Of a DNA stretch of 64,000 bases, positions 1 to 64,000 are shown piece after piece (position 1 is the stretch's first letter; every line of letters begins with the position of its first letter). Position numbers and translations under genes: made by a program. The DNA is from Leucobacter sp. 7(1) (GTDB lineage: Bacteria; Actinomycetota; Actinomycetes; Actinomycetales; Microbacteriaceae). The stretch covers positions 62,001 through 126,000 of the forward strand of contig NZ_FUID01000002.1 of assembly GCF_900163635.1 (NCBI RefSeq). The letters are read 5' to 3'. The notes beneath the pieces were generated by a model. The model did not search any database, had not been told where the DNA came from, and worked only from the letters and a program-made list of their open reading frames with translations.

Positions 1-597
1 TGGTCGCACCCGCGAATGGTTGCTCGCCGTGTCGACGTCTCCACGGAGTCGGATGTCGACGCCGCATTTGCAGACGCCCCCGAGACACTTCTCGGGCCGC
101 CGGACGCAGTGATCCATTGCGCAGGCATCTATCGTTGGGCCCCGCTCGGGGATACAACGGTCGCCGAATGGGATCGGGTCCTCCGGGTCAACGCAACGGG
201 AGCGTTCATCATTGCCAAGGCGGCAGCGGCTGCTATGCCACGTGGCGTCATTGTTCTCCTCTCGTCCGTGGCTTACGGGCGCGGAGACGAGGGCGAACCC
301 GGCGCCGCCTATTCCGCGAGCAAAGGGGCGATCGTGAGCTTGACGCAGCAGCTCGCCGTCGAGCTGGGGGCGCGGGACATCCGTGTCAACGCCGTGGCAC
401 CGGGAATGATCGACACTCCAATGCTCACCCTCAATAACGACCCCACCGCGGTTTCGGCTCTCACTCATCGCCTGCCCGCGCGCCGTCTGGGAACAGCTCA
501 GGACGTCGCTGCCGCGTGCTTGTTCCTCGCAAGCGGGTCAGCCGGATACATCACGGGCGCGACCCTCCCCGTAGATGGTGGCTACCTCGTCGCGTAG
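1..597 (+). CDS. Short-chain dehydrogenase/reductase, 5' end outside window
   Basis: C-terminal three quarters of a classical SDR oxidoreductase acting on an alcohol/ketone with NAD(P). The reading frame is open to base 1, so the N-terminal TGxxxGIG cofactor motif lies upstream of the window. Visible are the catalytic YSASK motif (Tyr and Lys), the preceding LLSSVAY stretch with the catalytic Ser, the VNAVAPGMIDTPM segment and the C-terminal GATLPVDGGYLVA. It converges on the liv operon across a strong hairpin. Its function probably belongs with the two SDR genes at 7.4-8.9 kb, but that is inference. Confidence 0.9.
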   Translation, partial: WSHPRMVARRVDVSTESDVDAAFADAPETLLGPPDAVIHCAGIYRWAPLGDTTVAEWDRVLRVNATGAFIIAKAAAAAMPRGVIVLLSSVAYGRGDEGEPGAAYSASKGAIVSLTQQLAVELGARDIRVNAVAPGMIDTPMLTLNNDPTAVSALTHRLPARRLGTAQDVAAACLFLASGSAGYITGATLPVDGGYLVA

Positions 598-630
598 TCA
601 GGGCTCCGGAGTCGGGCACGCAACGCGTCC

Positions 631-676
631 GGCCGCCCGGTGGTGGATACCAGAGGGACTCCACCACCGGGCGGCC
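631..676. terminator. Strong bidirectional hairpin between SDR and livM
   Basis: A perfect 17-bp inverted repeat (631-647 with 660-676) and a 12-nt loop lie exactly between two convergent genes. It is GC-rich with no clear T tract, so termination is inferred from its symmetry and position. Confidence 0.75.
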
Positions 677-690
677 AGAGGGCGCGGACG

Positions 691-1800
691 CTAGGGGCCT
701 ACGACCTCGGTACGGTGTACCGACGTCGCTGCCCTCAAATCGCCCTCGTCAGCGACCTCGTCGTCCTCGTCGTCCTCATCATCCTCGTCCATCCAGGCCT
801 CAGGCTTGGCCCAGAGCCCGCTCACGAACGGCATCAGACCGCGGGGCATCGTGAGTACCACCACGAGCAACACGATCCCGAGTGCTGCGAGTCGAACCTC
901 CGGTAGGTCTTGGAGCTGCATCTGCACGAAGGACAAGAGCAGAGTGCCGATGATCGGTCCCACAACGGTTCCCAGTCCCCCGACGACGAGCATGGTAACT
1001 ACGAGCGTCATGGGGCTCAGCCCCATGAGAGTCGGTGAGGCAACAGTGAACACGTTGGCATAGAGCGCCCCAGCGACCCCAGCAAGAAAACCGGAGATCG
1101 CGAATACAAGCATCTGGTACGTTTTCTGCCCGATCCCACGCGCGGAGGCAAGCGCTGGATTGTCGCGCATCGCAATCATTCCGTTTCCCAGCGGGGATCG
1201 GACGAGCACCAGCACGATCAGTGTGGTCACGACCGCGACCGCACACGCGACCCAGTAGTTTAAGCGCAGTGCCCCGTCGCCCGTGAACCCGAAGCCTTGG
1301 AAACCGGACAGGCCATAGCTGCCCCCGGTAACCCCTGACTGATCCGCAACGATCAGAAGCCGGACCACCTCTGCGAACCCGAATGTCAGTAAGGAGACAT
1401 AGATGCCGCGGAGCCGCAGTACCGGGATGGAGAGCAGCAGTGCAATTCCCCCGGATACGCAGCCGGCGATCACGAGCGATGCCCACGCGGGCACCGGTAA
1501 ATAGATCGTGATCAGGGCTGCCGAGTAGGCTCCCAAGGCATAGAACCCCAATTGGCCAAAATTCCAGACTCCGCCGTAGCCCAGCACCAGGTTCCAGCTC
1601 TGCGCCAGCGTCAGCGTGATCATCGCGAGGGTGGCCGCGCTCACCCAGCTTCGGTCGGGCGCAATGAGTGGGAACAATGCCCCCACAAGGAGCGCAACGA
1701 CAACCAGGAGCGGTCGCGGGCGCGGCCAACCCATCGTGCGTGCGTCCCAGCGGGGAATGCCCATCGCCGTTCGGCTGTGAACTCGCGTGCTGTCGGTCAT
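691..1800 (-). CDS. livM: Branched-chain amino acid/amide ABC transporter permease (LivM type)
   Basis: Inner-membrane permease of a Liv/Urt-type high-affinity importer. The 369-aa protein has about ten hydrophobic segments. The family signature region reads GYGGVWNFGQLGFYALGAYS (about residues 74-93), and the cytoplasmic ATPase-contact loop is around ARGIGQKTYQ. It is the last gene of the operon and overlaps livH by 4 bp. The C-terminus is odd: a run of Asp/Glu (DEDDEDDEDDEVADEGD) encoded by near-tandem GAC/GAG codons, not a normal part of the family. The substrate cannot be read from the permease; the context suggests an amide or amino-acid-like compound rather than leucine itself. Confidence 0.93.
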   Translation of the reverse strand: MTDSTRVHSRTAMGIPRWDARTMGWPRPRPLLVVVALLVGALFPLIAPDRSWVSAATLAMITLTLAQSWNLVLGYGGVWNFGQLGFYALGAYSAALITIYLPVPAWASLVIAGCVSGGIALLLSIPVLRLRGIYVSLLTFGFAEVVRLLIVADQSGVTGGSYGLSGFQGFGFTGDGALRLNYWVACAVAVVTTLIVLVLVRSPLGNGMIAMRDNPALASARGIGQKTYQMLVFAISGFLAGVAGALYANVFTVASPTLMGLSPMTLVVTMLVVGGLGTVVGPIIGTLLLSFVQMQLQDLPEVRLAALGIVLLVVVLTMPRGLMPFVSGLWAKPEAWMDEDDEDDEDDEVADEGDLRAATSVHRTEVVGP

Positions 1801-2684
1801 AGCCTCGCCTCCTGCGGCTTTCCTGCAATTCCGTAGGGGCGCACAATCAACACCACTACGATCAGTGCGTAGAGCACCGGCATCGCGTAGGTCGAGCTCC
1901 AGAAGATGGAGACTGCGGCCTGCACGAAACCGATAATGTACGCGGCGATAATCGTGCCTCGGGTGCTCCCGAGACCCGCGAAGATCGCTACGATGAGTGC
2001 CTGCAGCATGGGGAGTTCTCCCATGGTTGGTGACACAAAGTACACCGGTGCGAGTAGCACACCAGCCAGCCCAGCGAGCCCCGCTGCGAGCCCCATGGTC
2101 AGCACGTATGCGCGTCGTGCGGGGATACCCATCAGACGCGCCGCGTCCAAGTTCTGGGCAACCGCAACGATCGCTAGGCCGTAGCGAGATCGACTCAAGA
2201 AGAGCCCGAGCGCCACCAGAGTTCCGATAGCGATGCCCGCGGTCAGAATTTGATGCCAGGTGATCGAGACGCCAGCTGCAAGTTCCAACCGCCCGGGGAG
2301 CAGGGCTGGGAAGTCCTTTTGTCGCGGCCCGTAGAGGAGTTGCACCCCGCTCTGCACAATCGAGGCGATCGCAAACGTCGAGATAAACGCGGTCATTTCA
2401 AAGTCCACGCCTGCACGCCCCACGAGCCGACTAATGCCGACCCCATAGCTCAGCATCCCGAGCACAAAGGTCACGAGCACGGCAAACACCATGGCGATCC
2501 ACGGGGACACCCCAGTGCCGTTGACCAGCGCCCACGCGGCCACGCCGCCCACCATCACCATCACACCCTGCGCCATGTTCAGCACACGGAGCGTGCCGTA
2601 GACGAGACTCATCCCGATCGTAATCAAGGCGAGCATTGATCCCTGTACCAGGGCGCTCACCAGGGTTTGGAGGAGAAGATTCAT
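1797..2684 (-). CDS. livH: Branched-chain amino acid/amide ABC transporter permease (LivH type)
   Basis: Second membrane subunit of the Liv-type importer, 295 aa, the usual length. It begins with the hydrophobic segment LLLQTLVSALVQGSMLALIT and continues with GMSLVYGTLRVLNMAQG, the conserved LivH core. The contact-loop region RLMGIPARRAYVLTMGLAAGLAGLAG is canonical for the family. It overlaps livF upstream and livM downstream by 4 bp each, so these genes should be translationally coupled. Confidence 0.94.
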   Translation of the reverse strand: MNLLLQTLVSALVQGSMLALITIGMSLVYGTLRVLNMAQGVMVMVGGVAAWALVNGTGVSPWIAMVFAVLVTFVLGMLSYGVGISRLVGRAGVDFEMTAFISTFAIASIVQSGVQLLYGPRQKDFPALLPGRLELAAGVSITWHQILTAGIAIGTLVALGLFLSRSRYGLAIVAVAQNLDAARLMGIPARRAYVLTMGLAAGLAGLAGVLLAPVYFVSPTMGELPMLQALIVAIFAGLGSTRGTIIAAYIIGFVQAAVSIFWSSTYAMPVLYALIVVVLIVRPYGIAGKPQEARL

Positions 2685-3391
2685 TCTGCCACCCCCAAAT
2701 ACGTCTCGCGGATCGCGCGCTCGTCGAGCAGGTCGCTCCCGCTCCCCGAACGCACGATGACACCGTTTTCAATGAGGTGAATATCGTGCGCAAGGCTCTG
2801 TGCTCGATGGATGTTCTCCTCTACCAACAGCACGGTCATTCCGCTCTTAACGATGCGCTGGATCTGGTGGTACACCTCATCCACGATGACCGGTGCGAGC
2901 CCCAGGCTCGGTTCGTCAATCATGATGAGTCGCGCATCGCCCATGAGCCCACGACCGATCGCGAGCATCCGTCGCTCACCGCCAGAAAGGGTCCGCGCGC
3001 GCTGAGTACGACGCTCATGTAGCCGCGGAAAGATTTCGTACACTTCATCAATACGCTCGCGCGCGCGCTTCGCCGCGCTGCGGGTGAACGCACCAAGAAT
3101 AAGGTTTTCCTCGACGGTCATATCGGGGAACACGAGATCACCCTGGGGCATGTGGATCAGGCCGTGCTCCACGATTTTTTCCGCCTTCACGCGCGTGATG
3201 TCGGTGCCATCAAACGCGATCGTTCCGGACCGAACCTTCAGCAACCCGCTGATAGCCCGCAAAAGCGTAGTCTTGCCATGGCCGTTCGGACCAACGAGTG
3301 CGGCACATTCCCCTCGCCCAACTGTGAGACTGATTCCCTGCACGATCACCGTTGAGCCGTATCCTGCGACCACATCAGTGAGTTCTAGCAT
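2681..3391 (-). CDS. livF: Liv-type ABC transporter ATP-binding protein (LivF)
   Basis: Cytoplasmic ATPase, 236 aa. Walker A is GPNGHGKTT (about residue 34), the ABC signature is LSGGERRMLAIGRGL, Walker B is LIMIDEPSLGLAP, and the switch His lies in the following LLVEENIH segment. The ATG overlaps the livG stop (TAATG) and is preceded by AAAGGAG at good spacing. The SLGLAP sequence after Walker B is typical of LivF rather than LivG. Confidence 0.95.
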   Translation of the reverse strand: MLELTDVVAGYGSTVIVQGISLTVGRGECAALVGPNGHGKTTLLRAISGLLKVRSGTIAFDGTDITRVKAEKIVEHGLIHMPQGDLVFPDMTVEENLILGAFTRSAAKRARERIDEVYEIFPRLHERRTQRARTLSGGERRMLAIGRGLMGDARLIMIDEPSLGLAPVIVDEVYHQIQRIVKSGMTVLLVEENIHRAQSLAHDIHLIENGVIVRSGSGSDLLDERAIRETYLGVAE

Positions 3392-4188
3392 TATGCTTGC
3401 TCCTTTCGTGCGATGCGGTGAGCCGCCGTCGTTGTGGCTTCCTCCGCGGAAGAACCGAGGTACACCCTGACCACTTCAGGGTCACTCATAACTTCACCGG
3501 GTTCGCCCTGGCGGAGCGTGCGGCCCTGGTCCATGATGAGCACTCGATCAGCCAGAGCCATCAGCGCCCGCATTACGTGTTCAATCAGCACAATTGTGAT
3601 GCCCGAGCTATTGATTCGTTCCAACAGCCGCAACAATGCTTCGATTTCCTCATCGGTGAGGCCGCCAAACGGTTCATCCAGGAACAGCATCGTCGGAGAA
3701 CTCGCAAGAGCCGAGGCGATCATGAGCCGTTTCTTGTCGTAGACAGGCAGTGGCCCCGAGATCTCCGCGGCGCGATCGCTCAGGCCCACAAATTCGAGCG
3801 CTGCCTCCGCGCGGTCCCAGACTTCGGGATCCCGGCTCAGGCTTTTCCACCAGGGCTTCCCCGATCCAAAGTGTGCGCCGACGATCGCGTTCCCCATCAC
3901 CGTCTCGCTATCGAACACTGAGGGTTTCTGAAAGGTCCGAGTGATCCCGAGGTGACAGATCTCGTGAATCGAGGATCGCGCTATCGGTGTGCCCTCGAAC
4001 AGGACTTCGCCGCTCGTGGCCCGGACCATACCGGTAATCACATCGAACAGAGTAGTTTTTCCTGCGCCGTTGGGCCCGGCGATCCCGAAGATCTCACCGC
4101 GTCGCACTTCAAAACTCACCCGATCAACCGCTGTCAAACCGCCGTATCGCTTGGTCGCTGCGCGGACCTCAAGCTGCACGTCACTCAT
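3391..4188 (-). CDS. livG: Liv-type ABC transporter ATP-binding protein (LivG)
   Basis: Second ATPase subunit, 265 aa from the chosen ATG at 4188. An in-frame GTG at 4206 would overlap the livK-like stop by 10 bp and neither start has a convincing ribosome-binding site. Motifs are Walker A GPNGAGKTT and Walker B TMLFLDEPFGGL. The normal LSGGQ signature is replaced by LPVYDKKRLMIASALA: the leading SGGQ is not recognisable, only the K-(K/R)-L-x-(I/L)-A core that LivG proteins usually have. The divergence may be real, since the rest of the protein is intact. Confidence 0.9.
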   Translation of the reverse strand: MSDVQLEVRAATKRYGGLTAVDRVSFEVRRGEIFGIAGPNGAGKTTLFDVITGMVRATSGEVLFEGTPIARSSIHEICHLGITRTFQKPSVFDSETVMGNAIVGAHFGSGKPWWKSLSRDPEVWDRAEAALEFVGLSDRAAEISGPLPVYDKKRLMIASALASSPTMLFLDEPFGGLTDEEIEALLRLLERINSSGITIVLIEHVMRALMALADRVLIMDQGRTLRQGEPGEVMSDPEVVRVYLGSSAEEATTTAAHRIARKEQA

Positions 4189-4196
4189 GCGCGTAC

Positions 4197-5525
4197 TCAC
4201 AGCCACTTCGGCAGAACAAAACTGCCCTTGCCATAGGGGGCCGGGGAGAACAAAACCTGTTCGCCGTCTTGGATCTGGTACGTGAGGTGCGGCATGCCGA
4301 GACTCGGATCATCGGTGGCGTCCGGATAAGGAATTGCGGTACGGTCCTCAACGCCGAAGCGATAGGTCCCGACCACGCCACGGAACGTGAGCGCGGAGAC
4401 GGCCTGCGAAACAGCGTCAAAATCGTAGGGGTCTCCGGCTCGCGAGGCTGCCTGGGCCCACAGTCGCACGATGTCGTATTGCGCACCAGACTGGCTCAGT
4501 CCGGCTTCAGTCCCATAGGTTTGCAAATATCGCTCACGGAATGCGAGCCCCATCTCATCAGGCAAGGTCCCGATCGTTGTCGACCAGACCACGCCGTTTG
4601 CGGCATCTCCCGCAAGATCGATGTACTCAGGCACGCTCGGACCGTACTGCTGATATAGCAACGAGGGGGTGGGAGCTGTCGCAAACTGCTTCGCGAAGCT
4701 CGCAAGGTCACCCGCGAGATAGTCGGTTACAAAGATGAGTCCGGGTGGGTTGTTGCGGATCTTGGAAAGCTGAGGCCCCCAATCAGCGTTGGGAACCGAC
4801 ACCTCCTCGTACATCGTGATATCCCAACCCATGTCGCGCAGCCCCTGCTGCATCACCGTGGCGATCGAAATCGAGTACGAATCGTTGCTCGAGATCACGG
4901 CAGCGCTCTGTGCGGAAGGCACCCAGATACCCTTGTCAATCCATTCCTGCATGAGCTGCAGGAAACCACTTGCGTACCACGGCTCCGTTGGGCAACACTG
5001 GAAAATATTCGTCATTCCATGCTTCACGACATAGTCTGTGTTCTCCTGCAACGTATTCGTGTGGAAGAGCGGAACACCTGCCTGCGCATACGTGTTGAAT
5101 TCCACCGATGTGGCTGTGGTGTAGCCACCCGATGCCGCGGCAATCTTTTCCCGGGAGACCAGTCTCTCTGCCACTTGAATGAAGTTTTCAGGGGCTTGAT
5201 CCGCGATGTCTCCGACCACGAGTTCGACAGGACGACCCAGCACCCCACCAGCGGCATTGATGTCTTCCACTGCGAGTTCAGCTCCACGAACCATCTCCTG
5301 TCCGTCGCCCGAGTAGGGGCCGGTCACGGGGGCTACGATGCCAAACTTGATGGTTTCGCCTCCCCCAGCGGCGGCAGCGGTTCCCGCGCGTCGAGGGGAC
5401 ATGAAAAAGCCGCCGGCTCCGCCTGCGAGGAGACCAGCTGCTCCCGCGATCCCGATTCCCCGGACGAGATCGCGCCGGGTCACACGCTTCCGCTGAGGCG
5501 TGGGGTTCGGTGTTGCCTCACTCAT
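4197..5525 (-). CDS. Tat-exported LivK/AmiC-type substrate-binding protein
   Basis: Extracytoplasmic receptor of the Liv importer, 442 aa. ATG at 5525 is chosen because GAAGGAG lies 6 nt upstream; an upstream in-frame ATG at 5588 has no such site. The N-terminus has a twin-arginine-like signal (TRRDLVRGIGIAGAAGLLAG) followed by an Ala-rich region. The mature part starts IKFGIVAPVTGPYSGDGQEM, typical of Peripla_BP_6. Its C-terminus (LTYQIQDGEQVLFSPAPYGK) matches the C-terminus of the adjacent regulator's sensor domain, so the two are paralogues. A 94-nt gap with a candidate operator precedes it, indicating a possible internal promoter. Confidence 0.93.
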   Translation of the reverse strand: MSEATPNPTPQRKRVTRRDLVRGIGIAGAAGLLAGGAGGFFMSPRRAGTAAAAGGGETIKFGIVAPVTGPYSGDGQEMVRGAELAVEDINAAGGVLGRPVELVVGDIADQAPENFIQVAERLVSREKIAAASGGYTTATSVEFNTYAQAGVPLFHTNTLQENTDYVVKHGMTNIFQCCPTEPWYASGFLQLMQEWIDKGIWVPSAQSAAVISSNDSYSISIATVMQQGLRDMGWDITMYEEVSVPNADWGPQLSKIRNNPPGLIFVTDYLAGDLASFAKQFATAPTPSLLYQQYGPSVPEYIDLAGDAANGVVWSTTIGTLPDEMGLAFRERYLQTYGTEAGLSQSGAQYDIVRLWAQAASRAGDPYDFDAVSQAVSALTFRGVVGTYRFGVEDRTAIPYPDATDDPSLGMPHLTYQIQDGEQVLFSPAPYGKGSFVLPKWL

Positions 5526-5619
5526 ATACACTCCTTCGTGCAGGTTTGCCGGCGCCAACGAGATGGTGCTGGGCCGCAGTGCTGTCAAACACTCACGCTA
5601 AGGGAGCCCAGAACACGGG

Positions 5620-5635
5620 TCATGCGTCATTTGAC
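5620..5635 (-). promoter_or_regulatory. Candidate operator, site 3 of 3, upstream of the Liv receptor gene
   Basis: On the minus strand this reads GTCAAATGACGCATGA, inside the extended palindrome CGTCA-AA-TGACG (5-bp arms, 2-nt spacer). It overlaps the last codons and stop of the regulator gene and lies 94 nt before the receptor ATG. Two near-identical copies in the same orientation relative to the downstream gene lie upstream of hyuA. I infer it is bound by the LuxR-LivK-like regulator. Confidence 0.6.
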
Positions 5636-7374
5636 GGATTCACGGCACCAGGGTCGAGCCATCCAGGCAGCGTGAACGCAGCGATGTCACCAAACGGCGC
5701 GGGATCGAGCAGTGTGTGTTCCCCCGATTGGATCTGATACACGAGGTGGGCTTGACTCAGCGCCGCGTCCGGAGTGGTGTCCGGGTACAATTTGGGGGCC
5801 TGCCCCGTCTCGCCGAAGTAATACACACCGTTGACCCCGCGGTACGGCCAGCGTCGCAAATAGCGCACCACATCAGACGTGTTTCGGGCGTCAACTGACG
5901 ACCACGCGGCCGCCAGCATCCGTACTTGGTCATACACGGCTCCCGCGATCGACCACCCCGGATCCTGCCGGAATTTGGCGCGATATTGGGCGCGAAACCG
6001 TCCGCCGAGTTCGTCATCGTAGGTACCGGTGGTCGTGGACCAAATCACACCGTCGGCACGCTCGCCGAGCTCGCGCACGAAGCCCGGATTCGATGGCGAG
6101 TAGATCCCGTACACGAGCGCGGGTACCTCGCGGCGAAGAAAAGCCTCGTGGAACGCGACAAGCTCACTGTCAACGTAGTTCGCGATCAGAATCACGTCGG
6201 GGTCTACGGCAGCTACGGTGTCCAGGACCGCATCCCAATCGGTGTCCCCGACAGGTGTCGCAATAGACTCCGTCACGTTCCATCCCGCAGCGTTCGCCTG
6301 TTCTCTAAACAGCGGCGTCGCCACGTTCATACTCTGCGACGGCATTTCTAGCGGCACGATGACACGGCTTCGCGCGGACCAGCTCCCGGCCCGCTCAAGT
6401 TTCTCAAGGAGCCTCAGCATCCCAGCTCCGTAATAGGTTTCTGACGCACAGGTCTGAAAAATCATGCCGAATTTCCAGGGCTCCTGCTCCGCACGCCGAA
6501 CGTCGGCTTCAAAGGTCGCCGTGTGCAGGAACGGCTTCCCGTATCCGGCGATCTCCTCCATAAACTGAGGATGCTCCGCGCTCACGTAGCTCGAGATAAT
6601 TGCGTCAACGTCGGCTGCGAACAATCGATGTAACGCGGAACGAATATCAGGCCAATCGAACGTGCGGACGATTTCATGGATGGGCTCAATCAAACGCCCA
6701 CCAATCCCGCCCTGTTGGTTGATCTCGTCCACCGCGAGCAATGCACCATTCAGCGTCTGCTCGCCGTCGGATGAGGCATGGTCAGGGACGACGATTCCCA
6801 GGCGAATAGGAAGTCTGGTCATGACATGCGTACGAATCGGGAGGTGCCCACGATCCAGCCGCCGGTGAACAGCGAGTTCGAGCTCCGCGACGCCAATGCC
6901 CCCCTCGTTGGGCACGCCCCCGGGGAGAGGCAACCGCAGCAGGCCGAGGTCAACAGCGAGCGCCGCTAGACCGCCGCGGGAGCTCTGTCCGAGCTTTTCG
7001 AGCAGGCGCTCCAGTTGGCTGGAGACCGTGCGTGCGGAGGTTCCCAGGCGCTCAGCAACGCCCCCGTTCGTGAGTCCAAGCGCAACAAGAGTCAGCACGT
7101 CCAGCTCTCGGACCGTGATCCCGCGGGGCATTTCCACGCGCTCGATGCGCGCGCTGACTCGATCCGCCGCCGCGCTGAATGGGCCGTGAGCGCCCTCCCG
7201 TGCGAGCTGCACGTCTAACCAGTGCTCACCATCGCGCCATAGGAACCTCAGTGACGGCCGACCAATCAACAGGAATGCCTTCGCATAGGCCCAAATCTCC
7301 TGCGGAACCTGCTGCGGCAAGACTTCTTCTGGGGTATCCGCCGTAATTGTGCGTTCAAGCGCCTGATCCGCCAT
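5620..7374 (-). CDS. LuxR-HTH fused to LivK/AmiC-like ligand-binding domain: one-component regulator
   Basis: Predicted cytoplasmic transcription factor of 584 aa. ATG 7374 is chosen for the AGGAG 8 nt upstream. Residues 1-80 are an unassigned N-terminal domain. Residues about 86-145 form a LuxR/GerE helix-turn-helix (ITVRELDVLTLVALGLTNGG, then TSARTVSSQLERLLEKLG). Residues about 187-575 are a type I periplasmic-binding fold (LPIRLGIVVPDHASSDGEQT; GALLAVDEINQQGGIGGR). There is no signal peptide or membrane segment. The sensor half aligns along its length with the receptor encoded next door, ending LVYQIQSGEHTLLDPAPFGD. It lies in the middle of the operon, 45 bp after an SDR. It probably senses the transported compound; ligand and mode of action are inference. 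Confidence 0.85.
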   Translation of the reverse strand: MADQALERTITADTPEEVLPQQVPQEIWAYAKAFLLIGRPSLRFLWRDGEHWLDVQLAREGAHGPFSAAADRVSARIERVEMPRGITVRELDVLTLVALGLTNGGVAERLGTSARTVSSQLERLLEKLGQSSRGGLAALAVDLGLLRLPLPGGVPNEGGIGVAELELAVHRRLDRGHLPIRTHVMTRLPIRLGIVVPDHASSDGEQTLNGALLAVDEINQQGGIGGRLIEPIHEIVRTFDWPDIRSALHRLFAADVDAIISSYVSAEHPQFMEEIAGYGKPFLHTATFEADVRRAEQEPWKFGMIFQTCASETYYGAGMLRLLEKLERAGSWSARSRVIVPLEMPSQSMNVATPLFREQANAAGWNVTESIATPVGDTDWDAVLDTVAAVDPDVILIANYVDSELVAFHEAFLRREVPALVYGIYSPSNPGFVRELGERADGVIWSTTTGTYDDELGGRFRAQYRAKFRQDPGWSIAGAVYDQVRMLAAAWSSVDARNTSDVVRYLRRWPYRGVNGVYYFGETGQAPKLYPDTTPDAALSQAHLVYQIQSGEHTLLDPAPFGDIAAFTLPGWLDPGAVNPSNDA

Positions 7375-7418
7375 GTGCGTTCTCCTGGTTTTCCGCAACC
7401 CCTCACTGACCTGCACCG

Positions 7419-8150
7419 TCAGGTGGCGAGGAATCCTCCGTCAGCGGCCAATGCGACACCCGTCACGTATGAGGAGGACCGGCTGATGAGATAGTAGCAA
7501 GTCTCCGCGATCTCATCCGGTGTTCCGGCGCGCCCCAGGGGCAACCGTTGTGTGAGGTCTCCGATGGGAACGTCGGTCCCCACAACAAGCCCCACATTCA
7601 GCAGGTTCACCCGCACCCCGAATGGACCCCACTCGACAGCAAGCTGTCGAGTCATCCCGGCGAGCCCCGCCGCGGCCGCGCCCGGAGAGACCCGCGGTAG
7701 TCCTGCGATCCCGCGACTCGCTGACGCATCTCCGAGGAACACGACCGCGCCATCGTCAACCGGCGCACCGCCGCGAAGACGCAGCATCTCGCGGACCCCT
7801 GCTTGCGCGAACACGAACGCAGCACCCAGCTGCCGCTGCACGTCTCGCCACCCAGCCACCGACTCCGTCACTGCCGAGACGGCATGGTCAATGTGAGTCG
7901 CGTACACAAGTGCAGCTGGAGGGCGTCGCCACTGCGACGTGAGCTGAGACAGCACGGATTCCACGCCGTCCGGATCACTGGGACTGAGCTCGTGACACTG
8001 CACCGGGAGCGCCCCGAACTCCTGCAGTGGAGTTGCTCCAATGAATGCAACGCGCCAGCCCTTCTCGATCGCGAGGCGCGCGAGAGCGACAAGTACCGGG
8101 CTGGCATACCCTGACAGCACGAGACCAGGACTGTCTTCACACTCACTCAC
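7419..8150 (-). CDS. Atypical short-chain dehydrogenase/reductase
   Basis: SDR-fold protein, 243 aa, starting at GTG 8150 and overlapping the upstream SDR stop by 4 bp. The N-terminus (LVLSGYASPVLVALARLAIE) replaces the glycine-rich TGxxxGIG cofactor loop, and the expected catalytic YxxxK appears degenerate (SPGAAAAGLAGMTRQLAVEWG, with Tyr and Lys missing). The C-terminal RVNLLNVGLVVGTDV and ITGVALAADGG-like end (VTGVALAADGGFLAT) are family-typical. Loss of the cofactor loop and catalytic pair suggests a non-catalytic or altered partner of the adjacent intact SDR. The fold call is firm; loss of activity is inference. Confidence 0.82.
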   Translation of the reverse strand: MSECEDSPGLVLSGYASPVLVALARLAIEKGWRVAFIGATPLQEFGALPVQCHELSPSDPDGVESVLSQLTSQWRRPPAALVYATHIDHAVSAVTESVAGWRDVQRQLGAAFVFAQAGVREMLRLRGGAPVDDGAVVFLGDASASRGIAGLPRVSPGAAAAGLAGMTRQLAVEWGPFGVRVNLLNVGLVVGTDVPIGDLTQRLPLGRAGTPDEIAETCYYLISRSSSYVTGVALAADGGFLAT

Positions 8151-8944
8151 GCGAACGTCACCCCTCCGCTCACGGAGACCTTTTGACCTGACACGTATGC
8201 ACTATCCCGCCCTGCCAACCAGGAAATCGTCGCGGCCACGTCATCGGGTGTCCCGTGGCGACCGAGCGGTACCTCTGCACGAAGCTCGGCGTACCGTTCT
8301 GCCGTGGTAATTCCTCGCTCACGTGCTTGAAATTGGACCTCGTCAGCGTGCATTGGCGTCAGAATATACCCGGGGGCGACAGTGTTGCTGGTGATCCCGA
8401 CAGCCCCGAGCTCAAGCGCGAGCACGCGCGTCAGCGTATGGATGGCACCCTTGCTCACGCAGTAGGGCGCCCCGCCAGCCACAGGCTCGTCACCAAACAA
8501 TGAGCCAAGATTGATGACCCGACCGCTCGGGGACTGCTGTAATAGCGGCGCGCACTCCTGAATCAGCGCGATGACGGCCACCACGTTTACCTCGAGCGTG
8601 TGGCGAAGGTCGGCGATATTCAGTTGGGCAACTGTGGCTGATTCGCCCCCAGTTGCGGCATTGTTCACGAGGACGTCCAAGCGTCCAAATGAAGCCATCA
8701 CGCATTCCCGAAGCTGAGCCCGGATCGCGGAATCTGCCGTACTCCCCACTACTGCGATAGCGCGCCCCTCGGCAATTTCTGCGGCAAAGAGCCCCTCCAA
8801 GCTTGCAGACAGGTCACACAGCGCCACCTTGAACCCGTCCTCGAGGAGCCGCCTGGCACACGCAAGACCGATACCGGATGCGGCGCCTGTGATCACGGCA
8901 ACGGGCGCGGAAATGGAGGATCGGGACGGGGCGACGGCTGGCAT
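8147..8944 (-). CDS. Short-chain dehydrogenase/reductase
   Basis: Intact classical SDR, 265 aa. It has the cofactor motif TGAASGIGLA (about residues 20-29), NNAA, catalytic YCVSK, VAPGYILTPMHADEV and the C-terminal GQKVSVSGG. The first gene of the minus-strand operon, its start is preceded by GGAGG about 12 nt upstream. It presumably oxidises or reduces an alcohol/ketone intermediate of the compound handled by the island; substrate unknown. Confidence 0.93.
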   Translation of the reverse strand: MPAVAPSRSSISAPVAVITGAASGIGLACARRLLEDGFKVALCDLSASLEGLFAAEIAEGRAIAVVGSTADSAIRAQLRECVMASFGRLDVLVNNAATGGESATVAQLNIADLRHTLEVNVVAVIALIQECAPLLQQSPSGRVINLGSLFGDEPVAGGAPYCVSKGAIHTLTRVLALELGAVGITSNTVAPGYILTPMHADEVQFQARERGITTAERYAELRAEVPLGRHGTPDDVAATISWLAGRDSAYVSGQKVSVSGGVTFA

Positions 8945-9014
8945 GGACGGAGATCCTCCTCAGTGGGTGGGTACTGGTCCCTACTTTCGCGCGCAGCCAC
9001 CCGCTGGGACATCG

Positions 9015-9030
9015 GTCAAATGACGTATGC
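9015..9030 (+). promoter_or_regulatory. Candidate operator, site 1 of 3
   Basis: GTCAAATGACGTATGC, with GGTCA-AA-TGACG as the inner inverted repeat (4 of 5 arm positions). It matches site 2 at 14 of 16 positions and lies nearer the SDR start on the minus strand. Confidence 0.6.
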
Positions 9031-9058
9031 GAGATCACGCCACACATCCCGCGCGTAC

Positions 9059-9074
9059 GTCGAATGACGCATGC
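9059..9074 (+). promoter_or_regulatory. Candidate operator, site 2 of 3
   Basis: GTCGAATGACGCATGC, with CGTCG-AA-TGACG as the inner inverted repeat. It is spaced 44 bp from site 1, in the same orientation, and lies 80 nt upstream of the preferred hyuA start. Confidence 0.6.
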
Positions 9075-9109
9075 ATCGGGTCTGACCGCCGCCGCACAAT
9101 GGGGACTGC

Positions 9110-9129
9110 CCCGGGCAAACTGGCCCGGG
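9110..9129. repeat. Perfect 7-bp inverted repeat upstream of hyuA
   Basis: CCCGGGC, 6-nt spacer, GCCCGGG. It could be an RNA hairpin in the hyuA leader or a second protein-binding site, and ends 25 nt before the chosen start codon. Confidence 0.5.
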
Positions 9130-9154
9130 AACTGCGATGAGTGAGGAATCAACG

Positions 9155-11218
9155 ATGAACACGCTCCAGTGGACGCTCAGTATCGACGCAGGCGGCACAT
9201 TTACCGATGCGATCGCGCGCCGCGCAGACGGGGAGATCAGGGAAGCCAAAGTGGCATCCACTCCGGACGATCCCTCGCAGGGTCTCCGCAACGCGGCAGC
9301 CGCGCTCGAAGCGCTGGGAGTCCCCCTCTCGGAAACCGCTTTGTTGTGCCACGGCACCACGGTCGCAACGAATGCCACCCTGACCGGAAATCTCGGCAGG
9401 GCCGCCCTCGTAACAACCGCAGGGTTTCGCGATGTCCTCGGCTATCGACAGCAGAACCGCCCAGATGTCTACAGTTTGAATCCGACGCCCCCCGCTGAGT
9501 TGGTCCCGCGGGCGCTCAGATTTGAGGTTCCAGAGCGACTTGATTCCGCCGGCAACGTCCTCCTGCCCGTCGATGCGACGGCCCTTGAGCGCGTGATCGC
9601 GCAGCTGCGCGCTGCCGATCCCGAATCGATCGCGGTCTCGTTCCTGTTCAGCTACCTCAACGATGCGCACGAGCAACAGGTCGGTACAGCGCTGCGCGCG
9701 GCGTTCCCCGACCGCCCGGTGACCCTTTCTTCCGAAGTGGCACGCGAATTTCGTGAGTATCCTCGCACAGCGACCACAGCGATCAATGCGGCTCTGCGTC
9801 CTCTCGTCGAGCAATACCTCAACCGTGCCAGCACCGCTCTACACACAGCTGGAGTGGAATCCCCACTCCTCGTCATGCAGTCCAATGGCGGCAGCGTCCC
9901 TGCGGCCCGCGCGGGTGCGGAGGCTCACCGGCTCGTGCTCTCAGGACCGGCCGGAGGCGTGGCCGGTCTCGCGGCTCTTGCGGAAACACTCGATGAGCAC
10001 AATCTCATTAGTTTGGACATGGGAGGAACGTCGACAGATGTGTGTCTCCTTCGCAACGGCACCATCCCTTTCACCACGATCCAGGAGGTGCAAGACCACA
10101 CCTTGCTCGCTCCGACAGTCGATATTCATACGATCGGTGCGGGTGGGGGCAGCATTGCGTGGCTCGATGCCAGCGGGAGCCTGAAAGTCGGACCCGCGTC
10201 CGCGAAGGCGGTTCCTGGACCTGCATGTTACGGACGAGGCGGGGTTGAGCCCACCATCAGCGACGCCCACGTGGTGCTCGGAACGCTCGGCGCGGGCGAA
10301 CTCGCTGGTGGGTTGGTCATCGATCGTGATCTTGCGGTGGCCGCGGTCGAGCGTGTCGCCACCCCTCTCGGTCTGACTGCGGAAGAAGGAGCTGAGGCGA
10401 TCCTCGCGATCGGGCTCGCTCACATGATCCGTGCGGTCCGAAAGGTGAGCGTCGAACGCGGGCTCGACACCCGAGAGTTTTCGCTCGTACCGTTTGGCGG
10501 AGCAGGGCCGCTCCACGCAGGCATGATGCTGCAACACCTGTCACTCAAGAGCGTCATCGTTCCTCTTCGGCCCGGATTGTTCGCAGCAGACGGCCTTCTG
10601 GTCGCGGGCCTCCGCCTCGACCGCTCTCAGACCGTGCTTCGCGACGCAAACGTGGCGGGTGCACCAGAGCTGCGCACGTGGTTCGACGAGGCCGCGGCCG
10701 AAGCACTCGTGCAGTTCTCGGAGGACGGTATCGACTCGGACGCTGTCATCACGACAGCCAGCGCCGATTGCCGGTACCGGGGTCAGGGTTTCGAACTCAA
10801 TATTGCGTTGCCAGATTGGGAACAGGCCACCATTGCGAGCATCCCCGAGCGATTCCATGCGGCACACGAGGAGCGGTACGGACACGCAAACACTGCGGAG
10901 CCGGTGGAGATCGTGACCGTTCGCCTGTCCTCAACTGGCACCGTCAACCGTACTCGAGATCGGGCCATTCCGGTACGCAGCGCGGAACTCCCCTCCGCAG
11001 CAGTCGTCACGTCTCGGAGCGTCCTTCTCCCCGGTTTTGGGGCGACAAACACGCCCATCATCGATCGCGCTCAACTCCTCCCCGGCACTGAGTTCATGGG
11101 CCCCGCGATCGTTCAGCAGATGGACGCAACCACAATCATTCTTCCCGGCCAGCACTGCCGCGTGGCCAGCACTCTCGACATCGTCGTCACAGCCCCCGGA
11201 ACGAAGGAATCACGATGA
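9155..11218 (+). CDS. hyuA: Hydantoinase/oxoprolinase family subunit A
   Basis: ATP-dependent cyclic amide hydrolase subunit (HyuA; family of N-methylhydantoinase A, 5-oxoprolinase and acetone carboxylase beta). 687 aa from ATG 9155, preceded by GAGGAA at 7 nt; an in-frame ATG at 9137 is the alternative. Sequence landmarks are DAGGTFTDAI near the N-terminus, HGTTVATNA, SGPAGGVAG, DMGGTSTDVCLL and GAGGGSIAW, all nucleotide-binding elements of the family. It heads a four-gene operon joined to hyuB by a 4-bp overlap. Which cyclic amide it opens cannot be read from the sequence; 5-oxoproline, hydantoins and N-methylhydantoins are all possible. Confidence 0.95.
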   Translation: MNTLQWTLSIDAGGTFTDAIARRADGEIREAKVASTPDDPSQGLRNAAAALEALGVPLSETALLCHGTTVATNATLTGNLGRAALVTTAGFRDVLGYRQQNRPDVYSLNPTPPAELVPRALRFEVPERLDSAGNVLLPVDATALERVIAQLRAADPESIAVSFLFSYLNDAHEQQVGTALRAAFPDRPVTLSSEVAREFREYPRTATTAINAALRPLVEQYLNRASTALHTAGVESPLLVMQSNGGSVPAARAGAEAHRLVLSGPAGGVAGLAALAETLDEHNLISLDMGGTSTDVCLLRNGTIPFTTIQEVQDHTLLAPTVDIHTIGAGGGSIAWLDASGSLKVGPASAKAVPGPACYGRGGVEPTISDAHVVLGTLGAGELAGGLVIDRDLAVAAVERVATPLGLTAEEGAEAILAIGLAHMIRAVRKVSVERGLDTREFSLVPFGGAGPLHAGMMLQHLSLKSVIVPLRPGLFAADGLLVAGLRLDRSQTVLRDANVAGAPELRTWFDEAAAEALVQFSEDGIDSDAVITTASADCRYRGQGFELNIALPDWEQATIASIPERFHAAHEERYGHANTAEPVEIVTVRLSSTGTVNRTRDRAIPVRSAELPSAAVVTSRSVLLPGFGATNTPIIDRAQLLPGTEFMGPAIVQQMDATTIILPGQHCRVASTLDIVVTAPGTKESR

Positions 11219-12879
11219 TTACACCACCACTCGATGCGGTCACGTTTGAGGTCGCCTCAGCAGCGCTGCAGTCCGCAGCAGAAGAAATGGGCAGCGTACT
11301 CAAACGCTCGAGCTACAGTCCGATCATTCGCGACATGGACGACTTCTCATGCGCGCTCTTCTCCGCGACCGGCGAGCTTGTTGCCCAGGCAGACTACATT
11401 CCCGCGCAGCTGGGGGCGATGTCGCTCGTAGTGAAGTCCATCCGTTCGCGGTGGGAGGGCAGAATCCAAGAGGATGACGCCTACATCTGCAACCACCCCT
11501 ATATGGGCGCGATGCACTTGCCCGATGTGAACATTGTGATCCCGATCTTTTCTGAAGGAGAACTCATCGCTTGGGCAGGAACAGCCGCACACCACATCGA
11601 TGTGGGCGGGGTGAACCCCGGCAGCGAAGGCCCAGAGCTCACAGAACTGTACGGTGAGGGGGTCGTCCTACCTCCGATCCGATTGTCGATCGCCGGCTCC
11701 GAGAACGAGGACCTGGTCGCACTCCTCACCGAGAATTTCCGCGACCCCCTCTCCACGCTCAGCGATTTGCGAGCTCAACGCGCCTCGTGCAGGCTCGGGG
11801 AGGAACGCGTTCATGAACTTGTCCGCCTGTACGGCCGAGCTGAACTCCTCGCGGTGATGGACCGAATGCTCGACACCGTCGAGACAACGGTCTCGCGACT
11901 CCTCGCGCAGCTCCCTGACGGCGTGGGAGAGGCGGAGGGAGCGCTCGACGATGACGGGCTCGGCGGACCCCCTACCCGCATCCATGCACGAATCGAAAAG
12001 CACGGAGACCGGCTCAGTATCGACCTCTCCGGTTCCGATCCGCAGACCGCCGGCGCAATGAACATTCCGTGGGCGAGCGCACGTGCCGGACTCGTGTACG
12101 CGGTCCGATGCGTCGTGGCCCCCGGGCTCAACTCCAACGACGGCCTACTCCGCGCGCTCGACATCGTTGCCCCCGAGGGAACTGTTGTCAACCCACGCCC
12201 TCCCGCCGCTGTCTCCATCCGGCATAATTCATGTCAGCGGCTTGCAGATACCCTCATTCGCGCAATGCAGGAGATCTGGCCGGATCGCGCCGTAGCCTCC
12301 AGCACGGTCACCTTCTTCTGCTTCAACGTTGGATCCACCCACCCCAGGACGGGTCGGCCCTCGGTCATGGCCGATGTGGTGGGTGGGGGAACCGGAGCGA
12401 CGCCATTCAGCGACGGTATCGACGGCGTCGACACCTACATGTCGAATGTGGGCGTGATGCCCACAGAAGTTGTGGAAACGAACTATCGCATTCGCGTCAA
12501 GCGAACCGAATTCCGACCCGGCTCACAAGGCGTGGGCGAGTATCACGGGGGCTTGGGCCTGATTCGTGAATACGAGATCCTGGGTCACCCCCAGCACGCG
12601 ACGTTCTACGCGGAGCAGACTGACTCTCGGTTCGCGCCAGAGGGGGCCAACGGAGGTGGTCGCGCACTCCCCACACAGATCACGGTGTTTGGTCCTCACG
12701 GGGAAATCGTGGATCGTCCTATGAAGACTTCCCGCGTACTCCCGGTGGGATCCGTGGTGCGCGTCGAGACATCTGGTGGCGGCGGATACGGCGACCCGGA
12801 GCGTCGGAGCACCGCGCTTTGTGAACGAGACCTGCGCGACGATCGTCTTGGCAGCTCCGCGGCCGGGGCCATCCGATGA
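11215..12879 (+). CDS. hyuB: Hydantoinase/oxoprolinase family subunit B
   Basis: Partner subunit of HyuA, 554 aa, which together hydrolyse a cyclic amide at the cost of ATP. Typical elements are MGSVLKRSSYSPIIRDMDDFSCA near the N-terminus (broken here for length: MGSVLKRSS then SPIIRDMDDFSC), NHPYMGAMHLPDVNIV, GTAAHHIDVGG, and a C-terminal TSGGGGYGDPERR. The length is standard. It has 4-bp overlaps at both ends, implying coupled translation with hyuA and with the deacetylase-fold gene. Confidence 0.95.
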   Translation: MITPPLDAVTFEVASAALQSAAEEMGSVLKRSSYSPIIRDMDDFSCALFSATGELVAQADYIPAQLGAMSLVVKSIRSRWEGRIQEDDAYICNHPYMGAMHLPDVNIVIPIFSEGELIAWAGTAAHHIDVGGVNPGSEGPELTELYGEGVVLPPIRLSIAGSENEDLVALLTENFRDPLSTLSDLRAQRASCRLGEERVHELVRLYGRAELLAVMDRMLDTVETTVSRLLAQLPDGVGEAEGALDDDGLGGPPTRIHARIEKHGDRLSIDLSGSDPQTAGAMNIPWASARAGLVYAVRCVVAPGLNSNDGLLRALDIVAPEGTVVNPRPPAAVSIRHNSCQRLADTLIRAMQEIWPDRAVASSTVTFFCFNVGSTHPRTGRPSVMADVVGGGTGATPFSDGIDGVDTYMSNVGVMPTEVVETNYRIRVKRTEFRPGSQGVGEYHGGLGLIREYEILGHPQHATFYAEQTDSRFAPEGANGGGRALPTQITVFGPHGEIVDRPMKTSRVLPVGSVVRVETSGGGGYGDPERRSTALCERDLRDDRLGSSAAGAIR

Positions 12880-13700
12880 CCGAGTGGCCCGGGGGGCACC
12901 GATACGCAGCAACACTGAGCTTCGACTTCGACGCGGAAGAAGTGTGGATCGGCGAGAACCCCGCACACGCGTCCGCGCCTGGAATCCTCTCTCAGGGAGC
13001 CTATGGTCCCCGCGTCGGCGTGCCTCTCATCTTGAATCTCCTCGAGCGTACCGGGATTCGCGGGACATTCTATGTGTCTGGGAAAGATGCGATTAGACAC
13101 CCTGATTCGGTTCGCAACATCATCGCTGCCGGACACGAGGTCGCCCATCACGGACACTCCCATACGTCTCCCACCGCGCTGCGTCGCACCGAGGAGGAGC
13201 TCGAACTGTCCCTGGGGCTCGAAACGCTCCGGTCCCTCGGCGCTGAGGTCGTGGGTTACCGCTCTCCGTCTTGGGAATTTACTGAACACACTCTCGACCT
13301 GCTGGTCGCCGCGGGGTTCGAGTACAGCTCAAATCTCCTGGACCATATTCTCCCCTACCGACATGCATCCCATGATCTGGTTGAGGTGCCCGTCTCGTGG
13401 CTCCTCGACGACGCACCCCACTTCTGGTTTGCAAACGACACTTGGGAAAAGACCATCCGATCCACCCGCGAAGTGCTTGAGGTCTGGCTCCCGGAAATCG
13501 ACGGGATCGCCGCACTTGGTGGACACGTGATGCTGACAGCGCACCCGATGATTTCGGGCCGTCCTTCACGCCTCGCAATGCTAGAGACGGTCATCGGCCA
13601 TCTCGCGGACACGGGGGCATGGATCGCGACAACTCGGGAGGTCGCTGACTACGAGCGTGAGAACGGCCCACTCAGCCTCACCATTGGAGACAATCGATGA
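12876..13700 (+). CDS. NodB-fold hydrolase, PuuE/cyclic imidase-like
   Basis: Polysaccharide-deacetylase superfamily protein, 274 aa. It has SFDFDAE (metal Asp) near residue 17, AHHGHSHTSP with the metal His pair, GYRSPSWEF, and a late HVMLTAHP. There is no signal peptide, so it acts in the cytosol. The short SFDFDAE form and the WEFTEHTLDLL region resemble the PuuE/HpPgdA group, which includes allantoinases and cyclic imide hydrolases. In an operon with hydantoinase subunits that role is more plausible than polysaccharide deacetylation, but the substrate is inferred. Confidence 0.85.
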   Translation: MTEWPGGHRYAATLSFDFDAEEVWIGENPAHASAPGILSQGAYGPRVGVPLILNLLERTGIRGTFYVSGKDAIRHPDSVRNIIAAGHEVAHHGHSHTSPTALRRTEEELELSLGLETLRSLGAEVVGYRSPSWEFTEHTLDLLVAAGFEYSSNLLDHILPYRHASHDLVEVPVSWLLDDAPHFWFANDTWEKTIRSTREVLEVWLPEIDGIAALGGHVMLTAHPMISGRPSRLAMLETVIGHLADTGAWIATTREVADYERENGPLSLTIGDNR

Positions 13701-14845
13701 TCAATGAGCCCGCAGCGTCCGCAGCAATCTCACCGCACTATCCACGGATTCGTGTGAGCGGGACGTCCCAGGAACGTTCTCGGCGGTACGGAAGCGCCGC
13801 GGCTCCCATGATTCGAATCATTCGCGCGGGTTACGAGCGCGCGTTTGCGGCACAAGGGATCTCCTGGGCATCCGCAGTTGCGACGGCCCGATCGTACCTT
13901 CCCGCGCTCACACATCACCTGCCGCACCTCCTCGAAGAAATCCGCGGAATCGCGACCGGATGTGGCCTCACCTTCGATGAAATCCTCACTATCAACTGCC
14001 GGACTGAGATCCTCAACGGGGCGACGGCCGCCCGGGGGCGCACCGTCCACTCCGGTGAATGCACTTCCTTTGCGCTCGAAGGTGATCGAACAGCTGTAAG
14101 AACCCCCGTGATCGGTCAGAACTGGGACTGGCTGGAGTGTCTCCAATCCGGCATCATTGTGCTGGAAGTCGAACGCGCAGACGGCCAGAACTACGTCACG
14201 CTCGTGGAGGCGGGGCTCCTCGCGAAAATAACGCTCACCGCTTCCGGACTCGCCATCGGAGTCAACACGCTGGTGTGCTCGCTAGACGGTGAAGCGCGCG
14301 GAATTCCCTTCCACTTCCTACTCCGTGCGCTCGCGGATGCGGACCACGTCTCCGGGGCACTGGAAATCTTGGCAAAGCTGCCCCGTGCGTCCTCCGGCAA
14401 CTATCTCTTCGCGAGCGCGGACGGCTCTGTCCTCAATGTGGAGACTTCGCCGGGCGACGCACGTGGCCTAACACCGCAGCCCAGCCACAATGGGGCCGTA
14501 GTACATACGAATCACTTCCTCGCTCCGATCGCTGGCGGCCACGATCTCGCCCCCGCCGCTATGCCAGACAGTTTCGTTCGGCTCGGACGCATCACCCGCT
14601 CGATACAACGGCCCTCGGCACCGTTGGAGCAGGGAGACCTCAAGATCGCGCTCGCCGATCATACGGGGTATCCCAACTCGATCTGCTGCCACCCGGATCC
14701 AACCGCACCGCCCGAGAGTCGGTGGAAGACACTCGCCACCGTGCTTTTGCAGCCGATCGAGCGAGCCCTCACCTACGCAGGAGGCCCAGCCTGCGAGCAG
14801 CTATGGGAGTCACTCGACTATTCAGATTTCCTGAAGCAAAAGTGA
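13697..14845 (+). CDS. C45 family autoproteolytic acyltransferase/amidase-like protein
   Basis: 382-aa protein related to acyl-CoA:6-aminopenicillanic-acid acyltransferase (NTN hydrolase, MEROPS C45). The likely self-cleavage site and nucleophile is Cys122 in HSGECTSFAL, followed by the family motif GQNWDW and by GLAIGVNTLVCS. The residues before Cys122 would be the released pro-segment. It overlaps the NodB-fold gene by 4 bp and ends the operon. In this context it probably cleaves or forms an amide bond of a pathway intermediate; no direct evidence for the substrate. Confidence 0.85.
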   Translation: MINEPAASAAISPHYPRIRVSGTSQERSRRYGSAAAPMIRIIRAGYERAFAAQGISWASAVATARSYLPALTHHLPHLLEEIRGIATGCGLTFDEILTINCRTEILNGATAARGRTVHSGECTSFALEGDRTAVRTPVIGQNWDWLECLQSGIIVLEVERADGQNYVTLVEAGLLAKITLTASGLAIGVNTLVCSLDGEARGIPFHFLLRALADADHVSGALEILAKLPRASSGNYLFASADGSVLNVETSPGDARGLTPQPSHNGAVVHTNHFLAPIAGGHDLAPAAMPDSFVRLGRITRSIQRPSAPLEQGDLKIALADHTGYPNSICCHPDPTAPPESRWKTLATVLLQPIERALTYAGGPACEQLWESLDYSDFLKQK

Positions 14846-14895
14846 GGATTTTCCATTCTCCGAGTCACAACTCTTGTGTCCATTTTTAGCCTGTA

Positions 14896-14912
14896 TTCCC
14901 CTCTTCGGGGAA
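14896..14912. terminator. Small hairpin after the hyu operon
   Basis: TTCCCC-TCTTC-GGGGAA, 50 nt after the C45 gene stop. A 6-bp stem with a stable loop but no long T tract; a weak terminator candidate. Confidence 0.4.
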
Positions 14913-15133
14913 CATGAACATGACAAGAAAAGACACAGGAAGATCACGATTCCGCAACATGGGGGTCAGAGTGAGATATGCTCAGTCGCAAGACCAGTAA
15001 TGCCGAACGTTGGGATTCACCAGCAAGTTTTGTCCGTCGCAAACACGCGGCACAGCTACCAGTCTCCACGTCGGCGCCGTCGCCGTGGCACCCCGGCCGC
15101 TTTTCGCGGCCAGCAACACAAAGGAAATACAGT
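14913..15133 (+). promoter_or_regulatory. Leader and promoter region of the cold-shock gene
   Basis: This stretch has no credible gene. It precedes a csp gene and, as for many cold-shock mRNAs, may include a long structured 5' leader. I could not assign the promoter; AAGGA lies 9 nt before the csp start. Confidence 0.35.
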
Positions 15134-15337
15134 ATGGCCACCGGCACCGTAAAATGGTTCAACTCCGAAAAGGGCTTCGGCTTCATCACCCCTGACGACG
15201 GGGCTTCCGACGTCTTCGCACACTTCAGCGCGATCCAGGGCAACGGCCGTCGCGACCTCTTCGAAGAGCAGCGCGTCGAGTTCGACATCGAGCAGGGCCC
15301 CAAGGGCCTGCAGGCGAGCAACATCCGCGCTATCTAA
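15134..15337 (+). CDS. Cold-shock protein, CspA family
   Basis: 67-aa single OB-fold nucleic-acid chaperone. It carries RNP1 KGFGFITPD and RNP2 VFAHFSAI, and starts [14 protein letters not shown]; length and sequence are canonical. It is monocistronic, followed 78 nt later by a strong hairpin terminator. Confidence 0.98.
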
Positions 15338-15415
15338 GTTCCTCACGTCGATGACTGGAGCCTTTGCGCTCTGAGCATCTACAGTTTTTGAACTGCGCGG
15401 TGAGTACTCACCACT

Positions 15416-15449
15416 CGGGGGAGGTCAGCCAATCGGCTGGCCTCCCCCG
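15416..15449 (+). terminator. Terminator after the cold-shock gene
   Basis: A 15-bp stem with one G-T wobble and an AATC loop (15416-15430 with 15435-15449). It is followed by only a modestly T-rich stretch, but its position after a short monocistronic gene supports the call. Confidence 0.75.
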
Positions 15450-15603
15450 ATGCTTTGCGCGACTCTTTTGTAGAGGTACGACACCCCGTTCGACACTCGC
15501 AGGCCCGGGCCGTTACAGTTCGGAGCAGCCGGTCCACTCCGTGGTGGACGCCTCGCCCCACCACATCGGGCGCGGGGAGGCACGCTCACCCTGAGAGGGC
15601 CGC

Positions 15604-17649
15604 ATGTCATCGTCGACGTATCCGCATCTGCTTGCTCCACTCGAGGTGGGGAGCCACACGCTCCCCAACCGCGTGATCATGGGGTCCATGCACCTCGGCC
15701 TCGAAGAGGTACCCGGCGGTTTCCCGCGTCTGGCTGCGTTCTACCGCGAGCGCGCCCGCGGCGGTGCTGCCCTGATCGTGACCGGCGGGATCGCCCCGAA
15801 CGAGGAAGGGCGCTTGACGCAGGGCTCGGCGTTGCTTCGCAGCCTCGACGAGGTTGCTGAGCACCGACTCCTCACGAGCGCGGTGCACGAGGAGGGCGGC
15901 CGGATCGCCCTCCAGATCCTGCACGCCGGGCGATACGCCGCGCATCCCGAACTCGTCGCCCCCAGCGCGATCCAGGCGCCCATCAACCGATTCACTCCGC
16001 GAGAGCTCAGCGAAGGCGACATCGAACGCACGATCGACGACTACGTGCGCACCGCACAGCTCGCCCGGGAAGCCGGCTACGACGGCGTCGAGATCATGGG
16101 CTCCGAGGGGTACCTGATCAACGAGTTCACCGCACCCCACACAAACCACCGCACGGACAAGTGGGGCGGATCATTCGCCGGTCGCTCCTGCTTCCCCGTG
16201 GAGATCGTGCGCCGCGTCCGTGAGGCCCTCGGCCCCGATTTCATCGTCATCACGCGCATCTCCATGCTTGATCTCGTGCCGAACGGATCCACTCCGGAAG
16301 AAGTCGTGCAGCTCGCTCAGCTTGTCGAAGCGGCGGGGGCAAGCATGATCAACACCGGGATCGGCTGGCACGAGGCACGCATTCCCACGATCGCGAGTTC
16401 CGTGCCGCGGGGTGCCTTCGCGTGGGTGACCAAGCGACTCATGGGTCAGGTCTCCGTGCCCCTCATCACGACGAACCGGATCAATACGCCCGAAGCCGCC
16501 GAGCAGGTGCTCGCCGACGGCGCGGCCGATCTTGTCTCGCTCGCGCGCCCCTTCCTCGCAGACCCGGACTTCGTACGGAAAGCCGCAGCGGGAACACCAG
16601 AGCGCATCAACACCTGCATCGGCTGCAACCAGGCGTGCCTCGACCACACCTTTGCCGGAAAACTTGCCTCCTGTCTCGTGAACCCGCGTGCCGGACACGA
16701 GACCGAGCTCGTCATTTCCCCCACCCGACGTCGCCGCCGGATCGCGGTGATCGGGTCCGGGCCCGCCGGCCTCGCCTGTGCCACGACTGCCGCCGAACGC
16801 GGACACCAGGTGACCCTCTTTGAGCGCGACTCCCGCATCGGCGGTCAGCTCAATGTCGCGCTCCAGGTCCCCGGGAAGAGCGAGTTCACCGAGACGCTCC
16901 GCTATTTCGGGGTGCGTCTCGCCGAAACCGGCGTCACACTCGAGCTCAACACCACCGCCACCGCGACCGACCTCATCGCTGGCGGCTTCGATGAGATCAT
17001 CCTTGCCACGGGGGTGCACCCCCGCCTTCCCGACTTCCCCGGCCTTGATGACCCGCGCGTCGTCACCTATCTTGACGTGCTCCGCGACCGCGTGCCTGTA
17101 GGGAAACGAGTTGCCGTGCTCGGTGCCGGAGGCATCGGCTTCGATGTTGCCGAGTTCCTCACGGAGCACGGCACGGAGGACCCCGCCGACGTACCCGGCT
17201 TCCTCTCCCACTGGGGTGTCGACCCCGACGCCACCACGCCCGGTGGGCTCGCCAACCCGGACCCCGGCGCACGGCCCTCCGCGGTCGCCTCGCCGCGCAG
17301 CGTCGTCATGCTGCAGCGCAAAGAGGGCAAACTCGGGGCCGGACTGGGGAAGACGACAGGCTGGATCCACCGCACCGAACTCGCACGACGGGGCGTGCAG
17401 ATGGTGCCCGGAGTCGAGTACCGGGGCGTTGACGCGGACGGACTGCGGGTCGTCGTTGCGGGGGCAGAACAGACTATCCCTGCCGACACGATCGTGCTCT
17501 GCACGGGGCAGGACCCGGCCCGGGAACTCCACGCGGAGCTCGCCACGCTCGGTGTTACGGCCCACCTCATCGGCGGGGCCGACGTCGCGAGCGAGCTGGA
17601 CGCAAAGCGCGCCATCGACCAGGGCACCCGCCTCGCCGCAAGCCTGTAG
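15604..17649 (+). CDS. Old yellow enzyme / 2,4-dienoyl-CoA reductase-like flavoprotein (FadH type)
   Basis: 681-aa NAD(P)H-dependent ene-reductase. The N-terminal FMN TIM barrel is residues about 5-350. A cysteine cluster for a [4Fe-4S] centre follows (CIGCNQACLD, then ASCLVNPRAG). The C-terminal FAD/NAD domains have IAVIGSGPAGLACA and VAVLGAGGIGFDVAEF. Length and domain order match bacterial 2,4-dienoyl-CoA reductase, which removes double bonds from unsaturated acyl-CoA; related enzymes act on trimethylamine or aromatic enones. It is convergent with the TetR gene across a repeat-rich spacer. Confidence 0.92.
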   Translation: MSSSTYPHLLAPLEVGSHTLPNRVIMGSMHLGLEEVPGGFPRLAAFYRERARGGAALIVTGGIAPNEEGRLTQGSALLRSLDEVAEHRLLTSAVHEEGGRIALQILHAGRYAAHPELVAPSAIQAPINRFTPRELSEGDIERTIDDYVRTAQLAREAGYDGVEIMGSEGYLINEFTAPHTNHRTDKWGGSFAGRSCFPVEIVRRVREALGPDFIVITRISMLDLVPNGSTPEEVVQLAQLVEAAGASMINTGIGWHEARIPTIASSVPRGAFAWVTKRLMGQVSVPLITTNRINTPEAAEQVLADGAADLVSLARPFLADPDFVRKAAAGTPERINTCIGCNQACLDHTFAGKLASCLVNPRAGHETELVISPTRRRRRIAVIGSGPAGLACATTAAERGHQVTLFERDSRIGGQLNVALQVPGKSEFTETLRYFGVRLAETGVTLELNTTATATDLIAGGFDEIILATGVHPRLPDFPGLDDPRVVTYLDVLRDRVPVGKRVAVLGAGGIGFDVAEFLTEHGTEDPADVPGFLSHWGVDPDATTPGGLANPDPGARPSAVASPRSVVMLQRKEGKLGAGLGKTTGWIHRTELARRGVQMVPGVEYRGVDADGLRVVVAGAEQTIPADTIVLCTGQDPARELHAELATLGVTAHLIGGADVASELDAKRAIDQGTRLAASL

Positions 17650-17727
17650 GTCGGGTCGCGCCCACCAAAAGCCACTCTCGCACCTTCGCCACGCGAACAC
17701 GGTGCGAAATTGGCACCTCGGAGGGAT

Positions 17728-17853
17728 TTGCGGGTCCAGGCCTGCGGGTGCGGGCCTGCGGGTGCGGGCTTGCGGGTGCGGGCTTGCGGGCCTGCCGGTG
17801 CAGGCCCGCAGGTGCTGGCTTGCGGGTCCAGGCCTGCGGGTGCGGGTGCGGGC
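17728..17853. repeat. Imperfect hexamer/dodecamer tandem repeats
   Basis: Repeated GCGGGTGCGGGC- and GCGGGCTTGCGG-like units fill the spacer between the reductase and the TetR gene, touching the TetR stop codon. No gene fits. This is a likely slippage-prone tract; function unknown. Confidence 0.75.
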
Positions 17854-18488
17854 TAGGCGAGGATCTCGCGGGCCTGAGCCAGCGCCGCAGTAACGGTGTC
17901 CGCGAGGCGGTGTCGCCCGGCACCGAGCTGCGCCCAGTGCCACACCGCGGCCACGAGTGCCGCAGCGTAGCCCGCGCCGATCACGTCAGCCTGAAAGCCG
18001 GCCCCGGACCCCGGTGCAGACCCCGGTGCGGACCCCGGCGCAGACCCCGGCGCAGACCCCGAAGCCGTACCTAACCCGGACCCAGCGGCGATGCGGGCGG
18101 CGACAGCCTCGGCCAGGCGGAGCTGCCGCTCGGCGCGCCCCGTGGTGAGCTCAGCTTCGACGCCCATCGTGCGGGCGTCGACAATTGCGAGCGCCAACGT
18201 CTCGGGCGGCGGCCCTGCCGCGAAGCCGTCGAGCGCCTCCGCGAGCGGGATTGCAGGTTCGGCGAGGGCAGCGAGCACGGCCGCAAGGTGCTGGTCGAAC
18301 ACGAACCACAGGATGTCGGACTTGCCGGAGAAGTAGTTGAAGAAGCTCGAGCGACTGACCCCAGCACGGCGCGTGATCTCGGTCACCGAGGTCGCCTCAT
18401 ACCCCTGTTCAAGAAACAGTTCGATCGCGGCGTCGGCGATCGTCTCATGGGAGGAGGCGCGAGGGCGCCCGCGGGTCGGAGTGCTCAC
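17853..18488 (-). CDS. TetR family transcriptional regulator with repeat-expanded linker
   Basis: 211-aa repressor. The N-terminal HTH (residues about 10-60) includes TIADAAIELFLEQGYEATSV, RRAGVSRSSFFNYFSGKSD. The start is GTG 18488. Within the ligand domain (about residues 140-165) lies a repeated (A/S)-PGS tract encoded by near-tandem GGGTCCGGGG-like units, unusual for the fold and probably a disordered insert. It is divergent from the peptide ABC operon and convergent with the reductase, either of which may be its target. Confidence 0.9.
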   Translation of the reverse strand: MSTPTRGRPRASSHETIADAAIELFLEQGYEATSVTEITRRAGVSRSSFFNYFSGKSDILWFVFDQHLAAVLAALAEPAIPLAEALDGFAAGPPPETLALAIVDARTMGVEAELTTGRAERQLRLAEAVAARIAAGSGLGTASGSAPGSAPGSAPGSAPGSGAGFQADVIGAGYAAALVAAVWHWAQLGAGRHRLADTVTAALAQAREILA

Positions 18489-18543
18489 CTGTTCACTCTA
18501 TCCCTGCGCGCCGCGGGACCCCGGGAATAGCGTAAGCTCTTCT

Positions 18544-18567
18544 TTGTTGCACTCAATCTAGAAACAA
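18544..18567. promoter_or_regulatory. Candidate TetR operator
   Basis: TTGTTGC, 10-nt spacer, GAAACAA: an inverted repeat with one mismatch in seven, in the divergent spacer between the TetR gene and the ABC receptor gene. Assigned by position and symmetry only. Confidence 0.4.
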
Positions 18568-18640
18568 TTCAAGCGCGGGTGATCCGCGCGCATACTCGCC
18601 GCGCTTACTCGCCGGCCTCATTCACGGGAGTCGCCGCATC

Positions 18641-20362
18641 ATGCCCCACACCCCCGGTGTCACACCTGACGCCTCCGAAGCTCCGGTCCCGCCGATCAAC
18701 GCGAGCACGCCCCGCACACGCGCCCGCGCACTCACGCTCAGCGGCCTCGCGGCACTCGCCGGTGCCGCGGCGCTCACGCTCACGGCGTGCGCAACACCGG
18801 GCGCGGGCGAAGCCGGCACCACGGGCACGCCCCAAGACGGCGGCACGCTGGTGTACGCGACCGGCGACGCGGAGCCGACATGCCTGGACCCGCACGTCGG
18901 CGGCAACTACCCGCAGGCCCTGCTGTCCACGCAGTACCTTGAGCCGCTTGTCGGCCGCGACGCAGCGGGCAAGATCACGCCCTGGCTTGCCAGCAAGTGG
19001 ACCACGAGCGAGGACGGCCTGACCTGGGACTTCACTCTGCAGGAGGGCGTCACCTTTACCGACGGCACGCCGCTCGACGCTGCAGCGATCAAGACAAACG
19101 TCGAACACCTGCAGGATCCCGAGACGCAGTCCTCCACAGGGTACTTGGCGATGGCAAAGGTCGCAGAGGTCGAGGTCGTGGACGACACGCACGCCCGCTT
19201 CCATCTCTCCGCTCCTGACGCGGCATTGCTTGAGTCCCTGAGCCAGCAATGGACGGCGATCCAGTCCCCCACCGGCATTGCCCGCGGCATGGAGGCCAAC
19301 TGCCAGTCCCCCATCGGCACCGGCCCGTTCATCGTCGAGGAGTGGACGCCGCAGCAGAGCGTCTCCCTGGTCCGCAACGAGGACTACCGCACGCCCGGAC
19401 CCGAGGCCGATCACGAGGGCGCAGCCCACCTCGACGGGATCGAGTGGCGCTTCATTCCCGATGCCGCCACCCGCTACGCGGCGCTCGCGTCCGGCGAGGT
19501 GCAGGTCATCGACAACCCGTTGCCCAACGACATCGCTGGGGCCGAGGCCGCGGGCATTGCGCACATCGACGCCCCGCGCCCGGGCTCCGTCAACCGCATC
19601 GAGCTGAATTCCGCGCAGACACCGTTCGACGACGTCCGGGTGCGCGAGGCCTTCATCCGTGCCGCCGATCCGAGCCCCGGCATCGAGTCCCTGTACCGCG
19701 GTACCGCGACCCGCTCGTTCTCCCCGCTCGCGAGCACCGAGCCCGCCGCGACAAGCGCCGAGCAGCTGTTCGCCACGGACGCGGACGCGGCTGCGAAGCT
19801 GCTCGACGAGGCCGGCTGGACCGAGAAGAACAGTGACGGCGTTCGCACGAAGGACGGGAAGGCCCTGACCGTGCGCTTCCCCGTGAGCACGAACCAGTCG
19901 GTGGCCGCAGAGCAGTCGCTGTTCGAACAGATTCAGGCGAACACCACTGCGGTCGGCTTCGATGTGCAGCTGGAGCCCGTTGACCTCTCCAGCTGGTACG
20001 CGGCGCTCGGCGCGAACGAGTACGAAGCCGTGAGTGCCCCGTACACCAAGGTGGGTCCGGACGTGCTGCGCATCCTGTACCACTCGGACGGGATCGTCCC
20101 GGCCCCGTCCGGCTACTTCGCGAACCACGCTCAGCTCGCGGATCCTGAACTCGACGCCCTGCTCGACAAGGCCTCGGACACACTGGATGAGGACGCGCGC
20201 ACGAAATTGTACGCCGACGCGCAGCAGCGCATCCTCGAGAGCTTCACGGTGCTGCCGCTCTATGATCAGCAGAACCACTTCCTCACGAAGGACGTTGCGG
20301 GCGTGACGACCCTCGGGACCGTGGCGACACCGACCTTTGTGAACGCGCAGCTCACCGAGTAG
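18641..20362 (+). CDS. ABC transporter substrate-binding lipoprotein, peptide/nickel family 5
   Basis: 573-aa receptor of an oligopeptide/nickel-type importer. A long N-terminal region ends in a hydrophobic stretch with lipobox LTAC (Cys about residue 50), so it should be a membrane-anchored lipoprotein. SBP family 5 landmarks are YLEPLVGRDAAGKITPWLAS, LQEGVTFTDGTPLDA and GTGPFIVEEW. It leads the operon with two permeases and a double ATPase. The ligand is unknown. Confidence 0.92.
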   Translation: MPHTPGVTPDASEAPVPPINASTPRTRARALTLSGLAALAGAAALTLTACATPGAGEAGTTGTPQDGGTLVYATGDAEPTCLDPHVGGNYPQALLSTQYLEPLVGRDAAGKITPWLASKWTTSEDGLTWDFTLQEGVTFTDGTPLDAAAIKTNVEHLQDPETQSSTGYLAMAKVAEVEVVDDTHARFHLSAPDAALLESLSQQWTAIQSPTGIARGMEANCQSPIGTGPFIVEEWTPQQSVSLVRNEDYRTPGPEADHEGAAHLDGIEWRFIPDAATRYAALASGEVQVIDNPLPNDIAGAEAAGIAHIDAPRPGSVNRIELNSAQTPFDDVRVREAFIRAADPSPGIESLYRGTATRSFSPLASTEPAATSAEQLFATDADAAAKLLDEAGWTEKNSDGVRTKDGKALTVRFPVSTNQSVAAEQSLFEQIQANTTAVGFDVQLEPVDLSSWYAALGANEYEAVSAPYTKVGPDVLRILYHSDGIVPAPSGYFANHAQLADPELDALLDKASDTLDEDARTKLYADAQQRILESFTVLPLYDQQNHFLTKDVAGVTTLGTVATPTFVNAQLTE

Positions 20363-20431
20363 GCCGCGGCGGCTGTCGCACGAGGCGGTCCGGGCCGAGA
20401 GTTCGCGGCCCGGACCGCCGAACGCGCGCCG

Positions 20432-20470
<39 letters not shown>

Positions 20471-20478
20471 CCCACGAC

Positions 20479-20520
20479 GAGCACGAGCACAAGCACAAGC
20501 ACAAGCACAAGCACAAGCAC
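20479..20520 (+). repeat. Hexamer tandem repeat, (GAGCAC)2(AAGCAC)5
   Basis: Seven contiguous hexamers directly follow the AAC tract and end 24 nt before the permease start. They resemble the hexamer tract at 27274-27381. Confidence 0.95.
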
Positions 20521-20543
20521 CCAGAGAAAGGGCCACGACAGAC

Positions 20544-21512
20544 ATGGGCCAGATCCTGCGCACTGTGCTCGGCCGGATCGGTGCCGCGCTGCTTGTGGTG
20601 TGGGTCACGGCCACGATCGTGTTCGTGGCGCTGCGCGCTACCGGTGACCCGCTGGAGGCGATCCTCGGCGGGCCGGGATCGCAGGCCGGCCCCGAAGCCG
20701 TTGCTGAGGCGCGGGCTGCCTACGGCCTCGATCAGCCCGTCTGGGTGCAGTACCTGTCGCAGTTGTGGCGCACCGCGACGTTGCAGTTCGGGGATTCCTA
20801 CGCACGCAAGCAACCGGTGGCGGATCTGCTCGCCGCACACGTCCCCCCGACCGTGCTGCTCGCCTCGCTCGCGCTCCTCCTCGCCTGGGTGCTCGCGCTC
20901 GCGGGGGCACTCGCCAGCACCGCTCAGCGGGGGTGGGTCGGCCGCGTCACGCGTGCGGTGCTCGCCGGGATCGAGACGATCGTCTCGGTCACCCCACACT
21001 TTTTCCTCGGCGCCATCCTGATCCTCGTGTTCGCGAGCGGGCTCGGCTGGTTCCCGGCGACGAGCTCAGGTTCGGCGCCGGCAGGCCTGGTGCTGCCCGT
21101 GATCACTCTGGCGGTGCCGCTCGCGGGCTACCTCGCTCACGTGATGCGCGGCTCATTGGCGGAGGCGGACGCCGCCCCGTTCGCCACCACAGCGCGGTCT
21201 CGCGGTGGCTCCGAAGCGCGCGTGCTCCTGACACACACGCTCCGCCACGCGGCCCTGCCCGCGCTCGCGCTATCGGGCTGGGCCTATGGCTCGCTGCTCA
21301 GCGGTGCCGTTGTTGTGGAGGCGCTCTTTGCGCGTCCGGGACTCGGCCGCCTGCTGCTCGAGGCGACCCTGGTCCGCGACGTGCCCGTGGTTGTTGGCGC
21401 GGTCGCCGTCATCGCACTGCTCTACGTCGCGGTCATGTTCCTGACGGACCTGCTCGAGTGGGTCGTGGACCCCCGGCTGCGCCCGCGTGAGCGTGCCGAG
21501 GTGACCCCGTGA
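20544..21512 (+). CDS. Peptide/nickel-type ABC transporter permease (DppB/NikB type)
   Basis: 322-aa membrane subunit. It starts MGQILRTVLGRIGAALLVVW, with GDSYARKQPVADLL before the core domain and the EAA-type coupling motif around ARSRGGSEARVLLTHTLRHA. Six hydrophobic segments are visible. The gene overlaps the next permease by 4 bp. Confidence 0.93.
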   Translation: MGQILRTVLGRIGAALLVVWVTATIVFVALRATGDPLEAILGGPGSQAGPEAVAEARAAYGLDQPVWVQYLSQLWRTATLQFGDSYARKQPVADLLAAHVPPTVLLASLALLLAWVLALAGALASTAQRGWVGRVTRAVLAGIETIVSVTPHFFLGAILILVFASGLGWFPATSSGSAPAGLVLPVITLAVPLAGYLAHVMRGSLAEADAAPFATTARSRGGSEARVLLTHTLRHAALPALALSGWAYGSLLSGAVVVEALFARPGLGRLLLEATLVRDVPVVVGAVAVIALLYVAVMFLTDLLEWVVDPRLRPRERAEVTP

Positions 21513-22318
21513 CCCGCCGCCGGATTGGGCTGCCTGAGACACTCAGCATTGCGTTCCTTGTGCTCGTCGCGGCCGCCGTCACACTCCCCCAGATCATTGC
21601 CCCGGGGGATCCGCTCGCGATCCACCCGGTGGATGCGTTCCAGGCACCCTCGCTCGCGCACCCCTTCGGCACCGACGAGTCCGGCCGCGATGTGCTGACG
21701 CGAGTGGTGCACGGGGCGGGGGCCTCGGTGGGGATCGGTCTCGCGGCGACCGGCATCGGTATCGGGTTCGGCGCACTGCTCGGCTTTACCGCCGGGCTCG
21801 GGCCTCGGCTTGTGGACTCCGCACTGGGCCGCCTGTTTGAGGTGTTGTTCGCGCTGCCAACGCTGGTGCTGGCGCTGCTGTTCATCGCGGTGCTCGGCGG
21901 CGGCCCGACGTCGTCGATCCTCGCAATTGGCCTCGCGACGATCCCCGGCTACGCGCGGATGCTGCGCGCTCGAGTCCGCGGCGTCTCCCGCAGCGGGTAT
22001 GTGGAGTGGGCACGCCTCGACGAGGTGCCTCCCGCGCGCATCTTTGTGAGGCATATTGCGCCGAACGCGCTGTGGCCGCTCGTGTCTGCGGCGACCCTCG
22101 GCGTCGGGCAGGCGATCGTGTGGGTGTCAGCGCTCGGATTCTTGGGGCTGGGGGCCGCGCCGCCCGAGCCCGAGTGGGGGGCGATGCTGAACGCGGGCCG
22201 CGTCTATCTGACCTCGGCCTGGTGGATGACGGTGGGGCCAGGCCTCGCAATTGTGCTCACCGCGGCCGCGCTCACCGTGCTTGGCCGGCGGCTTGCCAAC
22301 GGAGAGGACCTGACGTGA
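21509..22318 (+). CDS. Peptide/nickel-type ABC transporter permease (DppC/NikC type)
   Basis: 269-aa membrane subunit. It contains HPFGTDESGRDVLTRVVHGA, the hallmark of DppC-type permeases, and the coupling loop around EWARLDEVPPARIFVRHIAP. It overlaps the ATPase gene by 4 bp (GTGA). Confidence 0.94.
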   Translation: MTRRRIGLPETLSIAFLVLVAAAVTLPQIIAPGDPLAIHPVDAFQAPSLAHPFGTDESGRDVLTRVVHGAGASVGIGLAATGIGIGFGALLGFTAGLGPRLVDSALGRLFEVLFALPTLVLALLFIAVLGGGPTSSILAIGLATIPGYARMLRARVRGVSRSGYVEWARLDEVPPARIFVRHIAPNALWPLVSAATLGVGQAIVWVSALGFLGLGAAPPEPEWGAMLNAGRVYLTSAWWMTVGPGLAIVLTAAALTVLGRRLANGEDLT

Positions 22319-23883
22319 CCGCGCAGACGATGACGCCAACCACGGCCGCACCTGTCGGCCCCGCGCTCGATGTGCGGGGTCTCACCGTGTCGCACCAGCA
22401 CGGCGGCGCGATTCTCGCGGGCGCGGACCTCCGCGTCGCGCCCGGCGAGTGCCTCGCGATCGTGGGAGCCTCTGGGGCGGGCAAGTCTGTGCTCGCCCGC
22501 ACGCTGCTGGGGCTCACACAGGCTGAGCGGCGCTGGAACGTGGCCGCGGAACACCTCATCGTGGGCGGGCGCGAGCTGCGCTCCGCGAGTCAGCGCCAGT
22601 GGCGCGGCGTCCGTGGGCGTTCTATCGGCCTGGTGCTTCAGGATGCGCTGCAGTCGCTGGATCCGCTCCGCACTATCGGTGCCGAGGTCGGCGAAGCCCT
22701 CACAGTGAGCGGCGTGCGAGGTGCGGCACGCCGGCGGTCGGTGCTGGACGCCCTCACCGCAGCGGGCCTGCCCGATCCTGAGGCACGGCTCGCACAGCGC
22801 TCGGGCGAGCTTTCCGGTGGGATGCGCCAGCGGGCACTCATCGCGTCCGCGCTCGCCGCCGATCCGGCACTCATCATCGCAGACGAGCCCACGACCGCCC
22901 TCGACTCGGCGACAGCCGCACACGTGCTCGGCACGTTCCGTGACATCCGGGACCGCGGCACCGCGCTCGTCCTCATCAGCCACGATCTCGGGGCTGTGGC
23001 GCGCGTCGCCGACCGCATCGCGGTGCTGCACGAGGGTCGGATCGTCGAAACGGGGCCCGCGATCCGGTTGCTCGCGACACCTGAGCACGCGGCCACCCGA
23101 GCCCTCGTCGCGGCGATCCCGCGCGGCCCGAAACCGCAGGCGGGCCGCGCCGGGGCCCACTCCGGAGTCCAATCAGTTGCGGCCCCTGAGCTGCTTCGGC
23201 TCACCGCCGGGATGCGCGAGTTCGCGGCCCCCGGCGGCGGCATCACTGGCCTCCGCGGTGTGGAGCTCTCGCTCCGCCGGGGCGAGGCCGTGGGTGTCGT
23301 TGGCGAATCGGGCGCTGGGAAAACGACGCTCGCGCGCATCGTAGCGGGCGCGGAGCGGCTCGACTCTGGCACGCTCACGCGCGCGGACGCGGGTGCCCGG
23401 GTCCGGCTGATCCCACAAGATCCCTTCGCGACCTTCGATCCGCGATGGCGCGTGGAGCGGATCCTGCGCGCATCGATCCGCGGCGCCGAGGCGCAGACCC
23501 CCGCTGAATTCCTCATGCGTGTGGGGCTCGGGTCCGAATTCCTCGGCCGCCGGCCCGCGACGCTCTCCGGCGGTCAGCGACAGCGCGTCGCAATTGCGCG
23601 CGCCCTCGCGGCCCGACCCGATGTGCTCGTGTGCGACGAGCCAGTCTCAGCGCTCGACATGGCCACGCAGGCCGGCATCCTGGAACTGCTGCGCGACCTC
23701 CAGGAGCGAGAAGGCCTTGCCCTGTTGTTTGTCTCCCACGACCTCGCGGCGGTGCGCACTGTGTGTGACCGCACGCTCATCATGCAGGACGGTCGTGTCG
23801 TCGAGGAGGGAGCCACGGAGCGAATCTTCACCGCTCCGCAGCACCCCTTCACCCGCGAGCTGATCAGCGCTGCGGCGCATTGA
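22315..23883 (+). CDS. Fused double ATP-binding protein of the peptide/nickel-type importer
   Basis: 522-aa protein with two ABC cassettes, equivalent to DppD plus DppF. GTG 22315 is chosen because it overlaps the upstream stop (GTGA) and the protein then begins directly before the first cassette. Cassette 1 has GASGAGKSV, LSGGMRQRALIASAL and LIIADEPTTALD. Cassette 2 has [24 protein letters not shown] and VLVCDEPVSALD. Both are intact. Its 3' end overlaps the convergent MMPL gene by 20 bp. Confidence 0.93.
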   Translation: MTAQTMTPTTAAPVGPALDVRGLTVSHQHGGAILAGADLRVAPGECLAIVGASGAGKSVLARTLLGLTQAERRWNVAAEHLIVGGRELRSASQRQWRGVRGRSIGLVLQDALQSLDPLRTIGAEVGEALTVSGVRGAARRRSVLDALTAAGLPDPEARLAQRSGELSGGMRQRALIASALAADPALIIADEPTTALDSATAAHVLGTFRDIRDRGTALVLISHDLGAVARVADRIAVLHEGRIVETGPAIRLLATPEHAATRALVAAIPRGPKPQAGRAGAHSGVQSVAAPELLRLTAGMREFAAPGGGITGLRGVELSLRRGEAVGVVGESGAGKTTLARIVAGAERLDSGTLTRADAGARVRLIPQDPFATFDPRWRVERILRASIRGAEAQTPAEFLMRVGLGSEFLGRRPATLSGGQRQRVAIARALAARPDVLVCDEPVSALDMATQAGILELLRDLQEREGLALLFVSHDLAAVRTVCDRTLIMQDGRVVEEGATERIFTAPQHPFTRELISAAAH

Positions 23884-26062
23884 CCCGCTTCGCGAGCTTC
23901 GACGGCCACCAGATTGCTCGGCCAATGTCATACGTGAGCGCAGGCACCAGCAGCGAGCGCACGATGAAGGTGTCAAGCAGTACGCCGAACGCGACGATAA
24001 ACGCGATCTGCACGAGGAACAGGATCGGGATGACCGACAGCGCCGCGAACGTCGCCGCGAGCACGAGTCCCGCCGAGGTGATCACGCCGCCCGTAATCGA
24101 GAGGCCGCGCAGGATCCCCTCGCGAGTGCCGTGGCTGAGGCTCTCCTCGCGCACGCGGGTCATCAGGAAGATGTTGTAGTCAATCCCGAGGGCAACGAGG
24201 AACACGAAGCTGTAGAGCGGGACTGCCGGATCGACGCCGGGGAACTCAAACACGTGCGTGAACAGCCACCCGGCGACACCCAGGGCGGTCCCGAAGGACA
24301 GCACCGTTGTTGCGACGAGCAGCAGCGGTGCGAGGATCGAGCGTAGCAGCAGCATCAGGATCAGCGTGATCACGAGGAGCACGATGGGGATGATGAGCGT
24401 GCGGTCGTGAATCGACGCATCGTTCGTGTCGATCGCAGTCGCGGTAACACCGCCCACAAGTGCGCTCGGTGCTGCTTCAGCGAGGTCCGCTCGGAGCTCG
24501 CGCACAGTGTCCGCCGCAGCATCGGAGTCCGCAGCCGAGGTGAGGGTGCCCTGCAACAGCACGTCACCGTCGGAGACAGTGGGGCTGAAGGACGCGGCAC
24601 CGGGCATGGCCGCCTGACCGGGCGGACCGAAGGAACCGGTGCCCACTCCGTCTGCGGTGACCGGCAAGGTCCCGGCGGGCGCGTCCGTCGCCGCGACGGT
24701 CACGCCGTCGATCGCGTCGTTCGCGAGGAGCACGTCGGCTGCGTCTTGGAGCTGCCCCTCGGACACGATCACGGTGACCGGGCTTCCCGACCCGCCGGGG
24801 AAGTACTCCCCGAGTGCCTGCTGGCCATCGCGAGCCTCAGAGGCGCCCAGTACGAGGTCCGACTGCGGCACACCTGTGGCGTCCAGCTGGCTGGCCCCGA
24901 CAACTCCGACGGCGAGCACGAGCGCGGTGACAATCCAGATGGGGCGGTGGCGGCGCTTGATCCAGCCGGCAAGCTTGGCCCAGACGCCACCGTGCACACC
25001 GTGTTCTGCGGCGACAACCTCGGGCTCGAAGCGCGGGCGCTTTGGCCAAAACGCGGCGCGGCCAAAGGCGAAGAGAATCGCGGGGAGCAGGGTGAGCGCG
25101 GCCAGCATGGCGAACACGATGCCGATCGCCGCAATGGGCCCGAGCGAGCTATTCGATTTCAGGTCCGAGAGCAGCAGGCAGAGGAGACCAGCGATCACGG
25201 TGCCGCCAGACGCAAGAATGGGCTCAAGCGATCCTCTGAGCGCCGAGCGCGTCGCAGCCCCGCGATCCTGTTGCACGCGCAGCTCTTCGCGATAGCGCGA
25301 GACGTAGAGCAACGAGTAGTCCGTGGCGGCGCCGATGACCAGGATAAACAGAATTCCCTGGGTCTGCCCGGAGAGCATGAGCAGCCCCCACTTCGCGAGC
25401 CACCAGTTCGTGAGCAGGGCGGCGGTGAGCGCCATGACGCTCGTTCCCAGGACCGCGACAGGGAGGAGCAGCGACCGGTACACCACCACAAGGATGATGA
25501 ACACGGCAAGCAGGGCAACGCCCAGCAGAATCCCATCGATTCCGGCGAAACCGTTGACAAGGTCCGCCGTAAACCCGGCGGGTCCGGTCACGAAGACTTC
25601 GACGCCATCCGGTGCCGCGGCACGCAGCTCATCCCCCACAGCGGCGACGGTGTCTCGCAACCCTTCCCCGCTGTCGAGCGGCACGAAGGCCTGCGCCGCG
25701 AGTCCATCCTCGGACGGGATGAGCGGCGACAACTCGTCCGAAACGCCGGGCACGGCGTCCGGGAGTTCAGCGACGGCGCGCGTCAGAGACTCGAGCTGAT
25801 CTGGGGTCAGCGCCGTGTCGCTCGTCATCACGACAACAGCGGGGATGTCCTCAGAATCCCGGAACTCACCGGCGCGTTGCTGGACCTGCGTGGCATCTGC
25901 CGATGTGGGGAGGTAGGTCGTTTGGTCGTTCGAGGACACCTCGCTGACCTTGCCGAAATACGGACCACCAATCCCGCTAACCGTGAGCCACCCCAAGATG
26001 AGGATCGCCGGCAGCAGGATGCGCAGCCACCGCCGCCTCGGATTCCCGTGTTGTGCGCTCAT
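23864..26062 (-). CDS. MMPL/RND-family membrane exporter
   Basis: 732-aa membrane protein with the two-repeat MMPL layout: an N-terminal TM helix, an extracytoplasmic loop, a TM bundle with GAATDYSLLYVSRYREEL (about residues 235-255), a second loop, and a second bundle with LGIDYNIFLMTRVREE. ATG 26062 is preferred to 26092 because it follows the candidate operator and promoter. Related proteins export lipids or drugs. Divergent MarR gene and shared palindrome suggest MarR control. Confidence 0.92.
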   Translation of the reverse strand: MSAQHGNPRRRWLRILLPAILILGWLTVSGIGGPYFGKVSEVSSNDQTTYLPTSADATQVQQRAGEFRDSEDIPAVVVMTSDTALTPDQLESLTRAVAELPDAVPGVSDELSPLIPSEDGLAAQAFVPLDSGEGLRDTVAAVGDELRAAAPDGVEVFVTGPAGFTADLVNGFAGIDGILLGVALLAVFIILVVVYRSLLLPVAVLGTSVMALTAALLTNWWLAKWGLLMLSGQTQGILFILVIGAATDYSLLYVSRYREELRVQQDRGAATRSALRGSLEPILASGGTVIAGLLCLLLSDLKSNSSLGPIAAIGIVFAMLAALTLLPAILFAFGRAAFWPKRPRFEPEVVAAEHGVHGGVWAKLAGWIKRRHRPIWIVTALVLAVGVVGASQLDATGVPQSDLVLGASEARDGQQALGEYFPGGSGSPVTVIVSEGQLQDAADVLLANDAIDGVTVAATDAPAGTLPVTADGVGTGSFGPPGQAAMPGAASFSPTVSDGDVLLQGTLTSAADSDAAADTVRELRADLAEAAPSALVGGVTATAIDTNDASIHDRTLIIPIVLLVITLILMLLLRSILAPLLLVATTVLSFGTALGVAGWLFTHVFEFPGVDPAVPLYSFVFLVALGIDYNIFLMTRVREESLSHGTREGILRGLSITGGVITSAGLVLAATFAALSVIPILFLVQIAFIVAFGVLLDTFIVRSLLVPALTYDIGRAIWWPSKLAKRVNAPQR

Positions 26063-26082
26063 CACACCCACCCCTTTATCTA

Positions 26083-26098
26083 GCCTAGGCAAATAATA
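26083..26098. promoter_or_regulatory. MMPL promoter -10 (minus strand) and MarR-operator candidate
   Basis: On the minus strand TATTAT (26093-26098) is a good -10, immediately followed by the perfect palindrome GCCTAGGC (26083-26090) over the likely transcription start. A MarR-type repressor bound there would block MMPL expression. Confidence 0.5.
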
Positions 26099-26124
26099 CC
26101 CTTTGGTTTACATCTCTTGGGGGC

Positions 26125-26130
26125 TAATAT
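26125..26130 (+). promoter_or_regulatory. Leaderless promoter -10 of the MarR gene
   Basis: TAATAT ends 6 nt before the MarR ATG; TTGGTT at 26103-26108, 16 nt upstream, is a plausible -35. The spacing places the transcription start at the A of ATG. Confidence 0.55.
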
Positions 26131-26136
26131 AACACC

Positions 26137-26712
26137 ATGCACACGCCTCCCGCAGACCCATCGGCAACATCGGCCGAGGTCTACGGCGTCGAAAGCAACG
26201 ATCCCGACAGCCGACTCATCGACCGCTCGAAGACCACGCCCGAGGATCTCGCCGAGATTGGCGCGCTCATGGGGGCCCTCGGAGCACTGCGAGACTCGGA
26301 AGAAAAACTCTCCGAGGCTTCCCTCGCCTATATGCAGCTAGGTCGCACCGACATGCGTGCGCTGCACTTCCTCATCGTGACCGCAAACGAGGGGCGCATC
26401 GCGACCCCCGGTGCCATTGCGTCCCAGCTGCGAATCACCACCCCCTCAACAACGAAGCTGCTCGACAGGCTCGAGCGAGGTGGACACATTACCCGCACGA
26501 TTCACCCCACAGACCGGCGTGCCTTCGCCATCGAAATCACCCCGGAAACACGCGAGGCCGCCTACCGCACAGTTGGCGCGCAGCAGGCCAAGCGCTTCAC
26601 CGCGGCGGCCCGCCTGTCGAGCACAGAGCGCGGCATCGTCACCCGCTTCCTGCACGACATGGCCGCCGAGATCGACGTCACCGGTGCCGAGTGGGCCAAC
26701 CCACCCCAGTAA
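26137..26712 (+). CDS. MarR family transcriptional regulator
   Basis: 191-aa winged-helix regulator. The wing/recognition helix region reads ATPGAIASQLRITTPSTTKL, LDRLERGGHITRTIHPTDRR (about residues 87-128). It has a long N-terminal extension with no recognised motif. Divergent from the MMPL exporter and probably its repressor. Confidence 0.92.
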   Translation: MHTPPADPSATSAEVYGVESNDPDSRLIDRSKTTPEDLAEIGALMGALGALRDSEEKLSEASLAYMQLGRTDMRALHFLIVTANEGRIATPGAIASQLRITTPSTTKLLDRLERGGHITRTIHPTDRRAFAIEITPETREAAYRTVGAQQAKRFTAAARLSSTERGIVTRFLHDMAAEIDVTGAEWANPPQ

Positions 26713-26723
26713 ACTCGGGCACT

Positions 26724-27263
26724 ATGGCTATTGGCGCAACGATTCACACGTTCGAGATTCAGGTAGCGGACGTGGACCGCGGCGTCTACGAGGACCTGAC
26801 CCTCCGCGTCGCCCGTCACCCCTCGGAGACGGATCTCTTCATGGTGACCCGGATCCTCGCGTACTGCCTCGAATACGAAGATGGAATCACCTTCAGTGCC
26901 GGGGTCTCGACAACCGACGAACCCGCAGTGCTCGTGCGCGATCTCACCGGGGCGATCACCGCGTGGATCGAGATCGGTGCCCCCGATGCGCAGCGCCTCC
27001 ACTTCGGGAGCAAGCTCGCGGATCGCACCGCCGTGTACACGCACCGCGACCCGGAGAAACTCTTTGCCTCGTGGGAGGGCAAAACGATCCACGCCGCCGA
27101 TCAGATCGTGGTCCGCGCGTTCGAACCACGCTTCATCGAGGCACTCGCCGCCGCGGTGGATCGCCGGAACACGATGACGGTCTCCCTCACCGAGGGCCAG
27201 CTCTACGTCGATCTGAACGGGCAGAACTTGAGCAGTGCGGTGCTCGCCCGCCCGATCGCGTAG
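26724..27263 (+). CDS. YaeQ family protein
   Basis: 179-aa soluble protein with the YaeQ layout: MAIGATIHTFEIQVADVDRG at the start, LRVARHPSETDLFMVTRIL, DEPAVLVRDLTGAITAWIEI, and MTVSLTEGQLYVDL near the end. YaeQ proteins have a PD-(D/E)xK-like fold; their biochemical role is not settled. ATG 26724 is chosen since homologous sequence begins there; it lies 12 bp after the MarR stop and may be co-transcribed. Confidence 0.93.
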   Translation: MAIGATIHTFEIQVADVDRGVYEDLTLRVARHPSETDLFMVTRILAYCLEYEDGITFSAGVSTTDEPAVLVRDLTGAITAWIEIGAPDAQRLHFGSKLADRTAVYTHRDPEKLFASWEGKTIHAADQIVVRAFEPRFIEALAAAVDRRNTMTVSLTEGQLYVDLNGQNLSSAVLARPIA

Positions 27264-27273
27264 CGCCGGCAGC

Positions 27274-27381
27274 GGCACGAGCACCGGCACTGACACCGGC
27301 ACTGACACTGGCACTGGCACTGGCACTGGCACTGGCACTGGCACTGGCACAAGCACAAGCACTGGCACGAGCACGAGCACG
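27274..27381 (+). repeat. Hexamer tandem repeat, (GGCACT)-based, 18 units
   Basis: Eighteen contiguous hexamers, mainly GGCACT with GACACY, AGCACA and AGCACG variants, between yaeQ and the next gene. The same hexamer family occurs at 20479-20520. Confidence 0.95.
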
Positions 27382-27425
27382 ACGCAGGACACCCACAATT
27401 CACCCGCGTATGCCAGAGTCGCGGC

Positions 27426-28118
27426 GTGACCACGCAACCCCCGTCATCGCACACGCCAGCCACTCCCCTCGCCACCGTTCTCGCGCTCGTCCACGACGAC
27501 GCCGCCGCACAGCGTTTCGATCAGTGGGGGCTGTCCACACTAATCGACGAGCACACCGGGGTCGCTTCGATCGGACGTGACGTCTTTGACGCCCTGCACA
27601 CGGCCGCCGGCATCGAGGCGGTGTTCCCCATTGGCAACGCGGGACTCATCCACGTCTATGGGTACTGGTTCTCCGACGTCCCGACACCGTTCGGGTTGAA
27701 ACGCGACCGCTGGGCCGACGGAGAGCTCGCCGCCGCGTTCGGGCTCCCGCGCCACGCGTTCCATCTCACAAAACAGGGCGCCACAACCCCGCTCCAGCGC
27801 GTAGCCGCCGCCATGCGGCGAGCGCTTGACGATCCGCCGCATGGCACTCGCGTCGCGGACGTCGACATCCCGACGATAGGCAGCGCGGGATCCGGCACAC
27901 CGCCCGAGGTGTCACTTCGCCGCAGCCGGGTGGTCCTGCAGCGTCCCCACTCCCGGCTCCCGTGGGCGCTCAGCTACGCAATCGCGGCACCGGATGCCCC
28001 CGCAACTGCACCGCTCCAGCTTCTCACCGCGTTTCCCGTGCACGGTGACCCGGCACCGCTCCTCGCGGACTTTCTCGCTCGCCCGGCACCGCGTTGGAAT
28101 GCCGTCAGCAACTCGTAA
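27426..28118 (+). CDS. Hypothetical protein, 230 aa
   Basis: Not recognised. Starts GTG 27426. The protein has no signal peptide or membrane segment. Most ordered part is residues about 15-140 (AVFPIGNAGLIHVYGYWFSD, FGLKRDRWADGELAAAFGLP), followed by a Pro/Ala-rich C-terminus ending LADFLARPAPRW. Strong third-position GC bias and the conserved-looking central block support a real gene. It is flanked by the repeat tract upstream and the HAD/phosphonate operon downstream, with 83 bp before the latter. Reading VYGYWFSDVPTPFGLKRDRW as substrate-pocket-like would be speculation. Confidence 0.7.
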   Translation: MTTQPPSSHTPATPLATVLALVHDDAAAQRFDQWGLSTLIDEHTGVASIGRDVFDALHTAAGIEAVFPIGNAGLIHVYGYWFSDVPTPFGLKRDRWADGELAAAFGLPRHAFHLTKQGATTPLQRVAAAMRRALDDPPHGTRVADVDIPTIGSAGSGTPPEVSLRRSRVVLQRPHSRLPWALSYAIAAPDAPATAPLQLLTAFPVHGDPAPLLADFLARPAPRWNAVSNS

Positions 28119-28201
28119 GCCGCCGTTCACCGTCCCATAGTCATCCCGTCCATCAGCGCTCCTAGTTTTGGATTGTTCGTCCACAACCTCAAGGAGCGCA
28201 C

Positions 28202-28903
28202 ATGGCACCGAGTATCGTCTTCGACTTCGACGGCACCCTCGCCCTCGGCCACGGCCCAGTGCTCGCCTACGCGCACGCCGTCGCCGAGGCCGCAGGAACC
28301 GGCTTCATCGATCGTGTGGCGCGGGCCCTGGTGCACTACGACACGGGCGACAGCGGCTACCGCGACGGCTACCACGTCGTGGGCGCGCTCGCCGCAGCGG
28401 ACGGTGTGACGCCCGCCGCGCTCCAAGCCGCGTACGCGCGGAGCCGTGAAGCCCTCGGCACCGCACAGGCGCCCGTCGCGACGATCCCGCGCCTGCCTGA
28501 GTTCCTCGCCACCCTCGGCCGTTCTGCCCGCCTTGTGCTCGCGACAAACGCGCCCGCAGCCGGGATCGAGCAGGTACTCGAGTCCTGGGGCGTGAGCGGT
28601 CGCTTTGACGAGGTGCACGTCTCCGTCGGGAAGCCGGACGGACTGCATCACCTGATCACGGTGCTGCGCGAGGCTGGGCCCGTCCTGGCGATCGGCGACA
28701 TCGCCGAATTCGACTTGGCTCCCGCCTGGGCCCTGGGCGCGGACACCGCGCTCGTGGGTGCTACCGCGGCGAGCTCCCCTGCTCCGGTGACGCTGCGCGG
28801 GCCCTCGCTCGACGCGCTGCGCACCGAGATTGAAACCTGGGCCGCGACCGCGGCATCCAGCACCCCCGAGCCGACCGGCTCGGGAACCGGTATCGAAAGG
28901 TAA
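28202..28903 (+). CDS. HAD-family hydrolase
   Basis: 233-aa phosphatase-like protein. Motif I is FDFDGTLAL (residues about 6-14; nucleophile Asp), motif II LATNAPAAG, motif III Lys in VGKPDG, motif IV GDIAEFDLAPA. An AAGGAG site lies 7 nt upstream. It stands 7 bp ahead of the phosphonate-type ABC operon, so it may dephosphorylate the imported organophosphorus compound or a product; this is inference. Confidence 0.9.
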   Translation: MAPSIVFDFDGTLALGHGPVLAYAHAVAEAAGTGFIDRVARALVHYDTGDSGYRDGYHVVGALAAADGVTPAALQAAYARSREALGTAQAPVATIPRLPEFLATLGRSARLVLATNAPAAGIEQVLESWGVSGRFDEVHVSVGKPDGLHHLITVLREAGPVLAIGDIAEFDLAPAWALGADTALVGATAASSPAPVTLRGPSLDALRTEIETWAATAASSTPEPTGSGTGIER

Positions 28904-28910
28904 TCCCCAC

Positions 28911-29924
28911 ATGCGTACTTCCGTTCTCGCAGTAGGCGCGCTCGCGACCCTCGCGCTCGGTCTTGTCGGGTGCAGCGCCGGCACTCCGGGCGACGCTCCC
29001 GCGGAGGAGTCCTCAGCGTGGCCCGAATCGATCACCCTCTCGCTGGTGCCCTCGGTCGAAGGCGAAGACCTGGCCGAGGCGCTCGATCCGCTCACGACAT
29101 ACCTGTCCGAACAGCTCGGTATCGAGGTTGAGGGCGTCGTCGCCAATGACTACGCCGCCACCGTGGAGGCGCTCGGCGCCGACCAGGCACAGGTCATTAT
29201 TTCGGACGCCGGGTCGTTGTATCAGGCGATGGAGCAGTACGATGCGGAGCTCGTGCTGCGTGACGTGCGCTTCGGAGCAACCTCCTACGCCGCCGTCGGA
29301 TACACGAACAACCCGGACAAGTACTGTGCCGATACTCCGGTGATGGCGAAGTACGCGGCGAGCGACATCGAGCTCTCCTACTGCAACGGGACCGAGCAGG
29401 CCGGCGTCGATGCGAGTGGTGCGGGCCCGGCTGGGCTCGAATCCCTAAAGAAGATCGACGCGGGCACGAAGGTTGCATTGCAGGCCGCGACATCGCCGGC
29501 GGGCTATCAGTACCCGATTGTCGCCATGCGGGACGCCCGGATCAACACCGACACCGGCATCACCCAGGTTCCTGTCGAGGGGAACAACAACGCGGTACTC
29601 GCGGTCGCAAATGGCGACGCCGAGGTGAGCTTTGGCTACTGGGATGCACGCACCACTGTCACCGCCGAGGCCCCCGATATTGCGGAGAAGGTCGTCGCGT
29701 TCGCCTATACCGAGATGATCCCGAACGGCGGCGTTGCGGTTGCCCCGACGCTGCCCGCCGATCTTGTTGCGGAGCTCACCGAGCTGATGGCGGGGTACGC
29801 CGACTCCTCCGAGGAGGCCAAGACCGTGATGTTCGATCTCGTCGGGCTCTCGGGCTGGACGGACAAGACCGCCTCCGAGGAGATCGCGCGCTACGGCGAG
29901 ATCCTCAGCGAGTTCGCGAAGTAG
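28911..29924 (+). CDS. phnD: Phosphate/phosphonate-type ABC substrate-binding lipoprotein (PhnD-like)
   Basis: 337-aa receptor. ATG 28911 gives a lipoprotein signal with lipobox LVGC (Cys about residue 22); reading frame extends upstream but lacks one. PhnD-family regions include [32 protein letters not shown] and [20 protein letters not shown]. The ligand could be phosphonate, phosphite or phosphate. Confidence 0.92.
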
Positions 29925-29935
29925 TCGCCCCCACA

Positions 29936-30772
29936 ATGTCCCATCCCACCGATCTGCGCCACGTGGCGAGCGAGCGAGCCGCCTCGGCCGCCGCCTCGTG
30001 GCGCATCGCCCTTGACCGGGTCTCCGTCACCTACCCGAACGGCACTCGCGCCTTGGACAACGTTTCCCTCCGGATCGAGCCCGGCGAGATTGTGTCCGTT
30101 GTCGGCTTGTCCGGCTCTGGCAAGTCCACCCTGATCCGCACAATCAACGGCCTCGTCCCGACAACCGCTGGTACGGTCACCGTCGGCCCGCATCACGTCT
30201 CAGAACTCCGGGGTCGCGCGCTCCGCGAAGCTCGGGGGCATATCGGCATGATCTTCCAGGCGTTTAACCTTGCCGAGCGCGCCAGCGTATACCGGAACAC
30301 CCTCGTCGGCCGCTTCGCGCATTCGCCGTCAATTCGCACGCTCCTCGGGCTTCCGAGCCAGCAGGACCGCGAGATCGCCCTCACCGCACTCGAATCCGTC
30401 GGCATTCTCGATAAGGTGTGGACCCGCGCCGGATCGCTTTCCGGCGGCCAGAAGCAGCGCGTCGCGATCGCCCGCGCCCTGACCCAACAGCCCGGAGTGA
30501 TGCTCGCCGACGAACCGGTTGCCAGCCTCGACCCGCCCACCGCTCATGCGGTGATGCGCGATCTGCAGCGTATCAACGAGGAGCGCGGTCTCACCGTGCT
30601 GATTAACATTCACCTGATGGATCTCGCGCGGCAGTACACGACGCGCATGATCGGGCTTCGTGACGGCCAGCTTGTCTATGACGGACCGGCAAGCGGCGCG
30701 AGCGACGCTGATTTCGAGCAGATCTACGGGCGCCCCATCCAGCCACGTGACCGACTGGGGACGAGCACCTGA
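29936..30772 (+). CDS. phnC: Phosphonate-type ABC transporter ATP-binding protein
   Basis: 278-aa ATPase. Walker [11 protein letters not shown], signature [15 protein letters not shown], Walker [17 protein letters not shown], then [11 protein letters not shown]. The last two are typical of PhnC. A 35-residue N-terminal extension is Ser/Ala-rich. It overlaps the permease gene by 1 bp (TGATG). Confidence 0.94.
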
Positions 30773-31608
30773 TGCACGATCCTGCAGTGATGCCAGCCCG
30801 CCGCCAGGGCCCTCGCGAGTTTTCGCTCCCACCCAGACCAACGCACAGGCTCCGCATCACCCTCATTGTGTCGGCCGTGGCAGTCTTCACCGCGGCAACG
30901 TGTCTGCCCGCGATCGGCGGCATCGAGCTGGATCTCGGCGCAATCGCCCGGAACTGGCGGAACGGTGCCGAGAAACTCATGCAGCTCCTCCAACCGAACC
31001 TCGCGTTCCTGCCGCGCACCTGGGGACCGATGTTGGAAACGTTGCAGATGGCACTCGTTGGCGCGGTAATTTCCGCCGCGATCTCCGTGCCCGTCACGCT
31101 GTGGGCCGCCGCTCCGACGAACCCGAACCCGTGGACGCGCGGGGCCGTGCGCACCGTCGTCAACATGATCCGCGCGGTGCCGGATCTCGTGTACGCAACC
31201 GTTCTTGTCGCGATGCTCGGTGTCGGGGCGCTGCCCGGCGTGACGACGCTCATTCTGTTCAACATTGGCATCGTTGCGAAGCTCGTCTCCGAGGCCATTG
31301 ATGCCTCCGATCACCGCTACATGGAGGCGGGCCGGGCCGCGGGCGGCACGCAGTTCCAGATCAACCGCGCCACCGCGCTCCCCCAGGTCTGGCCACTGTT
31401 CGCCAACCAGTGGCTGTACACGCTTGAGCTCAACGTGCGGATCTCCGCGATCCTCGGCATCGTTGGCGCGGGCGGAATCGGCCGCCTCCTTGACGAGCGG
31501 CGCGGATTCTATGCCTACTCCGACGTGTCCGTCATCATCCTCGAAATCCTCGTCGTGGTCATTGCCATTGAGGTGCTCTCCAACGTGCTCCGCCGGAGGC
31601 TCGTATGA
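30772..31608 (+). CDS. phnE: Phosphonate-type ABC transporter permease (first)
   Basis: 278-aa membrane subunit of the PhnE family, with MLETLQMALVGAVISAAISV, AVPDLVYATVLVAML, and the coupling loop GRAAGGTQFQINRATALPQV. Overlaps the second permease by 4 bp. Two PhnE-type subunits imply a heterodimeric channel. Confidence 0.93.
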   Translation: MHDPAVMPARRQGPREFSLPPRPTHRLRITLIVSAVAVFTAATCLPAIGGIELDLGAIARNWRNGAEKLMQLLQPNLAFLPRTWGPMLETLQMALVGAVISAAISVPVTLWAAAPTNPNPWTRGAVRTVVNMIRAVPDLVYATVLVAMLGVGALPGVTTLILFNIGIVAKLVSEAIDASDHRYMEAGRAAGGTQFQINRATALPQVWPLFANQWLYTLELNVRISAILGIVGAGGIGRLLDERRGFYAYSDVSVIILEILVVVIAIEVLSNVLRRRLV

Positions 31609-32438
31609 CACTGCTCGACGCTCGCCCCGCCCGCTCCCAACACGCCGCTACGCCGGTGCCACCGCGCCGACCGTCGCGCCTCGGGGCCACGGTCTGGGCA
31701 GTGCTCGCGGCGCTCCTGGTACTCGCGGCCGCCAGCGGGCTGCAGATCACCTGGGCAGACCTCCCGAGCCTGCCCGGCCGCATCGCACAGTATCTCTGGC
31801 TCATGTTCGAATCCCCGAACTGGGAGAAACTTCCGCGCGCGCTCTTCGAGACGTGGCGGTCAATCTCGATGGCCTGGATCGGCGCACTCCTGTGCGTTGT
31901 GGTGTCGATCCCGCTCGGCATGCTCGCCGCGAACGGCGTAGGCCCACTCTGGTTGCGCGGGATCCTGCGTGGCCTGTTTGCCGTCATCCGGGCGGTGCCG
32001 GAGGTCATCATCGCCCTTGTCCTCCTCACCGTCACGGGGCTCACGCCGCTGACCGGAGCGCTCGCCCTGGGCATCGCCGGGATTGGCACACAGGGGAAGT
32101 GGGTCTACGAGACCGTGGAGTCCGCACAGGATGGGGCGTCGGAGGCCGTACGCGCCGCGGGAGGGTCCACGGCGGAAGTGACCCGCTGGGCGATCTGGCC
32201 AGCGATTGCGCCAGCCCTGTGCTCGTTTGCGCTCTATCGTTTCGAGATCAACATTCGGACCTCGGCCGTGCTCGGACTCGTCGGCGCGGGAGGGATCGGC
32301 AGCATGCTCTCGAACTACACAAACTACCGCGAGTGGGACACAGTCGGCATGCTGCTCATCGTCGTGATCCTCGCCACAATGCTCATCGATACCGTGTCCG
32401 GGGCGATCCGTCGCCGCCTGATGCGCGGAGGATTCTAA
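31605..32438 (+). CDS. phnE: Phosphonate-type ABC transporter permease (second)
   Basis: 277-aa PhnE-family subunit. Residues about 90-270 hold six hydrophobic segments with RAVPEVIIALVLLTV and RAAGGSTAEVTRWAIWPAI. Stop codon is immediately followed by the regulator ATG. Confidence 0.93.
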   Translation: MTLLDARPARSQHAATPVPPRRPSRLGATVWAVLAALLVLAAASGLQITWADLPSLPGRIAQYLWLMFESPNWEKLPRALFETWRSISMAWIGALLCVVVSIPLGMLAANGVGPLWLRGILRGLFAVIRAVPEVIIALVLLTVTGLTPLTGALALGIAGIGTQGKWVYETVESAQDGASEAVRAAGGSTAEVTRWAIWPAIAPALCSFALYRFEINIRTSAVLGLVGAGGIGSMLSNYTNYREWDTVGMLLIVVILATMLIDTVSGAIRRRLMRGGF

Positions 32439-33365
32439 ATGTCTGCGCCGCCCCCCGAACCCTTAGCCGCACGCCCCGGCAGCGCCCGCTGGACCGGATC
32501 ACCCGAGGCACCGCCGAGCGTGCGAATCGCCGCGCTCGCGCCCGCGCTCCAACGCACTGAGCGCCGCGCGGTTGAGGCGATCGCCCGGGATCGTGCACAC
32601 GCTGTCGAACTGACTGCGCAGGGCCTCGCTGACTGGGTCGGTGTGGGCCGGACCACCGTGATTCGCACCGCACAGACACTCGGGTACGAGGGCTATCCGC
32701 AGTTGCGCGTGGCGCTTGTCCAAGAACTCGCGCGCGAAAGCGCGGCCGCCGCACCGCTCACGAGGAACGATCCCGGCGGGGACCAGAGCGCCCTCGGAAC
32801 GCTTCGTGCCCGGATCGCGCACGTCGGGGCCAGGCTCGGTGACACTGTCGCCGCGCTCACCCCGGAGACACTCGACGCGTTTCTCGACGCGCTCGACACT
32901 GCAGATCGGCTCCTCATCGTCGCGAACGGTTTGTCCGGGCCGCTGGGGCTCGCCCTCGCAATGCGCCTCACCGCAGCTGGTCGTTCGGTGGAACACTTCA
33001 CCGATCCCTTCGCCCAGCAGATCGCGGCGCGGCAACTCGGCCCCGGCTCTGCCTGCCTGGTGTTCTCCGGATCCGGCGCGAGCAGGCCCACGCTCGATGC
33101 CCTCGCCGCCGCCCAAGACGGGGGTGCGCGCGTGCTCGCGATCACCTCTTTTGCCCGTTCCGCGGTTGTCGAACAGGCAGAGGTGGCACTCGTAGTGCCC
33201 CCGGTGAGCGACGGTTTCAGCGACGAGCTTGTCCACACCTCCCGCGCCGCCCTGATGCTCTTCACCGAAGAACTTGTCGAGCTCTTTGTGGAGCGGCGCG
33301 GTACGCGCGGACAGGCGGCACGGACCGCCGCACTGTCTGTGCTCGCCCGCGCAATCGAGGGGTAG
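32439..33365 (+). CDS. RpiR/MurR family regulator (HTH + SIS)
   Basis: 308-aa regulator. An N-terminal HTH (about residues 30-100) contains LTAQGLADWVGVGRTTVIRT, and a SIS domain (about 135-290) includes LIVANGLSGPLGLALAM and SACLVFSGSGASRPTLDAL. SIS domains bind phosphorylated sugars or related ligands. It is co-directional and adjacent to the phosphonate-type operon, so it is probably its regulator. Confidence 0.92.
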   Translation: MSAPPPEPLAARPGSARWTGSPEAPPSVRIAALAPALQRTERRAVEAIARDRAHAVELTAQGLADWVGVGRTTVIRTAQTLGYEGYPQLRVALVQELARESAAAAPLTRNDPGGDQSALGTLRARIAHVGARLGDTVAALTPETLDAFLDALDTADRLLIVANGLSGPLGLALAMRLTAAGRSVEHFTDPFAQQIAARQLGPGSACLVFSGSGASRPTLDALAAAQDGGARVLAITSFARSAVVEQAEVALVVPPVSDGFSDELVHTSRAALMLFTEELVELFVERRGTRGQAARTAALSVLARAIEG

Positions 33366-33445
33366 CACAGGTCCGCGAGCAGAACCCACCCGGTGGTGTG
33401 CGCGTGAGCTTGCCGAATCACGCGATAACGCTATTGAATAGCGGG

Positions 33446-34840
33446 GTGAGTCACAATAACAGGGCCGCTCAGATTGCCGCCGAACTCCAGCAGCGCATCT
33501 CCGGGATGCGCACCGGGGAGCGGCTGCCCGGGGCCCGGCAGCTCGCCACAGAGTTTCGCGCGAGCGCAGGAACGATATCCTCGGCGCTCGCGACGCTCAC
33601 CGCGCTCGGACTGATCCTCACCGAGCCTGGCCGGGGCACCTTTGTCGCGAGCCGTGCCGTGCTCGCCGAACCCGATTTCACCTGGCAAACCCCCGTGCTC
33701 GGACGCACCCGCGTCGACCCTGAACGGGCGTCCCGGGTCGGCGCCTACGCCGGGTCCGATCACATCCCGCTGTCGTGGGGCTATCTGTCCGCTGAACTTC
33801 TCCCCACGGAGGAGCTCCGGCAAATCGGTGCCCGAGCCGCGCGCAGTTCCCGCGCCTGGGTGATGACGCCGCCGACGGGATCAGCCGAGCTGCGACGATT
33901 GCTTTCCGCCGATTATCAGGCCGAACCGAGCGATGTGCTCGTCGTGGCCGGCGGCCAGCAGGGGCTCGTGTTTGCGATGCGGACGCTGGCGGAGCCGGGT
34001 GACACGATCATCATGGAAAGCCCCACCTATCCGGGCGCGATCATTGCCGCGCAGAGCGCCGGACTCGCGATCAAAGCTGTCCCCAGCGACGGCGATGGGA
34101 TCCTCGTGGACCGACTTCGGGACGAACTTGAGCGGACCCGCGCGCGGTCGATCTATCTCCAACCGAACTATGCGAACCCGACGGGGGCTGTGCTCAGCCC
34201 CGAACGCCGGACACAGGTACTGGAACTCGCGGCACGGGCGGGTGCGTTCATCGTTGAGGACGATTGGGCACGGCATCTCGGGATCGAGAGTTCCGCACCC
34301 GCACCGCTGTTCACGCAGGATCCGCACGGTCATGTTGTGTCCGTACTCACGCTGTCAAAGCCTGCCTCACCAGGCATTCGGCTCGGAGCCGTCATCGCAC
34401 GTGGGCCTGCCGGCGACAGGCTCCGCGCCTCACGCACGGCCGACGACCTCGGAGTCTCCCCGATCGTGCAGGAGATCGCCCTGGAGCTCCTCACCTCCCC
34501 GGTCTGGCCACGGCACCTCAAACGCCTGCGTTCTGCACTGGCACACCGCCGTGATGCGCTTGCTTTTGCCATCGCGAGTTCGCTCCCGGCCGCGCGGGTG
34601 CCACACGTGCCGCGCGGCGGCCTCCACCTCTGGGCTCAGCTCCCCCACGGCACCGACACCCGGGAGTTCAGCGCGGCCGCGCACTCCGCCGGCGTACTTG
34701 TCGGCGATGGGCGACACTTCTTCGTGGACGAGCCGCCAAGCCCGTTCCTCAGACTCTCCTTCGGTGCCGCAACCGAACCGCAAATTGCGGAAGGTGTGCG
34801 TCGACTCGCAGCACTCAGCCCGACAACACTCCGTAGCTAA
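33446..34840 (+). CDS. MocR-type regulator (GntR HTH + aminotransferase domain)
   Basis: MocR/GabR family regulator, 464 aa from GTG 33446; an in-frame start at 33398 (480 aa) is possible. Winged helix residues about 10-75 (RISGMRTGERLPGARQLATE). The fold-type I aminotransferase domain has FIVEDDWARHLGIES and the PLP lysine in LTLSKPASPG, so it probably binds PLP. It converges on the lactate-permease-like gene with a 26-bp overlap; target not evident. Confidence 0.88.
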   Translation: MSHNNRAAQIAAELQQRISGMRTGERLPGARQLATEFRASAGTISSALATLTALGLILTEPGRGTFVASRAVLAEPDFTWQTPVLGRTRVDPERASRVGAYAGSDHIPLSWGYLSAELLPTEELRQIGARAARSSRAWVMTPPTGSAELRRLLSADYQAEPSDVLVVAGGQQGLVFAMRTLAEPGDTIIMESPTYPGAIIAAQSAGLAIKAVPSDGDGILVDRLRDELERTRARSIYLQPNYANPTGAVLSPERRTQVLELAARAGAFIVEDDWARHLGIESSAPAPLFTQDPHGHVVSVLTLSKPASPGIRLGAVIARGPAGDRLRASRTADDLGVSPIVQEIALELLTSPVWPRHLKRLRSALAHRRDALAFAIASSLPAARVPHVPRGGLHLWAQLPHGTDTREFSAAAHSAGVLVGDGRHFFVDEPPSPFLRLSFGAATEPQIAEGVRRLAALSPTTLRS

Positions 34841-36224
34841 GGAGTGCCATCGGCACGATCATGCCGACAAGCACACACACCATCGTGCGCTGCACCGCGG
34901 GGGCTTCCCCGGGCACGCGGGCCAAGCGACTCGCCAACTCCACACGCGCAGGGGATGCCATCATGGCCGCCGCCCCCGCCGCGTTGTGGGCGCCAACGGC
35001 GAGCGTCACGTCTGCACCCAGCGCGCGGACGACGTCGGCCTGCGCGCCCGCACCGAGCGCGTTCGCCCCCGAGTTTGACCCGGTCAGGAAGCCAATGAGC
35101 GCGGCGCAGAACGGCAAGAAGAACAGATAGCTCACGCCAAGCAATGCGAGCTGCTCCGCGAGCGCCTCCGACATGCCACTCGCCCCCATGAGCGCCCCGA
35201 GCAGGATGAACATCACGGTCGCGGGTGCCACGCGCACCCAGGTACCCGCCCCCGTGCGCCACACCCCGGACAGCACCTCCAGCCGTGAGCCGAGCACAGT
35301 CCCGGTCGCTGCGAACAACCAGAACGCCGGCGAGGCGATCACGCGCGCCAGAATCGCTTCTTCCGTGCCGGTGGCCTGAAATCCCAGCGTCGTCGCGAGG
35401 ACCCCACCCAGAACAACGGCATACGGGAGCGCGGCGCGCAGCACGAGACGGCTGACGCGGACACGGCGCCCACGCGCCGCGCGGAGTCCGAGGTGTGCGG
35501 CAAGCACAAGGAGACCCCCGAGCGCTCCGGCCGGCGCGGTGCCGAGGATCGTGTTGACGCCCCACACGGCAGCCCACAGCGCAGTCCCGGACGCGACGCC
35601 CGCCGCGACACCGCCCACTCGCCGGCCCGCGGGGCACACGAGAAGCGCTGCGGCTACCCCGGCACCCAGAAACACAGTACCGTTGAATACCGCGGTCGCT
35701 GCCCCCAGCTGATCGACGTCGACGGCGGTGAGGTGGGCCGCGATCAGTGTGCCTGGCCCCAGCGACCCCCACGGGACGGCGCACAGGCCCAGGAGCCCCA
35801 CGGTTGCGGCGACGCGCCCCGAGAGCCCAATCCCGAGCAGGAGTGGCACGGCGAGCGCCGCCCCGATCCCATACCCGGTCAGTGATTCGGTCAGAGGAGT
35901 GAAGCCGTGCACGATCGCGAGCACCGGCATGATCCCCGTCCCGAGCGCTTGCGTAATCCAGCGGGTCAGCACCGCCTGCTGTCCCGTCGCCCTGCCTGCT
36001 TCAGCAAACGCAATCCCGCCCCCGATGACGAGCAGCACTTCAAGCGCTACCGGGCCCCAGTCTCGACCCACGCCCGCAAGATCAGCGACCGTCACCGGAA
36101 ACCCCCAGATGAGCACGGGCCAGAGGGCAGCCAGCCCAAGAAAAGCTGAAACGCGGGACGAGCGGCGCGCCAGCAAGGCGCATACGACAACCAGGAGTGG
36201 CACCGCAGCAAGGAGTGCGCGCAC
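34815..36224 (-). CDS. LctP/lactate permease-like transporter
   Basis: 469-aa membrane protein with about 12 hydrophobic segments. Evidence for the L-lactate permease family is GFTPLTESLTGYGIGAALAV near residue 108 and ALIGFLTGSNSGANALGAGA near residue 388. Family members take up lactate or glycolate. Adjacent genes do not identify the substrate. Confidence 0.82.
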   Translation of the reverse strand: MRALLAAVPLLVVVCALLARRSSRVSAFLGLAALWPVLIWGFPVTVADLAGVGRDWGPVALEVLLVIGGGIAFAEAGRATGQQAVLTRWITQALGTGIMPVLAIVHGFTPLTESLTGYGIGAALAVPLLLGIGLSGRVAATVGLLGLCAVPWGSLGPGTLIAAHLTAVDVDQLGAATAVFNGTVFLGAGVAAALLVCPAGRRVGGVAAGVASGTALWAAVWGVNTILGTAPAGALGGLLVLAAHLGLRAARGRRVRVSRLVLRAALPYAVVLGGVLATTLGFQATGTEEAILARVIASPAFWLFAATGTVLGSRLEVLSGVWRTGAGTWVRVAPATVMFILLGALMGASGMSEALAEQLALLGVSYLFFLPFCAALIGFLTGSNSGANALGAGAQADVVRALGADVTLAVGAHNAAGAAAMMASPARVELASRLARVPGEAPAVQRTMVCVLVGMIVPMALLSYGVLSG

Positions 36225-36278
36225 AGCTCAGCTCCTCGGGACTCGGACGTGCCTGGCGATCGCGTCGCCCGGCGTTCG

Positions 36279-36349
36279 AGGTGGGGGCAGGAGTCGAACC
36301 TGCATACACAACTTTGCGAGTTGCAACCTAGCCATTCGGTCACCCCACC
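36279..36349 (-). tRNA. tRNA-Cys (GCA) with C33
   Basis: 71-nt cloverleaf: acceptor GGTGGGG pairs CCCCACC, T arm GCAGG/CCTGC with loop TTCGACT, anticodon stem GCAAC/GTTGT (one G-T pair), anticodon loop TCGCAAA with GCA at 36315-36317. No CCA is encoded. The base before the anticodon is C rather than the near-universal U33. Confidence 0.9.
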
Positions 36350-36390
36350 GGGTGGGCCGCCGGAATCGACGGCCCTGCGGTTTCCCGCGG

Positions 36391-37725
36391 TTACTGCGCC
36401 AGCGCATCTCCGATCACGCCGAGCGCAACGGAGATCTGCTCGTTTGTCACTGTCAGCGACGGCAGGAAGCGCACAACGTTGCCGTAGCTTCCCGCGGTGA
36501 GGAGGAGCACGCCCTGCGTCGCCGCATACGCCGCGATCTCCGTTGCCAGACCCGCGAGCGGCGTCGTGGAGCCCGGGGCGACAAGCTCGAAGGCGATCAT
36601 CGCGCCGTGCCCGCGAATGTCCCCTATCACCTCGTGGGTGCTGGCGAGCTCCGCCAGCCCCGATACGAGCGCATCCTCGATTCTGGCGGCCTCTGCGAAC
36701 GGGGCACCGGTCTCGAGCAGGTCAAGCACCGCGTGTGCGGCAGCGATCGACACGGGGTTTCCGCCGAAAGTCCCCCCGAGTCCGCCAGGCCCGGCGGCGT
36801 CCATGATTTCGGCGCGCCCCGTGACGCCTGCCAGCGGTAGCCCGTCCGCGATTCCCTTCGCGGTGAGCACGAGGTCCGGCACGAGGCCGAACAGCTCACT
36901 CGCGAACCAGGTCCCCGTGCGGCCCAGGCCCGCTTGGATCTCGTCAGCAATAAACACGACGTCATTCGCCGTGGCCCACTCCTGGAGCGCCGGCAAGTAG
37001 CCCTCGGCCGGGACGACAAAACCGCCCTCGCCCTGGATCGGCTCGGCAATGATCGCGGCGAGGTCCGCAGCCCCGATACGCTGCTCCAGGTACTCGATCG
37101 TGCGCGCTGCGGCTTCGGCCCCGGACAGACCGTCACGCAAGGGATAGGAGTTGGGAACCCGCTGTACGTCAGGCGCGAACGGGCCGAATCCCGTGCCGTA
37201 GGGTGCCACCCTGTGGTTCATTGCCATCGTGAGGCTTGTCCGACCGTGGAAGGCATGATCCAGCGCCGCGATCACTCGTTTCCCGGTGTGGGCGCGAGCA
37301 ATCTTGACCGCGTTCTCGACGGCTTCAGCGCCGGAGTTCACAAAGAATGTCTTCTTTGCGTGGGCGCCCGGGGTGTGCTCGGCAAGCCGTTCCGCAAGCC
37401 GCACGTAGTTCTCATACGGGGTGACGGTGAACAGGGTGTGACTTACGCGGTCAAGCTGCGCCTTCGCGGCAGCAACGACTGTCGGCTGTGTGTGTCCCAG
37501 GGTTGTCACGCCGATCCCGGATCCGAGATCCAGCAGACGGTTGCCGTCAACGTCGGTGAGCCACGCGCCGTCGGCGTGCTCAATGTAGATCGGGAGGGCG
37601 CAGCCGACTCCCCGCGGTACCGCCTGCTCGCGCCGCGCGTGAATCTCACGGCTCTTCGGACCCGGGAGTTCCGTCACGAGTTCGGGGCGCTGCAGCGCTG
37701 CCAGATCTTCAGCGATGAGTGTCAT
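36391..37725 (-). CDS. gabT: 4-aminobutyrate-type transaminase (class III aminotransferase)
   Basis: 444-aa PLP enzyme converting 4-aminobutyrate and 2-oxoglutarate to succinate semialdehyde and glutamate, or a close omega-amino substrate. Signals are FVNSGAEAVENAVKIARAHT, AEPIQGEGGFVVPA, FIADEIQAGLGRTG and the PLP lysine in LTAKGIADGLPLAG. AAAGGA lies about 8 nt before the ATG. It lies 77 bp downstream of a co-directional MocR regulator, and GabR-type MocR proteins often control gabT. Confidence 0.93.
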   Translation of the reverse strand: MTLIAEDLAALQRPELVTELPGPKSREIHARREQAVPRGVGCALPIYIEHADGAWLTDVDGNRLLDLGSGIGVTTLGHTQPTVVAAAKAQLDRVSHTLFTVTPYENYVRLAERLAEHTPGAHAKKTFFVNSGAEAVENAVKIARAHTGKRVIAALDHAFHGRTSLTMAMNHRVAPYGTGFGPFAPDVQRVPNSYPLRDGLSGAEAAARTIEYLEQRIGAADLAAIIAEPIQGEGGFVVPAEGYLPALQEWATANDVVFIADEIQAGLGRTGTWFASELFGLVPDLVLTAKGIADGLPLAGVTGRAEIMDAAGPGGLGGTFGGNPVSIAAAHAVLDLLETGAPFAEAARIEDALVSGLAELASTHEVIGDIRGHGAMIAFELVAPGSTTPLAGLATEIAAYAATQGVLLLTAGSYGNVVRFLPSLTVTNEQISVALGVIGDALAQ

Positions 37726-37767
37726 CAGGGGTCCTTTCGAGTGGTGGGTGGTGCGAGAAATCAGGAT

Positions 37768-37790
37768 CCGATCAGGTCCAGCCTGATCGG
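37768..37790. promoter_or_regulatory. Perfect 9-bp inverted repeat between MocR and gabT
   Basis: CCGATCAGG-TCCAG-CCTGATCGG lies 42-64 nt upstream of the gabT start. It may be an operator for MocR autoregulation/gabT control or an intercistronic hairpin. No T tract follows on the minus strand. Confidence 0.5.
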
Positions 37791-37801
37791 CTCACGTCGG
37801 G

Positions 37802-39172
37802 CTAGGGCGCAGTGTGGCCGTGTCGAACCGGGATCGGCTGCGCCGCCGTTTCGCAGGCCGCCGCGAGATCGTCGGCGAGCCGTCGCATGTCCTCGGGAGC
37901 GAGGTCATGCACAGTCAAGCGCAGGGCACGGTGGTGCTCGCCCTGCAGCCCGAAGCTTGCGCCGTCGCGCGCAATCCAGCCGCGGCGCATCAGCTGGGTG
38001 AGCACGTCCCCCGCATTGCGCTGCGTATCAACCCAGACGTTCAAGCCGTCACGGCTCGTGGAGCTCAGGCCCACCGCGCCCAGGCACTCCTGGAACACTG
38101 TGTTGCGCTCGGCATAGAACGCACTCGCGTCCTGGATCCGCTGCTGTGTCGCCGGATCTGCGAGGAGCGCGTGAGTGATGCGCTGGATCAGATGACTCAC
38201 CCAGGTGATGCCGCCGCTAATCCGAGTCGCGAGGCGCTCCGCGGTTTCGGGGTCGCTCGCGAGCAGGGCGATCCGCATATCTGGTCCGAGCGCCTTCGAC
38301 ATTGACCGCACCAGCGCCCAGCGCTGCTGCTGCGCGCCGATGATTGTCGCGTACGGGGCACGGGCCAGGAGCGCAAAGTGGTCGTCCTCGATCACGAGAA
38401 CCTGCGGGTAGGCCGCCAGCACCTCGCGAAGTTCGGCGGCGCGCGCCGCCGTGAGGCTCGCGCCGGTCGGGTTGTGCGCACGAGGGGTGCAGACAACCGC
38501 CCGAACGCCGCTCTCGAGCGCGTCACGTAGGCTCTCGGGCCGCATACCCGCTGCGTCAATCTGGACGGGCACAGCGCGGTACCCGTTCTGCCGGATCGTG
38601 CTGATACTCGTGAGGAAGCAAGGATCTTCGAGCGCGACCGCGTCACCTGACGCGAGTGCCTGTGCAAGCAAACGCTCGATCGCGTCGACCGCACCGGCGG
38701 TCACGGTGAGCGCGAAGGGCCGCGGCTGATCTTCGGCAAGCCAGCGGGTCGCCCACTCGGCAAGGTCGGGATCCACTGTGGCCTCACCATACAGGTGCGG
38801 CACGGTGGCGCTCAGGCGCACGCTCGTCGGGTCGGGCAGGAAAGCGGGTGCGGGGTTCCCGTCCCCCACATCGCGGAGCACAGTGTCCTGCGCAAACCCC
38901 TCCTCGTCGAGCTCCGCGAACGGATCAACGATGACGGTGCCGGCGCGCCCACGGGTCTCGGCGAGATTCGCCTGCACAAGTGCCCGGTACGCCGCAGAAG
39001 CTGTGTTTCGGTTCACCCCCAGCGTTTCCGCGAGGGCACGCATCGGGGGCAGCGAGTCACCCGGGCGCAGCATCCCGTGGTCGATCAACTCGCGGATGCT
39101 GCCGACGATTTCCTCGACGCTCGCGCCGGAGATTCCGAGCGGTGCGTCACGGCCGATTGCGTGATCCGACAT
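37802..39172 (-). CDS. MocR-type regulator (PdxR/GabR-like)
   Basis: 456 aa from ATG 39172, chosen for AAGGAGA 7 nt upstream. The GntR winged helix (residues about 15-85) contains MLRPGDSLPPMRALAETLGV, NRNTASAAYRALV; the aminotransferase-like domain has VICTPRAHNPTG-type region (VCTPRAHNPTGASL), VLVIEDDHFALLARAP and the PLP lysine in RSMSKALGPDMRIALLA. It is upstream of gabT and divergent from alanine racemase. The conserved element over the racemase start lies in its divergent promoter region, so it may be that element's regulator. Confidence 0.9.
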   Translation of the reverse strand: MSDHAIGRDAPLGISGASVEEIVGSIRELIDHGMLRPGDSLPPMRALAETLGVNRNTASAAYRALVQANLAETRGRAGTVIVDPFAELDEEGFAQDTVLRDVGDGNPAPAFLPDPTSVRLSATVPHLYGEATVDPDLAEWATRWLAEDQPRPFALTVTAGAVDAIERLLAQALASGDAVALEDPCFLTSISTIRQNGYRAVPVQIDAAGMRPESLRDALESGVRAVVCTPRAHNPTGASLTAARAAELREVLAAYPQVLVIEDDHFALLARAPYATIIGAQQQRWALVRSMSKALGPDMRIALLASDPETAERLATRISGGITWVSHLIQRITHALLADPATQQRIQDASAFYAERNTVFQECLGAVGLSSTSRDGLNVWVDTQRNAGDVLTQLMRRGWIARDGASFGLQGEHHRALRLTVHDLAPEDMRRLADDLAAACETAAQPIPVRHGHTAP

Positions 39173-39244
39173 GCGAATCTCCTTTCTGCAAGGCGCGGTC
39201 TCACGCCCTCCCCGAGTGTACACGAGCAGTTTTTCCTGACATAT

Positions 39245-39273
39245 GCCATGTTATTCTTTGTCCTATGACAATG
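39245..39273 (+). promoter_or_regulatory. Start-codon-spanning regulatory element, copy A (alr)
   Basis: Begins GCCATG, includes an extended -10 (TGTTATTCT, hexamer TATTCT) and ends in the perfect inverted repeat TTGTC-CTAT-GACAA at 39258-39271. The ATG at 39265 starts within the repeat, consistent with a leaderless transcript and repression at the start site. Confidence 0.7.
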
Positions 39274-40371
39274 CAAATTCGCGGCGCGTCGCCAGCAACC
39301 ACGCCACTGCGTGTCGCCGAAATCTCGCTCGCCGCACTGCGGCACAACGTGCGCGCACTCCGACACAGCGGGGCCCGCGTGATCGTTGTCGTCAAGGCAA
39401 ACGCCTACGGCCACGGTGCACACCTCGTCGCACCCGAGGTCATCGCCGCCGGAGCCGAGATGGTAGCCGTCGCGAGCCTGGACGAGGCCCTCGCGCTGAG
39501 GCAACACGGAAGTACAGCTCCGATCCTCTGCTGGCTTCACGAACCCACCTTCGACGCCGCGGCAGCGATCGAGCACCGCATCGAACTCGGGGTCAGTAGC
39601 CCGGATCAACTGCGCCGAATCGCCGCAGCCGCGCTCAGTAGTGGCCGGCCGGCCACTGCGCAGCTGAAACTCGACACCGGACTCAGCCGGAACGGCGCGA
39701 GCCCGGAATCGTGGCGCGAGCTCGCTACCGCGGCACAGCACGCAAGCCACGCGGGCCTCGTGCGCATCACCGGGGTATTCAGTCACCTCGCAAACGCGAG
39801 CGCCGAGGCCGATCTTGCCCAGGCCGCCCGATTTGAGCACGGCCTCGCCGAGCTTGCTGCACTCGGAGTGCGGCCGCCTCTGCGCCACCTCGCCGCGTCG
39901 GCTGCGGCACTCTCCTCCCCCCACCTGCGCTACGACGCGGTTCGCGTGGGGCTCGCGGCCTACGGTCTCGAACCGGGTCCCGAGCGGAGTCCAGGCGGGA
40001 TCATGCTGCGCCCGGTCATGACCCTAGCCACCGAGCTCGTGGCAGTGCGGCGCGAGCGGCAGCCGCCGCTCGGGATCGTGCCACTCGGATACGCGGACGG
40101 TCTCCCCCGAGCATTGGGAGATCGCGGCATCACGGTCAGGGTACGGGGAGAGCGCGTCCCGATCATCGGCCAGATCGGCATGGATGAGTGCGCCGTGGCT
40201 CTCACGGGAGGCGCTGCGGCGGCGACCCCCGGCGACCGGGTGGTGCTCTTCGGCGACCCCGCCGTCGGGCACCCAGCCGTCGAGGAGTGGTCCGAGCAAC
40301 TCGGCACGATCAACTACGAGATCGTCGCACGCATCGGTCCTCGCGTGCAGCGGCGCACCATCGGACCATAG
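39265..40371 (+). CDS. alr: Alanine racemase
   Basis: 368-aa PLP enzyme interconverting L- and D-alanine for peptidoglycan. It has the PLP lysine motif VVKANAYGHG (about residue 40), RYDAVRVGLAAYGLEPG, and LGYADGLPRALGD, which holds the catalytic Tyr. ATG 39265 is chosen because the protein's family-typical sequence starts shortly after and the promoter element overlaps it. A bacterium normally has one essential alr with other wall genes; this copy stands alone with PLP-linked genes, which suggests a dedicated role. Confidence 0.95.
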   Translation: MTMQIRGASPATTPLRVAEISLAALRHNVRALRHSGARVIVVVKANAYGHGAHLVAPEVIAAGAEMVAVASLDEALALRQHGSTAPILCWLHEPTFDAAAAIEHRIELGVSSPDQLRRIAAAALSSGRPATAQLKLDTGLSRNGASPESWRELATAAQHASHAGLVRITGVFSHLANASAEADLAQAARFEHGLAELAALGVRPPLRHLAASAAALSSPHLRYDAVRVGLAAYGLEPGPERSPGGIMLRPVMTLATELVAVRRERQPPLGIVPLGYADGLPRALGDRGITVRVRGERVPIIGQIGMDECAVALTGGAAAATPGDRVVLFGDPAVGHPAVEEWSEQLGTINYEIVARIGPRVQRRTIGP

Positions 40372-40415
40372 CCGCGCAGCGCGCCATCGAACCATAGCCG
40401 CGCAGCGCGCCATCG
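40358..40415 (+). repeat. 26-bp tandem duplication across the alr stop codon
   Basis: Two 26-bp units differing by one base, plus six bases of a third (CCATCG at 40358, 40384 and 40410), span the alr stop. It extends into the 49-bp convergent spacer with the Fur gene. A recent slippage event is likely. Confidence 0.85.
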
Positions 40416-40420
40416 CGACG

Positions 40421-40855
40421 CTACGCCAGCTCCTCGGCGCACTCCGCACACAGGCCGCGGAACACAACTTCGACGGAACTCACGACCCCGAGCCCGGCGA
40501 TGTCGCCGTCGAGGCACGCACCCGTGACGTGCGCGCAGTCAACATCGACAACATGACCACAGCGGGTGCACTGGAGGTGATGGTGCGCATCCCCCACGCG
40601 TGTCTCGTACCGTGCGACGGCCGAGCCGGGGAGTTCGACCCGGCGCAGGAGGCCGGCCCGGGTGAGATCATTCACGGCGTTGTGCAGCGTTTGCAGCGAT
40701 GCCTGCGGGCCCGAAGCACCCAGGCAGAGCGCAAGCTCGGAGACCGAACTGTGCGGGGTGGCGTGCAGCGCCTCCCACACCCGGACGCGGGCTGCCGTGA
40801 CCCGGAGTCCCGCCTCACGAATGCGCCGCGCTGGCACTCCGTACCCCTCGGCCAT
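40421..40855 (-). CDS. Fur family metalloregulator
   Basis: 144-aa DNA-binding metal sensor. Winged helix LRVTAARVRVWEALHATPHS and LQTLHNAVNDLTRAGLLRRV; metal site candidates in DAHHHLQCTRCGHVVDVDC and the C-terminal CAEC pair (structural zinc). AGGAGG lies 5 nt upstream of ATG 40855. It is divergent from the unknown 274-aa gene. Which metal or signal (Fe, Zn, Mn, peroxide) cannot be read; a long upstream extension of the frame is noncoding. Confidence 0.93.
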   Translation of the reverse strand: MAEGYGVPARRIREAGLRVTAARVRVWEALHATPHSSVSELALCLGASGPQASLQTLHNAVNDLTRAGLLRRVELPGSAVARYETRVGDAHHHLQCTRCGHVVDVDCAHVTGACLDGDIAGLGVVSSVEVVFRGLCAECAEELA

Positions 40856-40890
40856 GTCCCCTCCTGTCCCGCGTACGCTCAGCCCCCACC

Positions 40891-40919
40891 GCCATGATAG
40901 CTTTTGTCCTATGACAATG
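40891..40919 (+). promoter_or_regulatory. Start-codon-spanning regulatory element, copy B
   Basis: Same layout as copy A: GCCATG 20 nt before the ATG, extended -10 (TGATAGCTT), then TTGTC-CTAT-GACAA at 40904-40917. Differs from copy A at four of 29 positions, all in the -10 region. Confidence 0.7.
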
Positions 40920-41735
40920 CGAGCATGGCGGGGGCGCGAATCCGAGCTCGGCGAAGCCCTCTTCCCGGACCTCACGGAGCGGAGCGCCGCCGCGGCCGAT
41001 CCGGCCGAATTGTGGATCACCACACAGACCCTGCGTCTGCGCGCAGGAGATTTCGGTGCCCGGCTCGCGAGCCACCCCGATCCTGAAAACCGGGCGGCGC
41101 TCGACGCGGGCTTCGCGGCCGCCGCTGCGCTCGCGGCGCGGTGCGGGATCCCCGTCCCCGACCCCGATGAGTTCTGGGCGGCGGGCGCACCGCCGCGCTT
41201 CCCTGCGCCTTCGGGCGCCACCCGGGACCTCGAACTGGGAACACGCTTCCTCCCCGTCCCAGCACCCCACGGGCTCGGGGCCCACGCGTGGCAGCGGGCG
41301 TTCGCCGACGGCTCGCTCGCCGATGATTTGGCCCTGAGTATGTCCTCGGAGGTTGTGCGTTGGTTCGCGGCGCTTGACGCACCCGCGTCGCGCCACACCC
41401 CGCGCCTTACCCGAGCAACGCCGCTCGGCCCCGTGCACTGGACCCTGCGCTGGGTCCCCGCAGCACCCGCGGCACCGCTGCTCGGTCACGCCCACAGCAC
41501 TGCGATGTCAACGAACTATCCGACACTCCCCGAGATGCTGCTGCTCCAGATCGCGCGCGCCCGCTGTGGAGCCGCACCACTTGACAAACACTCCTTCACC
41601 TGGCTCGCAGGCGAGCTGCCCGATACGCGGTTCGCGGCGCGACACGGAAGCGACATCGCCAACTACACCGTGCGTATCGGCACCCGCGAGCGCACCGATC
41701 AGGGGCCGCACATCGGAACGCGCCTCGCACACTAG
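40911..41735 (+). CDS. Hypothetical protein of the PLP-linked regulon, 274 aa
   Basis: Not recognised. No signal peptide or membrane segment. Features are Ala/Pro/Arg-rich sequence, LSMSSEVVRWFAALDAPASR, LGPVHWTLRWVPAAPAAPLL, and LPEMLLLQIARARCGAAPLD followed by a well-conserved-looking SFTWLAGELPDTRFAARHGS. The start lies in a regulatory element shared with alr and pyridoxal kinase. It is convergent with the VWA gene (4-bp overlap of ends) and divergent from the Fur gene. It may be a metabolic enzyme or enzyme accessory factor in the same process as the racemase and kinase; there is no sequence evidence for function. Confidence 0.75.
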   Translation: MTMRAWRGRESELGEALFPDLTERSAAAADPAELWITTQTLRLRAGDFGARLASHPDPENRAALDAGFAAAAALAARCGIPVPDPDEFWAAGAPPRFPAPSGATRDLELGTRFLPVPAPHGLGAHAWQRAFADGSLADDLALSMSSEVVRWFAALDAPASRHTPRLTRATPLGPVHWTLRWVPAAPAAPLLGHAHSTAMSTNYPTLPEMLLLQIARARCGAAPLDKHSFTWLAGELPDTRFAARHGSDIANYTVRIGTRERTDQGPHIGTRLAH

Positions 41736-43660
41736 GACCGGGCATCCGCCCGCCCCCGCGGCACCCCGGCGAGCGCCTCGGCAAGCGCCCCGGGCAGCTC
41801 GGAGACCCCCGTGACCCTGCGCACGCCATCGCCGAGCGCAGCCATACCCGGCGCGGATCCGATCCCGATGCCCACGAGCTCAAGACCGCGCGCCCGCATC
41901 TCTCCAACGACCCGCTGCAGCTCGGCCGGATCATCGCAGTCCCCATCTCCAATGAGGATCACAAGCCGCCGCGGCAGGCGACGCCGTGACCGCGCGTGCT
42001 CAGCGGCTCTCCCCAGTGGGGCGCCCAGCTCGACCGCCGCGGCCCGAAGCGCCGCGGCGGTGTCCGTCCGCCCACTCGCACCCCGCACCGCGGTGTGCAG
42101 CACAGCCCGTGTGCCCTCATCAACGGAGCGGCGCAGCGGGGCGATCACCCGCGGCGCCTCGTCGAACACAATCACCCCGGCGCGCACCGATGCTCCCACC
42201 GTGATCGCGTGCTGCTGTTCGAGGCGCGCAATATCTCGCGCCACAGCACCGAGCGACTCCAGCATCACGAGCCCCGCGTCGGCACACGCCTCGGACACGG
42301 GGCCCCGCATCGAGGCAGACCGGTCGAGCACGAGCAGGGCATCGACGCTGCCCCAAGCGTCACCATCGCGGGCACGCAGCGCGCGAGTGCGAAAGGCCGC
42401 GGGCCGGGCAATGCCCGCACGCACCTCGGTCACTGTCGTCGCGAGGCGCTCCGGGAATATGGCACCCCCCTCGGTTGCGGGCAACCGTGAGAACACTCGT
42501 CGGTGCCGCAGGCCGTGCGCCAGCACCGCACGCCACACCTCTCGGACCCGGGCGATTTCGGGGCGCAGGCGCTCGGCTCGGGCACGATACTCGCTGAGGC
42601 TCGCGTCCTCCACGCCGCGCTCGCGGCCGAGGCCAGATCCGGCCGCCCCGGGCGCGATGTCCCCTGCTGTCGCGGTAATCCCTTCGGGCAACTCTCCGCC
42701 GCCGATCGCGTTGCGGGCCGGAAGTGGCAGCTCGATGAGGGTTGTCGGCGGCACCTCGGACTGGATCTCGGTGAGCGCGGCGGGATCGAATTGCGCGGTG
42801 GTGCGCTGCGCCCCCGCAGCCGGCGCCTCGTCGGGAGATGGCACCTCCGCGTTCGTCATGTTCCCGGCGTCGCCCGAATTCAGCTCACCGGCACCCAGCT
42901 CAGAGGCGCCGGCACCGGAACTGTCTCCGAGCCCGAGCTCGGCCCCGTCCGCGGGCGGTGCTTCCGGCCCGAGCGCTGCGCTGTCGCCACGATCGGAGAG
43001 CCCTCGCCCCAACTGCGCACGGAGCCGCTGCAGCGGCGGCACGAGCACGGCGAGTGCACGATCGAGATGCTCGACTGGAGAGCGATCAGGCTCGCCCCCC
43101 AGGACTCGGCGCACCACATCCGCAGGAACTTCAGACTCCCGAGTGGGGTGGCCGCCGAGAAGTCGCGTAAGTTCGGCAGTCACCGGATCGTCGACGCGCA
43201 CAGACTCGGCACCGGCGCTCAGGCGCAGCAGCGCGCCGTTCCACTGCTGCTCGATCGGGCGGTCACGCAGATCCTCGGGCACACCGCGCAGCGTGGCGTC
43301 GCGGAGGCGACCCCGAAACCCCGGCATCGCCGCACACAGTTCGGCGCCGGCCTGCGCCCGTTCAATCACCGTGAGCAGGGGGTCAAGCTCCGGACAGCGC
43401 TCAGACAGCACGGCGCGTCGATGCGCGCGGCCGGGGGCCAGGCGCGGCGACCGGATCCCGGCCCAGAAATCGCGGAGGGCAAGCACCGCCGCATCCGCAT
43501 CGGTGATGCCCCGCACGCGGAAGTACCCGAGCCCCACGGTGACGCGGGTGGCCGTCAGCTCCCAGGTCTCGGATTCCGTCACCACCACGTCGAGCCCCAG
43601 GAGCCGGCCCGCGCTCCGGAGCTGCGCTTCGAGGGAAGACTGCGGCCTCATCGGGTCCAC
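41732..43660 (-). CDS. VWA domain protein, partner of the MoxR-type ATPase
   Basis: 642-aa protein with a C-terminal von Willebrand A domain (residues about 435-630) with a full MIDAS: DRSASM, the Thr of GRTDTA, and GDGDCDD. The N-terminal half is a helical region with a Gly/Asp-rich stretch around residues 210-330. Layout matches the VWA partners of MoxR AAA ATPases (CobT/BchD/NorD-like). Overlaps the ATPase gene by 13 bp. Such pairs remodel or load metals or cofactors into target enzymes; the target here is unknown. Confidence 0.88.
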   Translation of the reverse strand: MDPMRPQSSLEAQLRSAGRLLGLDVVVTESETWELTATRVTVGLGYFRVRGITDADAAVLALRDFWAGIRSPRLAPGRAHRRAVLSERCPELDPLLTVIERAQAGAELCAAMPGFRGRLRDATLRGVPEDLRDRPIEQQWNGALLRLSAGAESVRVDDPVTAELTRLLGGHPTRESEVPADVVRRVLGGEPDRSPVEHLDRALAVLVPPLQRLRAQLGRGLSDRGDSAALGPEAPPADGAELGLGDSSGAGASELGAGELNSGDAGNMTNAEVPSPDEAPAAGAQRTTAQFDPAALTEIQSEVPPTTLIELPLPARNAIGGGELPEGITATAGDIAPGAAGSGLGRERGVEDASLSEYRARAERLRPEIARVREVWRAVLAHGLRHRRVFSRLPATEGGAIFPERLATTVTEVRAGIARPAAFRTRALRARDGDAWGSVDALLVLDRSASMRGPVSEACADAGLVMLESLGAVARDIARLEQQHAITVGASVRAGVIVFDEAPRVIAPLRRSVDEGTRAVLHTAVRGASGRTDTAAALRAAAVELGAPLGRAAEHARSRRRLPRRLVILIGDGDCDDPAELQRVVGEMRARGLELVGIGIGSAPGMAALGDGVRRVTGVSELPGALAEALAGVPRGRADARS

Positions 43661-45138
43661 CGCACGCCCTGCCCCTCAAGGATCAGGGCGAGGGTACGCC
43701 GGTCTTCGGGGTGCATCACCCCGTCCGCAAAGCGGGTGAGCGTCGTGTGCAGCGCGTCTGCCGTGCCCTCGAGTGCGACCCGCTGCAGGAGCGCCACGAG
43801 GGTGCGCGGCGCGATCACCGTCTCGGCAAGCCCCGGCTCCTGATCGGCGCGCTGCTCCGTCGTGAGATAGCGCTCAAACCCCTCCCCGTGGTGACCCGAA
43901 AACACCTGCTGGCTCACAAACGCGGCACGGGCAACGAGCTCAATGTGCTCTGCGGACAGGCCAGTCGGGAGCTCGCCGAGATCCGTCGCGATTGCCGCCG
44001 TGGCGAGCAGGGCGTTGTCTCGCGGGAACTCCGTGTAGCCCCGGTCCGCGTCCGGGTAGCGCACCCGGAACGTGTTCGCGCCGAAGCGGTTCACGAGTTC
44101 CGCGCTCAGCGGTTCGATCCCCCGGTACCGGTGCGGAGCGTGCTCATTGGCTGTGGCGATGATGGTGAAGCCCGGGGCAATCCGGACGCGCTCGCCCGAG
44201 CCCTCCTGCACCGCAAATTCGGCACCCGGTCTGAGCTGCAGGATCCGATTGAGACGCTTCAGAAACTCCGCGGGCATCGCGTTCACTTCGTCGAGGATCA
44301 GCGGCCGCCCCTCCCGCATGGCGCGCAGCAGCGGGCCGGGTTCAAACACCGTCAACGTGGCCCCACGCTCACCGCGCAACTCGTGCGTGCCAATGAGCTG
44401 GGCGGCGGAGATATCGCCATAGCCGGACACAAACTCAGGCGGACGGCCAGTGCGCGTCGCGAGCGCCTCCGCGAGCGCGGTCTTCGCCCCTCCCGTCTCC
44501 CCGATGAGAAGCAGTGGTGCCCCCGAATAGAGGGCGGGGAGGGCGCCGCGAATCACCCGGCGCATCTGATCGCTGAGGAGCAGCCCGCTGCGCAGCTGCC
44601 GCTGCGCTTCCCGCACACGAAGCGCAGCGAGCGCGCTGGCCACCCCAGCGGGCAGCCGTCGCGACGTGCCGTCATGGGTGTCACCCGCCTCGGCGCCGAG
44701 CACCGCACGCTGTTCCGCGGGCGTCAGCGTGCGTCCGGCCGCGGCAGCGTGCGCGACGAGGGCCGCGGCGGCATCCCGCGCTTCCTCGGCGTGCATTTCG
44801 CGCCGGTGCTCAGCAACCGCCGCGCGCAGGATCCGCGCACGCTCAGTGAGCGCTCGGGGAAGCGCCCCCGCCACGAGCGCGGGATCGGCGGCGAGCGCGG
44901 TCAATCGTGCGCGAAGCTCGCGGGTGGCGGAAATCCCCAACCTGATCGCGTGAGTGAATCCCGCGCGCTCAGTGTCGCCGCCCCCGGGGTGCGCGAGCAG
45001 CCGCGCGAGCTCTTCGGGGACGCCGCCGGCCGCGGCCCAGTCGACACGAAGCGCGCGCTGCGTCTGCCGCAACTGCGTCGCGACCGTGCGGAGTTCCGTG
45101 AGGAGCGCCTCGGTGCTGAGCTGGACGTGCAGCATCAT
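43648..45138 (-). CDS. MoxR-family AAA ATPase
   Basis: 496-aa AAA ATPase. Walker A GETGGAKTALAE (about residue 212), Walker B LILDEVNAMP, sensor region IIATANEHAP, and the linker segment NRFGANTFRVRYPDADRGYT. The N-terminal 170 residues are an additional alpha-helical domain (LRTVATQLRQTQRALRVDW), which most short MoxR proteins lack. It overlaps the DegT gene by 4 bp upstream and the VWA gene downstream. Confidence 0.9.
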   Translation of the reverse strand: MMLHVQLSTEALLTELRTVATQLRQTQRALRVDWAAAGGVPEELARLLAHPGGGDTERAGFTHAIRLGISATRELRARLTALAADPALVAGALPRALTERARILRAAVAEHRREMHAEEARDAAAALVAHAAAAGRTLTPAEQRAVLGAEAGDTHDGTSRRLPAGVASALAALRVREAQRQLRSGLLLSDQMRRVIRGALPALYSGAPLLLIGETGGAKTALAEALATRTGRPPEFVSGYGDISAAQLIGTHELRGERGATLTVFEPGPLLRAMREGRPLILDEVNAMPAEFLKRLNRILQLRPGAEFAVQEGSGERVRIAPGFTIIATANEHAPHRYRGIEPLSAELVNRFGANTFRVRYPDADRGYTEFPRDNALLATAAIATDLGELPTGLSAEHIELVARAAFVSQQVFSGHHGEGFERYLTTEQRADQEPGLAETVIAPRTLVALLQRVALEGTADALHTTLTRFADGVMHPEDRRTLALILEGQGVRWTR

Positions 45139-46292
45139 GCCCCCGCCGCCATGACCGCGCTGACCCCCGCGACGATACGGTCGAGGTCACCCGCCGTGAG
45201 CGAGGGATGCACGGGGAGCGAAAGCACCTCGGCGGCGGCGCGATCGGACTCTGGAAGCTCGTGCGCGGGCGCGAATTGCCCCAGCGATGGCAGTCGGTGG
45301 TTGGGGATCGGATAGTACACGCCTGTCGCCACCCCGTGTTCGTCGCGGAGCGCCGCCCGTATGTTGTCACGTTCCGCGGCCGGAACGCGGACCGTGTACT
45401 GGTGATACACGTGCGTGGCCTCCGGGGCGATGCGCGGCACTGTCAGTCCCGGCAGCGTGGCCAGTTCCCTGTCAAAAAACGCGGCGTGGCTTCGCCGGGT
45501 GTGTGTCCAGTCGTCAACCTTGCGCAGTTGCACGCGTCCCACGGCGGCGTGCACATCACTCATCCGGGCGTTGAAGCCGATGACCTCATTGGCATACTGG
45601 GTCTCCATCCCCTGGTTACGGAGCAGCCGAAGCCGCCGCGCGGTCTCCTGCGTGCGGCACGACACCATGCCGCCCTCGATCGCGGTCATGTTTTTCGTCG
45701 GGTAGAGGCTGAACATCGCGAACTCGCCGAAGCTTCCCACGGGCTGCCCGTTCCAGCGCGCACCGTGCGCCTGCGCGGCGTCCTCAAAGAGGGCGATGCC
45801 GTGTTCCGTGGCGATGGCGTGCATCGCGTCGACCTGGAACGGGTGGCCGTACAGGTGCACCGGCATCACCCCCGCGGTGCGCTCGGTAATCGCCGCGCGC
45901 ACCGCGGCCGGGTCGAGCGTGAAGTGTGTGGGCTCGATGTCCGCGAACACCGGTGTAGCCCCGGTCAATGCGACTGAGTTCGCGACGGCGGCGAAGGTGA
46001 AAGAGGGAACGATCACCTCGTCGCCGGGGCCAATCCCGCTTGCGAGGAGGCCGAGGTGTTGCCCGCTCGTGCCGGAGTTCAGTGCGACTGTCGGCCGCCC
46101 CGCAACGAAGTGTTCCGAAAACTCACGCTCGAATGCAGCGACCTCCGGCCCCTGCGCGAGCATGCCCGAGAGCAGCACGTTGTGCACCGCGAGTCGTTCT
46201 TCGTGACCGATCAGGGGCTTGGCCGCGGGGATCAGTGTGGGTGCGGGAGCCGCTGCGGGATCCGCTATGGGGGTCGTAGTTGGGGGTGTCAT
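45135..46292 (-). CDS. DegT/DnrJ/EryC1/StrS family aminotransferase
   Basis: 385-aa PLP enzyme. ATG 46292 is chosen because GGAGG lies 7 nt upstream; an in-frame ATG at 46343 has none. Typical elements are ALNSGTSGQHLGLLASGIGP, VPSFTFAAVANSVALTGATP, FEDAAQAHGARWNG, and the PLP lysine in SLYPTKNMTAIEGGM. Enzymes of this family make amino sugars or amino cyclitols. Here it leads an operon with MoxR and VWA genes, divergent from pyridoxal kinase. Confidence 0.92.
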   Translation of the reverse strand: MTPPTTTPIADPAAAPAPTLIPAAKPLIGHEERLAVHNVLLSGMLAQGPEVAAFEREFSEHFVAGRPTVALNSGTSGQHLGLLASGIGPGDEVIVPSFTFAAVANSVALTGATPVFADIEPTHFTLDPAAVRAAITERTAGVMPVHLYGHPFQVDAMHAIATEHGIALFEDAAQAHGARWNGQPVGSFGEFAMFSLYPTKNMTAIEGGMVSCRTQETARRLRLLRNQGMETQYANEVIGFNARMSDVHAAVGRVQLRKVDDWTHTRRSHAAFFDRELATLPGLTVPRIAPEATHVYHQYTVRVPAAERDNIRAALRDEHGVATGVYYPIPNHRLPSLGQFAPAHELPESDRAAAEVLSLPVHPSLTAGDLDRIVAGVSAVMAAGA

Positions 46293-46338
46293 TGTGGTGC
46301 CTCCGCGTGTGTTCGAGTCGATCGCAAACTTTGTCACA

Positions 46339-46367
46339 GCCATGATAGCGTTTGTCCTATGTCAAAG
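46339..46367 (+). promoter_or_regulatory. Start-codon-spanning regulatory element, copy C (pyridoxal kinase)
   Basis: Same placement as copies A and B, with extended -10 TGATAGCGT and TTTGTC-CTAT-GTCAAA (one mismatch in the arms). It lies in the divergent region that also drives the DegT operon. A second TTTGTC is at 46330-46335. Confidence 0.65.
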
Positions 46368-47276
46368 ACTGGTCAGCTTGATCGCGTGTTCGGACAGAGC
46401 TCCGCAGCGCCGCCCCAGACGCCGCCGGGGAGGATCGCGCTGCGCGTTGCCGAGGCGTCCGCGCTGGAACTCGATCCACGTCCCGCTCAGATCCTGAACT
46501 TCGGATCGCAGCTCCTTCACGGCACGGTGGGCCTCCCCGCGAGCCGCCGCGTGACCGAGGCCGCTGGCGTGCGCACGATCGACATTCCCACGGTTCTGCT
46601 CAGCGTGATCCCGCATTTTGACGCGGTGCACCACCTCGACGTCCCGGCCGAGTGGATCGCACGAGCCCTGCGGGATCTCGACGGAGCCGGCGCGCTCAGG
46701 GAACTCCGGCTTGTCACCTCGGGCTACCTCGCGTCCCCCGCACAGACCGCGGCAGTTGCGGCCGCCGTTCGCTCCGCCGATTCGGAGATCCCGTTGCTGC
46801 TCGACCCCACGCTCGGGGACACCGAGCTTGGGTTCTACACCGATCCCGCACTCGTTGGAGCGCTCCGCAGTGAACTCGTCCCGCTCGCCACAGGGCTCAC
46901 CCCCAACCTGTTCGAACTGGCGCATCTCAGCGGCGCCCCGCTCGACTCGCTCACCTCACCCACCCCCATCGCCCGGGCCGCACGTTCGCTCATCACCGCC
47001 CGCACCCAGTGGGTTGTCGTGACAGGTGTGCGCTCCCCCGTCACGACAAGCGTCGGAGAGGTGATCGTCACCGCAACCGAGCACTGTGCGCACTGGCACG
47101 CACCACTCCGGACCAGCGCGAAGGGGCTCGGCGACACCTTCACCGCCGCCCTCGCGGTCGAACTCAGCGCAATGATGCCCGCGGTGTTTCCAGACCTTTC
47201 CCACCTCGCCGCCGCCGTGGATGTCGCTGCTGAGACTGTCCGGCGTGCCACCGCCCACCCCTACCCGCTCAGCTAG
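46359..47276 (+). CDS. Pyridoxal kinase
   Basis: 305-aa ribokinase-superfamily enzyme phosphorylating pyridoxal/pyridoxine for PLP salvage. It has ILNFGSQLLHGTVGLPASRR near the start, LRLVTSGYLASPAQ, LLLDPTLGDTELGFY, LTPNLFELAHLSG and the catalytic Asp in GLGDTFTAALAVE. Unusually, residues before about 45 are not part of the core fold. It is followed 9 bp later by serC. Confidence 0.9.
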   Translation: MSKTGQLDRVFGQSSAAPPQTPPGRIALRVAEASALELDPRPAQILNFGSQLLHGTVGLPASRRVTEAAGVRTIDIPTVLLSVIPHFDAVHHLDVPAEWIARALRDLDGAGALRELRLVTSGYLASPAQTAAVAAAVRSADSEIPLLLDPTLGDTELGFYTDPALVGALRSELVPLATGLTPNLFELAHLSGAPLDSLTSPTPIARAARSLITARTQWVVVTGVRSPVTTSVGEVIVTATEHCAHWHAPLRTSAKGLGDTFTAALAVELSAMMPAVFPDLSHLAAAVDVAAETVRRATAHPYPLS

Positions 47277-47285
47277 GAGACCCGC

Positions 47286-48410
47286 ATGACAATCACAATT
47301 CCGCGTCACCTCCTCCCCGCGGACGGCCGCTTCGGCAGCGGGCCCTCGCGGCTACGCCCGTCACAATTGCACTATCTGCGCCAGGCGGACCCCGGAATCC
47401 TCGGCACGTCTCATCGCCAAGCCCCGGTTCGTTCCCTCGTCGCGCGGATTCAAGAGCAACTTCTGACCCTCTTCCGAGCCCCGGCGGGCTACGAAGTTGT
47501 GCTCGGCAATGGCGGGGCCACGGCGTTCTGGGACATCATCACGTATGGTCTGATCGAGCACCGCGCCCAGTGCCTCGACTTTGGCGTGTTCGGCGGCCGC
47601 CTCGCCCGTGCCGCTGCGGCCCCCTGGCTCACCGCCCCCGATGTCCGCACTGCGCGACACGGTGAGCTCATTGCCCCCGAGCGCGTCTCCGGCATCGATC
47701 TCTATGCCTGGCCCGAGAACGAGACCTCGACGGGTGTCGCGGCCCCCGTCCACCGCGTCGCCCCCTCGATCGATGCGCTCACCGTGATCGATGCGACGAG
47801 TTCTGCCGGCGGCATGGAGTTCGATGCCGAACAGGTTGACGTCTATTACTTTGCCCCACAAAAGAGCCTCGGCTCGGACGGCGGACTCTGGCTGGCTCTG
47901 CTCTCTCCGGCTGCGATCGAGCGCGCGGAGCGTATTGCCGCGAGCGGCCGCTACATCCCCGAGTTCCTGAGCCTTGGCGCCGCCATCACGAACTCACGCA
48001 AACACCAGACAACAAACACCCCAGCCCTCGCTACGCTCCTCCTCCTCGAGGCGCAACTCGAGTGGCTGCTCGGACAGGGCGGACTCTCGTGGGCGGCGGA
48101 GCGCACCCGCAGGAGCTCACAGCTCATCTACGACTGGGCGGAAGCCAGCCCCATCGCCGCACCGTTTGTGGCCCGACCGGCGCACCGCTCGCCCGTCACC
48201 GCGACAATTGAAATCTCCCCGCGCGTGAGCGTGCGCGACCTCTCACGCACGCTGCGCGCCAACGGCATCGTCGATATCGATGCGTACAGCGGAATCGGGA
48301 CCAATCAGCTCCGCGTGGCCACCTACGTGTCGGTCGAGCCCGACGAGGTCGCCCGCCTCCTGACCTGCATCGATGAAGTATTCCCGAGGCTTGTTGAATA
48401 TGCGTGCTAA
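47286..48410 (+). CDS. serC: Phosphoserine aminotransferase-like enzyme
   Basis: 374-aa class V aminotransferase. It has [35 protein letters not shown], and the PLP lysine in [22 protein letters not shown] lies 6 nt before ATG. Length and GTSHR motif fit phosphoserine transaminase of the actinobacterial type. It shares an operon with pyridoxal kinase, which makes its cofactor. Confidence 0.93.
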
Positions 48411-50097
48411 GCAGACGCCCAGCGCGCCACCACGGGGGCGAATCGTGTCGTGGCTCACCTCAACCGACCACAAGGTGATCGGGTACTTCTACCTCGTGAG
48501 CTCGTTTGTGTGGTTCCTCGTGGGCGGCGTCCTCGCCCTCATCATCAGGCTGCAACTCTTCGCGCCCGGACTCGAAGTTGTGGCGACCAAGGAGCAGTAC
48601 AACCAGCTCTTTACGATGCACGGCACTATCATGCTGCTGTTGTTCGCGACCCCGCTCTTCACGGGCTTCGCGAACGTCATGTTGCCACTCCAAATTGGTG
48701 CTCCCGACGTCGCCTTCCCGCGCTTAAACGCCTTCTCGTTTTGGGTGTATACCTTCGGATCACTCATCACAGTCGGCGGCTTCGTTACCCCGCAGGGCTC
48801 GGCGTCGTTCGGCTGGTTCGCCTACGCGCCACTCTCCTCAGAGGTGTACTCGCCCGGGGTCGGCGGCAACCTGTGGGTGCTCGGACTCGCGCTCAGCGGC
48901 TTCGCGACGATCTTGGGTTCGGTGAACTTCATCACCACGCTCATCTGCATGCGCGCCCCGGGAATGACAATGTGGCGGATGCCAGTGTTCTCCTGGAACA
49001 TCATGGTGACCTCGATCCTCGTCCTTGTTGCGTTCCCGGTGCTCGCCGCGGCGCTGCTCGGTCTGGCGGCCGACCGGATCCTCGGAGCTCAGGTGTTCTC
49101 CGGGGAGGGCGGTGCGATCCTGTGGCAGCACCTCTTCTGGTTCTTCGGACACCCCGAGGTGTACATCATCGCCTTGCCATTTTTCGGGATCGTCTCGGAA
49201 ATCTTCCCGGTCTTCAGCCGGAAACCGATCTTTGGGTACAAGACCCTGATCTACGCGACAATTGCGATCGCCGCCCTGTCACTTACGGTGTGGGCGCACC
49301 ACATGTACGTCACCGGTTCCGTGCTGCTGCCGTTCTTCTCGCTGATGAGCATGCTGATCGCCGTCCCCACCGGGGTGAAAATCTACAACTGGATCGGCAC
49401 CATGTGGCGCGGGTCCATCACGTTCGAAACGCCCATGCTCTGGTCGCTCGGCTTCCTCGTGACCTTCGTCTTTGGCGGCCTCACCGGCGTGATCCTGGCG
49501 TCCCCACCCCTGGACTTCCACATCACCGATACCTACTTTGTCGTCGCTCACTTCCACTACGTCGTGTTCGGCACCGTGGTCTTCGCAATGTTTGCCGGCT
49601 TCTACTTCTGGTGGCCAAAGTGGACGGGGAAGCGTTTGAACGAGCGGCTCGGCAAGATCCATTTCTGGGTGCTGTTCATCGGCTTCCATATGACGTTCCT
49701 GATCCAGCACTGGCTCGGCGTGAAGGCGATGCCGCGGCGCTACTACAGCTACCTCCCGTCAGACGACGTCACCTGGATGAACCAGCTCTCCACAGTGGGC
49801 TCAATGATCCTGGCTGCGTCAATGCTGCCGTTCTTCCTGAACGTCTACATCACTGCCCGGCGCGCGCCTCGCGTCACGCACAACGACCCCTGGGGCTTCG
49901 GCCGCTCCCTCGAGTGGGCCACAACGTGCCCGCCCCCGCGTCACAACTTCGTGTCGATCCCGCGCATCCGCTCCGAATCCCCCGCCTTCGATCTGAACCA
50001 CCCGGAAGTGACAGCCGGGCCGCCGCCCGCGCCGGTACTCGATCCGGCACCCGCGCCGGAATCCGATCCGACATCCGAAAAAAGGAGATGGAGCTGA
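48400..50097 (+). CDS. ctaD: Cytochrome c oxidase subunit I (solitary copy)
   Basis: 565-aa 12-helix haem-copper oxidase subunit I. Ligand motifs are [12 protein letters not shown] (haem a His), [14 protein letters not shown] (CuB His and cross-linked Tyr), AHHMYV, and [10 protein letters not shown]. The start at 48400 overlaps serC by 11 bp; ATG 48373 is an alternative. None of subunits II, III or bc1 genes is adjacent, so this is probably a second, separately located copy. The C-terminus is Pro/Asp-rich. Confidence 0.93.
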
Positions 50098-50130
50098 GAC
50101 ACCAGGGGGGGTAGGCGTCCCAGCTCCATC
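50087..50130 (+). terminator. Terminator overlapping the ctaD stop
   Basis: A 14-bp stem with one mismatch (50087-50100 with 50117-50130) whose left arm covers the ctaD stop codon. No T tract; inferred from stem strength and position. Confidence 0.6.
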
Positions 50131-50429
50131 ACGGGGCCACAGCAGCGCGCGGATCGTCTGAGGCGATGACGCGATTGTCGCTCCTGTGCACTTGAGTGCA
50201 GATCAGCGGTGGTGCTGGGGAGCACCGGGGGGGGATTACTGACCTGTCTCAATTCTTCGGGCCGCTGGGGTGCGGCCTCAGAACCGATTCAAGCCGAGAT
50301 CCCGGCCACGAGCCCCTCCCGAGGCACGATTCGGTACCCGCAACCGAGCGAGTGCAGTAGTGCGCGGGCACCGCAGCTCCCTCCAGTGCCGATGTTCAGT
50401 AGCAGAGGACGCCGCTGTGCGCGGTCTGA
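50131..50429. other. Noncoding convergent spacer
   Basis: Between the ctaD terminator and the end of the first LAL gene I see no credible gene, RNA or repeat. Confidence 0.6.
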
Positions 50430-53003
50430 CTACCCGAGGCGGGGCGAGCGCGCCCCGGACAACTCCTCAACGAAGCCCAGATCCTGCCGTCGCTCCACCT
50501 GCGCTTTTTTCATGATCCGATGCATGTGGCTCTCGACAGTGCGTACGGAAAGCACAAGTTCATCAGCGATTCCCTGATTGGACTTCCCGGCGATGGCGAG
50601 CCCGGCGATCTGGATCTCGCGCGCGCTGAACTGCACGCCCCCCGAGCGCAGTCGGCGCTCACCGTACTCCCCCGGGGCCAGCGATTCGCGCAGTTCCCTG
50701 AGCCGTGATTCGCCGCGATCCGTCGCCGCTGAGTCCTCCCGCAACTTTGCCAGCCGGATGCACTCCCGGTACGCCCCCAGCGCGTCCCCGAACTGTCCCA
50801 GCTCCGTGAACACCGCAGCCATCTGCTCCATGTCACCCAGGTCTTCTCTGAGCACCGCGGTGACATAGCGCACCCGATCAGTGACGTACGGTGAGTGCAC
50901 GGCCGCGAGTCGCGGTCGCAGCCGCTCCAGCCGCTCCTCCGAGAGATCAAACTCAAGTGCGGTCAGATACACAAGTGCCGCATTCAGGTGTGCCCCGCGC
51001 TCCCAGAGTTCCGTGCCGCCCTGCTCTGCATGATCCGCCCCGGCACCCGGGCTCTGCTCGGCGGCGATGACGCGCGCCGTCGCCCAGCTTCGGGAGCCGC
51101 CGGGCAGCAGGCTGTCCGGCACCGCTGAGTGCTCGTACACCGCTTGCAACGCACGAGCCGCGTCCAGGTTTCCCTGCCCCACCGCGAGGACAGTCCCCAT
51201 CACGAGGAAGGACAGGTGCACAAACGGCGGCTGCCGGATCGGCTCCCCCAGCGAAAACGCCAGCTGGATCGATTCCTCGGCCCGGCGTACCCGTCCGTCG
51301 TGCAGATCGAGCAGCGCGAGAAGATAGCAGTACCCGCGGATCGCGACATTATCGAAGGAGTCCTTCGCTTCGGCGAGCCCCTGCTCCGCGCTGCGCCTGG
51401 CCCGCTCGCAGTACCCCGCGAAGTAGTCCGTGACGATCAGGAAGCCCATCCGATCAATCTCCCCGGTGAACGGCTCCAGCTTGTTCGCGTCGTCGTAGTG
51501 CGCCTTCGCTTCAACAACGCGCCCCCCGCGCAGCAGTTCGCTGCCGATGGCCATGTGCGTCGCGGCGCGCACCTGCGCGTCGAGTGCTGGGTCCTCCGGA
51601 TCCGGCAACAGCGACGAGTCAGCCGCTGGGAAGACCGCCCGCTCGATCTCGAAAATCCGGACACCGAACAGTGCACCGAGCCGCGGGAAACGACCGGCTG
51701 CCGCGCGCAGACTGTCAATGGCCCGCTGGAACTCACCCGTGATGAACAGCCAGTGATCCGCCCGCAGGAACTCCCACCGTACGAGCATCTGCTCGGACTC
51801 GTGCTCGGAGAGCAACGCCACATCAGCGAACAGCGCTTCAAGTTCCTCAGCCGTCGCTCCGGAGGCCACCGAAACCTCAATGAGATTCGCCAGAGTTTCG
51901 CGCGACGGGGACCGGCTCCACTCGGTCTGGGCGACAAGCAGCCGGTTCCGGAGGTGCTCATGCACCAGACGCACAAACGGCGCATCCGGGCTCTGCGACA
52001 TTGCCGGAAGCCGGAACTGCACGCTTGCCTCAGTGCCCGAGCGCAGGTGCGCCTCGAGCTTCGCGCTCAGGCGGTGTCGCCGCGCAGCCGCCGGGCGGTG
52101 CCTGAAGAAATCGACGAGCAGTGGCGGCTGCACGGTCACCAGCAGGCGCCCGGCCGAGGGAAAAAACCCGATCAGGGAGAGCTCCTCGAGTTGCGTCGGA
52201 ACCTCCGGACCCGTGAACTCCATCAGGGTGTCGATGTCAACAACTCCGAGTAGCGACAGGATCTCCAGGGCATCCCACTGCTCGTCGCTCAATTCAGCGA
52301 GGAGCGCATCGATATACGGAATCAGGGCGTTACTCCAAAACGAGTCGGAGGTAGCCCAACGACCATGTTCAAGCTGCAGCCGATCCTCGTAGATGGCGGC
52401 GCGCACCATGGTGATCGCGAGGCCCACGTTCCCGCCCGAACTCGCAAACACGTGACTCATCGCGCTCGAGTGCAGTGGGGTGCCGGTCGCCTGCGTGAGC
52501 GCCTCGCTGAGGTCGTCGAAGCCCAGCGGTCCGAGATGTACCCCGAAGCCCGGCGCGATACTCATCCCCTCAAGTTGGTTCCCGATTCGGTTGCGCGACG
52601 AGCCCGGGAGTCGACTCAGAACGGTTGGAGTGTGCAGCACACTACAGACGGCAGACAGCGCCCCCCAGCTCGCGTCGTCGATAAACTCGGCGTCCTCAAG
52701 CACAAGCAGAGAACGCGGCGAGGCAAGCAACTCCTCCAGCTCGCTCACCACAACCCGCGGGGACCCCGGGCGACCCTGCGCGACAGAGCTCAGGCCGGCG
52801 AGGGCGAGGCTCGCGAACGGGGTGTTCCGGTATGCGTACAACCCCCGAACCTCAATGACGTGCCACGTGAGGTTCCGAAAATGGGTCACGACCTGCGTGA
52901 TGAAGTGCGTTTTCCCCGACCCGTGCACGCCGATCACTTCGACGGACCCGCCCGCAGCCACTACGCTCGCAGTCCGGCTCAGTGCCCTCGCTCGATTCTC
53001 CAT
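50430..53003 (-). CDS. LAL-type LuxR regulator (ATPase-containing)
   Basis: 857-aa regulator. An N-terminal P-loop domain (Walker A GVHGSGKTHF about residue 24; LLVLEDAEFIDD as Walker B) and a long central alpha-helical region (TPR-like) precede a C-terminal LuxR HTH (residues about 785-845): FSAREIQIAGLAIAGKSNQG, ADELVLSVRTVESHMHRIM. Divergent from a paralogue of the same size. Such proteins respond to ATP and a ligand; the target genes are unknown. Confidence 0.92.
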   Translation of the reverse strand: MENRARALSRTASVVAAGGSVEVIGVHGSGKTHFITQVVTHFRNLTWHVIEVRGLYAYRNTPFASLALAGLSSVAQGRPGSPRVVVSELEELLASPRSLLVLEDAEFIDDASWGALSAVCSVLHTPTVLSRLPGSSRNRIGNQLEGMSIAPGFGVHLGPLGFDDLSEALTQATGTPLHSSAMSHVFASSGGNVGLAITMVRAAIYEDRLQLEHGRWATSDSFWSNALIPYIDALLAELSDEQWDALEILSLLGVVDIDTLMEFTGPEVPTQLEELSLIGFFPSAGRLLVTVQPPLLVDFFRHRPAAARRHRLSAKLEAHLRSGTEASVQFRLPAMSQSPDAPFVRLVHEHLRNRLLVAQTEWSRSPSRETLANLIEVSVASGATAEELEALFADVALLSEHESEQMLVRWEFLRADHWLFITGEFQRAIDSLRAAAGRFPRLGALFGVRIFEIERAVFPAADSSLLPDPEDPALDAQVRAATHMAIGSELLRGGRVVEAKAHYDDANKLEPFTGEIDRMGFLIVTDYFAGYCERARRSAEQGLAEAKDSFDNVAIRGYCYLLALLDLHDGRVRRAEESIQLAFSLGEPIRQPPFVHLSFLVMGTVLAVGQGNLDAARALQAVYEHSAVPDSLLPGGSRSWATARVIAAEQSPGAGADHAEQGGTELWERGAHLNAALVYLTALEFDLSEERLERLRPRLAAVHSPYVTDRVRYVTAVLREDLGDMEQMAAVFTELGQFGDALGAYRECIRLAKLREDSAATDRGESRLRELRESLAPGEYGERRLRSGGVQFSAREIQIAGLAIAGKSNQGIADELVLSVRTVESHMHRIMKKAQVERRQDLGFVEELSGARSPRLG

Positions 53004-53353
53004 GCTGCACTGCCGTTCTCGTGTGGGAGGAAACCTGTGCCACGACAGTACTCCTGATCAGGCAGGTTTCGCGCGTGTGGGCGGGAGTTTTGCGCGGATG
53101 GCCGCTCGACAGCGTGTGCGGGCGTTCCCCCACGCTGCTGCCACGCACTGCTGAGTCCCGCGCGCGGACTACTGCTTTTTGTCGTGCCCGTCCGTGATGG
53201 CTGCGGTATCTGCCATACCGAGCACTGCAAGGGCCCCCTCCAGCAGTAACGCCGGGTCCGCACACTGCACACTTTTCACAGGCTCCGCGGAGCCGCCCTG
53301 ACCTGACAGACACCCCTCAACACCAGGCCCCTCACCCACTGAAAGGCTGCACA
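53004..53353. promoter_or_regulatory. Divergent promoter region of two LAL regulators
   Basis: 350-bp spacer with no gene. Contains the perfect palindrome CCTGATCAGG (53053-53062) and GAAACCTG (53030-53037) paired with CAGGTTTC (53063-53070), an 8-bp perfect inverted repeat with a 25-nt spacer. This is a candidate regulatory site for one or both regulators. Nothing else stands out. Confidence 0.5.
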
Positions 53354-55948
53354 TTGCGTCGTCATCCCTCGCGAGACCTCCCCCGCCTCAGCCACAGTGT
53401 GCGGCGAGGCACAAGTGTGAACGTCATCGGAGACCCCGGAAGCGGGCGCTCCACACTGCTCCGCGGGCTGGATGACTCGCTCGTTGGCCGTGACTGGACA
53501 GTGGTCCGGATCCTGGGCCACGCAACGTTCCGAAACACCCCACTGGCCGCCCTCGCCCTCGCGGGCGTTGGCCCGGGAAAAGACACCCGGCAGCAAGCAT
53601 TCATCGCCTCCCTCACCACCGCCATCGACGAGCTCGTGACCAAGCTTGTGCCCGATCGCTCCGCGATTCTTGTTGACGACTGGGACGACCTCGATGATGC
53701 GAGCTGGGGCGTGATCTCCGCGGTCCGGGCCCGAACCGGCGTCCCCGTCATCACCGCGCGGCACCCACCGCGCCCCGGAAGCGAGCTCACCACGCGCTCC
53801 GCCCAGACAAGTTACGGCACCGCACACGAGCTTCGGATCCAGCCGCTCTCGTTCTCCGAGCTCGCGCAGATCCTGCAGTCGCGCCTGGACGCACCCCTCA
53901 GCCAGAACACACTGAGCAGGATCTACGCGAAAAGCGGGGGCAACCCCGGACTCGCCCTCGCGCTCGTCGACGCCGCGGTCTCGGGCGGGAAACTCGTGTT
54001 GCAAGATGGTCTGTGGTGCGGTGCGCAGGATCTCTGGACCAATACGCTGGGTGCCGCAGCCCGCGTGCTCCTCGATCGGCTCACCCCTCGCCAGCGCGAC
54101 CTGCTCGAGGTGCTCGCAACGGTGGGCACAGTGAACCTCGACACGGTGGCCCAGCACTCCGATCTGGAGGACATTGAGCAGCTCGAAACCGAGGGGTTCA
54201 TCGCCCTATTCCCCTCCGACAGCGCGACGTTTGTGACCGTCGAGCCGCCCCTGCTCGTCGAGTACTTCCGCCACGAAACCGCGTACGCGCGTCGATACCG
54301 CTTGGCGACCGCGGTCGCATCGGGGCTCGGCACCGCCGACGGAATGATGGAGGCCGTCCGCGCGGCACCGCGCGGGGAAACCCGAGATGCCCGCCTTGTC
54401 AGGTTGGTACATGAGCGGGCCCGCGAAGAGCAGCTTGCCGCGCAGCAGGCCTGGCGCGTTCGGCCGTCAATTGCCACCGCAACGCGGGCGATGCGCGCCG
54501 GGATGCTTGCCACGGCGGCGGCTCCCGCGGATCTCGAGAGCATCGTGGCCGAGGCTGAACACCTGCCACGCACCGAGCTCGAAGAACTCGAGTGGGTCCT
54601 TGCCCGGACCGATGCGCTCATCGCATTCGACATGGACACCGAGCGTGCCATTGAGCTGCTCCGGGAGGCAGCCCCCCGCTGCGGCGCCTACACCGATGTG
54701 CTCGTGGCGCGAGAAGCCTACATTGCCCTCGTCTATGCGGACTCCCTGGAACCCGCACGCGCACTCCAAGATGCACCGGCAGATGCACCGCCGCGATCCC
54801 GCGCAGCAGTCTGGGTGGGGCAGGCCATCCTCGCGCTCATCGAAGGCAGACTTTCCGAGTGCCGAGAGCTCTGGGACCGGATCGCCGCCCTGCCCGCACA
54901 CGTTCTCGCCCCGGACCCCTCGATCCGGGCGGCTACCCTCGTCTTCCAGGGCGCTGCGGACTACCTCGATGGCGATCCCGCTGCGGCCATTGAGACCGCG
55001 CTCGCCGAATTCTCCCGCGCACTGAGCAGCCGGGACGTCACGACGATCCTGGCACAGGGATCGCTCTGCGCTACGCTGCTCCTGCTGGAGAGCCGACATG
55101 AGGAGGCCGCCGAGGTGCTGGAGTGCACCACGATGCTCGGTATGCCCGCGATCACACCGGCGTTTGTGCCGCTGACGCTCGCCATTTCCGGGTCGGTGCT
55201 CGCCTCCCGACGCGGGAATCGTGGCCTCGCAGAGCAGCATCTCGCGGAGTTCGACCGCATCACCAACGGCGCAGTGCACCTCCCGGGAGCCAGCCGCAGC
55301 TGGGCGAGTATGCAGGCGCTCACGAGCGTCGGAAAACGCCGAGAGGCCGCCGACCTCTCCCTGGCCGCGGGCGACGAACACTGGAGCCGGGGCCGGGCCC
55401 TCGCCGCGGCCTACGCCTACCTCGCGGCGCTCGACGTCGACCCGAGCGTCGAGCGCCTGGCGCACGCCGAGGCGCGCCTCGCGGCTGTCGACAGCAACAC
55501 AATTCGAGTGCTGACGCAGAACGCCCGAGCCTGGGCACTGCGGGACCGCACTGAACTGGTGCGGCTGGCCGAGCAGTACGCGCAGCAGGGGCAAACGTCG
55601 CTCGCGATCTCCGCGTACCGCCGCGCCGCGGTGATCGCCCGGACGGACGGACAACCCGGCGAGGTGCGCGACATCGATGCCCGTCTGGCCCTTGTGCTCG
55701 CCCACGTTCCGGCGGGCCGCTACGACCCGCGGCGCGGCAGCCACACGATCGTGGAGCTCAGTAACCGCGAGCTCCGGATCGCGCAGCTCGCACGCACAGG
55801 CCTCACAAACCAGCAGATCGCAGACGAGCTGATCCTGTCGGTGCGGACTGTCGAGAGCCACCTCTACCGGATCATGCGCAAGCTCGGCATCGACCGGCGG
55901 GCGGAGCTTGCCGACCACATCGCGAGCGATCACCCCGACGCGCTGTAG
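53354..55948 (+). CDS. LAL-type LuxR regulator with altered P-loop
   Basis: 864-aa paralogue of the divergent regulator, from TTG 53354 (AAAGG 7 nt upstream). The P loop reads GDPGSGRST: the expected Walker A lysine is Arg, which often lowers nucleotide hydrolysis. Walker B is AILVDDWDDLDD. The C-terminal HTH (about residues 795-855) has LSNRELRIAQLARTGLTNQQ, then ADELILSVRTVESHLYRIMR. The two probably arose by duplication and inversion and diverged at the ATPase site. Confidence 0.9.
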   Translation: MRRHPSRDLPRLSHSVRRGTSVNVIGDPGSGRSTLLRGLDDSLVGRDWTVVRILGHATFRNTPLAALALAGVGPGKDTRQQAFIASLTTAIDELVTKLVPDRSAILVDDWDDLDDASWGVISAVRARTGVPVITARHPPRPGSELTTRSAQTSYGTAHELRIQPLSFSELAQILQSRLDAPLSQNTLSRIYAKSGGNPGLALALVDAAVSGGKLVLQDGLWCGAQDLWTNTLGAAARVLLDRLTPRQRDLLEVLATVGTVNLDTVAQHSDLEDIEQLETEGFIALFPSDSATFVTVEPPLLVEYFRHETAYARRYRLATAVASGLGTADGMMEAVRAAPRGETRDARLVRLVHERAREEQLAAQQAWRVRPSIATATRAMRAGMLATAAAPADLESIVAEAEHLPRTELEELEWVLARTDALIAFDMDTERAIELLREAAPRCGAYTDVLVAREAYIALVYADSLEPARALQDAPADAPPRSRAAVWVGQAILALIEGRLSECRELWDRIAALPAHVLAPDPSIRAATLVFQGAADYLDGDPAAAIETALAEFSRALSSRDVTTILAQGSLCATLLLLESRHEEAAEVLECTTMLGMPAITPAFVPLTLAISGSVLASRRGNRGLAEQHLAEFDRITNGAVHLPGASRSWASMQALTSVGKRREAADLSLAAGDEHWSRGRALAAAYAYLAALDVDPSVERLAHAEARLAAVDSNTIRVLTQNARAWALRDRTELVRLAEQYAQQGQTSLAISAYRRAAVIARTDGQPGEVRDIDARLALVLAHVPAGRYDPRRGSHTIVELSNRELRIAQLARTGLTNQQIADELILSVRTVESHLYRIMRKLGIDRRAELADHIASDHPDAL

Positions 55949-55993
55949 CGCGATTGGGTGATGAACACACCCACCACGCGCAGAAAACGAAAC

Positions 55994-56025
55994 AGCCCCG
56001 GTCAGAATTGATTCTGACCGGGGCT
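55994..56025. terminator. Bidirectional terminator downstream of the LAL gene
   Basis: Perfect 15-bp inverted repeat (55994-56008 with 56011-56025), TG at the centre. It lies 46 nt after the LAL stop and immediately before the distal att repeat. It was probably the terminator of tRNA-Pro before the island inserted. Confidence 0.75.
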
Positions 56026-56030
56026 TCTCG

Positions 56031-56067
56031 TCGGGATGACAGGATTTGAACCTGCGACCCCGTCGTC
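56031..56067 (-). repeat. Distal att-site repeat (3' part of tRNA-Pro)
   Basis: 37 bp identical to the 3' portion of the tRNA-Pro gene at 59851-59887. It lacks the rest of the tRNA, so it is a duplicated attachment site, not a working gene. Confidence 0.9.
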
Positions 56068-56646
56068 AAAAGCCCTGATCAAGATTGCTTTCGAGGCGAT
56101 ACGGATGACTACGGTTCCCTGGCGTTGGTTAGGGATGCGGCGTTGCGCCCGTTCCGAGTGTAGCCGGCCAGTTCGGGGTCGTCACGGTTGATTTACCTGG
56201 GTTTTGCGTGCCCCCCCCGGCCCGACCTGTTCGCCAGAAAGGTCGGCACTTCCGAGCTGTCTCGGAGCTAGCCAGTCAGCAAGGATGAGGGTGATCATTC
56301 AGAGTCACCGTAAGAACTTGATTCAGCTCCCCGAGGCGCAAGATAGACGGCCCTGCCGAATCGGCGTCATCGTACTGCAGGAACCAACGGTGCCGTCGAT
56401 TTGACGGATCCGTTCCCGCAAAGGCTCGGTGGGGTCGATTCAACTCCACCGAACCCCCTCCGCAGCCAAGCCGGGGGCGACCCCGCAGATCGACCGTGGG
56501 ACGAGAGCTACCGGAGGCCGTCACGCCCGCCTTACACGCAGCGTTCCGCTGCACCTTCCCACACGGCGACTTCATCCCGCGGACTAAAGTCAGTGGCCTC
56601 TCGTACCATTCAGACCAGGACGCCATTTCCGGAGGCGAGGCATGGC
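56068..56646. other. Island flank without a clear gene
   Basis: No credible gene. Open frames here lack a ribosome-binding site and show no family resemblance. It may be decayed mobile-element sequence. Confidence 0.5.
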
Positions 56647-57105
56647 ATGACGGATCGAATCTGGCTCTATGTCCCCTACACCCAAAAGGACACCGCAAAG
56701 GCGGCTGAGGCATGGTGGGATCCCGAGGCCAAGAGTTGGTACGCATCGCGCCCCGGAATGCGGGCGTTGGATCGCCGGCTGCGTGCACCCAACGCCGAAC
56801 TCCTCGACTTCTCAACTACCCCAACACCGCTATACAGGGAACCCTCGGCAAACTCAGGCGTGACTCTCGATGCGTCCGATGACCTTGCCACGATACTCCA
56901 AGGCGCAACTGCGGATGAACCTCGCCGTGGGCGATACGCGCTCCCTATGGGTGGTTCTGCCACATGCGCGACTCCGACACCCACAGCGAAGAAGCGCAGA
57001 TCGCCACGGTACGGCGGCGCCCCTTACACAAGCCACTCATCATCACACAGCCGAATGAATGGCGGCACGTACTCCAACACCGCAATGACGTGGATTGGCG
57101 ATTGA
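56647..57105 (+). CDS. DUF5710-like protein, C-terminus possibly frameshifted
   Basis: 152 aa. The N-terminus IWLYVPYTQKDTAKAAEAWW, followed by DPEAKSWYASRPG, matches the short DUF5710-type motif found in mobile-element proteins. From about residue 80 the sequence loses ordinary codon usage while frame 2 and then frame 0 (see next entry) become better, so a frameshift or decay is likely. ATG 56647 follows GGAGG by 11 nt. Function unknown. Confidence 0.55.
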   Translation: MTDRIWLYVPYTQKDTAKAAEAWWDPEAKSWYASRPGMRALDRRLRAPNAELLDFSTTPTPLYREPSANSGVTLDASDDLATILQGATADEPRRGRYALPMGGSATCATPTPTAKKRRSPRYGGAPYTSHSSSHSRMNGGTYSNTAMTWIGD

Positions 57106-57242
57106 ACGCGCATATCACCAACCTGATGAGCCGAGCGATCCCGCCAAATACTGCGGTCAGATGGAACCCGCAAATGCGTTTCTTTGAATCCGTCACAGGA
57201 AAGTTCGTCGATTGGAAGGAACTCCGCGCCCGACAAAGCTAA
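56964..57242 (+). CDS. Hypothetical protein, 92 aa, of the tRNA island
   Basis: High third-position GC and ordinary codon use, with residues HITNLMSRAIPPNTAVRWNP and a C-terminal FVDWKELRARQS. It overlaps the previous gene. It may be the true C-terminus of the DUF5710-like gene separated by frameshifts. Not recognised otherwise. Confidence 0.5.
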   Translation: MRDSDTHSEEAQIATVRRRPLHKPLIITQPNEWRHVLQHRNDVDWRLNAHITNLMSRAIPPNTAVRWNPQMRFFESVTGKFVDWKELRARQS

Positions 57243-57506
57243 GAGCACCTACCCCCCAGTGACAAATGGCGAGCAGGCGCCTTGCCCGCATCGACCAGGA
57301 AGCCTAGCGGACGGGCCCAGAACGCTGTCGTTGACCGGAACGAGGTTGATTTGCGCGCCCGCGGCCCCCGAGCGCATCCGTCGTGAAGGCCTCACCCCCG
57401 AGTACGTACACCCACGACTCGGCCCTCCTCGTCACATCGAGAACACCACGCCTACCCGAACACCCGCAGGCTTGCCCCAGAGGCCTCCAGTCCGCAACAC
57501 CTGCCG
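57243..57506. other. Spacer upstream of the hipBA repeats
   Basis: No credible gene, RNA or repeat is seen here. Confidence 0.5.
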
Positions 57507-57641
57507 CGATGTTAGGTTCTTCGAACACTGCATCGATGTTAGATTATTCGCACACTGCATCGATGTTAATCATACTTGCCATCTTGTCCATGTTATACTT
57601 ATCTGACATCGATTTGATGTTATGTTTTTGCGACACTTTGA
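57507..57641 (+). repeat. Five 27-bp direct repeats upstream of hipB
   Basis: Units start at 57507, 57534, 57561, 57588 and 57615, each opening with CGATGTTA or a one-base variant (CCATGTTA, TGATGTTA). The first two are close to identical over 27 bp; later ones share mainly the 8-bp core. The array ends 14 bp before the hipB ATG, with TATACT (57594-57599) as a possible -10. Probable HipB-binding or promoter array. Confidence 0.8.
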
Positions 57642-57654
57642 TGGAGGAGGCACC

Positions 57655-58326
57655 ATGCGGATCCAGAAGCCAGCTGACCTTGCTCGCCTCATCAAAACCC
57701 GACGGCAAGCGCAGGGACTCACCCAACAGGACGTAGCCGCCGCCGCCGGAATCACAAGGCAATCGTTGGCGCGGGTTGAGCGTGGGCACGGTGGGGTTTC
57801 GTTTGACACGACGCTCCGCATCTTTGAGCGCCTCGGCATCCAACTCGACGCTGTCTCGCGACCTCAGACTCCTGACGCGTCCCCGGCATGGGCGCGAAAT
57901 CTTGACGATCTTCGAAGAAAGGATGTTGTAGCTTCGATGCCCACGTCGAGAGTCGACGCCCAGGCGATCATCCAGAACATCGACGTCGCCGCACTCGCCA
58001 AGAACCTCAGCAACATCGACACCCAGGCGCTCACCCAAGCGCATATCCGCGATTTGGATGCTTCCCAAACCGCCGCCGTAGCAACAGCGGCTTCTCGGAG
58101 TATTGATGCGACTGCCCTGCTAGCGAACTGGCGGCGCTCCTTCGACCGGATCACCACTCAGTTGCAGGAAAACGCCGCGCACACAGGTGCCGTACTCAAT
58201 GAGAGACAAGCTCGCCATGCCGTTTTGAGCGCAGCGATTGAAGCTGGAGATCCCGACCTCAAACCGTTGACGGATACTCAGAGAGCTCGTCCACCTGAGA
58301 ACACCAGTGAGGTGAGCAATGACTGA
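57655..58326 (+). CDS. hipB: HipB-type antitoxin (XRE family) with long C-terminal domain
   Basis: 223 aa. The HTH (residues about 10-60) includes LIKTRRQAQGLTQQDVAAAA, GITRQSLARVERG. GGAGGAGG lies just before ATG 57655. E. coli HipB is about 90 aa; here about 140 more residues follow, with a repetitive Ala/Ile/Asp-rich helical region (IDVAALAKNLSNIDTQALTQ, DASQTAAVATAAS). It overlaps hipA by 8 bp. It should neutralise the toxin and repress the operon, probably at the upstream repeats. Confidence 0.85.
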   Translation: MRIQKPADLARLIKTRRQAQGLTQQDVAAAAGITRQSLARVERGHGGVSFDTTLRIFERLGIQLDAVSRPQTPDASPAWARNLDDLRRKDVVASMPTSRVDAQAIIQNIDVAALAKNLSNIDTQALTQAHIRDLDASQTAAVATAASRSIDATALLANWRRSFDRITTQLQENAAHTGAVLNERQARHAVLSAAIEAGDPDLKPLTDTQRARPPENTSEVSND

Positions 58327-59620
58327 CGCGCTCGACGTCTACTTGTACGATCGCCAGATCGCGATCATCACGCGACAGGGGGAAAACCTGCAGCTGCGAT
58401 ATCTTCCCGACTACGTCGCCGAGGAGCACCCAGTTCCCATCTCGGTAACGCTCCCCGTTGTCAGTGGAGTCTCCCCGAGCGACACCACCAAGCGTTTCCT
58501 GGAGAACCTTCTCCCTGACCGTCCTGATGTCAAAACCCGGTGGGCCAGAGAAGCCAAACTCACCAGCGATAGCGCCTTTGACCTGCTCTCGGTCTACGGA
58601 GCCGACGTCGCAGGTGCGCTTGAGTTCTATCCTGCGGGCACCACTCCTCGCACCGAAGCCAAGCTTACGCCAGTAAGCGACCAGGCAATCGCAGAGAGAA
58701 TCCGCCAGATCCGGGCAGACGATTCAGATTGGCTCGAACATCACCCGCTTGAAGAAGGATTTTCTCTCGGCGGAGCCCAAGGAAAGTTCGCCCTCGCACG
58801 ACGGAACGGACAGTGGTTCGAACCCACGGGCCAACATCCTTCTACGCACATCTTCAAACCTGGAGTCCACACGCTCCCCGGATCGGATGTCAGCGAACAC
58901 GTCACTCTCCAGGTGGCGCGCAGGTTGGGGTTGAACGTCGCCACGACCGAGATCGGGATTTTCAAGGATGAGCATGTACTCATCGTCGAGAGATTCGATC
59001 GGCTGCCCGTCGGGGACGGATACATTCGCATTCACCAAGAAGACCTCGCGCAAGCTACCGGAACTTCTTTCGTAAACAAGTACGAGCGAGACAGCGGCCC
59101 GAACTATCACGACATCTTCGAGGTTTTCGACCGCGACCTCACTCCCTCCGCGGCGAAACAAGCGAAACAACGCTTTGCCGAGTGCCTCGTCTTCTCGTGG
59201 ATCATCGGACACAACGATGGACACTCCAAGAACTACTCACTCACGCATACACCCGACGCGTCTTACCTATCCCCCTTCTACGACCTCAACACAGCTCTCC
59301 CTTTCGAACTTCCGCACATCGTCCGCGCCAAGAACTACCAGGCCTATGACGGAGTCAAGCTTGCGTTCTCCGTCGACGGGGCCGCGACTCTTGGTGAGTT
59401 CGGACCAGAAGCCATCCACGTCCTGGAAGGTGACGCGGAGCTTGACCCCGGGCACCTAACTGTCTTTGCATTCCATATCGGAACGAATCTGCAGACAACT
59501 CTCAACGAAGTGATCGGCGAACTGCCCGAGTCCCTTCAAGAACTCAGTGCCGTCAAGCTTTTCCCCTACGCGGCCTTTGCTCAAACGTTGCGGGTTCGCG
59601 ACCGCCTTGCACCCGCATAA
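58319..59620 (+). CDS. hipA: HipA-type kinase toxin
   Basis: 433-aa Ser/Thr kinase toxin of the phosphatidylinositol-3/4-kinase superfamily. It keeps the glycine loop EGFSLGGAQGKFAL (Ser149, GGAQGK 151-156), the catalytic loop GHNDGHSKNYSL near residue 300, and PFYDLNTALPF as the metal-binding Asp motif. Known HipA proteins phosphorylate glutamyl-tRNA synthetase and induce persistence. Active-site residues look intact. Confidence 0.93.
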   Translation: MTDALDVYLYDRQIAIITRQGENLQLRYLPDYVAEEHPVPISVTLPVVSGVSPSDTTKRFLENLLPDRPDVKTRWAREAKLTSDSAFDLLSVYGADVAGALEFYPAGTTPRTEAKLTPVSDQAIAERIRQIRADDSDWLEHHPLEEGFSLGGAQGKFALARRNGQWFEPTGQHPSTHIFKPGVHTLPGSDVSEHVTLQVARRLGLNVATTEIGIFKDEHVLIVERFDRLPVGDGYIRIHQEDLAQATGTSFVNKYERDSGPNYHDIFEVFDRDLTPSAAKQAKQRFAECLVFSWIIGHNDGHSKNYSLTHTPDASYLSPFYDLNTALPFELPHIVRAKNYQAYDGVKLAFSVDGAATLGEFGPEAIHVLEGDAELDPGHLTVFAFHIGTNLQTTLNEVIGELPESLQELSAVKLFPYAAFAQTLRVRDRLAPA

Positions 59621-59802
59621 CAAAGCAAGACCATACGGCCAGGAGGCCACCATGTTGCTCCTCGATGTCTTCAATCGCACCCGGTGAAGCGCTGCAAGAG
59701 CTAGGCAACAAGAGGCGGGAAGAAGCTACATCGGAGGCCGCGCATTTTCCCATGTGCCCTAAATGTGCCCTGTCCGCCTGCTGGAGCTCTTGGGCAACAA
59801 AA
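59621..59802. other. Island end without a clear gene
   Basis: No credible gene. An 11-codon frame from 59652 follows CAGGAGG, but it is too short to support. Confidence 0.4.
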
Positions 59803-59846
59803 AACCCCCGGAACTTCCGCATGTTTCTGCGGAAGTTCCGGGGGTT
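59803..59846. terminator. Island-borne terminator downstream of tRNA-Pro
   Basis: A perfect 18-bp inverted repeat (59803-59820 with 59829-59846), 8-nt loop, with an A run on its left that is a T tract on the minus strand. It sits 4 nt from the tRNA 3' end and would serve the tRNA after island insertion. Confidence 0.8.
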
Positions 59847-59850
59847 ACTG

Positions 59851-59924
59851 TCGGGATGACAGGATTTGAACCTGCGACCCCGTCGTCCCGAACGACGTGC
59901 GCTACCAAACTGCGCCACATCCCG
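59851..59924 (-). tRNA. tRNA-Pro (CGG)
   Basis: 74-nt cloverleaf: acceptor CGGGATG/CATCCCG with A discriminator, anticodon stem CGTCG/CGACG and loop TTCGGGA with anticodon CGG, T loop TTCAAAT. No CCA encoded. The 3' 37 nt is duplicated at 56031-56067. Confidence 0.93.
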
Positions 59925-60021
59925 ATTGCGCTTTCACGCAGGCTCTACTCTAGCGGGTCAGACACGTTTGCAAGAAATCGGTGTGGCCATTTCGTGAAAC
60001 TCGCGCGGGTCGCGCCACGGG

Positions 60022-60723
60022 TCATTCGGGAGCGACGGTGGAGAGCGTGGCGATCGTCACGGGAACCGGCTGTCCGGCCCAACTCGCACGCAGCGCATAG
60101 TGGCCGTCGGCCCCCGGCACACCAGCCTGCTGAGCGTCGGTTGGCAGTCCAGCGATCGGCCCTCCCGCAAGCGCGGCCGCGTCGAGCACGTGCGGAATCC
60201 GCAGCGTCGCGAAGCCTGTCTCGGCAACAGTGACGCCGCCGAGTTCTGACACTGAGGCGGCCCAGAGCTCGGGAACCGCGTGATCGGGTGCCCCTGAGCC
60301 GCGCAGTCGGGTTGCAGGTTCGCGCGGCGTGCGCACACCGGACGCGGATTCCTCCCACTCCTCGGTCTCCCGGCCGCCGTGCACAATCGTCTCAGCGATC
60401 ACGGTGCGGAATACCGGATCCCCCGTACCGTCGATGATCCACCGCGTCCCAAGCACACCGTGGGCGGTGGTGTCGAGCAGGAAGTCGTCGCCGTCCGCGA
60501 GGGCAGCTCCCCGATACGTGAGCGGCACGTGGAAGATCGTGTCGTCCCCCGCGGTGACGAAGTGCCCCTCGATGCCGACCTCGCCCTCGGGGTCATCCAC
60601 GCGGTAGGCGGCAACGCGTTCCAGGAGTGCCACGTCGCCCCGAAACCAGGGGCGGGTCGGGAGCCAGGCGGCGAGCAACTCGTGCTTGGACGGAGACATT
60701 GTCGTGTCGTAGATGAGAGCCAT
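60022..60723 (-). CDS. Maltokinase N-terminal cap-like protein
   Basis: 233 aa. The N-terminus (MALIYDTTMSPSKHELLAAW, LPTRPWFRG) and FLLDTTAHGVLGTRWIIDG resemble the Mak N-terminal cap domain as a standalone gene. ATG 60723 is chosen because TATGAT ends exactly 7 nt upstream, a leaderless promoter. Function of standalone copies is not established. Confidence 0.75.
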   Translation of the reverse strand: MALIYDTTMSPSKHELLAAWLPTRPWFRGDVALLERVAAYRVDDPEGEVGIEGHFVTAGDDTIFHVPLTYRGAALADGDDFLLDTTAHGVLGTRWIIDGTGDPVFRTVIAETIVHGGRETEEWEESASGVRTPREPATRLRGSGAPDHAVPELWAASVSELGGVTVAETGFATLRIPHVLDAAALAGGPIAGLPTDAQQAGVPGADGHYALRASWAGQPVPVTIATLSTVAPE

Positions 60724-60730
60724 GACGCCG

Positions 60731-60736
60731 ATCATA
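60731..60736 (-). promoter_or_regulatory. Leaderless -10 of the maltokinase-cap-like gene
   Basis: TATGAT on the minus strand ends 7 nt before ATG 60723, so transcription should start at the first codon. Confidence 0.55.
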
Positions 60737-60769
60737 CGCCGACGCGAGGACACACCTCTCACACAGCAC

Positions 60770-60804
60770 GATGCCCCACCCCGGAAATTCCGGGGTGGGG
60801 CATC
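60770..60804. terminator. Terminator after typA
   Basis: A perfect inverted repeat with 17-bp arms and one central base (60770-60786, A at 60787, 60788-60804), 39 nt beyond the typA stop. No T tract is evident. Confidence 0.7.
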
Positions 60805-60843
60805 GAGGGCTGCAGACCGGCGCGCACGGCGCCGAGCCGTGTG

Positions 60844-62751
<1,908 letters not shown>

Positions 62752-62889
62752 AGAAGTGGTGTCCTAACGTGACGAACGGGTCGTCGACACGGCGGGGTGC
62801 CGGGCATCGCGGAAGAACCCCTGACGATGCCGAAGAAGCCGACGCACTAGTATAGCGGATCGAGGCCCGATCCAGCCACTCCCATCGTA

Positions 62890-62895
62890 TATGAT
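62890..62895 (+). promoter_or_regulatory. Leaderless -10 of the MFS exporter gene
   Basis: TATGAT ends 6 nt before ATG 62902; transcription should start at the ATG. Confidence 0.5.
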
Positions 62896-62901
62896 CGGAC
62901 C

Positions 62902-64000
62902 ATGACCGTCCGCCCCAAGCTCACGGCGGGCCTGTTGGCGGTGCTGTCCTTTCTCGCCGCAACCGGGCCTTTCGCCACCGACATGTACCTGTCGTCGTTC
63001 ACGCAGATCGCAGCGGACCTCGGTGCCCCGGCGTCCTCGGTGCAGCTCACGCTCACCGCGTTTCTGCTCGGCATGGGCGGCGGGCAACTGGTGCTCGGCC
63101 CCCTGTCAGATCAGTGGGGCCGTCGCCGGATCCTGCTCGCGGCGCTCACCGTATTCGCGCTTGCAAGCGTCGCGATGGTCTTCTCCCCCACGGTGGGAGT
63201 CCTCATCGCGCTCCGCTTTGTGCAGGGCCTTGCTGGCGCGGCCGGAGTTGTCGTGTCGCGTGCCATTGCCGTGGACCTTACCGAGGGTGCCGCGGCGATC
63301 CGGGCGATCAGCCTGATCGCGATGTTCGTCGGTCTCGGCCCGCTCATCGCCCCGCCAATCGGCGGTGCTATTGCCGCGGTGGCCGACTGGCGGATCGTGC
63401 TGGCGACCCTCGCTTGTCTGGCCGTCGCGATGCTCGTGCTTGCCGCCCTGTTCATCCCGGAGTCGCTGCCCCCCGAGCTGCGCAACGTCGCGGGACTGCG
63501 CTCCGCGCTCGGCCACTTCGCGAGCCTGCTGCAGGATCCGGCGTTCCTGCTCCTGATGATTGTGTTCTCGCTCGGCTTCGGCGGGATGATGGCGTATATT
63601 TCTGCGTCCCCGTTTGTGGGCCAGGTAATCCTGGGGATGTCACCATTTGTGTACTCGCTCGCCTTCGCGGCGGGTGCCCTCGCAATGATCACCGCAAACT
63701 TCATCAACTCGCGCCTCGCCGGCCGCGTCCCCGCGACGCGCATGCTGTTTCTGGGCACCCTCCTCGCGGTGCTCGCTGGGGCGGGCCTGACCGTGCTCGC
63801 CGCCACAGATTCGCTGCACCCCGCGTCGTTCATCCTCTGCGCGTTCCTGCTCACCGGCGGCACGGGGTTCATCATGTCGAACGCGAGCGCGCTCGCGCTG
63901 GCCCGCGCCCGCGCTGCCAAAGGCTCGGGGTCGGCCCTGCTCGGTGCCGGGCAATTCGCCGTCGGCGGGCTCGCCTCCCCCATCGTGGGTGCTTGGGGGG
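62902..64000 (+). CDS. Bcr/CflA-family MFS drug exporter, 3' end outside window
   Basis: First 366 residues of a 12-helix major facilitator protein. The start ATG 62902 gives a canonical N-terminus (GPFATDMYLSSFTQIAADLG), then the MFS loop motif GPLSDQWGRRRILL and RFVQGLAGAAGVVVSRAIAV, diagnostic of Bcr/CflA. The frame runs off the right edge. Family members export bicyclomycin, chloramphenicol or sulfonamides; the substrate here is unknown. Confidence 0.92.
   Translation, partial: MTVRPKLTAGLLAVLSFLAATGPFATDMYLSSFTQIAADLGAPASSVQLTLTAFLLGMGGGQLVLGPLSDQWGRRRILLAALTVFALASVAMVFSPTVGVLIALRFVQGLAGAAGVVVSRAIAVDLTEGAAAIRAISLIAMFVGLGPLIAPPIGGAIAAVADWRIVLATLACLAVAMLVLAALFIPESLPPELRNVAGLRSALGHFASLLQDPAFLLLMIVFSLGFGGMMAYISASPFVGQVILGMSPFVYSLAFAAGALAMITANFINSRLAGRVPATRMLFLGTLLAVLAGAGLTVLAATDSLHPASFILCAFLLTGGTGFIMSNASALALARARAAKGSGSALLGAGQFAVGGLASPIVGAWG

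Follow-up and report, generated by a model that had tools for sequence, protein, structure and literature searches.

Three elements of the same make-up in a 64,000-nt stretch of the Leucobacter sp. 7(1) genome (the window) most likely each unite promoter, operator and start codon in a single site and belong to a vitamin B6 (PLP) regulon, with the MocR-family protein encoded at 37802-39172 on the minus strand as its repressor; we assign this reading a probability of about 0.8. Computed evidence backs it in the form of the element itself, the set of genes that carry it, its confinement to genomes with MocR, and its location next to the MocR gene in other genera. For B6 homeostasis in Leucobacter this yields a concrete candidate regulator with its operator and target genes, and would bring alanine racemase, the PLP carrier YggS and a functionally uncharacterised protein under the control of a single B6 sensor.

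The elements lie on the plus strand at 39245-39273, 40891-40919 and 46339-46367. By sequence count, 23 of 29 positions are identical among all three, and ATGs at 39265, 40911 and 46359 stand 20 nt into the respective elements. Each joins a predicted extended -10 (TGTTATTCT, TGATAGCTT and TGATAGCGT, in that order) to an operator core (TTTGTCCTATGACAA at 39257-39271 in the first, 40903-40917 and 46351-46365 in the others), with the ATG of alr, of a gene for a 274-aa protein and of pdxK inside. Element 3 has a further box, TTGTCA, 21 bp ahead of the TTGTC in its core. A preliminary description of the window had reported this identity and ATG placement, which the sequence and the list of open reading frames confirm, and the combination of an extended -10 with a palindrome around the ATG, which likewise holds as a putative promoter fused to an operator. 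A 23-base pattern with up to three mismatches matched the window three times and 100 shuffles not at all. A common genome-wide promoter, the alternative for which that description had proposed a genome-wide scan, is not what the scan found: across 3.9 Mb in 106 contigs, TANNNTTTGTCCTATG with up to two mismatches gave eight matches (three exact, and five with one or two mismatches versus 15 for the reversed control), and all three exact matches are the window elements. We reject a generic promoter of this genome because matches are so scarce; the element also goes with MocR-bearing genomes, with one two-mismatch exception. One of the five inexact matches (contig C19, one mismatch) lies outside the window and opens yggS, the gene of a PLP homeostasis protein (TIGR00044, 176.8 bits; cut-off 106.25).

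The gene that starts within element 1 is alr (39265-40371, plus strand), encoding a 368-aa alanine racemase, a PLP enzyme (TIGR00492, 260.2 bits; cut-off 168). Element 2 holds the start of the 274-aa gene (40911-41735, plus strand), for whose product neither Pfam nor NCBIfam gave a match at E≤0.001. Three minus-strand genes follow: a VWA-domain protein gene (41732-43660; Pfam VWA_2, 9.3e-09), its partner AAA ATPase gene (43648-45138; Pfam AAA_5, 1e-20), which we take to be of the MoxR type and which may be co-regulated from a divergent promoter, and a DegT-family aminotransferase gene (45135-46292; Pfam DegT, 1e-116). The last is divergent to element 3, as the preliminary description had it in placing that element in the spacer between degT and the kinase gene; the ATG at 46292, preceded by GGAGG, is a likelier degT start than 46343, which falls within the element. 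Starting within element 3, pdxK (46359-47276, plus strand) encodes a pyridoxal kinase-like protein of 305 aa (Phos_pyr_kin, 4.5e-17); among NCBIfam models a pyridoxal kinase matches it best, with 175.5 bits against a cut-off of 342. The phosphoserine aminotransferase gene serC (47286-48410, plus strand; a PLP enzyme; TIGR01366, 457 bits, cut-off 401.65) starts 9 bp past the pdxK stop, so the two genes probably form one operon. Directly downstream of the MocR gene and on the same strand is a 4-aminobutyrate aminotransferase-like gene (36391-37725), also of a PLP enzyme, and two tandem copies of a 26-bp unit, with one mismatch, run across and just past the alr stop codon (40358-40409).

The MocR protein has the two parts that define its subfamily, a GntR-type wHTH (Pfam GntR, residues 20-81, 2.5e-15) and a fold type I aminotransferase domain (Aminotran_1_2, residues 126-435, 1.3e-22), both above cut-off. 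Its SxSKxL and EDD motifs align with those of MppQ (8tn2) and of an aminotransferase (2egy), and their lysine and aspartate are presumably the PLP-holding residues. The top NCBIfam match was PtsJ (NF012025, 531.5 bits); the cut-off of 573 was missed, so we name the protein PtsJ-like, not PtsJ. PdxR (NF052282) reached 155.8 bits of a required 320.

Allowing two mismatches, the pattern TGNTANNNTTTGTCCTATGNCA was found in 12 of 54 Leucobacter genomes (28 rows; one match for the reversed control). These are all 11 of the 54 that carry a MocR orthologue (E≤1e-60) plus G060, in which the match has two mismatches and a different ORF (169 aa) behind it. The hypergeometric probability of this co-occurrence, 1.3e-10, is overstated in that it ignores the relatedness of the genomes; those bearing the element may be related and would then stand for fewer than 11 independent events. 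The preliminary description had named two candidate binders, the divergent MocR and a Fur-family protein. The gene of the latter (40421-40855, minus strand; Pfam FUR, 8.1e-15) adjoins element 2 and is divergent to it, but its homologues (E≤1e-25) occur in 4 of the 11 genomes with both MocR and the element versus 26 of the 43 others, and identity of at least 71% is confined to G000, the window's own genome, and G015. This distribution does not track the element, which leads us to drop Fur as the binder, an extremely improbable one in our estimate. MocR, by comparison, is accompanied by the element in 11 of 11 genomes, and on these co-occurrence patterns the adjacent PtsJ-like MocR, not Fur, is very probably the protein that binds.

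At 23 of the 28 rows a gene starts at the element's own ATG: yggS at 11, pdxK at 6, and alr, the 274-aa family and an amidotransferase at 2 each. The remaining five rows (three serC rows at two places, in G003 and G020; an orphan in G015; and the G060 match) do not enter the start-codon counts given below. Behind both amidotransferase genes the 274-aa homologue comes next downstream (the G020 amidotransferase scored 277.9 bits with NF005458; cut-off 250), and the same element precedes the 274-aa homologue of G015. An exact scan of the 11 genomes with MocR for the 11-letter core TTTGNCNTANGNCAA marked 26 distinct places: yggS 11, pdxK 5 (the deviating G053 site is missed by an exact search), alr 2, serC 2, the 274-aa family 2, amidotransferase 2 and unexplained 2. 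With 20 of 26 places at yggS, pdxK, alr and serC, and 4 at the amidotransferase and the 274-aa family, the PLP-linked regulon that had been proposed from the window is borne out. The reversed core gave six matches in total across the 11 genomes, so a few chance places are expected. One unexplained place lies before an integrase gene of the window's genome (G000 C56; Pfam Phage_integrase, 1.1e-16) and the other, at G015 C8:71714, is without an evident B6-linked gene. The integrase ORF (L154:1697-2680, minus strand) begins MTNELEA at a TTGTCCTATGACAAA site, much as the genome's own yggS begins MTNELDA, which may be chance or a captured start region; by eye, the G015 core (L155:1715-1730) lies at the end of a transporter-like ORF.

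Membership of pdxS in the Leucobacter regulon was ruled out for the nine regions scanned among the 11 MocR-bearing genomes (G001 was left out and G059 had no pdxS match): the best score was 11 of 16 letters, and no operator was found. Six of these nine regions (L110, L112-L115 and L117) have a CCACTTT- or CCCACTT-type string near pdxS, perhaps part of another regulator's site.

Beyond Leucobacter, the operator sits next to the MocR gene itself. MocR (E≤1e-90) occurs in 54 of 396 genomes of the order, and loci were returned for 29 of the 53 matches outside the window's genome. The core TTTGNCNTANNNCAA stood, exact, next to the MocR gene in all 29, which come from other genera and families; the divergent side carries pdxS in 28 and yggS-alr in one (L079). 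A conserved operator by the MocR gene and before B6 genes, which we took as the mark of a MocR B6 regulon, was present at 29 of 29 loci and in 11 of 11 Leucobacter genomes. Counted by eye, TGNTANNN directly precedes the core in 27 of the 29 loci (it is shifted by one base in L093 and lacks TA in L097), and so constant a string might, besides any promoter role, serve as a binding box. At the pdxS loci the core is often TTTGGCCTAGGTCAA and has no central ATG in any of 28; the L079 core is TTTGGCCTATGCCAA, with an ATG in frame with yggS. For each of the 28 pdxS genes an in-frame start with an SD-like site, loosely defined, lies 34-137 nt past the first base of the core, the start at each locus being one picked among several listed, and these operators apparently precede leadered transcripts. 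A search of 84,980 species genomes with TGNTANNNTTTGWCCTATGACA returned 20 stretches: 8 from Leucobacter, 8 from Achromobacter and 4 others, the last with none of the reference proteins. Within the stretch examined, the Achromobacter set had yggS in 8 of 8, the amidotransferase in 5 and a MocR (about 46% identical) in 4; TGNTANNN was included in the search, so its presence there is not independent evidence. The DNA-reading head of MocR has (V/I)NRNT in all 16 rows shown of 44 aligned (Leucobacter, other Actinomycetales and Achromobacter). Between Leucobacter and other Actinomycetales, residues 40-68 are 67.8% identical; for the whole head the figure is 57.4%, no higher than the 57.8% of the aminotransferase domain.

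At all 23 start-codon sites a TANNNT box ends 7 nt upstream of the ATG and no Shine-Dalgarno (SD)-like tetramer precedes it, the alr site included; TA and the final T belong to the search pattern, whereas the lack of an SD site does not. Such tetramers are found at 4 of 69 alternative in-frame starts listed, and three yggS sites permit weak anti-SD pairing (-2.4 kcal/mol). Just past the element, yggS codons vary mainly in the third position and encode a conserved P(I/V)H(D/N)FP in 11 of 11 genomes, a protein-like constraint that makes the element's ATG the likely true start. On these features yggS, pdxK, alr and the two further genes are apparently leaderless at the operator's ATG, which supports the leaderless start of the preliminary description.

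In Leucobacter the operator centre reads CTATG; its T turns the centre of the palindrome into a start codon, and its ATG is the one used. The serC sites of G003 and G020 differ: the core is inverted, the direction of TG(T/C)TACACT is unchanged, and the likely ATG stands 67 nt past the first base of the core, behind GAAGGG. A flipped core with an unflipped -10 indicates that operator and promoter are separable, and the serC sites retain the core with serC starting downstream, so the element does not need the ATG. Together, the flipped and leadered cores suggest a palindrome that is a double-stranded DNA site, working with or without a start codon. They also bear on the idea that the element acts on mRNA, as a translation-start signal for the ribosome or an RNA-binding factor. 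The conserved stretch does take in the start codon and codon 2, but half of the palindrome would lie upstream of the proposed 5' end, and the flipped and leadered versions retain the palindrome with its ATG unused; we give this idea next to no credence. The element might instead be a strong constitutive leaderless promoter that has a preferred start context but no regulator of its own, since actinobacteria commonly have TANNNT promoters and leaderless starts (PMC3898074, PMC3160421). This is very unlikely, given exact matches at only three places in the genome, confinement to MocR-bearing genomes save for one two-mismatch match, the inverted core at serC and the leadered forms that precede pdxS.

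In the MocR-repressor reading, the extended -10 TGNTANNNT would drive transcription from the A of the ATG, yielding leaderless mRNAs, and a MocR dimer would bind the palindrome TTTGWC-CTAT-GACAA, which begins at the final base of the -10 and reaches into codons 2-3. A dimer bound there would sit over all of this, start point included, and exclude RNA polymerase. PLP-loaded MocR would be the repressing form, and PLP shortage would open yggS, alr, the 274-aa gene and pdxK-serC; for this we draw on analogy with PtsJ and on the expectation that genes for salvage and for the PLP carrier should be silent while PLP is plentiful. Direct binding by MocR, repression, the ligand and the mRNA 5' ends are steps that we infer. 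The same MocR might act at the same sites as an activator, or as activator or repressor depending on ligand. Activating MocR proteins, GabR and TauR, have been described (PMC6677901), and the core is accompanied, two helical turns upstream, by an accessory half-site: TTGTCA, 21 bp upstream of the core's TTGTC, at 6 of 6 pdxK sites and an inverted TGACA at the corresponding place of two alr and three yggS sites. Yet a core over the -10 end, start point and first codons is where a bound protein normally blocks polymerase, and PtsJ, the nearest relative that has a name, represses pdxK (PMC13353753). We consider activation unlikely and prefer repression; through the upstream boxes the same protein may act on the divergent gene.

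Comparison with relatives suggests that the Leucobacter layout is derived, the direction of change being our own reading of it. A leadered operator with a CTAGG centre before pdxS would have been retargeted and read as CTATG, thereby becoming its own start codon. The route may have taken one base, CTAGG to CTATG, after which a DNA-binding protein would dictate how unrelated proteins begin, in their first codons.

The 274-aa family is rare. Of 396 genomes of the order, one, that of the window, carries it at E≤1e-12, in two copies; it is also present in G003, G015 and G020. At E≤5 the window's protein has a single Pfam match (0.39), and a structure model from two sequences has a pLDDT of 33.7. 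A VWA gene adjoins the family in all four loci that reach that far (G000 twice, G015 and G003). In G000 C49 and G003 the AAA ATPase gene comes next after the VWA gene; in G000 C103 it lies close by on the opposite strand, and in G015 it was seen from the degT side. The second copy in the window's genome (G000 C103:38000-47000; L120) has VWA and AAA neighbours, and the core site is absent within the 9-kb stretch. Tentatively, and with considerable doubt, we propose that the 274-aa protein, the AAA/VWA pair and the amidotransferase could form a module for PLP supply or PLP-enzyme maturation under the B6 regulator, with the operators that lie between divergent genes controlling both sides. Within this regulon, alanine racemase would link cell-wall D-alanine to B6 status.

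MocR-controlled B6 regulons and operators over leaderless promoters are both already known. PtsJ of Salmonella is a MocR-family repressor, without which pdxK transcription rises about 80-fold (PMC13353753). Our regulator resembles it in its top NCBIfam match and in having a pyridoxal kinase gene among its targets, and differs in that the Leucobacter regulon adds yggS, alr, serC, the amidotransferase and the 274-aa family and has the start codon within the operator. PdxR regulons are described as including pdxK, pdxST, PLP-binding COG325 proteins and GuaA-family amidotransferases (PMC5320631, Suvorova and Rodionov 2016), and an abstract lists the YggS family as COG0325; PdxR regulons, treated there together with those of PdxW and PdxQ, thus share pdxK, COG325/YggS-type and amidotransferase members with ours. 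The operators combine direct and inverted boxes, and the accessory upstream boxes at the pdxK, alr and yggS sites fit the three-box MocR operators of the same source. Its main text contains neither the word Leucobacter nor the word overlap and has alanine racemase in a reference title only, while its supplementary tables may include the group. In the literature searched, subscription journals and supplements excluded, no title among the papers listed pointed to an earlier description of MocR control at leaderless genes, of MocR in Leucobacter or of the core letters. The repressor AcuR of Rhodobacter has a palindromic operator that overlaps the promoter of the leaderless acuR operon (PMC3017554), as our palindrome overlaps the promoter of a predicted leaderless mRNA; unlike MocR, AcuR is a TetR-family protein, acting on one operon at an operator reported as overlapping the promoter. 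What differs in Leucobacter is an operator centre that serves as the start codon across the regulon, and the membership of alr, serC and the 274-aa family.
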